Source of the DNA: Pseudomonadota bacterium
GTDB taxonomy: Bacteria; Pseudomonadota; Alphaproteobacteria; Rhizobiales; Beijerinckiaceae
DNA: 34,046 nt
Reading direction: 5' to 3'
Assembly (NCBI GenBank): GCA_021813805.1
Contig: JAKAJL010000037.1
Span: 1-34,046 of the forward strand
A model generated the notes under the pieces. That model was not told the DNA's origin, ran no database searches, and saw only the letters and a program-made list of their open reading frames with translations. A program made the position numbers and the translations under genes. Below, piece by piece: positions 1-34,046 of this stretch; position 1 is the first letter of the stretch; every line of letters starts with the position of its first letter.

Positions 1-18
1 GATTTTCTTGATAATTTT

Positions 19-93
19 TGGAGCGGGCGAAGGGATTCGAACCCTCGACCCCAACCTTGGCAAGGTTGTGCTCTACCCCTGAGCTACACCCGC
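19..93 (-). tRNA. tRNA-Gly (anticodon GCC)
   Basis: Read on the minus strand, this folds as a complete cloverleaf: a 7-bp acceptor stem starting GCGGGTG, a D-arm with AGCTCAGGGG, an anticodon loop with GCC, a T-arm with GGTTCGAATCC, and an encoded 3' CCA. The GCC anticodon reads glycine codons. The gene is intact. Confidence 0.95.
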
Positions 94-337
94 ATCCGTG
101 GGACGGCGCAGCCGCGCCGTGGGCGCTATATGCCGTAAAGCCTCCGACATTGCAACAGGGCGCTGCGTTCTTTTTCACGCGGCGGTCATCGAATGAAAAA
201 GTTGCGCCTGGTCCCCCCAAATCCACGCCCATGGTTGCGAAAGCGACGGCAAGCCGCCATTTTAGGGACGAGAACGCCGCCGGTTTTCGCGAGTCCCGGG
301 TGGACGGGCGGCCCGCATTTTTCACGACCTCTTCGGA

Positions 338-1258
338 ATGAATGGACCAACGATGCAATCAGTCGATCAGAACCCTCCATCCTCCGCCGCCGAAGCCGAC
401 GTCATCGAGGTGTCGCTCCAGAATTTCCGCGCCGAGGTCATCGACGAATCAACCCGGCGTCTGGTGCTGGTCGATTTCTGGGCGCCGTGGTGCGGCCCTT
501 GCCGCCAGCTCACGCCGGTGATCGAAAAGGTCGTCGCGGCGCGGCGCGGCGAGGTCCGGCTCGCCAAGATGAACATCGACGTCAATCCCGAAATCGCCCA
601 GCAGTTGGGCATTCAGTCGATCCCGGCGGTGGTGGCCTTCCACCAGGGCAAGATGGTGGACGCCTTCATGGGCGCCCTGCCCGAGCGCGAGGTCAAGGTC
701 TTCATCGACCGCTGCATCGGCCCAGCCGCCGAGGATCCGGAAGCTTTGGTTGTCGAAGCGCAGGCTTTGCTCGACGCCGGCGACGTCGATTCGGCGGAGG
801 CCGTCTTCGCCCGAATTATCAATCTGGCGCCCGAACACGCCGGGGCGCTCGCCGGCCTCGCGCGCGTCGCGCTCGAGCGCGATGCGATCGACGAAGCCAA
901 GGCTTTCCTCGGCGCCGTTCCGGCCAAACAGGCCAATGCGCCGGCGGTGGCGGCGGCGCGCGCCGCGCTGGCGCTGAAGGAGCAGGCGGGTTCGGTCGGC
1001 GATCTCGCCTTCCTGCTGGCGCGGGTCGAAAACGCCCCGACCGACCATCAGGCGCGCTACGATCTCGCGGTGGCGCTCAACGCCGCCGGGCGCCGCGAGG
1101 CCGCGGCGCAGGAATTGCTCAACATCATCAAGCGCGAGCGCGGCTGGAACGACGACGCCGCGCGAAAGATGCTGCTCCAGCTGTTCGAAAGCTGGGGCCC
1201 GCTCGACCCGGTGACGCGTGAGGCGCGAAAGCAACTGTCGGCCTTCTTGTTTGCATGA
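338..1258 (+). CDS. cnoX: Thioredoxin-fold chaperedoxin with TPR-like tail (CnoX/YbbN family)
   Basis: Predicted cytoplasmic 306-residue protein. Residues about 22-130 form a thioredoxin domain with the active site WCGPC (Cys52 and Cys55 from this start) and a cis-Pro region SIPAVV near residue 96. The remainder is alanine-rich and helical and matches the TPR-like half of CnoX/YbbN. Known members act as holdases that protect proteins during bleach or heat stress and hand them to chaperones. E. coli CnoX lacks the full CXXC, so the intact CGPC here suggests a redox-active version. The start at 338 has a weak ribosome site; ATG 353 is an alternative. The stop overlaps the region that begins the next gene, so the two are probably co-transcribed. 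Confidence 0.88.
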   Translation: MNGPTMQSVDQNPPSSAAEADVIEVSLQNFRAEVIDESTRRLVLVDFWAPWCGPCRQLTPVIEKVVAARRGEVRLAKMNIDVNPEIAQQLGIQSIPAVVAFHQGKMVDAFMGALPEREVKVFIDRCIGPAAEDPEALVVEAQALLDAGDVDSAEAVFARIINLAPEHAGALAGLARVALERDAIDEAKAFLGAVPAKQANAPAVAAARAALALKEQAGSVGDLAFLLARVENAPTDHQARYDLAVALNAAGRREAAAQELLNIIKRERGWNDDAARKMLLQLFESWGPLDPVTREARKQLSAFLFA

Positions 1259-1269
1259 CTGGAGCCGCC

Positions 1270-1941
1270 ATGCCGATGAACAGGACATATTCAGGACCGT
1301 CCGACCTGCCCACGACCATACCGATCTTTCCGCTGGCGGGCGCCCTCCTGCTGCCCGGCGGGCAGTTGCCCCTGAATATTTTCGAGCCGCGCTATCTCGC
1401 AATGTTCGACGACGCCATGCGCGGGGAGCGAATCATCGGCATGATCCAGCCGGCGGAAGGCGCCGACGCGCCGGCGGGCGAACGCCAGCCGCTGCGCGCC
1501 GTCGGAACTGCCGGGCGGATCACACAATTGTCGGAAACCGGCGACGGGCGCTATTTCGTCATATTGAGCGGCGTCGCCCGCTTCCGTATCCTGTCGCAAA
1601 TGGATTCGCAAAAGCCCTATCGCGAGGCCTGGGTCGATTTCAGCCCCTTTCCCGAGGATTTCCTTCCCAGCGCCGCGGTGCCGACGAAACAGCGAACCGA
1701 ACTCAACAATGTCGCCTTCTATCTCGCCCAGGCCTTGCGACTCGAAATCGCCCGCAACGACGTCGAGGCCATGCCCGACGCCGACATGATCTCGGTCTTC
1801 GCCATGATCGGGCCATTCGATCCTGCCGAGAAACAGGCCCTGCTGGAGGCGCCGGGCCTGTTGGCGCGCGCCGACCTGTTGCTCGCGCTTGGCGAAGTGG
1901 CCCTTTCGCGCGCCCTCAAGGGCGCCAAACCCCTGCAATGA
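1270..1941 (+). CDS. LON substrate-binding-domain (PUA-like) protein
   Basis: This 223-residue protein matches the stand-alone N-terminal domain of Lon protease: it opens with a [18 protein letters not shown]-type strand, has [15 protein letters not shown], and keeps the [16 protein letters not shown] core. There is no AAA+ or protease part, so it is probably a cytoplasmic substrate-recognition or adaptor protein whose partner is unknown. I chose ATG 1270 because GGAG at 1261-1264 lies 5 nt upstream; an in-frame ATG at 1255 overlaps the cnoX stop but has no ribosome site. It lies between cnoX and a Trm112-like gene, a common order in alphaproteobacteria. Confidence 0.85.
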
Positions 1942-1951
1942 ACAGGATCTG

Positions 1952-2185
1952 ATGATGACCGACACGCCGTCCGAACCGCAAGAATCCGCGCCACGCTCCG
2001 CCGCCGAATGCGCTGGAGTCGATCCGCGCCTGCTGGAAATCCTGGTCTGCCCGCTGACCAAGACCACTTTGCGCTACGACCGCGAACGCAACGAACTGGT
2101 CTCGCTCGCCGCCCATCTCGCTTTTCCGATCCGCGACGGTATTCCGATCATGTTGCCCGAGGAAGCGAGGCGCATCGACGAATGA
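1952..2185 (+). CDS. Trm112-like (YcaR/UPF0434 family) protein
   Basis: This 77-residue protein has the family core: [14 protein letters not shown], then a tyrosine/aspartate stretch, and the closing [17 protein letters not shown]. Bacterial relatives are small cytoplasmic proteins resembling the zinc-binding activator subunit Trm112 of methyltransferases; most bacterial members, like this one, keep only part of the cysteine set. The start ATG-ATG at 1952 is preceded by AGGA. It follows the LON-domain gene by 10 bp and is probably in the same transcript. The exact partner methyltransferase is unknown. Confidence 0.88.
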
Positions 2186-2674
<489 letters not shown>

Positions 2675-2711
2675 GACGCGTCGCGTTTTTCCCAAACTTC
2701 GCGGAACCGCC

Positions 2712-4022
2712 ATGAGAAAATCGCCTCTCTCTCTCGGCCTCGCGGCCGTCGCCTGCCTCTTCGCCGTTCCCGCCTTCGCCGGGCAAAGCCCGATCGATCC
2801 GGCCGACACGGCTTTCATGACCTTTTCGACGGCTCTGGTTCTTCTGATGACCCTGCCGGGGCTGGCGTTGTTCTATGCCGGCATGGTGCGCAAGAAGAAC
2901 ATTCTCGCGACCATGGCCCAGAGCCTGGCCGCCACGGCGATCGTCTCCCTGCTTTGGTTCGTCCTCGCCTACAGCCTCGCCTTCCGCGGCGACGGGGCGC
3001 TGATCGGCGACGCTTCGGCGGCGCTGCTGCGCGGCATCGGGCTGAACACGGTCAGCCCCTGGGCCAAGACCATCCCGGAAATGCTGTTTTCCGCCTATCA
3101 GATGACTTTCGCGGTGATCACCTGCGCGCTGGTTGGCGGCGCCACCGCCGACCGCTTGAAATTCTCGGCTTTCGCCTTGTTCTGCGTGGTCTGGCTGTTC
3201 ATCGTCTATGTGCCGAGCGCGCATTGGGTCTGGGGCGGCGGCTTCCTCGCCCAGTGGGGCGTGATCGATTTCGCGGGCGGCACGGTGGTTCACATCAACG
3301 CCGGCGTCGCCGGTCTGGTCGCGGCGCTGATGGTTGGCGCCCGCACCGGCTACCGCAAGGAGAATTTGTCGCCCTTCGACCTGTCGATGGCCTTTGTCGG
3401 CCTCGGCCTGCTGTGGGTCGGCTGGTTCGGCTTCAACGGCGGTTCAGCGGAGGGCGCCGGCTCGCGCGCGGTTTACGCCATTGTCGCCACCCATCTGGCC
3501 GCCTGCGCCGGCGCCCTGGTGTGGTCGGGCATCGAATGGGTGCACAACGGACGCCCCTCGGTTCTCGGCCTGATTTCCGGCGCCGTCGCCGGTCTCGGCA
3601 CCATCACCCCCGCCTCCGGCTATGTCCTGCCCTGGCAGGGCGCCGTCATCGGCGTCCTGGCCGGCGGGACCTGCTACTGGTCCTCGACCGCGCTGAAGGC
3701 GAAACTCGGCTATGACGACTCGCTCGACGTTTTTGGCGTCCATGGCGTCGGCGGCGTTCTCGGCACGCTGATGGCGGGCGTTTTCGCCACCGCGTCGGTC
3801 AGCGCCTCGAGCGGACAGGCGGGAATTTCCGGCCTGCTCGAAGGCAACCCCCATCAATTGCTGGTCCAGGCGGAAGGCGTGGTCGTCACGATTCTGTGGT
3901 GCGTCATCGGCACGGCTGTCTCTTTGAAGATCGTCGACCTGCTGGTCGGCCTGCGCGTCGCGCCCGACGACGAGCGCCTCGGCCTCGACCTCGCGCTGCA
4001 TGGCGAAGCGCTCCATCAGTGA
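2712..4022 (+). CDS. amtB: Ammonium transporter Amt, first copy
   Basis: A 436-residue polytopic inner-membrane protein with an N-terminal signal peptide (cleavage near VPAFA) and the usual 11 membrane helices. The channel twin histidines are in IDFAGGTVVHINAG and DVFGVHGVGG. WGWFGFNGG-type and GLISGAVAGL helices are typical of the family. Amt trimers conduct ammonium/ammonia and are gated by GlnK, whose gene lies 37 bp upstream. It lacks the alanine-rich extra loop seen in the second Amt at 5616, so the two paralogues probably differ in gating or affinity. A strong hairpin follows 48 bp after the stop. Confidence 0.95.
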   Translation: MRKSPLSLGLAAVACLFAVPAFAGQSPIDPADTAFMTFSTALVLLMTLPGLALFYAGMVRKKNILATMAQSLAATAIVSLLWFVLAYSLAFRGDGALIGDASAALLRGIGLNTVSPWAKTIPEMLFSAYQMTFAVITCALVGGATADRLKFSAFALFCVVWLFIVYVPSAHWVWGGGFLAQWGVIDFAGGTVVHINAGVAGLVAALMVGARTGYRKENLSPFDLSMAFVGLGLLWVGWFGFNGGSAEGAGSRAVYAIVATHLAACAGALVWSGIEWVHNGRPSVLGLISGAVAGLGTITPASGYVLPWQGAVIGVLAGGTCYWSSTALKAKLGYDDSLDVFGVHGVGGVLGTLMAGVFATASVSASSGQAGISGLLEGNPHQLLVQAEGVVVTILWCVIGTAVSLKIVDLLVGLRVAPDDERLGLDLALHGEALHQ

Positions 4023-4070
4023 GGCATGGGCTTGACGGCCTGAGGAAAACGCGTTCCACTATGAACTATC

Positions 4071-4103
4071 GCGCCGCGGCGGATCGTCGCGGCGCTTCAT
4101 TTT
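4071..4103 (+). terminator. Terminator-like hairpin after the first amtB
   Basis: GCGCCGCG (4071-4078) pairs perfectly with CGCGGCGC (4088-4095) across a 9-nt loop, followed by TTCATTTT. It lies between amtB and tesB and probably separates the glnK-amtB unit from tesB, at least partly. Confidence 0.55.
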
Positions 4104-4124
4104 GCGAACTGGGCGAGTCGTTCG

Positions 4125-5015
4125 ATGTCCAAGGCGATCGCCGATCTTCTCGACATTCTCGATCTCGAGAAAATCGAGGACAATCTGTTTCGGGGCGTCA
4201 GCCCGCAGGTCGGTTGGCAGAGGGTTTTCGGCGGGCTGGTAATTGCCCAGGCTCTGGTCGCGGCGCAACGCACTGTCGAAAACGCCGTCGCCCACTCCCT
4301 GCACGCTTATTTCCTGCTCGGCGGCGACCCGGCGACGCCGATCGTCTATCAGGTCGAGCGCCTGCGTGACGGGCGCAGTTTCGCCACCCGGCGTTGTCAG
4401 GCGATCCAGCACGACCGGATCATTTTTAGCCTCATCGCCTCTTTCCATAATCCCGAGCCGCGAAATCTCGATCACGCCTTCCCGCCGCCTGACGCGCCGA
4501 ACCCTGAGGATCTCCCCGACGAAGGCGAATTTTTCGCCCGTTTCGGGGCTCATATGCCCGAAGCGGTGCGCCGCTACTTCCAACGGGAGCGGCCAATCGA
4601 GATGCGCCCGGTCGAACCTGGCCGCTATATCGCCCGCGGCGCCCGGTCCGATCCGGCGCAGAAGATCTGGGTACGAACCTCGGGCGCCCTGCCCGACGAC
4701 CCGGCGATCCATCGCGCGGCTTTGGCTTATCTCTCCGACATGACCTTGCTCGACACCTCGCTGATCGTCCATGGCAAGTCGGTGTTCCATCCCGACATCC
4801 AGGCGGCGAGCCTGGACCATGCTTTGTGGCTGCATCGTCCGTTCCGGGCCGATGAATGGATGCTTTATGTGCAGGACAGCCCCAACGCCTCGGGCGGCTT
4901 GGGATTCAGCCGCGGCGCGCTTTATTCGCGCGACGGCGCCCTGATCGCCTCGGTGGCGCAGGAAGGTCTGATCCGTCTGAAGCATGAACCGTCGCCGAAT
5001 CTCGCACAGCTCTGA
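4125..5015 (+). CDS. tesB: Acyl-CoA thioesterase II
   Basis: This 296-residue protein has the double hot-dog layout of TesB. The N-terminal half carries GGLVIAQALVAA and the SLHAYFLLGGDP strand. The C-terminal half carries YLSDMTLLDTSL, which contains the Asp equivalent to the catalytic Asp of E. coli TesB, and FRADEWMLYVQDSPNASGGLGFSRG. It hydrolyses fatty acyl-CoA in the cytoplasm. The neighbourhood is notable: in E. coli tesB also sits beside amtB-glnK. Here it lies between two glnK-amtB pairs, suggesting the second pair was inserted or duplicated around it. ATG 4125 has only a weak ribosome site. Confidence 0.93.
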   Translation: MSKAIADLLDILDLEKIEDNLFRGVSPQVGWQRVFGGLVIAQALVAAQRTVENAVAHSLHAYFLLGGDPATPIVYQVERLRDGRSFATRRCQAIQHDRIIFSLIASFHNPEPRNLDHAFPPPDAPNPEDLPDEGEFFARFGAHMPEAVRRYFQRERPIEMRPVEPGRYIARGARSDPAQKIWVRTSGALPDDPAIHRAALAYLSDMTLLDTSLIVHGKSVFHPDIQAASLDHALWLHRPFRADEWMLYVQDSPNASGGLGFSRGALYSRDGALIASVAQEGLIRLKHEPSPNLAQL

Positions 5016-5048
5016 CTGATTATTGTGCAATGTTCTGCCTGTTTTGAC

Positions 5049-5067
5049 GGCGAAACGCCTTTTTTTT
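5049..5067 (+). terminator. Short terminator after tesB
   Basis: A GGCG-AAA-CGCC hairpin (5049-5059) is followed directly by eight T. The stem is only 4 bp but all G-C, and the T-run is strong. It ends the tesB transcript before the second glnK promoter region. Confidence 0.5.
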
Positions 5068-5152
5068 AGCCATATGCGGCGCTTTCGCGTCGAATGTCTC
5101 AAATTTTTATTTTTATCTCTTGTAAATCAAAGACTTGCCCCACATCCGGCTT

Positions 5153-5168
5153 TGGCATGCTCCTTGTT
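5153..5168 (+). promoter_or_regulatory. Candidate sigma-54 promoter of the second glnK-amtB
   Basis: TGGCAT-GCTCC-TTGTT matches the -24/-12 consensus TGGCAC-N5-TTGCW with correct spacing and two mismatches, one of them the C of the -12 GC. It sits 90 bp before the second glnK ATG, in an otherwise gene-free 240-bp gap. Sigma-54 plus NtrC control is standard for glnK-amtB in proteobacteria. A TTGTGCAA half-site-like word lies further upstream at 5023-5030, but no full NtrC site was found. Confidence 0.5.
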
Positions 5169-5209
5169 TGTGCAATTTGGCTAAAAGCCGATCAGCCGGA
5201 TCGATTTGA

Positions 5210-5596
<387 letters not shown>

Positions 5597-5615
5597 ACAT
5601 CTTCAGGAGAAAATC

Positions 5616-7151
5616 GTGCTGAACTTTTCCACCCGCCGCAACGGGCCAAAAGCGCTCGTTCTCGCTTTGGCCGGCCTGACTGTTTGCGCCGGCGCGGCTT
5701 ACGCCCAGGACGTCGGCGCCCGAGACGCCGCGCCCCTCGTCAACAAGGGCGACAACGCCTGGATGCTGATCTCCAGCGCCCTGGTGCTAATGATGTCCAT
5801 TCCCGGCCTCGCGCTCTTTTACGGCGGCCTCGTGCGCGCCAAAAACATGCTGTCGGTTCTGACCCAGGTGCTGACCATCGTCGCGCTCGTCGGCGTGACC
5901 TGGACGCTGTTCGGCTATTCGCTGGCTTTTTCCGACGGCGGCGCCATGACCGCGTTTGTCGGCGGCTTCAGCAAGGCTTTCCTAAGCATTGCGCCGGAAG
6001 GCAAGACCATCGCCGACGCAACCGTGCCGACCTTCTCCAACGGCGTGGTCATCCCGGAACTGACCTATTTCGTGTTCCAGATGACCTTCGCCATGATCAC
6101 CCCCGCGCTGATTGTCGGCGCCTTCGCCGAACGCATCAAATTCTCGGCCATGCTGCTGTTCATGTTCCTGTGGTCCACCCTGATCTATCTGCCGGTCGCC
6201 CATTGGGTCTGGTACGCTGCCGCGCCAGACGACGTGGCCTCGGCCGCCAGGGCTTTGGCCGCGGCGTCCGGCGGCGCCGCGAAGGCGGCGGCGCAGGCGA
6301 AATTCGACGCGGTCACCCATTCGGTGGGCTGGATCGGCGGCGGCCTCGCGCCGTGGATGAAAGGCGTCGGAGCGCTGGATTTCGCGGGCGGCACGGTCGT
6401 GCATATCAACGCCGGCATAGCGGGCCTCGTTGGCGCCCTGGTGATCGGCAAGCGCATCGGCTATGGCCGTGAAGCTTTGCCGCCGCATTCGTTGACCATG
6501 TCGATGATCGGCGCCTCGCTGCTGTGGGTCGGCTGGTTCGGCTTCAACGCCGGCTCGGCGCTGGAGGCCTCCGCGACCGCGTCGCTCGCCTTCGTCAACA
6601 CCATGATCGCCACGGCGGCGGCGGCCCTGTCGTGGCTCTTCTCGGAATGGACCCTCAAGGGCAAGCCCTCGCTGCTCGGCCTGATCTCCGGCGCAGTCGC
6701 AGGCCTCGTCGCAGTGACGCCGGCTTCCGGCTTCGCCGGCCCGATGGGCTCTCTGATCCTCGGCCTGATCGTCTCGCCGATCTGCCTGTTCTTCGTCTCC
6801 ACCGTGAAGAACAGGTTCGGCTATGACGACGCGCTCGACGTGTTCGGCGTGCATTGCGTCGGCGGAATCACCGGGGCCCTCCTGACCGGCGTTCTGGTCA
6901 GCCCGGCGTTCGGCGGCGTCGGCATTACCGATTACGCCAATGTCGCGGGCAATAACATTGGAACCTATGACATGGCCCGGCAGATGATCGCCCAGGCCAC
7001 TGCGGTTCTCGCCACTTTGATCTGGTCGGGCCTTGGCTCCGCCGTCCTGTACAAGATCGTCGATCTCGTCATCGGCCTGCGTCCCACCCGCGACGAGGAG
7101 CGCGAAGGCCTCGACATCGCCGAACATGGCGAACAGGCCTATAATTATTGA
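5616..7151 (+). CDS. amtB: Ammonium transporter Amt, second copy with alanine-rich insert
   Basis: The GTG start at 5616 is supported by AGGAG at 5605-5609. The 511-residue product has a signal peptide ending near AAYAQ and the Amt helices, with channel histidines in LDFAGGTVVHINAG and DVFGVHCVGG. Compared with the first Amt it carries an extra alanine-rich segment (about residues 208-245, PDDVASAARALAAASGG onward) between membrane helices, probably periplasmic, and a longer loop before the last helix. Similar insertions occur in other alphaproteobacterial Amt proteins. It conducts ammonium under control of the adjacent PII protein. It ends at a strong bidirectional terminator. Confidence 0.95.
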   Translation: MLNFSTRRNGPKALVLALAGLTVCAGAAYAQDVGARDAAPLVNKGDNAWMLISSALVLMMSIPGLALFYGGLVRAKNMLSVLTQVLTIVALVGVTWTLFGYSLAFSDGGAMTAFVGGFSKAFLSIAPEGKTIADATVPTFSNGVVIPELTYFVFQMTFAMITPALIVGAFAERIKFSAMLLFMFLWSTLIYLPVAHWVWYAAAPDDVASAARALAAASGGAAKAAAQAKFDAVTHSVGWIGGGLAPWMKGVGALDFAGGTVVHINAGIAGLVGALVIGKRIGYGREALPPHSLTMSMIGASLLWVGWFGFNAGSALEASATASLAFVNTMIATAAAALSWLFSEWTLKGKPSLLGLISGAVAGLVAVTPASGFAGPMGSLILGLIVSPICLFFVSTVKNRFGYDDALDVFGVHCVGGITGALLTGVLVSPAFGGVGITDYANVAGNNIGTYDMARQMIAQATAVLATLIWSGLGSAVLYKIVDLVIGLRPTRDEEREGLDIAEHGEQAYNY

Positions 7152-7177
7152 GCCGTCTCCCACGGCTCGGACAGCGG

Positions 7178-7210
7178 ACGGCGGGGTTCGAAAGCCCCGC
7201 CGTTTCTTTT
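7178..7210 (+). terminator. Bidirectional terminator between convergent genes
   Basis: ACGGCGGGG (7178-7186) pairs perfectly with CCCCGCCGT (7195-7203) around an 8-nt loop and is followed by TTCTTTT. It sits between the ends of amtB (plus) and the M48 protease gene (minus) and can serve both, though the T-run favours the plus strand. Confidence 0.85.
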
Positions 7211-7218
7211 CTCGAAAA

Positions 7219-8700
7219 TCAATAAGCCACGATTTTGTAGCTTTCGCCCGGCTTCAACTGGTCGCTGTCGAGACCGTTGAGCAGTTCGAATTGTTCGAGC
7301 GGACGGTCGGTCAGCGCCATTCTCGCCGCCAGTGTCGCGGCGTTGTCGCCGAGGCCGGCGACGGCGAGGCGCAGGTGGAGCGGCTGGGCGAGTTTTTGCT
7401 CGTCGGGCGTGATGGGATGGAAAGAGGCGATGGATTCGTCGAATCGCCTGCTGGTCTCGGGCGTCATCGCCTTGACTGCGAAAATCATCCGGTAAATGTC
7501 GTCGTTGAAGGCGATCACCGCGACGCGGAAATTCCACTCGCCGGCGCGAGCGTCGGCGTAGACCGCCGGCAGGCCGTTGACCTTGTCCTCGCGAATCGAC
7601 GACGCGAGCAGGCCATCGATCCAGCCCGACGTCAGATAGGCCTTCAGGCTCTTGCCCGCGGGCGCGCGCACGCTGTCGAAACGCAGGGCTTCCGCGCCGC
7701 CGCTCACGACGCCCAGAACCGCCTGCGCCGAATTCTGGAGCACATAGCCTTCCGGCGCCTGGAAGGCGAAGCCCAGGCGCGGGTGAATGAAGGCGCGGCC
7801 GCGGATCGCGCCGTCGGTCGGGTCGTCGCCGAACATCATGCCGTCGATGGCGTCGAGATAGGCCTGGCGCGCCCGGTCGCCGACGCCGGGCGCCCCGAAC
7901 TGCCGCGCAACCTGGAGCGCCGCCGCGACGCGCTCCGGCGTCGAGGGGTGGGTCGCCAGAATATCCGGCCTGCCGCTGTCCGCCTGGCCGAGGAGCTCGG
8001 CGCGCATTTCGCTCGAACGCCCGAGCGCGGTGAGAAAGCGCGAGGCCGCGAAGGGGTCGTAGCCGGCGCGCGCGATCACGTCGATGCCGAGGCGATCGGC
8101 TTCGAACTCCTGCTGGCGGGAATAACCGGCGATGGTCCGCGCGGCGGCGGCCTCGATCTCGTCGCTCTTCTGGCGGCTCTCGATGATCTGGGACGCCTGC
8201 GCGATCACAGCCTCGGTCTTTTCCTTCTCCGCCCGCAGGAAAGCGTGACGCGCGGTGACATGGGCGATTTCATGCGCCATCACGGCGGCGACCTCGGACG
8301 TGTCATTGGCCAGAGCGAGCATGCCCCGGGTCACGAAAAGGTCGCCCGAAGGAAGCGCGAAGGCGTTGACCACCCCCGAATTCAGGATGGTCACGCGATA
8401 GGGCTGGGTCGGCGTGTCGCTGGCCGTGGCCAGTCGCACTAGAACCTGATCGAGATAGGTCTGAGCCTTGGGCCATTGATACTCGCCACCGTAAAGCGCG
8501 ATCAGTCGCTTGCGCTCGGCGTCCTGCGGCGTGTCGCGAAGCGCCTTGGGCGCGGCGGCCTGCGGCGGGGGCGGCGCCATGCCCTGCTGTTCGAGCGTGG
8601 CGCAGCCGGCCAGCAGCGTCAGGACGGCGATCCACGCCGGCGCGGAAGCCATGCGCGGAGCGAAAAGCCGTCGCGTCCCTGTGCGCTTGCGTTCCGTCAT
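7219..8700 (-). CDS. M48-family metalloprotease, predicted lipoprotein
   Basis: A 493-residue protein from ATG 8700, preceded by GGCGGAG. The N-terminal hydrophobic segment ends in the lipobox LLAGC (Cys33), so it is probably a lipid-anchored periplasmic protein. The zinc protease signature AHEIAH lies at 142-147 and the third-ligand motif EFEADRLG near 198-205, as in M48 peptidases of the LoiP/BepA group, which take part in outer-membrane protein quality control. The C-terminal ~150 residues form a second domain, ending in a short LysM-like LKPGESYKIVAY. No TPR repeats are visible, unlike BepA. The secreted nuclease-fold gene lies 68 bp upstream on the same strand and probably shares its transcript. 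Confidence 0.88.
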   Translation of the reverse strand: MTERKRTGTRRLFAPRMASAPAWIAVLTLLAGCATLEQQGMAPPPPQAAAPKALRDTPQDAERKRLIALYGGEYQWPKAQTYLDQVLVRLATASDTPTQPYRVTILNSGVVNAFALPSGDLFVTRGMLALANDTSEVAAVMAHEIAHVTARHAFLRAEKEKTEAVIAQASQIIESRQKSDEIEAAAARTIAGYSRQQEFEADRLGIDVIARAGYDPFAASRFLTALGRSSEMRAELLGQADSGRPDILATHPSTPERVAAALQVARQFGAPGVGDRARQAYLDAIDGMMFGDDPTDGAIRGRAFIHPRLGFAFQAPEGYVLQNSAQAVLGVVSGGAEALRFDSVRAPAGKSLKAYLTSGWIDGLLASSIREDKVNGLPAVYADARAGEWNFRVAVIAFNDDIYRMIFAVKAMTPETSRRFDESIASFHPITPDEQKLAQPLHLRLAVAGLGDNAATLAARMALTDRPLEQFELLNGLDSDQLKPGESYKIVAY

Positions 8701-8768
8701 CACTCCGCCATTCCGATCCCGCGCCCGAGCCCGTGCCCAAGCCGGCGCCAAATTTCGCCTCGTCCCGC

Positions 8769-9623
8769 TCACGGCGAATCGGCTTTTTCCGACGACGCCG
8801 GCCGCTGCGCCTCCTCAATAAACTCGATTTGGCCGGGATGGAATAATTCGATGAGCGGCGAGGCCGCGATCTCGACCACGCCGCGCGCGCGCACGCGGCG
8901 GCCCTTCAGGCTTTTTTCGTCAAATCCGGCGCGCTCGAAGGCGCGCCGGTTGCGCCTGGCGATGACCAGGGCGGCGCCGCGCCGGCCAGCAAAATTCAGA
9001 TAAGTGCGGCTGAAGCCATGGCCGATCGAGCCGATCCGTCCCTCGACGATCGTCAGCGCGCCGTTGCGTCCGACGAAGGCCGCCGCGTCGTCCCCGGATA
9101 GCACGGCAAAAGCCGGGTCCGCCCAGAGTCCGGCTTTCGCGGCCCGCGCTTCGGCCTCAACAGCCTTGACGCCTTCCGCGCAGGGGCCGGGATCGGCGCC
9201 AACCATGGCCAGTCCGGCGGCGGCGAGGCTCTCGTCCGCCGACTCTGACGCGCCTCCGGGAAAGAGCCGAACCGGAACGCGCCCCCAGCGGTCGGCGAGG
9301 CCGAGCGGCGACACCAGCAATGTTTTTCCTTGCAGCAAGGAGGCCAGTTCCCGCGCGGCCTGCTGCGGGAGGTCGGGTTCGGCATGGGTTGCGCGGGGCG
9401 GCTCGATGGAGGGGAAAAAAACCACGCGCCCGTCAGCGAGCGTGATGTCGAGCCGCGCGTCGACTTTTTCCATCTGCGCCGTTTCAGCCGCCACGTCCGC
9501 GTAACAGCCGGCGGCCTGCGCGCAAGCCGGCGCCGCGAGCGCGATCAGACAGGCGAAGTGGAAACCGGAAAAGCGCAAGCGGACCGCTCGGCTAGGGATT
9601 CTCGAGCATGAGCATGTTTCCAC
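8769..9623 (-). CDS. Secreted thermonuclease-fold (SNase-like) protein, probably inactive
   Basis: About 284 residues from GTG 9623; an internal TTG just before RFSGFHFACL would give a cleaner signal peptide, so the start is uncertain. After export the mature part resembles an SNase OB-fold: VVFFPSIEPPR matches the position of the usual R-(L/V)-x-GI(D/E)xP segment, DRWGRVPVRLF the D-x-(Y/W)-GR segment, and ARAAKAGLWADP the closing helix. The Arg expected in the first motif is replaced by Phe, so catalysis is doubtful. The last ~100 residues form an extra beta-rich domain of unknown role. It is encoded just upstream of the M48 protease gene on the same strand. Confidence 0.65.
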   Translation of the reverse strand: METCSCSRIPSRAVRLRFSGFHFACLIALAAPACAQAAGCYADVAAETAQMEKVDARLDITLADGRVVFFPSIEPPRATHAEPDLPQQAARELASLLQGKTLLVSPLGLADRWGRVPVRLFPGGASESADESLAAAGLAMVGADPGPCAEGVKAVEAEARAAKAGLWADPAFAVLSGDDAAAFVGRNGALTIVEGRIGSIGHGFSRTYLNFAGRRGAALVIARRNRRAFERAGFDEKSLKGRRVRARGVVEIAASPLIELFHPGQIEFIEEAQRPASSEKADSP

Positions 9624-9675
9624 GCGTCATGGTTTTTTCGCACAGGAAATTGTGCTAGGCAAGGCGCGCTCCCGC

Positions 9676-9752
<77 letters not shown>

Positions 9753-9806
9753 ATGAAATCAATGTATTAGAAGATGATGCGGTCAGAGATAGCGGCTTCG
9801 CCGAAT

Positions 9807-9828
9807 TTGTGTAAGCGTTGTGTAAGCG
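9807..9828 (+). repeat. Perfect tandem 11-bp repeat beside tRNA-Arg
   Basis: TTGTGTAAGCG occurs twice without a gap (9807-9817 and 9818-9828), 55 bp after the tRNA 3' end. Paired short direct repeats at this distance resemble arm-type integrase sites of an attachment region. That is inference; no integrase gene is visible. Confidence 0.45.
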
Positions 9829-9877
9829 AAAGCCGAAATTTTGCGAAAATTCGCGTCAGCGCTCGAATAGGAAAATC

Positions 9878-10132
9878 TTAGCCAACGGCACCGAGGTGTT
9901 CGGAAGCGATCGCGAGAGCGTCCGGCGCCAGCGCCTCGGCGCATCGCAGGCAGAAGCCCAGTTCGAAACTTTCCTCATGCACGACCAGCGCGGGCAGATC
10001 CTCGAAAGGCGCGCCGCAGGAGACGCAGGCAAAGCCCTTCCACGATTCGCCGCGCCCGACCGTGCGGCGGCGGGTCCAGATGACCGTGTCGGCGGCCTCG
10101 CCTTCGATGTCGACGGTGATGCGGTCGATCAT
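9878..10132 (-). CDS. Small zinc-ribbon-like hypothetical protein
   Basis: An 84-residue protein from ATG 10132, with GGGGGA 7 nt upstream. Two CxxC-type pairs, FACVSCGAPF and LGFCLRCAEAL, separated by about 25 residues, suggest a single four-cysteine zinc site. The first half is acidic/basic with VDIEGEAADTVIWTRRR. I do not recognise the family. A longer in-frame extension upstream (to 10291) has no ribosome site and poor composition. It lies just inside the island boundary and points toward the tRNA. Confidence 0.6.
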   Translation of the reverse strand: MIDRITVDIEGEAADTVIWTRRRTVGRGESWKGFACVSCGAPFEDLPALVVHEESFELGFCLRCAEALAPDALAIASEHLGAVG

Positions 10133-10242
10133 GGAAATGTCCCCCTCGTTGCCCTGTTCGGACCGCATCGATTGGCCACCGTGCCGAGGATCGGGTCGGT
10201 TGGTGAGGCGGAACGCCTCGTCTTGATGCAATGTTGATCTTA

Positions 10243-10258
10243 CAGCCGAACACGGCTG
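10243..10258 (-). terminator. Hairpin after the ClpP-fold gene
   Basis: CAGCCG (10243-10248) pairs with CGGCTG (10253-10258) around 4 nt, 10 bp past the stop of the minus-strand gene above it. No real T-run follows, so it could be a weak or factor-dependent terminator. A second perfect stem, GAGGCG-GAA-CGCCTC, lies at 10205-10219. Confidence 0.35.
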
Positions 10259-10268
10259 AGGCAAGAGA

Positions 10269-11948
10269 TTAGGCACCCTTTCTGCTGTCACTGACGGGGC
10301 GCGGCCCCGCAGGATTTACGCTTCCACGGCCATTGCCAACCGCCTTGAGCAGGCCGGCTTCCACAGCCTCGGCGTGGGTTTTGCCTATCGATGCCCAGAT
10401 CATGAGGAAGATCCACATGCCGGGGAGGAAGGATAGCGGGCTCAACCAGTAGATCCAAACCTTACGGTTAAGGTTCCGCTTACGGGCAACAAAGGACGGC
10501 ACTGACCAGACCATGGCCACGAAGGTGAAAGCGACTCCGTAGCCAAACACCATGCTCGCGATGTCCGCCCAATCCGGCTTGGCGGCAGGCGCGGCGGCCT
10601 TCCGGACGGGCCCGGCCGGGGCCTGTTGCGCTGAGGCGGCAGGAGCCGCCGCCGGAGCAGGAGCGTTGGCGGTCACGTGGTAGGCGGCCATTTCCGCGCT
10701 GGACAGCCAGTGGATGTCGTCGGCCTTGGTTTCTTCCGCCGTCGCAATCAGATCCGCCGACACGCCCATTTCCTTGACGTAGTCCAGCAACAGCGACACC
10801 ATGTCCTGCGTGGTCGCCATCCCCGAGTTCTTGTCATTGGAGAACTGGTGGACGCCGACCTTGCCGGGTTCAGATTGCCGGGTGACGCCGCCTAAAAAAG
10901 CATAAGCGCAAGCCGAGGCGCATTTGCCCGCCGCCATGGTTCCCAGCCCGTGATTGCGAATATATTCGCCCATGCGCAGGCCGGCGCCGAGATTGCCGCC
11001 GATTGAGGAGAAGCCCACGTTCTCCACCGGGGTCCCCGCCACCTTGGCGTCGGCAACCGCGCGCGCCAGGGCGGCGTCGCTATCGGGCATGATCTGCCCG
11101 TAGGCGAACAGACCCCACCCGCCAGCATCCAATTTCGTCACCTTAAAAGTCATAGGCTCGTTATCCGGATTGCTCGCGGGCGCTGCCTGGGCCGGCGCGC
11201 CGCCATTGGCGGCGGTCACCGTCTGGATCGCGGCCGCGACCGTGGCGGCGTCCATGCTGAACAGCTTCTGCTCCCCCACGCCCCGGCAGTACCACGCGCT
11301 GTCGATCTGGGTTTTGGGAGCCCAGCACACTACCTGTCCGGGCGCGCCGCCGTCCGTGGGATGGACGTCGAAGGCAACATAGAACGTGTTCTCGAACTCA
11401 CGGACATAGACGTTCATTACGGCGTCCTTGGCCCGGTAAACGCCGGGCTGCTGGCCGCGCGAGCGATGCGCGGCCACTGTCGCGGCGTAATCGTCAGCGC
11501 CGGGCTGAGCCGATGCGGCCGGTGCGGGCTGAGCGGCAGGCGCGGGCTGAGCGGCAGGCGCAGGGATGGTCCGGTTGGCCTTGATGATCGAAGCCAGGTA
11601 GCCGTTAGCGGCGTTCGCGTCGATCGTGAATAGGGAATAGTTCCCACTCGCGCCTATTTCACAGTTCCACCCACCTTGGGTCTGCATCGCAGGAGCCCAG
11701 CAGACAATGTAATCAACCACACCACCCGCCCTATATCGCATCTCTATGGACATGCGCTGGTATTTCTTCGTCAGGCGGTAGTACGCGGTAAAGCAGTTTT
11801 TAGCGTTGCAAGCTGTCCCTGGCTTGTCGCCCCGTGACACCGCATTATTCACGGTCCTGTTGTACGTCAGGTTGAAGTCGCTGATCTTGTCGGCCAGGGC
11901 GTGGGTCGCCAGCACCGTCAGAGCGGCGGCAATAACGATCTTTTTCAC
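10269..11948 (-). CDS. Exported ClpP/crotonase-fold protein with duplicated CWAP module and membrane tail
   Basis: The 559-residue product starts with a clean signal peptide (MKKIVIAAALTVLATHALA). Residues ~50-125 and ~170-245 are two copies of one module, each with VCWAP, a following Q, W-x-C and LF-x-(I/M)DA; an Ala-Pro-Gln linker separates them. Residues ~265-420 resemble the ClpP-like periplasmic family COG3904: GKCASACAYAFLGG supplies candidate nucleophile Ser345 and KVGVHQF candidate His367. After another Ala/Pro-rich linker, two membrane helices (about 465-490 and 500-525) would anchor it. The exported repeats probably bind something and the ClpP-fold part may be a protease, but the target is unknown. 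It is transcribed from a promoter block shared with the gene at 14307. Confidence 0.7.
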   Translation of the reverse strand: MKKIVIAAALTVLATHALADKISDFNLTYNRTVNNAVSRGDKPGTACNAKNCFTAYYRLTKKYQRMSIEMRYRAGGVVDYIVCWAPAMQTQGGWNCEIGASGNYSLFTIDANAANGYLASIIKANRTIPAPAAQPAPAAQPAPAASAQPGADDYAATVAAHRSRGQQPGVYRAKDAVMNVYVREFENTFYVAFDVHPTDGGAPGQVVCWAPKTQIDSAWYCRGVGEQKLFSMDAATVAAAIQTVTAANGGAPAQAAPASNPDNEPMTFKVTKLDAGGWGLFAYGQIMPDSDAALARAVADAKVAGTPVENVGFSSIGGNLGAGLRMGEYIRNHGLGTMAAGKCASACAYAFLGGVTRQSEPGKVGVHQFSNDKNSGMATTQDMVSLLLDYVKEMGVSADLIATAEETKADDIHWLSSAEMAAYHVTANAPAPAAAPAASAQQAPAGPVRKAAAPAAKPDWADIASMVFGYGVAFTFVAMVWSVPSFVARKRNLNRKVWIYWLSPLSFLPGMWIFLMIWASIGKTHAEAVEAGLLKAVGNGRGSVNPAGPRPVSDSRKGA

Positions 11949-12077
11949 CGTCTCAGCGCCTTTTCAGCAGCGTCGAAAGCGTCGATGTCCGAGTTTCGCA
12001 TCGTTGTCCCTCATAAGGCTCAACAGAGCTGGCTCCGATCGTTTGAATATCTTTCCGCGAAAATAACTGGATTGGCG

Positions 12078-12185
12078 CCGTCGCGAATTGTGTTGAAATT
12101 GCCGGCGGAGCCTCCGCGCGGATTTACGATAGCCGATCACGCCGCGAGGTCAACGGTTTGATCGGCACGGCGCCAGCGCCAAAAT
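12078..12185. repeat. Upstream repeat block R1 (108 bp)
   Basis: This block is about 75-80% identical by eye to 14977-15085 (R2), in the same orientation. It shares the end words CCGTCGCGAA and GCGCCAAAAT, the segment GGTCAA(C/T)GG(T/C)TTGATCGGCAC, and one small indel. Each copy lies 113-130 bp upstream of a minus-strand gene for an exported protein (start 11948 or 14864). Confidence 0.75.
12126..12153 (-). promoter_or_regulatory. Promoter-like pair in R1
   Basis: On the minus strand, TTGACC (12153-12148) and TATCGT (12131-12126) are separated by 16 bp and lie about 180 bp before the ClpP-fold gene. The same geometry occurs in R2, which supports a housekeeping-type promoter. Confidence 0.5.
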
Positions 12186-12374
12186 ATGCCAGTCTTCGAG
12201 CGGAAAAAGCGGCCGAACCGCCTCTCGATTCGTCAGACACAGCGCCGCGCGATCCGTCCGGTGCCAAAATTCGCTTCGCCCATGACGCGATTTGGCTGCA
12301 GAACAGATACAGAATCTGACATCGCGTCAGGAGGGCGCCGCCCCGAGGAACTAAAATCGAACGTATTCGGCTAA

Positions 12375-12521
12375 ATGGCGATGGCCTCGAGGAAAAACTG
12401 CAGCGCCGCCTTGTTCGTTTTCACTGCGCTGGGCGCGGCCCCAATTCCGGCCCGAAATGGGCGGCGCGCTGATCGTTATTTCGACGTCGTCTTCTACTGG
12501 AATATCGGCGGCTCATCCTGA
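12375..12521 (+). CDS. Possible small exported peptide (48 residues)
   Basis: An open frame from ATG 12375 encodes a basic start (MAMASRKNCS) followed by a hydrophobic stretch, AALFVFTALGAAPIPA, like a short signal peptide. It then gives a ~23-residue tail with tyrosine, tryptophan and aspartate (YFDVVFYWNIGG). There is no good ribosome site, and its end overlaps the convergent gene by 9 bp. It may be chance or a remnant; no family is recognised. Apart from this and R1, the 11949-12512 interval holds nothing I can support. Confidence 0.2.
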   Translation: MAMASRKNCSAALFVFTALGAAPIPARNGRRADRYFDVVFYWNIGGSS

Positions 12522-12821
12522 TGGCTCCTCCTCGCCCTCGGTGTCGTCGAAGCGCACCGCGGCGGCGAAATCCGAAAGCGGCGTCAGGTCTTCGTAGAGA
12601 AGCTGCTCGACCCGATCCTCAAAATGGCGGACAGCGACCGGCAGCAGGTTCGGCAGACGCGCCTTTTCCTCGTCCGCGAGGAAGACCGTGACGTCCTCTA
12701 TCTCTGGCGGAACGACCCAGGCGCCGATGGTTTCCCTCGGAGTCGCTCGAAAATCGATGTCGACGTGGACCGTTCGGCCATCAATCTCGACCGGGTGATC
12801 CTTGATGAAATAACGGGTCAT
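12513..12821 (-). CDS. Hypothetical acidic protein (102 residues)
   Basis: ATG 12821 is preceded by AAGGAGG at ideal spacing, so the start is well supported and the in-frame extension above it is not used. The product begins MTRYFIKDHPVEIDGRTVHVDIDF, has a hydrophobic core (GAWVVPPEIEDVTVFLADEE), and ends in an acidic tail (DDTEGEEEPSG). It has no signal peptide or cysteine, so it is probably cytoplasmic. The family is not recognised. It stands beside the divergent methyltransferase fragment. Confidence 0.6.
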   Translation of the reverse strand: MTRYFIKDHPVEIDGRTVHVDIDFRATPRETIGAWVVPPEIEDVTVFLADEEKARLPNLLPVAVRHFEDRVEQLLYEDLTPLSDFAAAVRFDDTEGEEEPSG

Positions 12822-12888
12822 GAAGCGCCTCCTTGGTTGCCTTGCGGCCGCATCCCCTTTCGGGCGCCACCTTGCCGAGGACAGCAGG

Positions 12889-13278
12889 TTGGCTGAGGTC
12901 GAGGACCTCATCGAGATGCAAAATCATTATGACGGGCGTTTTGGCGTACGGCAACCGCTGCACGAAGTGGAACTGAAGGGGCTGGACATCTTCGACCCGC
13001 AGTCGCTGGACACCGAGGCCATCGAAGGAGAGAGCGTGCCGTGCTGGATGCTCGACACCGACTACGACGGGCTCTGCTTCTATGCGACACAGGTCTTTTT
13101 CCCGAAGACCAGCGCCTGGGACAACCTGCAGCGGTCTCTCGGCGCCCGGTTCGATGAATCCGTCTGGTCCCATCTTTCGGGAACGGTCAGCGAGCCATTT
13201 GCTCTGGGTGGGCGCCGTCGCATCGCAGTCAAGGTGATCGACGAGCGCGGGAACGAGTTGATGCGCGTCCTGGACGTG
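12889..13278 (+). pseudogene. C-terminal fragment of a site-specific DNA methyltransferase (type III Mod-like)
   Basis: About 130 codons resemble the extreme C-terminus of large site-specific adenine methyltransferases: MQNHYDGRFGVRQPL, then CWMLDTDYDGLCF, QVFFPKTSAWDNLQRSL, and the ending RRIAVKVIDERGNELM. No catalytic motif (FxGxG or DPPY) and no N-terminal part exist upstream. The normal end is also lost: the frame runs on into the antisense of a small secreted-protein gene until 13491. It is therefore a decayed remnant left by a deletion or recombination event, the only clear plus-strand coding relic in the island. The family call rests on remembered sequence style, not on a search. Confidence 0.5.
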
Positions 13279-13619
13279 GCGGAGTCACACCACTCATCAT
13301 TGCACCACTCCGCCGGCTTGAAGCCGTGGCCGGGCATGGCGCGTGACACCTGTGTGAATTTGTCCGCGACGCGCGCACGCGCCGCCTGCTCGTCAGCGTT
13401 CTGCTGTGCCTGCCCAGCAGCCGATAATCCCTTGCCGAGCGCGCCAAGCAGGTCAATGACCGTATCCGTGTCGGACGGCATCCAGGCATAAACAGGCGTC
13501 ACGCTCATGAAGATAGCCGCGCCAACGATCAGTTTCTTGGTTAAGCTGCGGATCGTCTTTCCTATTCGGGCGGGCGGTGGCGTGCAAAGCGCGCCGGCGA
13601 GCGCAAAATGCTTTTTCAT
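13080..13619 (-). CDS. Small secreted protein, C-terminus fused by rearrangement
   Basis: From ATG 13619 (GGAGAG upstream) the frame encodes a leader, MKKHFALAGALCT, then a second, stronger signal-peptide-like segment, KKLIVGAAIFMSVTPVYA, followed by WMPSDTDTVIDLLGALGKGLSAAGQAQQNADEQAARARVADKF... I describe only parts of it. The mature region is helical and alanine/glutamine-rich and then has EWCNDEWCDS. From about 13280 down to the stop at 13080 the codons are simply the antisense of the methyltransferase remnant, so the original C-terminus was replaced or lost. The first leader is nearly identical at DNA level to that of the neighbouring frameshifted peptide gene. Function unknown. Confidence 0.45.
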   Translation of the reverse strand: MKKHFALAGALCTPPPARIGKTIRSLTKKLIVGAAIFMSVTPVYAWMPSDTDTVIDLLGALGKGLSAAGQAQQNADEQAARARVADKFTQVSRAMPGHGFKPAEWCNDEWCDSATSRTRINSFPRSSITLTAMRRRPPRANGSLTVPERWDQTDSSNRAPRDRCRLSQALVFGKKTCVA

Positions 13620-13647
13620 CGTGGCTCTCCTTATGCGCGCCTGGTCA

Positions 13648-13756
13648 CTAGCAGTTTGTGTTCGTGTTCGGCGCGATCCCGTATGAGTTGCAACTGCCAG
13701 CGAAGGCGGGCGTGGCCGTGCAAAGGGCGGCGGCCAAGGGCGAGATACTTTTTCAC
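13648..13756 (-). pseudogene. Frameshifted gene for a tiny secreted peptide
   Basis: GTG 13756 begins VKKYLAL; a single extra base in the run CTTGG then shifts the frame. Read across it, the product would be a normal signal peptide (MKKYLALAAALCTATPAFA) and a 16-residue mature peptide, GSCNSYGIAPNTNTNC. The mature GI..NT...C pattern resembles the repeats of the 92-residue protein encoded at 14014. The leader DNA closely matches 13561-13619. It could be intact if the extra base is a sequencing error. Confidence 0.4.
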
Positions 13757-13776
13757 AACATTTATCTTTTTCCAGA

Positions 13777-13959
13777 TTAGCGCGACGTGCGCGGATTCGC
13801 CACGAAGATGGATGCCCCCTCGCGGCATTGTTTCGGCCATTGTTTCGGGCCGAGGTCGCGCAGCCCGCCAAGCCCCAACAACGAGCGTTGGCGAGCATCA
13901 GATAGACCGACGGCGCCACCGGCCATTTCGGCAGTGGTCTTCGTTTTGGCCGGTAGCAT
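13777..13959 (-). CDS. Small hypothetical protein (60 residues)
   Basis: ATG 13959 has GAGGAGC about 8 nt upstream. The leader DNA (ATTGGTC...CTCC on the plus strand) resembles that of the gene starting at 14292, suggesting duplication of the translation start region. The product (MLPAKTKTTAEMAGGAVGLS onward) is basic, glycine-rich and has no signal peptide. Function unknown; it may be a degraded reading frame that retained a good ribosome site. Confidence 0.35.
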   Translation of the reverse strand: MLPAKTKTTAEMAGGAVGLSDARQRSLLGLGGLRDLGPKQWPKQCREGASIFVANPRTSR

Positions 13960-14013
13960 TGGTCAGGCTCCTCAGTGTTGTTTTGGCGGTGCCTCGGCGA
14001 CGGGGCGCGGCGC

Positions 14014-14292
14014 TTACTGATCCGTCACATGGCAATCGGTTTCGACGGTGATGCCAATTTTTTGCGCCTCGCAATGAAATTTCTTGCCTCGGGCGTTAAC
14101 GCCATCCGTATAGGTAAATATGCCGATCACCTGCGATTCAGAATGATAGCCGTTGGTGCAATCCGTATTGGTGAATATGCCGACCCTCTGCGTCGTGCAG
14201 GTATAATCGGAACCCGCGAAGACCGCCTGCGCCTTTGCCGACACATTCAGGGCCACCAGCGCGAGGGCGGCGAAAGCAAGGGCCTTTTTCAT
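14014..14292 (-). CDS. Small secreted protein with three internal repeats
   Basis: ATG 14292 is preceded by AAAGGAGG. The 92-residue product has a signal peptide (MKKALAFAALALVALNVSAKA). The mature part repeats a short motif three times: QRVGIFTNTDC, QVIGIFTYTDG and QKIGITVETDC. Four cysteines could form disulfides after export. The repeat period is about 22-26 residues, which suggests a small beta-solenoid or three-bladed structure. The family is not recognised. Its stop lies 55 bp before the next small gene, and it follows the 185-residue exported protein by 14 bp, so they are probably one transcript from the R2 promoter. Confidence 0.6.
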   Translation of the reverse strand: MKKALAFAALALVALNVSAKAQAVFAGSDYTCTTQRVGIFTNTDCTNGYHSESQVIGIFTYTDGVNARGKKFHCEAQKIGITVETDCHVTDQ

Positions 14293-14306
14293 TGGTCGGC
14301 CTCCTT

Positions 14307-14864
14307 TCACTTGGCCGCTGGGGCGGCGAATTTGCGCGGGGCGACCGCTTCATCGGTGAATTTTTTTACCTCGGAGTCGAAGTGCGAACCCAAAGGTATT
14401 TCCTTGTCTAACAAGGCATCCCAGCTCAGGCCATCGAGCTTTTGATATTGCCAGCGATAATATTGGGTAAAGCTGGCCATCAAGGCGTGATCGTCGGCGA
14501 ACGCTTGAACCCGGTTGATTTCCCACGCCCCGGCGGCGTCAAGCGTTTCATCGGTGCGTTGAAGGGTGTCAGGGTTCCAGCACGCCCGCTCACCGCTTTT
14601 CCATTCACGGAGACAGACAAGGCGCTCATCGCCGTTTTCGATTGCGTAAATCGCGATGCTGTCACGCTGGGTGGAGTGCAGCGTAACACAGCGTGTCGCC
14701 TTGGCGTCGCAATACAGTTTGGTGCTATCGCTCGACATATTCCAAAGGGCGTTGGCCCATACCTCGCTGTTCGCCGTGTGGGGCGCTTTCAGGTTCATCA
14801 CGCCGGCAAAGGCGGCTATGCCAAGGGCCGTCGCGGCGGCGGCGAAAACGATTTTTTTTTTCAT
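14307..14864 (-). CDS. Exported or membrane-anchored hypothetical protein (185 residues)
   Basis: The product starts with MKKKIVFAAAATALGIAAFAGVM, a signal peptide or anchor. The mature domain has four cysteines (LYCDAKATRC, LVCLREWKSGERACW) and an ACWNPDTLQ segment reminiscent of the CWAP...Q motif of the exported ClpP-fold protein. It ends in a helical part with YYRWQYQKLDGLSWDALL and an Ala/Pro/Lys tail. The ribosome site is weak. It is the first gene behind the R2 upstream block and shares that block with the ClpP-fold gene, so the two are probably co-regulated. Function unknown. Confidence 0.55.
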   Translation of the reverse strand: MKKKIVFAAAATALGIAAFAGVMNLKAPHTANSEVWANALWNMSSDSTKLYCDAKATRCVTLHSTQRDSIAIYAIENGDERLVCLREWKSGERACWNPDTLQRTDETLDAAGAWEINRVQAFADDHALMASFTQYYRWQYQKLDGLSWDALLDKEIPLGSHFDSEVKKFTDEAVAPRKFAAPAAK

Positions 14865-14976
14865 TGATCATTTCCCATCAATTCTCGCCGACCGGCTTCG
14901 ACGCATGAACGAGAACCGCGTCGGCAGTCAAATCGTTCATGAACTCAGCGTTGTCCACAGCCCGCGTTCGTGGACA

Positions 14977-15085
14977 CCGTCGCGAAGTGTGTTGGAATTT
15001 GTCGGCGCGGCCTCCAAGCGATTTGAACGTAATCGATCGGGCTGCGGGGTCAATGGCTTGATCGGCACAGCGCCGGCGCCAAAAT
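14977..15085. repeat. Upstream repeat block R2 (109 bp)
   Basis: The second copy of the block described at 12078-12185, 113 bp upstream of the exported-protein gene starting at 14864. Conservation is highest at both ends and around the promoter-like pair. Confidence 0.75.
15026..15053 (-). promoter_or_regulatory. Promoter-like pair in R2
   Basis: On the minus strand, TTGACC (15053-15048) and TACGTT (15031-15026) are separated by 16 bp, the same geometry as in R1. It would drive 14864 and the small genes below it. Confidence 0.45.
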
Positions 15086-15127
15086 TCGTGGCGGCGGAGT
15101 TAACTTCAGCCGTCACCGGAACTACGC

Positions 15128-15661
15128 TCAGCCTTTACGCAACGCCTTCGGCTGGTCGACGATCTCGCCTTCAATCGTCTTTGCGGCCTCCTGCAGCCGC
15201 TGCTCGAACAGCAAAAGCTCATCGAGGGAAAGGCTGTCGGCGAAAGCATCCTCAATGCGTGGCCCTTGCACGACGACGTCGATCTTCGCGTTCGCCTCCA
15301 GCCGGGCCTCGATCTGGAACTTGTCGCCGAAGTACCGGGGGGCCGTCTTGCCCGAGAACCACCGGCGGGCGTCGATGGCCACCGCCGCGTCGGAGCCGCG
15401 ACAGTCGGCAAGCGGGACGACTTCATGCGCGCGGAGCAGGCCCAGAGCGGTGTAGGCCTTGTCCAACATCCGCCCAAATCCAGCATGTCTCTCTCGCCAG
15501 ATTTCGGCCTGCAGCAAGTTCGGCATCCCCGGCGTCTTGGCGATCTCGGCGGGCGAAACGCCGGAGGCGATCATGTGGCAGTAAAGCTCGCCAGCCTCCT
15601 CCGTGTATTCCGGCGGCCGGGCCCACGGCGGGATGAGGGACGTCTCTCTCTTCCGCGGCAT
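15128..15661 (-). CDS. Terminase small subunit-like protein (second of two)
   Basis: 177 residues from ATG 15661, which overlaps the upstream stop by one base (TGATG), so translation is coupled. Residues ~30-65 form a helix-turn-helix-like DNA-binding part (YCHMIASGVSPAEIAKTPGM). The later segment AVAIDARRWFSGKTAPRYFGDK matches the conserved C-terminal block of Sf6-type terminase small subunits, which recognise pac DNA. The tail (EQRLQEAAKTIEGEIV) is helical. No large terminase is present, the situation of satellites that redirect a helper phage's packaging. Its N-terminus begins MPRKRETSLIPPW. Alternative: a phage-derived regulator of other function. Confidence 0.6.
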   Translation of the reverse strand: MPRKRETSLIPPWARPPEYTEEAGELYCHMIASGVSPAEIAKTPGMPNLLQAEIWRERHAGFGRMLDKAYTALGLLRAHEVVPLADCRGSDAAVAIDARRWFSGKTAPRYFGDKFQIEARLEANAKIDVVVQGPRIEDAFADSLSLDELLLFEQRLQEAAKTIEGEIVDQPKALRKG

Positions 15662-16110
15662 CAGATGTCCTCCCCGTCCGCCGTTACGGCCTGCGCCGCC
15701 TGCCGGAGGCCTTTCGACAGGGCTCCGTGAAGGTGCTTCCGGGCGTCGATCCGCTCGGCGGCTTCGGCGGCGTCGGGGCCGTCGGCCAGCTCCATGACCT
15801 CGTGCCGGAGCTTCAGGACGCGCGCCCGCTTGGCGGCTTGGTAGGCCTCCATGATTTCGGGGTTCTCGTGGACCCAGCGGCGCCAGACGCACTCGCTCGG
15901 CATTCGATACGTCTGGTAGACGACGGGCATCGGCACGCCGCTCGCGACCAGCCGCAGAAAGCGGGAGACGGTCTCCGGGTCGGGCTGCCGGGCAGACATC
16001 CCAGAGCCGAACGGCCGCGAAGCGCGGCTGTAAAATTTCTTCCTTCGCTTGAGCAGCGGCTTATCCCCTAAAAGGGGATAAAACACGTCCTGAAAATCAT
16101 CGTTCGGCAC
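15661..16110 (-). CDS. Terminase small subunit-like protein (first of two)
   Basis: 149 residues from GTG 16110, with AAGGAGAGG upstream. The core RFLRLVASGVPMPVVYQTYRMPSECVWRRWVHENPEIMEAY is a homeodomain-like DNA-binding segment. ERIDARKHLHGALSKG corresponds to the RIDARKW...K block of terminase small subunits. It differs clearly from the following paralogue, so the pair is an old duplication or two subunits of one complex. It lies just beyond the iteron array and helicase, where packaging genes sit in several satellites. Function inferred from motif style only. Confidence 0.55.
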   Translation of the reverse strand: MPNDDFQDVFYPLLGDKPLLKRRKKFYSRASRPFGSGMSARQPDPETVSRFLRLVASGVPMPVVYQTYRMPSECVWRRWVHENPEIMEAYQAAKRARVLKLRHEVMELADGPDAAEAAERIDARKHLHGALSKGLRQAAQAVTADGEDI

Positions 16111-16229
16111 CTGCCTCTCCTTTCATCGGAAACACACACACACACTCGCCCCAGTCCAAGACCGGCGGGCCAAAAAAGCCTCTCCCGCCGCTCCTCCCGA
16201 AATTAAATTTTGCAGCCCCCCCTGGGGGG

Positions 16230-16324
16230 ACGGGATATAACGGGACAAACGGGACAAAGAGAAATTTTCTTTATATTTCAAACGTTTCTTTATCCCGTCG
16301 GTCACGGGACAAAGACGGGACAAA
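16230..16324. repeat. Iteron array 1, putative replication origin
   Basis: Left set: ACGGGATATA (16230), ACGGGACAAA (16240) and CGGGACAAA (16250), spaced 10 bp. Then an A/T-rich middle (16259-16290) including TATTTCAAAC. Right set: inverted TATCCCGT (16291), ACGGGACAAA (16304) and ACGGGACAAA (16315), spaced 11 bp. A poly-C/poly-G hairpin (16216-16229) adjoins the left edge. Iteron sets flanking an A/T-rich stretch next to the 3' end of the helicase gene is the arrangement known for SaPI-type satellite origins. The 13-bp core CCGTCGGTCACGG (16295-16307) recurs at 23665-23677 on the other strand. Confidence 0.65.
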
Positions 16325-16330
16325 GCCCGT

Positions 16331-18469
16331 CTACTCACGCAGGTAGTCCTCGATGGTTTCGTCGGGCTTCAGTTCGTGCTGGAGGCGTTCGATGCGCAGC
16401 CGATAGGCTTCGGCGCATTTGACCGGGTCGGCGTGCAGCTCGGCGACGGCGCTCGGTTCGCCGAGGAAGTGACCGCCCGCCGAAGCCTCCAAAACAGAAC
16501 TTGGCTTCAGCACCCGGTACTTCGTGCCCGCCTTGGGGCCCGCGCCAGCCGGGGCGCGCTCGATGATCTTTTCGGCGACGGCGGAATTGATACGCCTCCC
16601 CAGCGTGTCTTTCGACTTGGTCCCGAGGCGCGCGAGAAGCTCGGCGAAGGTGATCGACACCCATCCGTCGTGCTGCATGAAAGGCGGGAAGCCGCCAGCT
16701 CCCTGCGGTATCGGCCCGTTCTTGCCGAACGCCGCGGCGGCTTCCTTCGTCGCCGCCTCAAGCGCCTTCACGACCAAAATGACTCCGCCGTCGACCTTCA
16801 CGCTTTGCGACACCGCCAGCGCCTCGCCGACCGCCTCGTGAGCGAAACGATAATCGTCGAGGGTCGCGATCAAGCGGCCCGCGCCATCGACTTCGCGCTG
16901 GTAGCGGCGGGCGACGGTGGCGGCGCGGACCACGTTCATCGCGTTTTCGACGCGGCGGCGGCTATCGACGAACCCGAGCGACCCCAGCGTCGCAAAGATC
17001 GCGTCGCCGAAGGGGATGACGACCTGATAACCGTCCCCCGGCGCATCGAGCTGGAGGAGCTCCTGATAGGCCTTCACCGCCTCGATTTCGTCGTCGGTCG
17101 GCGGCTCGTGAACCGGCGCCCCCATGTCCTTTTTCAGCATGTTGGCGATAATCCGCGACGTGTGGGCCTCGCTTTCGTTCGTATACAGCGGCACCAAGCG
17201 GGTTGCCAGTTCGCGTTCGATGTTGTCGCGCGCCGACGTGAGCGCCAAGCTGGTGGGGCCGCGCTTCTCAACCTCGACCGTTTTCGGCAGCTCTCCGGGG
17301 CCGCCCGGAATGGCGATCAAATATTTGACCCGCCCAGTGCTGACGAGCGTCCGCAACATCGCCGTGCTGGTCGATTCCTCGCCGTTCGGCCCGGCGGCCA
17401 CTGTCGCCGCCGCTTCCGCAAAATATATGATTTTGAAGCGAAACGCGTCTTCGCCGCCGTCTTCGTCGCCGCCGCCGTAATAGGCGAGCCACTTGTCGCT
17501 GCCGCCGGTGACTTCGATCACGGCGTCTTTGGGGGCCAGTTCGAAGGTCCGATCACAGATGAAGTTCTTACCCGACGACGGGTCGCCGAGGAGGGCAATG
17601 TGGAAGCCCTTCGCGGCCATGCGGCCGAACAACATCAGAATGGTCGCCCGCTTTATCGCGCGCTCGCCCGCCACGCCACGGCGCGTCACCAAGCTGACGA
17701 TGTGTTCGAGAACGTCGGGGCGGTGCATCAGGCCCTTTGCCTTCTCCAGCAGCCCGGCGCGGTCGGCTTCCTTCTCCGCCGCCCGCTGCGCCTTCGCTTT
17801 TTCAACGCGCTCGTCATAGGCGGCTGCGGACTCGGCCGCGCTGGGCGCTTCGGCCTTCGCGATCTTCTTGCGCAACTCGTCCAGCGTCTTCTTCATGTCG
17901 CGCTTGCTCTTGCTGGTCGCGTCATAGATGGCGTCGATGAGATCGCCTGCCTCCATCACACTGACGCGGTCCTTGAGCAGGGCGAGGTCGGTCAAAGCCT
18001 GCTCGACGTCGCTGGCGGGCGTTCCTTTGGTCATCGCCTTAGCGTCGGCCATAAGCTGCTCAAAGGTGCGGCCGGTTCCCGGCGGGTAGCCGTGCTTGGC
18101 CTTGTGATCGGCCGCCCATTCCGCGTCGAATGCCTCTTTGTCCGTGTCGCCCGCCGTTCCTTCGGCGGCGCCGGCGTTGGTCTGGCCGTCGTCTGCTCCC
18201 GCCGTTCCTTCGGCGTTTGCGGAAGCGTCGGCCTGGCCTTCGTCGTCCTCGTCCATGGTGTAGATCGACAAAGCCTCGGACAGGCTGACGAGCTTATCGG
18301 CGGGGAGGGGGAGCTTCCTGTGGAGCCACCCGTAGAGTTCAAAGCCAGAGGCGCCGACCTTTTCCGTGATGCCGGGGACGTCTTCGGCAAAGTCTTCGAC
18401 CACCGCGGCCCAGAGGGCGCGAAGGTCGTCCTGATCAACGGAGGAGTCGTTTTTGGCGTGCGCGTTCAT
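16331..18469 (-). CDS. AAA+ replicative helicase of a mobile element
   Basis: 712 residues from ATG 18469 (AGGAACAGGAAT upstream). Residues 1-75 form a small helical domain, ~76-110 an Ala/Gly/Asp linker with repeated AEGTAG, and ~150-245 a charged coiled-coil-like region. An AAA+ core runs from ~245 to 480: Walker A GDPSSGKN (295-302) ends in Asn instead of Ser/Thr, Walker B is IIYFAE (Glu352) without the usual Asp, and an arginine-finger-like ELATRLVPL follows. The C-terminal ~120 residues look like winged-helix DNA-binding. This matches helicase halves of phage and satellite primase-helicases. The primase-like gene ends 14 bp upstream and the iteron array starts 7 bp after the stop, which indicates an element-specific replisome. 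Confidence 0.7.
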   Translation of the reverse strand: MNAHAKNDSSVDQDDLRALWAAVVEDFAEDVPGITEKVGASGFELYGWLHRKLPLPADKLVSLSEALSIYTMDEDDEGQADASANAEGTAGADDGQTNAGAAEGTAGDTDKEAFDAEWAADHKAKHGYPPGTGRTFEQLMADAKAMTKGTPASDVEQALTDLALLKDRVSVMEAGDLIDAIYDATSKSKRDMKKTLDELRKKIAKAEAPSAAESAAAYDERVEKAKAQRAAEKEADRAGLLEKAKGLMHRPDVLEHIVSLVTRRGVAGERAIKRATILMLFGRMAAKGFHIALLGDPSSGKNFICDRTFELAPKDAVIEVTGGSDKWLAYYGGGDEDGGEDAFRFKIIYFAEAAATVAAGPNGEESTSTAMLRTLVSTGRVKYLIAIPGGPGELPKTVEVEKRGPTSLALTSARDNIERELATRLVPLYTNESEAHTSRIIANMLKKDMGAPVHEPPTDDEIEAVKAYQELLQLDAPGDGYQVVIPFGDAIFATLGSLGFVDSRRRVENAMNVVRAATVARRYQREVDGAGRLIATLDDYRFAHEAVGEALAVSQSVKVDGGVILVVKALEAATKEAAAAFGKNGPIPQGAGGFPPFMQHDGWVSITFAELLARLGTKSKDTLGRRINSAVAEKIIERAPAGAGPKAGTKYRVLKPSSVLEASAGGHFLGEPSAVAELHADPVKCAEAYRLRIERLQHELKPDETIEDYLRE

Positions 18470-18483
18470 ATTCCTGTTCCTCG

Positions 18484-19539
18484 TCAAACGGTTGGCGCCC
18501 CGAAGAGCTTCAATCTGAGCGCGGCGATCTGCTGATCGGCCGCCGCGTTGCGGCTGTGAAAATCCCTGATTTCTGCGGCGACCCATCGCGGGCCGTAGCG
18601 AGCGACGCGGGCGGGGTCGGCGCGCGCGGCAAGGACGGCCGCGACGACCTCCTGGATGCGCTCCTCCGACGCGCCAACGCGGCAGGCGAGGCCTATGGAA
18701 CTGGCCAGCGGCCTGAAGAACTCGTGCAAGGGCGCGACGCCGACCGTCGAAATCAACCGCTTTTCCCAATCGGCGCCGCAGGCGAGTTCGACGGCGTCCA
18801 GCCGACGCTCCGCGGCCCTGAGCGGTTGGTCGAAGCGGGCGATCTGAAGATCGACCGCGTCCCGGTCGCCCTTGACCAGTACAACACGGCCGGACGGCGG
18901 AATGGGGTCGGGGAAGTTGGTGCAGAGCGGCCGCGCGGTGTAGATCGCGTGCCCCGCCTGATAGATCGAGTCGTCGATTTGCAGCCCGGTCACCGCGCGG
19001 CATCCGCGCGCCCATTGCTTGAGGGCCTTAAGATCGCAGGGGCTGGCGAGGGCGAAGAACAGCCGGCCGTTAAAGACGAAAGGATCGCCCAATCCCGTCG
19101 ACGCCGACGGCATCGCGATCATCGTCGCGCCCGCAAATTCTTCCGGCATGAGACGGTCGCGCACCCAGCGGGCCTGCGCGGTGAAATCCGCGCCGACGAA
19201 TGACGGGATGGGCTGTTTGTCGATGTCGATGGCAATCGAGGTCCGGGGCACGGCCTTGAGGGTCGCCGGCCGCGTTGGATTGGCCCACAGGCGCGGCTGC
19301 GGGCCGCCATGAGCCAGCGGCGCGCCCTGCATCAGCATGGCCGCAGGGTCCGCCGTCAGGGCCGTCAGGCGGGCGGCGAAGTCGCTCCAGCCATTCGCCA
19401 CCAAAGGCTCGAAGAGCCACTGCAGGATGTATGGGTAGGGAATTTTCTCCAGCGTGCCGTCGAGCTGGCGGGTGATGATCTTGGCCGGGCATTTGCCCGC
19501 CTCGGCCGACCGGGCGACGGTGAACTCGAATTTCGGCAT
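18484..19539 (-). CDS. AEP-like primase of a mobile element
   Basis: 351 residues from ATG 19539 (TGATG overlap with the previous stop; GTG 19542 is an alternative). Segments match archaeo-eukaryotic primases of phages: SIAIDID (Asp105, Asp107) as the metal-binding motif, MIAMPSASTGLGDPFVFNGRLFFAL as the S-x-S...(K/R)-x-H-LFF-x-L region although the usual His is Arg here, and IDDSIYQAGHAIYTARPL as the D...Y..Q.hYTA.P segment. It would synthesise primers for element replication. It sits directly upstream of the AAA+ helicase, the usual partner. The missing His means activity is uncertain; the call is from motif recall. Confidence 0.55.
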   Translation of the reverse strand: MPKFEFTVARSAEAGKCPAKIITRQLDGTLEKIPYPYILQWLFEPLVANGWSDFAARLTALTADPAAMLMQGAPLAHGGPQPRLWANPTRPATLKAVPRTSIAIDIDKQPIPSFVGADFTAQARWVRDRLMPEEFAGATMIAMPSASTGLGDPFVFNGRLFFALASPCDLKALKQWARGCRAVTGLQIDDSIYQAGHAIYTARPLCTNFPDPIPPSGRVVLVKGDRDAVDLQIARFDQPLRAAERRLDAVELACGADWEKRLISTVGVAPLHEFFRPLASSIGLACRVGASEERIQEVVAAVLAARADPARVARYGPRWVAAEIRDFHSRNAAADQQIAALRLKLFGAPTV

Positions 19540-19955
19540 CACCGCCCTCCCCCCGCGACGGCCGTCAGCTTCGGCGCCGCGCCGAACGATCCTGGGCCAG
19601 GCGAAATTTCGACTTGCACGGGCCGGCCCCTCGTGGCGAAGGCGATGTCGCGCATGAGCGTCTCAAAGCCGCGCCGCTGACCTTCGACGGCCGCCGGAAC
19701 GCCCGCCAGTTCGCGCCAAGTGTCGAGGAGCCGAAGATTGCGGAGCACGACCGGGCGGGCTGTCGGCGTGGGCGAGTGCAGAAGCATTTCGACTTCGATG
19801 CGCTGGGCGGCGCCGCCGGCCGCGACCTCAAGATCGAGGCTCGCGATGGTGTGGAGGCCTCGAGTAATTTCGCGCGCGCCGAGAAGCCGCGCACGAAACG
19901 AGCCGCTCGGGAACGGCGGGGAAGAAGATGGAGAGGGGGCTTCGGCCTGCGTCAT
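19539..19955 (-). CDS. Hypothetical protein in the replication operon (138 residues)
   Basis: ATG 19955 overlaps the stop of the PcfJ-domain gene (ATGA), and its stop overlaps the primase start, so it is translationally coupled on both sides. The protein has a Ser/Pro-rich N-terminus and then a beta-rich core (FRARLLGAREITRGLHTIASLDLEVAAG, IEVEMLLHSPTP, VVLRNLRLLDTW) and a glycine-rich end. I do not recognise the family. The position suggests an accessory replication factor, possibly single-strand DNA binding, but no motif proves it. Confidence 0.6.
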   Translation of the reverse strand: MTQAEAPSPSSSPPFPSGSFRARLLGAREITRGLHTIASLDLEVAAGGAAQRIEVEMLLHSPTPTARPVVLRNLRLLDTWRELAGVPAAVEGQRRGFETLMRDIAFATRGRPVQVEISPGPGSFGAAPKLTAVAGGGR

Positions 19956-21355
19956 TTCGCCCCTCCCGCCGCCTTGACGAACTTCTTGACGGCGGTGCTG
20001 GCGCGGGACGGGAGTTGGACGTTGCTCGGTCCGTAGGCCTGAAGGAGGTGGAGGCGGCCGTCGGCTGCCTCGCCGATTTCCGCCGCGCCGATCAGCGCGC
20101 CTCGGTCGAGGATGGCGAAATATGCGCTCGCGCCCGCCTGCATTTTCTCCGGGTGGCCCAGACCACCCATGCAATTGTCCAAGACCTTGCCGAGTTCGCC
20201 CATCGCCTCGACCCGGGCGATGCGGCGGATAAAAATTCCGTCGACCTCGGCCGAACGGGGAAAGGCATCGTCGGACTCGACGCCGAAATCAGGAATTTTG
20301 GCCGCGCGGCGTTGCTCTTTCCGGGCGTCGGCGTGCGCCTTCAAGTCGGCGCGGTGCCGTTCGACGGCGGAAAGGGCGTTTTCCAGCGAAATTTTCTCGG
20401 TCCAGCGCCGCTGCGGAACGACGGGAGCTTGCGGATCGACGCTGTCGATGATCCAGCGCACCAACGGCGCCAGTTTGCGGCCGCCGGGACCCATGACGGC
20501 GCCCGAGCCGTGCAGCAGCGACCACTTGTAGACGTTCCGCGCGACCGGTTCGTCGGCCCACGCCAGCGCGGTGGCCGCCATCGACGCCAAAGTCACCTGC
20601 CGGCGCTGCTGCAGCGAGTGTTCGTGCAGCAACCCGGCATTTTCCGCCGTCGCCCATGCACGAAGGACGCCGAGCGGGGCCTTGCTGATCGGCCCGGTGC
20701 TGGCGAAGAGCGTCCGCCGCAACACGCTCTTCGCCAGCCGCGACTTCTTCGCCAGATCGCCGAGGCCTTTGGCCTTTTCGCGCTGCGCCAGAAGGAGTGA
20801 CAGGGGCGCGGCCTCGAGCAACTCGGCCATGCTGGCGTCCGCCGCAGCCGCTTCGAGCGCCTGCCGGCGCAGGGACGGCGGGAAGCGCCTTGCCAGCCGC
20901 GCCAGCGCGTCGGGATGACCACGCAGAAGGTCTTCGACGACGCAGTCGACGAAGCCCAGCGCCAAGGCGGCGCTCGAAAACTCGTCCTCGCTGCCATCCA
21001 TCGCGTCGCTGACGACGCCCATCGCAAATCCGCCGGACGTCAAAGCGTGGACGGCACTCTCCTTGACGGCTGCGGCTCGGACGGTCGGCGGAATGTCACC
21101 GACGCCATGCTTGGCGACGACGAACAACTCGCCCTCGGCCATGCGGCCGATGGCCGCCATCGCGTTCCGGCCCGCAATCGCCTGTAAAGCGGGTTTGCGC
21201 GCGGACATGACGGCGGTGATGAGCGACGGCGGGATTGGCGAAAGCCCCAGCGCCGTCAGCTTTTTTGCGGCGTTGCAGGCGATCTGGCGGCGACAGCGGG
21301 CGACCGAGGCTCCCGAGTGTTTCGACGCTCTGGATTTGCGACGACTATACTGCAT
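19952..21355 (-). CDS. PcfJ-domain protein
   Basis: 467 residues from ATG 21355. The first ~300 residues are helical and alanine/leucine-rich. Residues ~340-460 match the PcfJ-like domain: MGELGKVLDNCMGGL with its conserved Cys, then YFAILDRGALIGAAEI, and the closing LLQAYGPSNVQLPS. PcfJ-like proteins occur on conjugative plasmids and mobile elements; their biochemical role is not settled. A 6-bp hairpin overlaps its ribosome site, suggesting translational control. It heads the coupled run toward the primase and helicase. Confidence 0.65.
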   Translation of the reverse strand: MQYSRRKSRASKHSGASVARCRRQIACNAAKKLTALGLSPIPPSLITAVMSARKPALQAIAGRNAMAAIGRMAEGELFVVAKHGVGDIPPTVRAAAVKESAVHALTSGGFAMGVVSDAMDGSEDEFSSAALALGFVDCVVEDLLRGHPDALARLARRFPPSLRRQALEAAAADASMAELLEAAPLSLLLAQREKAKGLGDLAKKSRLAKSVLRRTLFASTGPISKAPLGVLRAWATAENAGLLHEHSLQQRRQVTLASMAATALAWADEPVARNVYKWSLLHGSGAVMGPGGRKLAPLVRWIIDSVDPQAPVVPQRRWTEKISLENALSAVERHRADLKAHADARKEQRRAAKIPDFGVESDDAFPRSAEVDGIFIRRIARVEAMGELGKVLDNCMGGLGHPEKMQAGASAYFAILDRGALIGAAEIGEAADGRLHLLQAYGPSNVQLPSRASTAVKKFVKAAGGAK

Positions 21356-21358
21356 TTT

Positions 21359-21376
21359 GGCACCTTTTGCGGTGCC
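21359..21376 (-). promoter_or_regulatory. Hairpin over the PcfJ-gene ribosome site
   Basis: On the minus strand, GGCACC-GCAAAA-GGTGCC stands 3 nt before the ATG at 21355. The right arm contains the only ribosome-site-like word (AAAGGTG), so folding would hide it. This suggests translational control, or a chance inverted repeat. Confidence 0.4.
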
Positions 21377-21457
21377 GCGCGCGATAGACAGACCGGCTAA
21401 TTACGCGTAAAAATCGGGTGTCTTACGTCCGATCTCCCCGCGCCGCCGCCGTGCCCG

Positions 21458-22039
21458 TCACGCGGCGGCGATGGCTTTTTTGGCGATCTTGAGCTTACGG
21501 CGAACGGGCATTTCCGTCGTTTCGGCGGCGGCCATTTCCGTCGTTTCGGCGGGCGCTACCGCCTCTTCAGCAGGCGTAGGCGCTTCGGCGGCCACGAGCG
21601 CGGTGAGATACGCAATCAAAGACGCCACCCCCTCGCCCTGTTCCCCGGTCGCGGTGTTGTGCCAGCGACGGCTGGCGAGGTTCATCGCAACGCCCTGTGG
21701 GCGGGCGATGAAGTCCTCGATTTCTTTGCCGATCTCCAGAATGATCCGCGTGGCGGCTTCGACGTCGTCGTCCAGCCGGTGGACCGCCTTGACCATCTCG
21801 ACTACGGAGTTGCCCTGCGCGATCAATTCGCTGTCGTCATGATTGTTCAGAATCCAGTCGCCGGTCTGGATGTCGGCGCTAAGTCTCCAGTCCGCTCTGC
21901 GATCAGACGCGACGTAATGGCTGCCGCTAAACCCGCCGTAACGGCGGTCGCCGCGACAAAGTACGCGCAAGAGCGCGGGAAGAAGGCGGAAGGCCGCGCG
22001 CTCAACCTCGGCGAGATCTAGATTTACTCCGGGGTGCAT
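21458..22039 (-). CDS. Hypothetical protein (193 residues) with ETTEM repeat tail
   Basis: ATG 22039 has GGAG 8 nt upstream, so the long in-frame extension above it is not used. The N-terminal part (LAEVERAAFRLLPALLRVL) is helical. The middle contains ADWRLSADIQTGDWILNNHDDSELIAQG and an acidic helical stretch. The C-terminus repeats AETTEM twice and ends in a lysine-rich RRKLKIAKKAIAAA, typical of DNA-associated proteins. I do not recognise the family. It lies between an AlpA-like regulator and the PcfJ-domain gene, in the same direction. Confidence 0.55.
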   Translation of the reverse strand: MHPGVNLDLAEVERAAFRLLPALLRVLCRGDRRYGGFSGSHYVASDRRADWRLSADIQTGDWILNNHDDSELIAQGNSVVEMVKAVHRLDDDVEAATRIILEIGKEIEDFIARPQGVAMNLASRRWHNTATGEQGEGVASLIAYLTALVAAEAPTPAEEAVAPAETTEMAAAETTEMPVRRKLKIAKKAIAAA

Positions 22040-22070
22040 CGAAAAACTCCGTTGTTGAGGATCAAAGCTT

Positions 22071-22343
22071 TCATTTTTCGGAAGCGGGGCGCCGCGCAGC
22101 CGCGTCGCCCCCGCCGGTCGAAGCCGCGCTGCGGCGTGGGGCGCCACGGCGGGGCGGGAGGCCGAGGCCCTCTTCGCCAAGCCGGCGAAATTCAGCGGCC
22201 GGGACGATTACGCGGCCGCCGATGCGGGCGACTTTGATTTTTCCGAGTTTCTCGTACTTCCAAAAAGTCGCACGCGAGAACCCATAAGACTCATAGGTTT
22301 CGCGGGGAGAAAACCCGGCGCGGTCGAGTGGTTTGGTTGTCAC
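22071..22343 (-). CDS. AlpA/excisionase-like helix-turn-helix protein
   Basis: 90 residues from GTG 22343, preceded by GGAGGTG; ATG 22379 is an alternative. The core SPRETYESYGFSRATFWKYEKLGKIKVARIGGRVIVPAAEFRRL is the MerR-like winged helix of AlpA and excisionase proteins, which act as transcription activators of integrases or as recombination directionality factors. The C-terminus is basic and Gly/Arg/Ala-rich. It sits behind an A/T-rich, repeat-bearing operator region and begins the replication operon. A second, unrelated DNA-binding protein of this type is encoded at 23257. Confidence 0.7.
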   Translation of the reverse strand: MTTKPLDRAGFSPRETYESYGFSRATFWKYEKLGKIKVARIGGRVIVPAAEFRRLGEEGLGLPPRRGAPRRSAASTGGGDAAARRPASEK

Positions 22344-22367
22344 TGAGCAGCACCTCCATGCTTTGCT

Positions 22368-22414
22368 GTTATGAAACATAACGCATAATGCCTAACAGTA
22401 CTACATATTACTGT
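22368..22414. promoter_or_regulatory. Operator-like inverted repeats before the replication operon
   Basis: Three dyads stand in a row: GTTATG-AAA-CATAAC (22368-22382), GCAT-A-ATGC (22383-22391) and ACAGTA-N8-TACTGT (22395-22414). A/T content is far above the surroundings, and TATTAT on the minus strand nearby could be a -10 box. This probably controls the operon starting at 22343. The rest of 22380-22664 holds no gene I can support. Confidence 0.5.
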
Positions 22415-22664
22415 GATAATACGTTGTGTAGTGTATTCGCTTGTCATTGATGCAGGACATTACTAGTGCTTGCTTGAACTTACTGTGGCGCACAGCAACC
22501 AGCTGCTAACGGTCTGAAATAACTCGCTTATCGTTGCCGGGGGCAGTCGCCGGACGCGCTCCGGGTCGGTCCCGGTCGGTCCGGCGAACGCCCTGAACAT
22601 TACGAAAAATTAATGTTTTGGGCCGCCTCTGCGGCGATGCGGCGGGCGCGAAAAGGGTCGTCGA

Positions 22665-23093
22665 TCATTGCCAGCCGAGCTTTCTGGCCAGCGCAGCCGG
22701 AAACTCCGGCAGCGTTCCCGCCGCCATCACGTCGACCAGACGCGGCGAGCCCCTGAGAATGCACAGCGCGTCGAGTGGGCTGGGCGCCGTGTCGGCAACC
22801 GTCACGCCCGCCGCCTCAGTGTGCTTGGGGACGGCCCGGGGACGGCGGAAGAAGGCGTAGAGCGTGCGACGATCCAAGTCGGCGTAGGTCGGGCACGTCG
22901 CCGGTCCGAGGCCGGTTTCGCGGCTGAGATCGTTGATAGCGTTGGTGGAGATCGCCAGCGCCAGAACGCCCGACTTCTCGGCGTCGAAATTGATCTCGAC
23001 GTCGAGATTGGTGCGCCAGCCGTAGACGACGCGGGGCGCGTCGGACGCCAGATCGCGGCGGTCGCCGGGAAAGAGGAAGAAGCCTTTGATCAA
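22665..23093 (-). CDS. Hypothetical protein (142 residues), TTG start
   Basis: TTG 23093 overlaps the TGA of the 56-residue gene, and GAGAGGG precedes it, so coupling supports this unusual start. The product begins MIKGFFLFPGDRRDLASDAPRVVYGWRTNLDVEINF and contains SGVLALAISTNAINDLSRETGLGP and TPDR-like turns such as TYADLDRRTLYAFFRRPRA. It ends in FPAALARKLGWQ. No motif is recognised. It belongs to a three-gene coupled unit headed by a helix-turn-helix protein at the island's right end. Confidence 0.5.
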   Translation of the reverse strand: MIKGFFLFPGDRRDLASDAPRVVYGWRTNLDVEINFDAEKSGVLALAISTNAINDLSRETGLGPATCPTYADLDRRTLYAFFRRPRAVPKHTEAAGVTVADTAPSPLDALCILRGSPRLVDVMAAGTLPEFPAALARKLGWQ

Positions 23094-23260
23094 GGTTTCG
23101 CCCTCTCTGAGGCCCGCTGCTGCTGCTGCTGGATGGCGCGTCGGCGTGCGCGGCGGATTGAGATCCCGAGCGCGATCCGCTCGCCGATGCGCACGCCGAC
23201 GCGCGCGGCGATGAAATTGACCGCGGTGTACCCCGCGACGTTCAAAAGGAGGGGCATCAT
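23090..23260 (-). CDS. Small hydrophobic/basic protein (56 residues)
   Basis: ATG 23260 overlaps the stop of the helix-turn-helix gene by ATGA, and its own stop overlaps the next gene's TTG. The first ~35 residues (MMPLLLNVAGYTAVNFIAAR) are hydrophobic or amphipathic and may form one membrane helix; the rest is arginine-rich with a run of five glutamines. Function unknown. Confidence 0.5.
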   Translation of the reverse strand: MMPLLLNVAGYTAVNFIAARVGVRIGERIALGISIRRARRRAIQQQQQRASERAKP

Positions 23261-23544
23261 GGCGTCGGCTCCGGCTTCTTCGCTCTCGGGCCGCGCTGGC
23301 CGCGCTTGAAGCCGCCGACGGGGGTGTATTCCGACGTGGAGCTGACCTTCGGCGACAGCTGTGCCTCGGCCCATGCGTCGAGATCGGCGATCTCGTAGAC
23401 GACGAAGCGACCGACACGCGCGTATTTGGGGCCGCCGCCTTTCGTCGCCTTTTCCGCGAGCAGACGCGCGCTGCCGAAACCATGCTTTTCATTGAGGTAT
23501 GAGCCCGCCTCGGGACGGCGGAGACGATGACGATTACTATCCAT
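23257..23544 (-). CDS. AlpA/excisionase-like DNA-binding protein, second copy
   Basis: 95 residues from ATG 23544 (a longer start at 23580 is possible). The N-terminal SYLNEKHGFGSARLLAEKATKGGGPKYARVGRFVVYEIADLDAWAE is the typical winged-helix fold of small phage regulators and excisionases, ending in a WAEA helix. The C-terminus is basic (KRGQRGPRAKK). It heads a coupled three-gene unit and lies about 100 bp from iteron array 2, which it might bind. In satellites the neighbouring gene is often an integrase; none is seen here. Confidence 0.65.
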   Translation of the reverse strand: MDSNRHRLRRPEAGSYLNEKHGFGSARLLAEKATKGGGPKYARVGRFVVYEIADLDAWAEAQLSPKVSSTSEYTPVGGFKRGQRGPRAKKPEPTP

Positions 23545-23647
23545 TGAATACTGCCCTTGTTTTGTTGAGCAGCATCCCATTTACGCCCTATTCGGGGGGC
23601 TTAAGAGGTCAACAATATTTTTGCCCACCCTCAGTCGGCGAAAAAGT

Positions 23648-23732
23648 TCTAGACCGTGTCTGGACCGTGACCGACGGTCTAGATAAGTGTCTGAAATACA
23701 GAGAAATCTTCGTTCTAGACCGTCTAGACCGT
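23648..23732. repeat. Iteron array 2, putative second origin
   Basis: TCTAGACCGT occurs at 23648, 23714 and 23723 (overlapping by one base); TCTGGACCGT (one mismatch) occurs at 23659; and an inverted copy, ACGGTCTAGA, at 23674. An A/T-richer middle (23684-23712) contains GTCTGAAATA, the complement of the TATTTCAGAC word seen in array 1 as TATTTCAAAC. The 13-bp CCGTGACCGACGG (23665-23677) is the exact complement of the array 1 core. The layout is array 1 inverted, with a different iteron word. Confidence 0.6.
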
Positions 23733-24296
23733 TCCGTGCCCATCCGGTTAACGCACACACCTACAACATGTAGACGGGAGGCGAGTCAGATTGATGGGCA
23801 TGATCGACCGAGTCCGGCTCTGAATGGACGTTCCCGACAAAATCCGCGACCGCCTCAAGTCGACCCTGAGCGGGCCTCCAGTTGGCGGTCCTGACCGGCT
23901 CTTCGTGATGAAGAAGCGGCCATACCGTGGCGGCTCTCAGAACGGCGTTGTCGCTTCCCCCTTCTTCAATTTTCGAGCAGGCTACGCAGCATCCGGGCCG
24001 TCTTTTTGTGGACGTCAGGGGGTTGAGTCAGAAGGTCGGCGGTGGGCTGGTCGTGCCGGGGGCGCCGGGAAGCCGGAGCGCGCGGATGCGCGCGGCGATC
24101 AGATAGAGTCCTGTGTCTGGAAAAGGCGTGATCGGCGTCGGCGGGAAAGCCGGGCGTCATTTTTTGTCTGGGCGGTTTCAACCCGACGACGCTGGTGACA
24201 TCCATCGACTGGCTTCGCCGGGGCTCGCAGTAACAAGCCTTTTTTTGGCAGCGGCCCCAAAAGACAGCCTCACCGCCTTGAAGGCGCAATCATTTA
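23733..24296. other. Gene-poor island edge
   Basis: Roughly 560 bp without a gene I can support. Frames on both strands are arginine/proline-rich and lack ribosome sites or recognisable motifs. No integrase remnant or duplicated tRNA end is seen. The last ~150 bp before the PadR gene (from ATTTTTTGTCTGGGCGG) could be chromosomal or a dispersed intergenic repeat. The island's right border probably lies here. Confidence 0.4.
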
Positions 24297-24320
24297 AGAT
24301 ATATCTAATTTAGTGATATC
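24297..24320 (+). promoter_or_regulatory. PadR operator candidate
   Basis: AGATATATCT (24297-24306) is a perfect 10-bp palindrome and GATATC follows at 24315-24320, just upstream of the PadR gene. A/T-rich ATATCT-type dyads are typical of PadR autoregulation. Confidence 0.5.
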
Positions 24321-24342
24321 GAAATGATACGGTGCCGATCCG

Positions 24343-24900
24343 ATGCCCGACTCCTCGCCCCCCGAAAACGATTTTGGCCCTCGCCGGCGCCATCTTGCTG
24401 GCCATGACGAGCCGGAGTCCGGCTTCTGCGGGCGCGGCCCGCGAGGCCGCCGGGGACCCAGGATGTTCGAGTCTGGCGCGCTTCGCTACGCGGTTCTTCG
24501 GCGCATCGCCGAGCAGCCGCGGCATGGCTACGAGCTCATCAAGGCGATCGAGGAGCAATCCGGCGGCGCTTACAGCCCGAGTCCGGGAATGATTTATCCG
24601 ATGCTGTCCATGCTGGAAGATCTGAGTTTTATCTCGGCGTCGGCTGAGGGCTCAAGGAAGCTTTACGCGATCACGCCCGAAGGCGAAGCGTTTCTCGAAC
24701 AGAACAAGGCTTTCGCCGATGCCGTCGAAGGGCGCATGACGGCGCGCGGCGCCCAATGCGCGGGCGCGGTCCGCGGCTCGATGCACGCCCTCAAGGAAGC
24801 GGTTTTCGCCAAGATTCGCGGCCAGAGCCTGTCGGACGAGCAGATCAAAAAGGCCGAAGCCATCCTGAACCGGGCGGCCAAGGAGATCCAGGCTCTCTGA
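24343..24900 (+). CDS. PadR-family transcriptional regulator
   Basis: 185 residues. After a disordered Gly/Arg/Pro-rich leader (~40 residues), LRYAVLRRIAEQPRHGYELIKAIEEQSGGAYSPSPGMIYPMLSMLEDLSFI is the canonical PadR winged helix, followed by the KLYAITPEGEAFLEQN wing and a helical dimerisation tail. PadR proteins repress stress or efflux genes and release DNA when they bind a small ligand. ATG 24463 is a shorter alternative start. It sits behind a perfect palindrome and 29 bp before a DUF2202 gene, so it probably controls that gene and possibly the efflux genes beyond. Confidence 0.88.
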   Translation: MPDSSPPENDFGPRRRHLAGHDEPESGFCGRGPRGRRGPRMFESGALRYAVLRRIAEQPRHGYELIKAIEEQSGGAYSPSPGMIYPMLSMLEDLSFISASAEGSRKLYAITPEGEAFLEQNKAFADAVEGRMTARGAQCAGAVRGSMHALKEAVFAKIRGQSLSDEQIKKAEAILNRAAKEIQAL

Positions 24901-24929
24901 AAAAAGCCTGCGACATGAAGGAGTTTACA

Positions 24930-25613
24930 ATGCAACGTATGGGTCAACGCGGTCAGTGGGGCCGCCATCGTCACCCCGACTTCGGTCAACGCGGCCCGTG
25001 GGGTCGCCATCATTACGCTGACGACGAGCGCGAAGCGCATCAGCAAAGCCATCTGGCTCAACTTCGGAGCGTCATCGCTGCAAACAAAGCCGGAGAGCTC
25101 CGCGAGGATGAGCGCAACGATCTCTTGCTGATGCGCGAGGAAGAAAAGATCGCTCGCGACGTCTATTTGCGCCTATACGGGCGATGGGGCCTGCGCCCTT
25201 TCGGCAATATCAGCGGCTCGGAGCAGGTTCATATGGACGCCATTCTGGCGCTGCTTCAGCACTATGGTGAGCCCGATCCGGCGCATGGACTGGCGGTTGG
25301 CGAGTTTCGCAGCCCCAACATGCAGGCGCTCTATGACAGGCTCATCGAGCAAGGGCTGGAAAGCCGCGAAGAGGCAGTGCGCGTCGGTCTGGCCATCGAG
25401 GAGCTTGATATCGCCGACCTGCGCGCCGCGGCTGAGCGCACCCGTAAGCCGGAAATCCTTGCCGTTTACGCCAATCTGGAGCGCGGGTCCCGCAACCATT
25501 TGCGCGCCTTTTACCGCTGGATGCGGCGGTTGGGCGTCCACTATGCGCCGGAGCACTTAAGCGCAAAGGATTTCGAGTCGATCGCGGTTTCGGAGCATGA
25601 AGCCTGCCATTAA
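24930..25613 (+). CDS. DUF2202 (ferritin-like) protein
   Basis: 227 residues from ATG 24930, with AAGGAG 6 nt upstream. A His/Gly/Arg/Gln-rich N-terminus (RGQWGRHRHPDFGQRG) precedes a four-helix domain with LLLMREEEKIARDVYLRLY, FGNISGSEQVHMDAILALL and a C-terminal NHLRAFYRWMRRLG helix. The Glu, Glu and His placement matches DUF2202, a ferritin-like family presumed to bind metal. Function in the cell is not established. Co-occurrence with PadR, a two-component system and RND efflux suggests a metal or oxidative stress role. Confidence 0.82.
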   Translation: MQRMGQRGQWGRHRHPDFGQRGPWGRHHYADDEREAHQQSHLAQLRSVIAANKAGELREDERNDLLLMREEEKIARDVYLRLYGRWGLRPFGNISGSEQVHMDAILALLQHYGEPDPAHGLAVGEFRSPNMQALYDRLIEQGLESREEAVRVGLAIEELDIADLRAAAERTRKPEILAVYANLERGSRNHLRAFYRWMRRLGVHYAPEHLSAKDFESIAVSEHEACH

Positions 25614-25766
25614 CGCGCCGCCGAGCCGCGTCGAGGAAATCAGTCATCGATGCCCGAATTTCATGATATGCGGCCGGCGCCCGCGCCAACAGGGGCGACG
25701 TTGTTTGAATGAGGCCAGTTTTTCTCGCCCGGGACGGATGTGAAACCGATGAATGCCGAATAACCA

Positions 25767-26426
25767 ATGCGCGTTCTGCTCGTTGAAGATGATGCGATGA
25801 TTGGAAAGGGCCTGGTCACGGCGCTTTCCGCGGCGGGGATGTCGGTCGACTGGGTGCGCGACGGGGCGCAGGCCGATGCGGCCTTGGGCGACGAGGGCTA
25901 CGCAATCGTACTACTCGATCTGGGATTGCCGCGCGCCGACGGCTTCGAGGTTCTCAAGGCGGCGCGACGCGAAGGAATCAAGACGCCCGTCCTCATCATC
26001 ACGGCGCGCGACCATATTGACGATCGAGTGGCAGGGCTCGACCTCGGCGCCGACGATTATCTCGTCAAGCCCTTCGAGACGCGCGAACTTCTGGCGCGCA
26101 TGCGGGCGCTGATCCGTCGGCGCGCCGGACAGGCCACGCCTTTGCTGGCCGTTGGGCTTCTGGAGCTGAATACCGAGACGCATGAAATGTCATGCGGTTC
26201 CGCCACGGAAGTTTTGCCGGCCAGGGAATACGCCTTGATGCATGCGTTGATGGAAAGGCCAGGACGGATTCTCTCGCGGTCCCAGATCGAGGAGCGCATT
26301 TACGGCTGGGGCGAGGAGGTCGAGAGCAACGCGGTGGACGTCCTCATCCATTCCGTCCGGCGAAAATTTGGCAAGAGCGTCATCCTCAATGTTCGGGGCG
26401 CCGGATGGATGGTCGCGAAATCATGA
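25767..26426 (+). CDS. OmpR-family response regulator
   Basis: 219 residues. The receiver domain has the acidic pair at 8-9, phospho-acceptor Asp51 (VLLDLGLP), Thr near 79 and Lys101 (LVKPF). The C-terminal winged helix (LPAREYALMHALMERPGRILSRSQIEERIYG, NVRGAGWMV) is of the OmpR/QseB-PmrA type. The stop overlaps the kinase start (ATGA), so both are coupled. It probably activates PepSY and RND genes downstream. The 153-bp gap upstream may hold its promoter. Confidence 0.93.
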   Translation: MRVLLVEDDAMIGKGLVTALSAAGMSVDWVRDGAQADAALGDEGYAIVLLDLGLPRADGFEVLKAARREGIKTPVLIITARDHIDDRVAGLDLGADDYLVKPFETRELLARMRALIRRRAGQATPLLAVGLLELNTETHEMSCGSATEVLPAREYALMHALMERPGRILSRSQIEERIYGWGEEVESNAVDVLIHSVRRKFGKSVILNVRGAGWMVAKS

Positions 26427-27748
26427 CCGGCTCCCTGCGTCGCGCCGCCCTGATCTGGATGACCGGCCTGCTCGCCGTTGTCGGGTTGGCCGCCATGGCC
26501 GTCGCTTATGTCTATGCGCGGGACGAGGCGGCGGAATTTCTCGACGGGCAGCTCCGCCAGATCGCGCTGAACGCCGGGGCGGGCGCGCAAGGGGACGTCG
26601 TGGGCCCGGCCGCAGACTCGGACCCGGAGGATCGCATGGCGATCACGATCTGGGATGACGCGGGCCGCGTGATCCATCAATCCCTGCCGGGAGTGCGAAT
26701 TCCCCGCCAGAACCGGACGGGTTTCGCCAATGTCGCCGCCAATGGCGAAAGCTGGAGAGTCTTTACCGCCGGCGGACCGGCCGGCGCCGTTCAGGTCGCC
26801 CAACGGGAAACCGTTCGCGCCGAAATCGCCGACAGCGCCGCCTTGGGCGCGGCCGCGCCGATTCTCCTCGTTATACCGCTGTCCTGGCTGGTGGTGGGAT
26901 GGGCGATGAACCGCATGCTGAGGCGCCTGAACGACCTCGCGGGGGAAGTCGCGGCGCGCGCCGCCACGGCGACCGATCCGATCGGGATCGAAAGCGCGCC
27001 GTCCGAGGTCAGACCGTTGGTGGAAAGCATGAACGGCCTGATCGCGCGTCTTCAGGCTTCCGTCGCCGCTCAGAAGCGCTTCCTCGCCGACGCAGCGCAT
27101 GAACTGCGCACGCCGCTGGCCGCAATGCAGATCCAGGTCGGCAACCTTGCGGGCGACGGCTCCGCCGGTCAGGATGAGCGTGTCGCCGCGCTCGCCGCCG
27201 GGGTGAAGCGCGCGGGCGCGCTGGTGAACCAGTTGCTCGATCTCGCTCGCCTCGACGAACCCGCGCCGGCGGCCAGCGAGCGTTTCGAACTCGTCTCGCT
27301 TCTGCTCGATTGCGTTGCCGAACATGTGGCACTCGCGGAAGACAAAGGCGTGGATCTTGGAACCGATTTCGCTGCCGAAGCCGCGATTCTTGGCGTCCAG
27401 CGTGAGCTCCGCTCGCTTTTCGGCAATTTGATCGAAAACGCCGTCCGCTACACGCCCAAGGGCGGAAAGGTCGACGTCAATCTTGGCCGCCATGACGGTC
27501 GTCCCGTCGTCGAGGTCGTCGACACCGGGGTCGGGCTGCCCAAAGGCGCCGAAGCGCGCATTTTCGATCGCTTCTACCGCGGCGCTCCGGGGAATGCGGA
27601 GGGGACGGGGCTTGGTCTGGCGATTGCGCGCCGCGTCGCCGAACGTCACGGATTCGAATTGACCGTGCAGAACCGTTCCGACGGCGTGAGCGGCGTCGTC
27701 GCGCGGGTCGTCTTGCGCGAGGACGGCGCCCATCCTGGCGCCGCCTAA
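26423..27748 (+). CDS. Sensor histidine kinase
   Basis: 441 residues. Two membrane helices (about 8-30 and 145-165) flank a ~110-residue periplasmic sensor region. HAMP-like linker, then the H-box FLADAAHELRTPLAAMQ with His226, N-box NLIENAVRYTP, DTGVGLP and GTGLGLAIA. It phosphorylates the preceding regulator. The periplasmic sensor resembles QseC/PmrB-type kinases. The stimulus is not readable from the sequence; the neighbouring efflux genes suggest a toxic compound or metal. Confidence 0.93.
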   Translation: MTGSLRRAALIWMTGLLAVVGLAAMAVAYVYARDEAAEFLDGQLRQIALNAGAGAQGDVVGPAADSDPEDRMAITIWDDAGRVIHQSLPGVRIPRQNRTGFANVAANGESWRVFTAGGPAGAVQVAQRETVRAEIADSAALGAAAPILLVIPLSWLVVGWAMNRMLRRLNDLAGEVAARAATATDPIGIESAPSEVRPLVESMNGLIARLQASVAAQKRFLADAAHELRTPLAAMQIQVGNLAGDGSAGQDERVAALAAGVKRAGALVNQLLDLARLDEPAPAASERFELVSLLLDCVAEHVALAEDKGVDLGTDFAAEAAILGVQRELRSLFGNLIENAVRYTPKGGKVDVNLGRHDGRPVVEVVDTGVGLPKGAEARIFDRFYRGAPGNAEGTGLGLAIARRVAERHGFELTVQNRSDGVSGVVARVVLREDGAHPGAA

Positions 27749-27848
27749 TTCGCTCCTAATTCTTCGAGGGCATATCGGCAATGCGCGAGATGTTCGCGCA
27801 GCCGCGGCGATGCCATCGCAGTTCGCCGGGGGGCGAATGGAGAAAAAC

Positions 27849-28163
27849 ATGAAATTGAAACCGCAAAGGCTCGGCCTGATCGCCGCGGTCGCGATCCTTC
27901 CGGCGCTTGTCGCGCCAGCGTGGGCCTATAAGGGTCAGAAACTCGCCGGCGAAGCAAAGATCAGCATCGAAGAGGCGCGGGCTATCGCCCTGAAGGCCCA
28001 TCCCGGCAAGATCACGGACGAAGAGCTTGAACGCGAGGGCGGAGGCTCTGGCCTGCGCTATTCCTTCGACATCAAGGCCGGCGGCGCGACGCAGGAAGTC
28101 GGGGTGGACGCCCGCACCGGCAAGGTCCTCGAAAACGCCACCGAAGGCCCGAACCCCGATTGA
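27849..28163 (+). CDS. Periplasmic PepSY-domain protein
   Basis: 104 residues from ATG 27849 (GGAG upstream). A signal peptide (MKLKPQRLGLIAAVAILPALVAPAWA) precedes one PepSY domain: ISIEEARAIALKAHPGKITDEELE, then YSFDIKAGGATQEVGVDARTGKVL. PepSY proteins are often encoded beside OmpR/PmrB-type sensors and are thought to modulate them or bind peptides or metals. It is probably regulated by the preceding two-component system and is followed by its own terminator. Confidence 0.85.
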   Translation: MKLKPQRLGLIAAVAILPALVAPAWAYKGQKLAGEAKISIEEARAIALKAHPGKITDEELEREGGGSGLRYSFDIKAGGATQEVGVDARTGKVLENATEGPNPD

Positions 28164-28179
28164 ACTTCGACATACGACG

Positions 28180-28204
28180 CCCGCCCTGTTACGGGGCGGG
28201 TTTT
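28180..28204 (+). terminator. Terminator after PepSY gene
   Basis: CCCGCCC (28180-28186) pairs with GGGCGGG (28194-28200) around 7 nt, followed by TTTT. It separates the regulator/PepSY unit from the efflux operon, which therefore needs its own promoter in 28205-28359. Confidence 0.8.
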
Positions 28205-28359
28205 CGGACGACTGAATAAGCCCTCGGCGTGGTTTGACGCGTCGCCTCGAATAGTTAAAAAAGATGAGCAAGTCGCGCGTCGACGAATGTTGATTCCACC
28301 TGCGGCGCTGGCCCTCAATTTGATCGTCGCTTTACGGTTTTTGCCGAATTGGAGCCGAG

Positions 28360-29772
28360 ATGGGCTTTTCTATAGCGAAACGCTCGGGATCGGCCGCCCG
28401 AAAGCTGACCATCTTGACCGCAGTATTCGCTGTCGGCGGCTGCGCCGGCTACGATCCGCAACCTCTACCCCGGCAGTCGAATTTGCAGGGGAGCTTGGCG
28501 CGCCTCGACGCGGTCATACCGGCCGACGCGAGCCACGGTGCGTCCCGGAAAATTGATACATCCCGGCCATTGAGCGTCGACGAGGTCGGACTCCTTGCCG
28601 TCCTCAACGATCCCGATCTTAAATCCGAACAAGGTGAAAGCGACGCCGCGCGCGCCGATGTCGTCCAGGCCACGCTGCTTCCCAATCCGACCGCCGGGTT
28701 TGCCTATGGGCAACTGCTTGGGGGCCCTGGAACCGCTTCATCGGCGGCTGTTTCGCTAGCCGAAGACATCATCCCGATCATTACCCGCGACGCCCGGGTG
28801 AAAGCGGCCGATGCGCGTTCCCGTCAGGTCGACGCCAGTCAATTGTGGCGCGAATGGCAGATAGCGCAAAAGGCGCGGCAACTCGCCCTCGACATTTCCT
28901 ATGACGATCGCTCCATCGCATTGACCGAGAAGGAGCTGTCGCATATCGCCGCAGCGAGGACGAAGGCGGGCAAAGCGGTCGCGGCCGGCAATCTCGCGCT
29001 CGGGGCCTACGCCCCGTTGCTTTCAGCCGCGTCGGCGCAGGAGCAGGCGCTGGCGGCGCTGCGGTTGCAGCGCCTGAAAAATTGGCAAGCGCTCGATGCC
29101 CTTCTCGGCCTCGATCCGAGTGTGCGCTTCGCCATCGCGCCGCCGACGGCGCCGGCCCCGCCGGCGGCGATCGAGCCGCTCGTCGCCAGTGCTCACGAGC
29201 GGCGCCCCGACCTTGCCGCGCTGCGTTTCGGCTACGATTCGGCGGAAGCGGACGTAAGGGTCGCGATTCTCAGCCAGTTTCCAGCCTTTTCGCTAAACGG
29301 AAGCTATTTGTCGGACACCACCTCCATCGTCAGCGCCGGGCCAGGCGCCACTTTCGCGCTACCTATTTTCGACCGCAATCAGGCTGGCGTCTCCAAAACG
29401 CAGGCGACGCGGCAAATGTTGCAGGCGCAATATCAGGCGCGGCTCGACGCCGCCGCCGCTGCGGCGCGCGGGCTTTCCGCCCAGATGTTGAGACTCTTCG
29501 CCGACCTCGCCAAGGCGCGTTCCGCGGTCCGAAGCTCGGAATCGCTCGCTGTGAGCGCGCGAAACGCCTATGCGCAAGGAAACCTCGACCAGCGCAATCT
29601 TGTCGATTACGAAAGCACGGCCTTCCAGCAAGAATTGCAGGCGCTTGCCCTGGAGCGCCAGATGGCAGAGGACGCCATCCTCCTTGAACTCGAACTCGGC
29701 CTCGGCCTGCCACCGGAGCGGCTCGCGGTGAGACCGCCGCCTCCCCCCGACCACGGAAATCGTCTCCTGTGA
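28360..29772 (+). CDS. TolC-like outer-membrane efflux lipoprotein
   Basis: 470 residues with a lipobox (VGGC, Cys28). Two outer-membrane-factor repeats are visible as long alanine/glutamine-rich coiled coils (ARVKAADARSRQVDASQLWREWQ and QATRQMLQAQYQARLDAAA). It forms the outer-membrane channel of the tripartite pump. The stop overlaps the GTG start of the adaptor gene (GTGA), so the three efflux genes are translated together. Confidence 0.88.
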   Translation: MGFSIAKRSGSAARKLTILTAVFAVGGCAGYDPQPLPRQSNLQGSLARLDAVIPADASHGASRKIDTSRPLSVDEVGLLAVLNDPDLKSEQGESDAARADVVQATLLPNPTAGFAYGQLLGGPGTASSAAVSLAEDIIPIITRDARVKAADARSRQVDASQLWREWQIAQKARQLALDISYDDRSIALTEKELSHIAAARTKAGKAVAAGNLALGAYAPLLSAASAQEQALAALRLQRLKNWQALDALLGLDPSVRFAIAPPTAPAPPAAIEPLVASAHERRPDLAALRFGYDSAEADVRVAILSQFPAFSLNGSYLSDTTSIVSAGPGATFALPIFDRNQAGVSKTQATRQMLQAQYQARLDAAAAAARGLSAQMLRLFADLAKARSAVRSSESLAVSARNAYAQGNLDQRNLVDYESTAFQQELQALALERQMAEDAILLELELGLGLPPERLAVRPPPPPDHGNRLL

Positions 29773-30821
29773 CGAAGGGCCTGATTCCCATCGTCGTCGT
29801 GCTCTTTTTGGCCGCCGCAGGCGTTGCGTCGGGGGCGGAGGGTCCGGATCGGAGCCCGAGCGTCCTCGTTCGCTTGACTCGGTTGGAAAAGGGCAGTCTG
29901 CCCCAAGTGGTCGAAGCTTTCGGCCGCGCCGAACCGACCCCTGCGGCGCGGCAAGCGATCCAGGCGCCGGTCGCGGCGGTTGTGGACGCCGTCTATGTCA
30001 AATCAGGCCAGGAAGTCGCCAAGGGCGCGCCGCTCATTCGTCTTGGTCCCAGCCCGGCGACGGCGGAATCGTTTGAAAAAGCCAAGAGCGCGCTGAGGGC
30101 GGCGCAAGAGGACGAGCGTCGCACGGCGAGCCTCGCTGTCCAGCATCTGGCGACCGGGCAGCAGTTAGCGCAGGCGCGAAAAGCTGTTGCCGACGCCCAG
30201 GCATCACTTAGCGCCCTGCAGGCCGTTGGGGCCGACAGCGCTCGGACCTTGAATGCTCCATTCGCCGCCGTTGTCACTCAGGTCGCGGCAAGCCCGGGCG
30301 CGCTGGTCGGCCAAGGCGGCCCGCTGCTTGATCTCGCCATGCCGAGCGACCTCACCCTGCGCGTCGGTCTCACGCCCGCTCAGGCGGCGACGGTGAAAAA
30401 GGGCGATCCGGCGACAATCACGCCGCTCGGCGCAATGAGTCATTTTTCAGGCCGCGTTCTCGCGCGCGGCGCAATGATCGATCCCCAGACCGGTCTGGTC
30501 TCCACCGAAATAGAACCGCAATCCGGCGCGTTATTGCCGGGCCAAACGGCCCAGGCCGCTATCACGGTGGCGCAGGTTGAGGGCTATGTCGTGCCCCATG
30601 AGGCGCTTCTCATCGACGAGCGCGGCGCGCCCTATCTCGTCCAGGCCAAGGATGGCGCGGCGCATATCGTCCCCGTGCGCCTCCTGCTTGCCGCGGGCGA
30701 CAAAGACGTCGTGGCCGGCGCGCTCGACCCAATGGCTTACTTGGTTCTTTCCGGGAACTACCAGCTCAAGGAAGGCATGAGGGTCCGCGCCGACGGACCG
30801 CAGCCCGTGATCCGCCCATGA
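29769..30821 (+). CDS. RND periplasmic adaptor (membrane fusion protein)
   Basis: 350 residues from GTG 29769. An N-terminal export signal (LIPIVVVLFLAAAGVASG) is followed by a biotinyl-lipoyl-like half (VAAVVDAVYVKSGQEVAKGAPLIRLG), a coiled-coil hairpin (~95-150), the second lipoyl half (NAPFAAVVTQVAASPGALVGQG) and beta-barrel domains. There is no His-rich metal-binding tail. It bridges pump and outer-membrane channel. Its stop overlaps the pump gene start (ATGA). Confidence 0.92.
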   Translation: MTKGLIPIVVVLFLAAAGVASGAEGPDRSPSVLVRLTRLEKGSLPQVVEAFGRAEPTPAARQAIQAPVAAVVDAVYVKSGQEVAKGAPLIRLGPSPATAESFEKAKSALRAAQEDERRTASLAVQHLATGQQLAQARKAVADAQASLSALQAVGADSARTLNAPFAAVVTQVAASPGALVGQGGPLLDLAMPSDLTLRVGLTPAQAATVKKGDPATITPLGAMSHFSGRVLARGAMIDPQTGLVSTEIEPQSGALLPGQTAQAAITVAQVEGYVVPHEALLIDERGAPYLVQAKDGAAHIVPVRLLLAAGDKDVVAGALDPMAYLVLSGNYQLKEGMRVRADGPQPVIRP

Positions 30822-33800
30822 GTTTCGTGGCGTGGATCGAGCGCCACCGCCGCTCGCTGATTTTCATCTCCTTCGCTGTGGCGATTGCGGGGCTGTTCGC
30901 CGGCGCCTCTCTGCCGGTGAGCCTGTTCCCCACCGTCAACTTCCCCCGCTTGCGCGTGGTCGTCACTACGAGCGGCATGCCGGCGAAGCAAATGCTGGTG
31001 GAAGTCACTGAACCGCTGGAGGCGGTCGCGCGCGCCGTGCCCGGCGCGACGCGGGTCACTTCGACCACCTCGCGCGGCTCCGCCGAGCTTTTCATCGATT
31101 TCGCCTGGGGCTCAGACATGCGTCAGGCCCTTTTGAGCGTCAACGCGGCTTTCGCGCAGACTCTGCCGGAATTGCCGAAGGGGACAACTTATGAAGCGAT
31201 ACGGATGCGTCCCACCGCTGTTGCGCCCTTCCTGTCTTACGCCCTCATTTCGGACAAGACCTCGCCGGCCGAGCTCCGCCGCATCGCGCGCTACCAGATT
31301 GCGCCCTTGCTCAGCGGCGTCTCCGGCGTGCGGCAGGTGAACGTGCTGGGCGGCCAAACCCCGGAAGTCCAGGCGTCGATCGATCCGCGCAAGCTCGAAA
31401 GTTATGGCCTGACCCTGGACGAGGTGGCCAAAGCGGTCGCCGACGCCAATACGGTTAATGTCGTGGGCCGACTCGAAGACAATGACCGGCTTTATCTCGC
31501 GGTGACAGACAATAGGTTCGACTCTGCCGCATCCGTCGGCGCGGTCGTCATCCGCAACGCCAAGGGCGGAATTGTCCGCCTGAGCGACATCGCCCGGGTC
31601 ACCATGGGCGCGGTTCCGCAATGGCTTCTGGTGGAGGTCAACGGCAGGCAGGCCGTGACTTTCGACATTTACCAGCAGGATGCGGCGGATTCGCTGGTGC
31701 TTGAAAAGGAAATCGCGGCGCGGCTCGCGACGTTCATGAAGACCCAGCCGCAAAACATCCGCCTGGTCAAATGGTACGACCAGACGGCGCTCGTCCGCTC
31801 CTCGGTCGCCGCGGTGGAAGAGGCGATCGGCATTGGGCTGGTCTTCGCCGCCCTGGTCATCCTCGCATTCCTGCGCAACTGGCGCATCGCGGCCGTCGCC
31901 ATGCTCATCGCGCCTTTGTCGGTCATGGTCACCGTCCTGCTGCTTCATGCTCTCGGCATGAGCTTCAACATCATGACCTTGGGAGGAATTGCCGCGGCCA
32001 TTGGGCTGCTCATTGACGATGTGATCGTGATGATCGAGCATATTGCGCGCCGCGCAGGCGCGCCGGGCGACGCTCCCGCCGAAGACAGGGTGCTGGGCGC
32101 CGCGCGGGAGTTCCTTTCGCCGCTGTTTGGATCGAGCCTCGCCACGATCGTCATCTTTCTGCCGTTGGCGGCGCTTTCCGGCGTAGCCGGCGCCTTTTTC
32201 AAATTTCTGGCGCTGACCATGACCGCGGCGCTGGTCATCTCGTTCATTCTGACCGCGTTCACCGCGCCTTTGCTCGTCCGCGGCATCATCGATTTCGCCC
32301 ATTGGCGCGATCCCGCGCATGGACGTGAAACCTGGCTGCGGCGAGTTCATGGCAGGCTGCTGGACAGGCTGTTCTCCGCTCCCTGGCTGGTTGGCCTTGC
32401 GGCGGCCGCACTCGTCGGCGCGGGGTATCTGGCCTACACGCGGGTGGGAACTGGCTTCCTGCCCCGCATGGACGAAGGCGGATTCGTCATCGATTATCAT
32501 ACCGCGCCCGGAACCTCGCTCGCCGAGACCGACCGCGAGCTTCGCCAAATCGAGGCGATCCTGAAGAGCGATCCCCATGTCTCCGCTTTCTCGCGGCGAA
32601 CGGGCGCAGGGTTTGGCGGCGATTTCAAGGAGAGCTATCAGGGGGATTTCATCATCCGTCTGGTCGACCCGGCGCATCGGCCTCCGATCTGGTCGGTGAT
32701 GGACGCTATCGACGCAAAAATCACGAGCGACGTGCCGGGAGTCAGCTTCGACGCGCATCTGCTGCTGGGGGATATGGTCGGCGACATGGTCGGACGTCCG
32801 CAGCCGATCGTTGTGGAACTGAGCGCAAAAAATCCCGAAACTCTACCTGAAGTTGCGACCGCCTTGGCGGCGGAACTTGCCAAAGTTCCGGGAATCGAGC
32901 CAGCTTCCGTGGAAAGCGGGGTCGTCCCCGCCGGAGACGCGCTGAAATTCGAAGTCGATCGCGCCGCGGCGGCGATGGCCGGCATGACGCCAGCCGAGGT
33001 CGAGGCGCAACTGCTTCACTATCTGAACGGGAAGGTCGTCACTCGCTATCTCGGTTCGGTTCAGCCGGTCGGCGTGCGCCTGTGGCTCGATCCGCCGGGC
33101 GAGCGCATGTACAAGGACCAGTTGTCGAACCTGCTCATCCGCGCGCCGAACGGCCATGTCTTTCCGCTCGGAACCGTGGCGCACGTCGTGTTCGCCGGCG
33201 GTCAACCGGAAATCACCCGCGACAATCTTGCTCAGATCGTGGCCGTGACGGCGCAGATCAGCGGCGGCAGCGATCTCGGCTCGGTCGCGGCGGCGGTGAA
33301 AAAGGTTCTCGACCGACCGGGCCTGCTGCCGAACGACGTCTATTACCGGATCGGCGGCGCCTACAAACAGCAGCAGATAGCCGCCGAAGGGATGATCAAG
33401 GTCTTCATCGGCGCCCTGGTCGCCGAATTCATCCTGCTGCTCTTTCTTTACGAGCGCTTCTGGCTGCCGGTCATCATCATCTCGACCTCGCTCGTCGCGA
33501 CCAGCGCTGTTTTCATCGGACTCTGGCTGACCGGCGTCGAACTCAACATCACCGCCATGATGGGCATGGTGATGATCATCGGCGTCGGAACCGAGATGGC
33601 GGTCTTTCTGGTTTCGGAATATCAGGCCCTAGCGGAGACGACGACGCCGCGCGAGGCGATCAGGGAGGCGTCGCTGAATCGCCTGCGGCCAATCGTCATG
33701 AGCAGTCTGGCGATGATCCTTGCTCTCGCCCCGCTCGGCGCGGCGATCAGCGGCTCCGGCGACCAGATGTTGCAGCCGCTAGCGGTTGCCATCATCGCGG

Positions 33801-33874
33801 GGATCGTGGCGCAGCTTCCACTCGTCCTGCTCGCCATGCCCGCCCTCATCCGGCTCACGGCGCGGCGGCCCTGA
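30818..33874 (+). CDS. RND efflux pump inner-membrane subunit
   Basis: 1018 residues with the RND layout: TM1, a large periplasmic loop, TM2-7, a second large loop and TM8-12. TM4 carries GGIAAAIGLLIDDVIVMIEH with adjacent Asp residues equivalent to the proton relay Asp407/Asp408 of AcrB. NITAMMGMVMIIGVGTEMAVFLVSEY in the second half is typical. It lacks the extended CzcA/CusA-type metal-relay pattern, though overall style resembles HME pumps, so the substrate (metal, drug or other) is open. It exports substrate with the adaptor and channel encoded just before it. Confidence 0.92.
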   Translation: MSFVAWIERHRRSLIFISFAVAIAGLFAGASLPVSLFPTVNFPRLRVVVTTSGMPAKQMLVEVTEPLEAVARAVPGATRVTSTTSRGSAELFIDFAWGSDMRQALLSVNAAFAQTLPELPKGTTYEAIRMRPTAVAPFLSYALISDKTSPAELRRIARYQIAPLLSGVSGVRQVNVLGGQTPEVQASIDPRKLESYGLTLDEVAKAVADANTVNVVGRLEDNDRLYLAVTDNRFDSAASVGAVVIRNAKGGIVRLSDIARVTMGAVPQWLLVEVNGRQAVTFDIYQQDAADSLVLEKEIAARLATFMKTQPQNIRLVKWYDQTALVRSSVAAVEEAIGIGLVFAALVILAFLRNWRIAAVAMLIAPLSVMVTVLLLHALGMSFNIMTLGGIAAAIGLLIDDVIVMIEHIARRAGAPGDAPAEDRVLGAAREFLSPLFGSSLATIVIFLPLAALSGVAGAFFKFLALTMTAALVISFILTAFTAPLLVRGIIDFAHWRDPAHGRETWLRRVHGRLLDRLFSAPWLVGLAAAALVGAGYLAYTRVGTGFLPRMDEGGFVIDYHTAPGTSLAETDRELRQIEAILKSDPHVSAFSRRTGAGFGGDFKESYQGDFIIRLVDPAHRPPIWSVMDAIDAKITSDVPGVSFDAHLLLGDMVGDMVGRPQPIVVELSAKNPETLPEVATALAAELAKVPGIEPASVESGVVPAGDALKFEVDRAAAAMAGMTPAEVEAQLLHYLNGKVVTRYLGSVQPVGVRLWLDPPGERMYKDQLSNLLIRAPNGHVFPLGTVAHVVFAGGQPEITRDNLAQIVAVTAQISGGSDLGSVAAAVKKVLDRPGLLPNDVYYRIGGAYKQQQIAAEGMIKVFIGALVAEFILLLFLYERFWLPVIIISTSLVATSAVFIGLWLTGVELNITAMMGMVMIIGVGTEMAVFLVSEYQALAETTTPREAIREASLNRLRPIVMSSLAMILALAPLGAAISGSGDQMLQPLAVAIIAGIVAQLPLVLLAMPALIRLTARRP

Positions 33875-34046
33875 TCCCGGGCACAAGGCAGGTTTTTCGA
33901 ATGCATACACCGCATCCGCGCCGTTCTTGAACGATCTTGGCCGGCGTGGGATTCGACCGGCGTTCTTGCGATACTGCCGTCAAAACTGTAGCCGACCGCT
34001 TTCGAGAAGTTCGCCGCCCTTCGGCCTACGTCCGGAATCCGCCCGT

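What the first reader, a model, noticed from the sequence alone, without database searches (positions are those of the whole stretch)
16230..23732. Two iteron arrays with the same architecture and core but different iteron words
Seen directly: array 1 (16230-16324) uses CGGGACAAA and array 2 (23648-23732) uses TCTAGACCGT, yet both follow one plan. Each has a pair of iterons, an A/T-rich middle with TATTTCA(A/G)AC, an inverted iteron, the exact 13-bp core CCGTCGGTCACGG, and a second iteron pair. They lie in opposite orientation. Established: SaPI-type satellites carry iteron sets flanking an A/T-rich stretch at the end of their primase/helicase gene. Inference: these are two related origins (or one origin and one decoy or competing origin) that diverged in initiator recognition.
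Basis: partly seen in the sequence, partly recalled or inferred. Interest (0 to 1): 0.85.

Follow-up and report, generated by a model that had tools for sequence, protein, structure and literature searches.

The report
Satellite with two origin-like iteron arrays
A phage-satellite-like island in a bacterial chromosome carries two copies of one replication-origin design spelled with two different recognition words; one sits where such origins normally sit, directly after the helicase gene, and the other looks like a second origin whose starter protein is not known.

Summary
Both arrays have five 9-bp iterons (four exact, one with one mismatch) in one plan, with direct copies spaced 9/55/11 in each, in opposite orientation. 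Words are CGGGACAAA (array 1, 16240-16326) and CGGTCTAGA (array 2, 23648-23733). The AT-rich spacer (20/30 identical) and the 7 bp TCGGTCA are shared; the "13-bp core" is these 7 bp plus the iteron heads. None of 200 shuffles gave two such clusters.

Array 1 is very probably the replication origin of a PICI-like satellite. It starts 6 bp after the helicase gene; all 3 close helicase relatives also have an array 31-72 bp after theirs, one with almost the same word (CGGGACAAG). In viral contigs this word forms arrays beside several other replicative helicase families.

Array 2 is the odd one. It is not beside a helicase, its paired word occurs in none of the other 396 family genomes searched, and no convincing second initiator was found in the genome. 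Yet it is intact. I read it as an orphan second origin of different specificity, captured from a related satellite; binding by the resident initiator, a regulatory role or a remnant are not excluded. Two iteron words in one satellite would be a new variant of a known kind.

The parts
16240..16326 (+). Array 1: direct pair, 30-bp AT-rich spacer, inverted iteron, TCGGTCA, direct, direct; word CGGGACAAA. Proposed replication origin of the resident satellite.
16230..16239 (+). Further degenerate copy (CGGGATATA) at the edge of array 1
   Evidence: by eye; inverted repeat I4
23648..23733 (-). Array 2: same plan on the other strand; word CGGTCTAGA. Proposed orphan second origin.
16331..18469 (-). 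Helicase / putative initiator gene ending next to array 1 (P-loop ATPase; weak match to the MCM P-loop domain, below Pfam's cut-off)
   Evidence: (PF00493, E 7.8e-4, 19.1 bits against a cut-off of 23.3), alignment with three relatives
18484..19542 (-). Primase-like gene (label recalled; no Pfam hit); conserved upstream of, or fused to, the helicase in three relatives
15128..15892 (-). Terminase small subunit, Sf6 type
15661..16110 (-). Second terminase small subunit, Sf6 type, first gene after array 1
19952..21355 (-). Unknown gene of the replication operon (PcfJ-like by recall only; no family hit)
22071..22379 (-). Small helix-turn-helix protein (weak HTH_17, below cut-off)
   Evidence: E 0.02
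23257..23580 (-). Small AlpA-like protein (label recalled; no Pfam hit), first gene next to array 2; homologue in the VapE satellite of the same genome
   Evidence: E 8e-8
9676..9752 (+). tRNA-Arg(CCT), probable left boundary of the island; its left flank is conserved in the genus

Best explanation
Region 9.75 to about 23.73 kb is a PICI-like phage satellite next to a tRNA-Arg gene. Array 1 is its replication origin. The large ATPase encoded just upstream, probably through a C-terminal winged helix, binds the CGGGACAAA iterons on both sides of the AT-rich spacer and opens it (binding and melting are inferred, not shown). Array 2 is a second origin of the same build but re-specified to CGGTCTAGA. 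It most likely came from a related satellite with another initiator specificity and is now an orphan origin. It would fire only when a matching initiator, from another satellite or a helper phage, is present.
For: Plan, spacer and centre are shared without gaps and are more than chance. Array 1 starts 6 bp after the helicase stop; in the 3 close helicase relatives (30-35% identical) an array starts 31-72 bp after the stop. One of them, G620, uses CGGGACAAG; the other two use CGGTGCAA.

The tandem word CGGGACAARCGGGACAA was found in 85 viral contigs; 50 of 85 hold a cluster of at least 4 copies within 120 bp. A gene of at least 250 aa ending within about 350 bp was found in 46 of 93 word-bearing loci (window and other genome loci included). 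They fall into 11 groups. Of ten viral representatives scanned, eight had a Pfam hit: AAA_25 (4), VapE (2), D5_N (1), Zn-ribbon primase (1); two had none. In 7 of the 50 array-bearing viral loci a relative of the terminase small subunit is present (three of the seven look like near-duplicates).

Array 2 retains 44 of 45 consensus iteron letters, the same as array 1 (read), so it is not visibly decaying. A single initiator keeping two arrays would be expected to keep one word (inference). The two-array cases seen elsewhere (own-genome VapE satellite, L175, L203) use one word per element.
Against: No convincing cognate initiator for array 2: the helicase C-terminus has two weak further matches in the genome (E 0.025 and 0.51, each with a stop inside). 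The tandem word CGGTCTAGA with 0-4 bp between occurs only in this genome among 397 family genomes. It has ten viral hits, none shown to be an origin: all ten were looked at by eye, neighbours only for L218 and L221, which have no gene of 150 aa or more ending within 400 bp. No close relative of either array was found in 397 family genomes, so the donor satellite is hypothetical. No integrase was found among the ORFs scanned and no attR, so the right boundary is not proven.

The structure prediction failed (mean pLDDT 42), so the winged helix rests on sequence pattern, low-confidence secondary structure and below-cut-off HTH hits in the relative L014. For the plasmid pRN1, whose replication protein also has primase, helicase and winged-helix parts and whose origin also lies just 3' of its gene, gel shifts and footprints showed no specific binding by that protein (PMC4234260, passages). 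Helicases that share the word CGGGACAA show no detectable common C-terminal domain. No binding or replication data exist for this element.
Confidence: 0.5

Rival explanations
1. Two sites, one initiator: both arrays are bound by the resident helicase through the shared parts (CGG heads, TCGGTCA centre, AT spacer), as in satellite P4, for which two replicons are named in cited titles.
For: Shared CGG heads and centre; the two sites flank the replication module 7.3 kb apart; only one convincing initiator is present. P4 two-replicon papers are cited in PMC6092414 (reference list seen; the papers themselves not read).
Against: Five iterons differ in concert in several letters of the word, which a single recognition domain would not be expected to allow (inference); other double arrays found use one word.
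Confidence: 0.2
2. Array 2 is a regulatory site: an operator for the operon that starts at 23580 on the minus strand, bound by a small helix-turn-helix protein of the element.
For: Array 2 lies 67 bp upstream of the first ORF of the leftward operon, and a small HTH-type protein is encoded nearby. Array 1 also lies about 130 bp upstream of a terminase ORF.
Against: The two arrays have opposite orientation relative to the gene downstream. Conservation of the AT spacer and the 9/55/11 geometry is origin-like. No sigma-70-like promoter was found in either region, though this scan is weak evidence.
Confidence: 0.15
3. Array 2 is a dead remnant of an earlier satellite at the same insertion hotspot.
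For: The right side of the tRNA-Arg gene looks variable in the genus. Array 2 sits at the edge, beside a dispersed repeat starting at about 23735. No integrase was found.
Against: 44 of 45 iteron letters intact; no other piece of a second replication module was recognised in the window.
Confidence: 0.12
4. Chance similarity of two repeat clusters.
For: Iteron clusters are common in such elements.
Against: None of 200 shuffles gives two clusters; the spacer's best match falls exactly at the other array.
Confidence: 0.02

Closest known systems
PICI / SaPI replication origin (Fillol-Salom et al. 2018, PMC6092414, passages read)
   Same: Array immediately 3' of the replication initiator gene; two iteron sets flanking an AT-rich stretch; a terminase small subunit gene among the following genes.
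   Different: Helicase without a Pfam hit above cut-off and without a solved relative; no integrase found; a second array of another word at the far end of the module.
PLE of Vibrio cholerae (PMC8263062 and PMC7145576, passages read)
   Same: Satellites whose origin and the initiator's DNA-binding domain change together; a phage nuclease (Odn) that reads the iterons is proposed to select for this.
   Different: In PLE each element has one of the two specificities; here both words are in one element. [quoted passage not shown]
Plasmid pRN1 (PMC4234260, passages read)
   Same: Primase-helicase replication protein with the origin just 3' of its gene.
   Different: The pRN1 origin is a stem-loop; the authors found no iterons and no specific binding.
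Satellite phage P4 (two replicons; titles seen in a reference list only)
   Same: A satellite with more than one replicon.
   Different: From recall, P4 sites share one iteron type read by the alpha protein; not checked here.
VapE satellite in the same genome (contig C47, L048)
   Same: Dir-dir, spacer, inverted, direct layout after the helicase gene, twice in tandem; two stretches of about 850 and 370 bp shared with the window island at 89-90%.
   Different: Both arrays use one word (GTCTGACGG); unrelated helicase (VapE); no match to the array model R1.

Membership tests
PICI-like phage satellite | Initiator gene followed directly by an origin with two iteron sets flanking an AT-rich stretch | tested here: met
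   Layout only: array 1, 6 bp after the stop; spacer 23% GC
PICI-like phage satellite | Integrase and specific attachment site | tested here: not met
   No integrase among the ORFs scanned, which are not all ORFs; tRNA-Arg at the left edge but no second copy of its 3' end found. May be lost or outside the contig.
PICI-like phage satellite | AlpA / excisionase-type small regulator | tested here: inconclusive
   23257-23580 has no Pfam hit but a homologue in the VapE satellite; 22071-22379 weak HTH_17
PICI-like phage satellite | terS without capsid and tail genes | tested here: met
   Two Sf6-type terminase small subunits; no capsid or tail family among the ORFs scanned (Pfam; PHROGs on 10 ORFs)
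PICI-like phage satellite | Helper-phage-dependent induction and packaging | not testable with these tools
   needs phage experiments
Iteron-type replication origin (array 1) | Array location conserved beside the initiator in relatives | tested here: met
   4 of 4 close helicases including the window; 0 of 6 distant ones, of which G113 had only 192 bp to test and has five CCCTGAC repeats inside the end of the open frame, not counted
Iteron-type replication origin (array 2) | Array beside an initiator gene | tested here: not met
   Nearest gene is the small AlpA-like gene; helicase 5 kb away
Iteron-type replication origin (both) | Specific binding and autonomous replication | not testable with these tools
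   none
P4-like two-replicon satellite | Both sites share the same iteron word | tested here: not met
   CGGGACAAA against CGGTCTAGA; that P4 sites share a word is recalled

The most novel reading that the evidence does not exclude
One satellite keeps two working origins with different words: its own, and one that answers to a foreign initiator (rival satellite or helper). That would let it replicate on another element's initiator, or survive a phage nuclease that reads one word, as Odn does for PLE origins.
Probability: 0.2. Interest if true: 0.8.

Novelty: new variant of a known kind. Interest (0 to 1): 0.52.

Why it matters
In PLE satellites origin and initiator specificity change as a pair, and a phage nuclease can target the origin (PMC8263062). 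An element that holds two specificities of one origin design is a natural test of how such switches happen: for example by capture of a second origin before the initiator changes. The side result matters too: one iteron word, CGGGACAA, sits next to several unrelated helicase families, while two of the three close relatives of this helicase use another word. So the word is not tied to the helicase family, and what reads it is an open and testable question.

Tried and rejected
Core as a search handle: core, N8, CGG gave 25 viral stretches that show no array by eye. TATTTCANAC with the core: 0 viral hits. Arrays as blastn queries: no match in plasmids or phages. Helicase as tblastn query: none in phages, 7 weak plasmid records. 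Helicase, helicase-alignment and 19952-21355-gene scans of viral contigs: none confirmed. Genome-contig scan with the helicase alignment: 2 loci, one apparently the G646 contig and one weak. Own genome searched with 16200-23750: only itself. Structure: poor model, no fold search made. Solved structures: no match.

Shared C-terminal domain among helicases near the CGGGACAA word: profile comparison of five groups found none (probabilities at most 0.4%); two groups had only 2 sequences, so power is low. Insertion boundary by synteny: only the left side resolved. Shared flanks of the two arrays (segmental duplication): only the 13-bp core matches. Defence genes: no PADLOC hit for 8 proteins.

Limits. 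control windows come from the same loci and include the arrays, so they are not a clean null. In one search other repeat clusters with copies in both orientations were listed for 9 of the 50 viral loci (at most 4 per locus printed); clusters with copies in one orientation only were dropped before listing. I judged the nine by word and spacing as not of this plan and did not examine each. One search counted 93 loci, which include the window (L213) and G620 twice. In one search only 66 of 93 loci had 3 or more copies of CGGGACA within 300 bp, so many tandem hits are not arrays. VapE survey: at least 4 copies within 500 bp of the stop in 4 of 13 loci, 3 copies in three more, and arrays about 1 kb away in two. 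One search used stricter filters that lose weak matches.

Literature: eight answered searches listed no report of one satellite with two iteron words; this covers only titles and abstracts shown from the held open-access library, and two SaPI origin papers (PMC3804134, PMC1964853) were not held.
Full report
WHAT IS THERE. Both arrays exist at nearly the stated coordinates. Array 1 (16240-16326, plus strand) and array 2 (23648-23733, minus strand) each hold four direct and one inverted 9-bp iteron. Direct spacing is 9, 55, 11 in both when read in the same sense. Aligned without a gap they share 57 of 89 positions: 30 of 44 outside iterons, 27 of 45 inside. Each array keeps 44 of 45 letters of its own word; the window holds four exact copies of each word and none outside the arrays. 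In the dinucleotide-shuffle control none of 200 shuffles had two clusters and 3 had one or more. The 30-bp spacer of array 1 finds its best match in the window at array 2 (20/30; 17/30 elsewhere).

A CORRECTION. The 13-bp core is made of the heads of two iterons placed head to head (CCG...CGG) and the 7 bp TCGGTCA. Around the loop CGGTC both arrays form 10-bp arms with a single A.C mismatch at the same pair, although the word differs. As single-stranded DNA the array 1 centre folds better than all 200 shuffles and the array 2 centre better than 196 of 200; the array 2 stretch given was slightly cut at one end.

THE SURROUNDINGS. A tRNA-Arg gene at 9676-9752 marks the probable left edge. One or both genes before it are found beside the tRNA in 8 of 8 relatives of the genus examined. 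Genes after it in the two relatives used as queries had no match near the tRNA in the others, apart from one at 29% identity. From there to about 23.7 kb the likely genes run leftward: cargo, two Sf6-type terminase small subunits, array 1, helicase, primase-like gene, unknown genes, small HTH-type genes, array 2. Gene limits rest on GC by codon position. Labels 'primase-like', 'PcfJ-like' and 'AlpA-like' are my recall; no Pfam hit supports them. The helicase has a weak MCM P-loop match below the Pfam cut-off. Array 2 ends within a few bases of a dispersed repeat, shared by several genomes of the genus, that begins at about 23735.

RELATIVES OF ARRAY 1. Six of 396 other family genomes have a helicase match; three cover most of the protein at 30-35% identity. 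All three have an iteron array 31-72 bp after the helicase stop, the window 6 bp. Six distant relatives (three from the family search, three from a search of 297 genomes of the order) show none within 500 bp; G113 had only 192 bp to test, and its open frame carries five CCCTGAC repeats, mostly 11 bp apart, near its end. Words: CGGTGCAA in G646 and G611, CGGGACAAG in G620. The G646 contig appears to be that of a Beijerinckiaceae MAG (same length and match). The same placement is seen in VapE elements of the family: 4 of 13 loci have at least 4 copies within 500 bp of the stop, with other words.

THE WORD TRAVELS. The tandem CGGGACAARCGGGACAA occurs in 85 viral contigs, 50 of which hold a cluster of at least 4 copies, and in 6 of 347 family genomes including this one (reversed control pattern in 2). 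Long genes ending near word-bearing sites (46 of 93 loci) fall into 11 groups, the largest of 28. Pfam scans of ten viral representatives found AAA_25 in four (all of the largest group), VapE in two, D5_N in one, Zn-ribbon primase in one, and nothing in two. Their C-terminal parts show no detectable similarity between groups or to the window helicase. Relatives of the terminase small subunit occur in 7 of the 50 array-bearing viral loci. Thus array 1 matches a helicase - array - terminase arrangement seen elsewhere, while its word is not tied to one helicase family. What reads the word is not shown.

ARRAY 2. It has no helicase beside it. The paired word occurs only here among 397 family genomes. 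Ten viral hits at spacings 9-13 were looked at by eye; neighbours were checked for two of them, and neither has a gene of 150 aa or more ending within 400 bp. A sequence model of both arrays finds nothing else in 397 genomes (strict filters), nothing in 32 other loci and only weak partial matches (E 0.22 or worse) in 91 further loci. The helicase C-terminus has no convincing second match in the genome (E 0.025 and 0.51, each with a stop inside). Elements with two arrays of one word exist (C47 VapE satellite, L175, L203). I saw no other element with two words of one plan, but only loci of limited length were examined and nine loci with other clusters were judged from the listing alone.

HOW IT PROBABLY WORKS. 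Shown: location, plan, conservation of placement, intactness. Inferred: the resident initiator binds array 1 and opens the AT-rich spacer. The published PICI description (PMC6092414, passages) places the origin 3' of the initiator with two iteron sets flanking an AT-rich region that 'could be the melting site', and shows plasmid replication for one such E. coli region. Against simple extension, the pRN1 replication protein showed no specific binding to its 3' origin (PMC4234260, passages). For array 2 a single initiator would be expected to keep both arrays alike; the concerted change of five iterons with retention of spacer and centre points to a history under another initiator, hence capture from a related satellite. 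PLE gives a precedent for exchange of origin and initiator domain, proposed to be under pressure from an origin-reading phage nuclease (PMC8263062, passages). Rivals are one initiator with two sites, an operator, or a remnant.

VERDICT. Observation confirmed; interpretation partly supported; new variant of a known kind. My estimates: array 1 as origin about 0.8; array 2 as origin-type module rather than regulator or accident about 0.65; the capture reading in full about 0.5.

Noticed in passing
window 10135-10234 (-) and 12823-12924 (-); L048 10208-10310 and 11850-11949; L057 5097-5196: SAM-I/IV riboswitch aptamers at the start of small cargo genes towards the tRNA end of the island; also in the VapE satellite of the same genome and beside a tRNA in another genome of the genus.
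   Followed up: partly
L048 (own genome contig C47, 25000-44999): A second satellite in the same genome: integrase, VapE helicase, two tandem arrays of one word, tRNA-Ala end, cargo shared with the window island.
   Followed up: partly
L125-L209: Iteron word CGGGACAA forms arrays beside several unrelated replicative helicase families in viral contigs; no shared C-terminal domain detected.
   Followed up: partly
window 23735-23820: Dispersed repeat of about 90 bp in several genomes of the genus (10 of the 12 matching pieces in G443), starting right beside array 2.
   Followed up: partly
window 12078-12185 and 14977-15085: Repeat of about 105 bp, twice in the island, also in L048 and L049.
   Followed up: no
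window 15128-16110: Two Sf6-type terminase small subunit genes in a row.
   Followed up: no
window 2409-4022 and 5331-6915: Long direct repeats (72-84%) suggesting a tandemly duplicated stretch outside the island.
   Followed up: no
window 16216-16229: C-run/G-run palindrome just left of array 1 (by eye).
   Followed up: no
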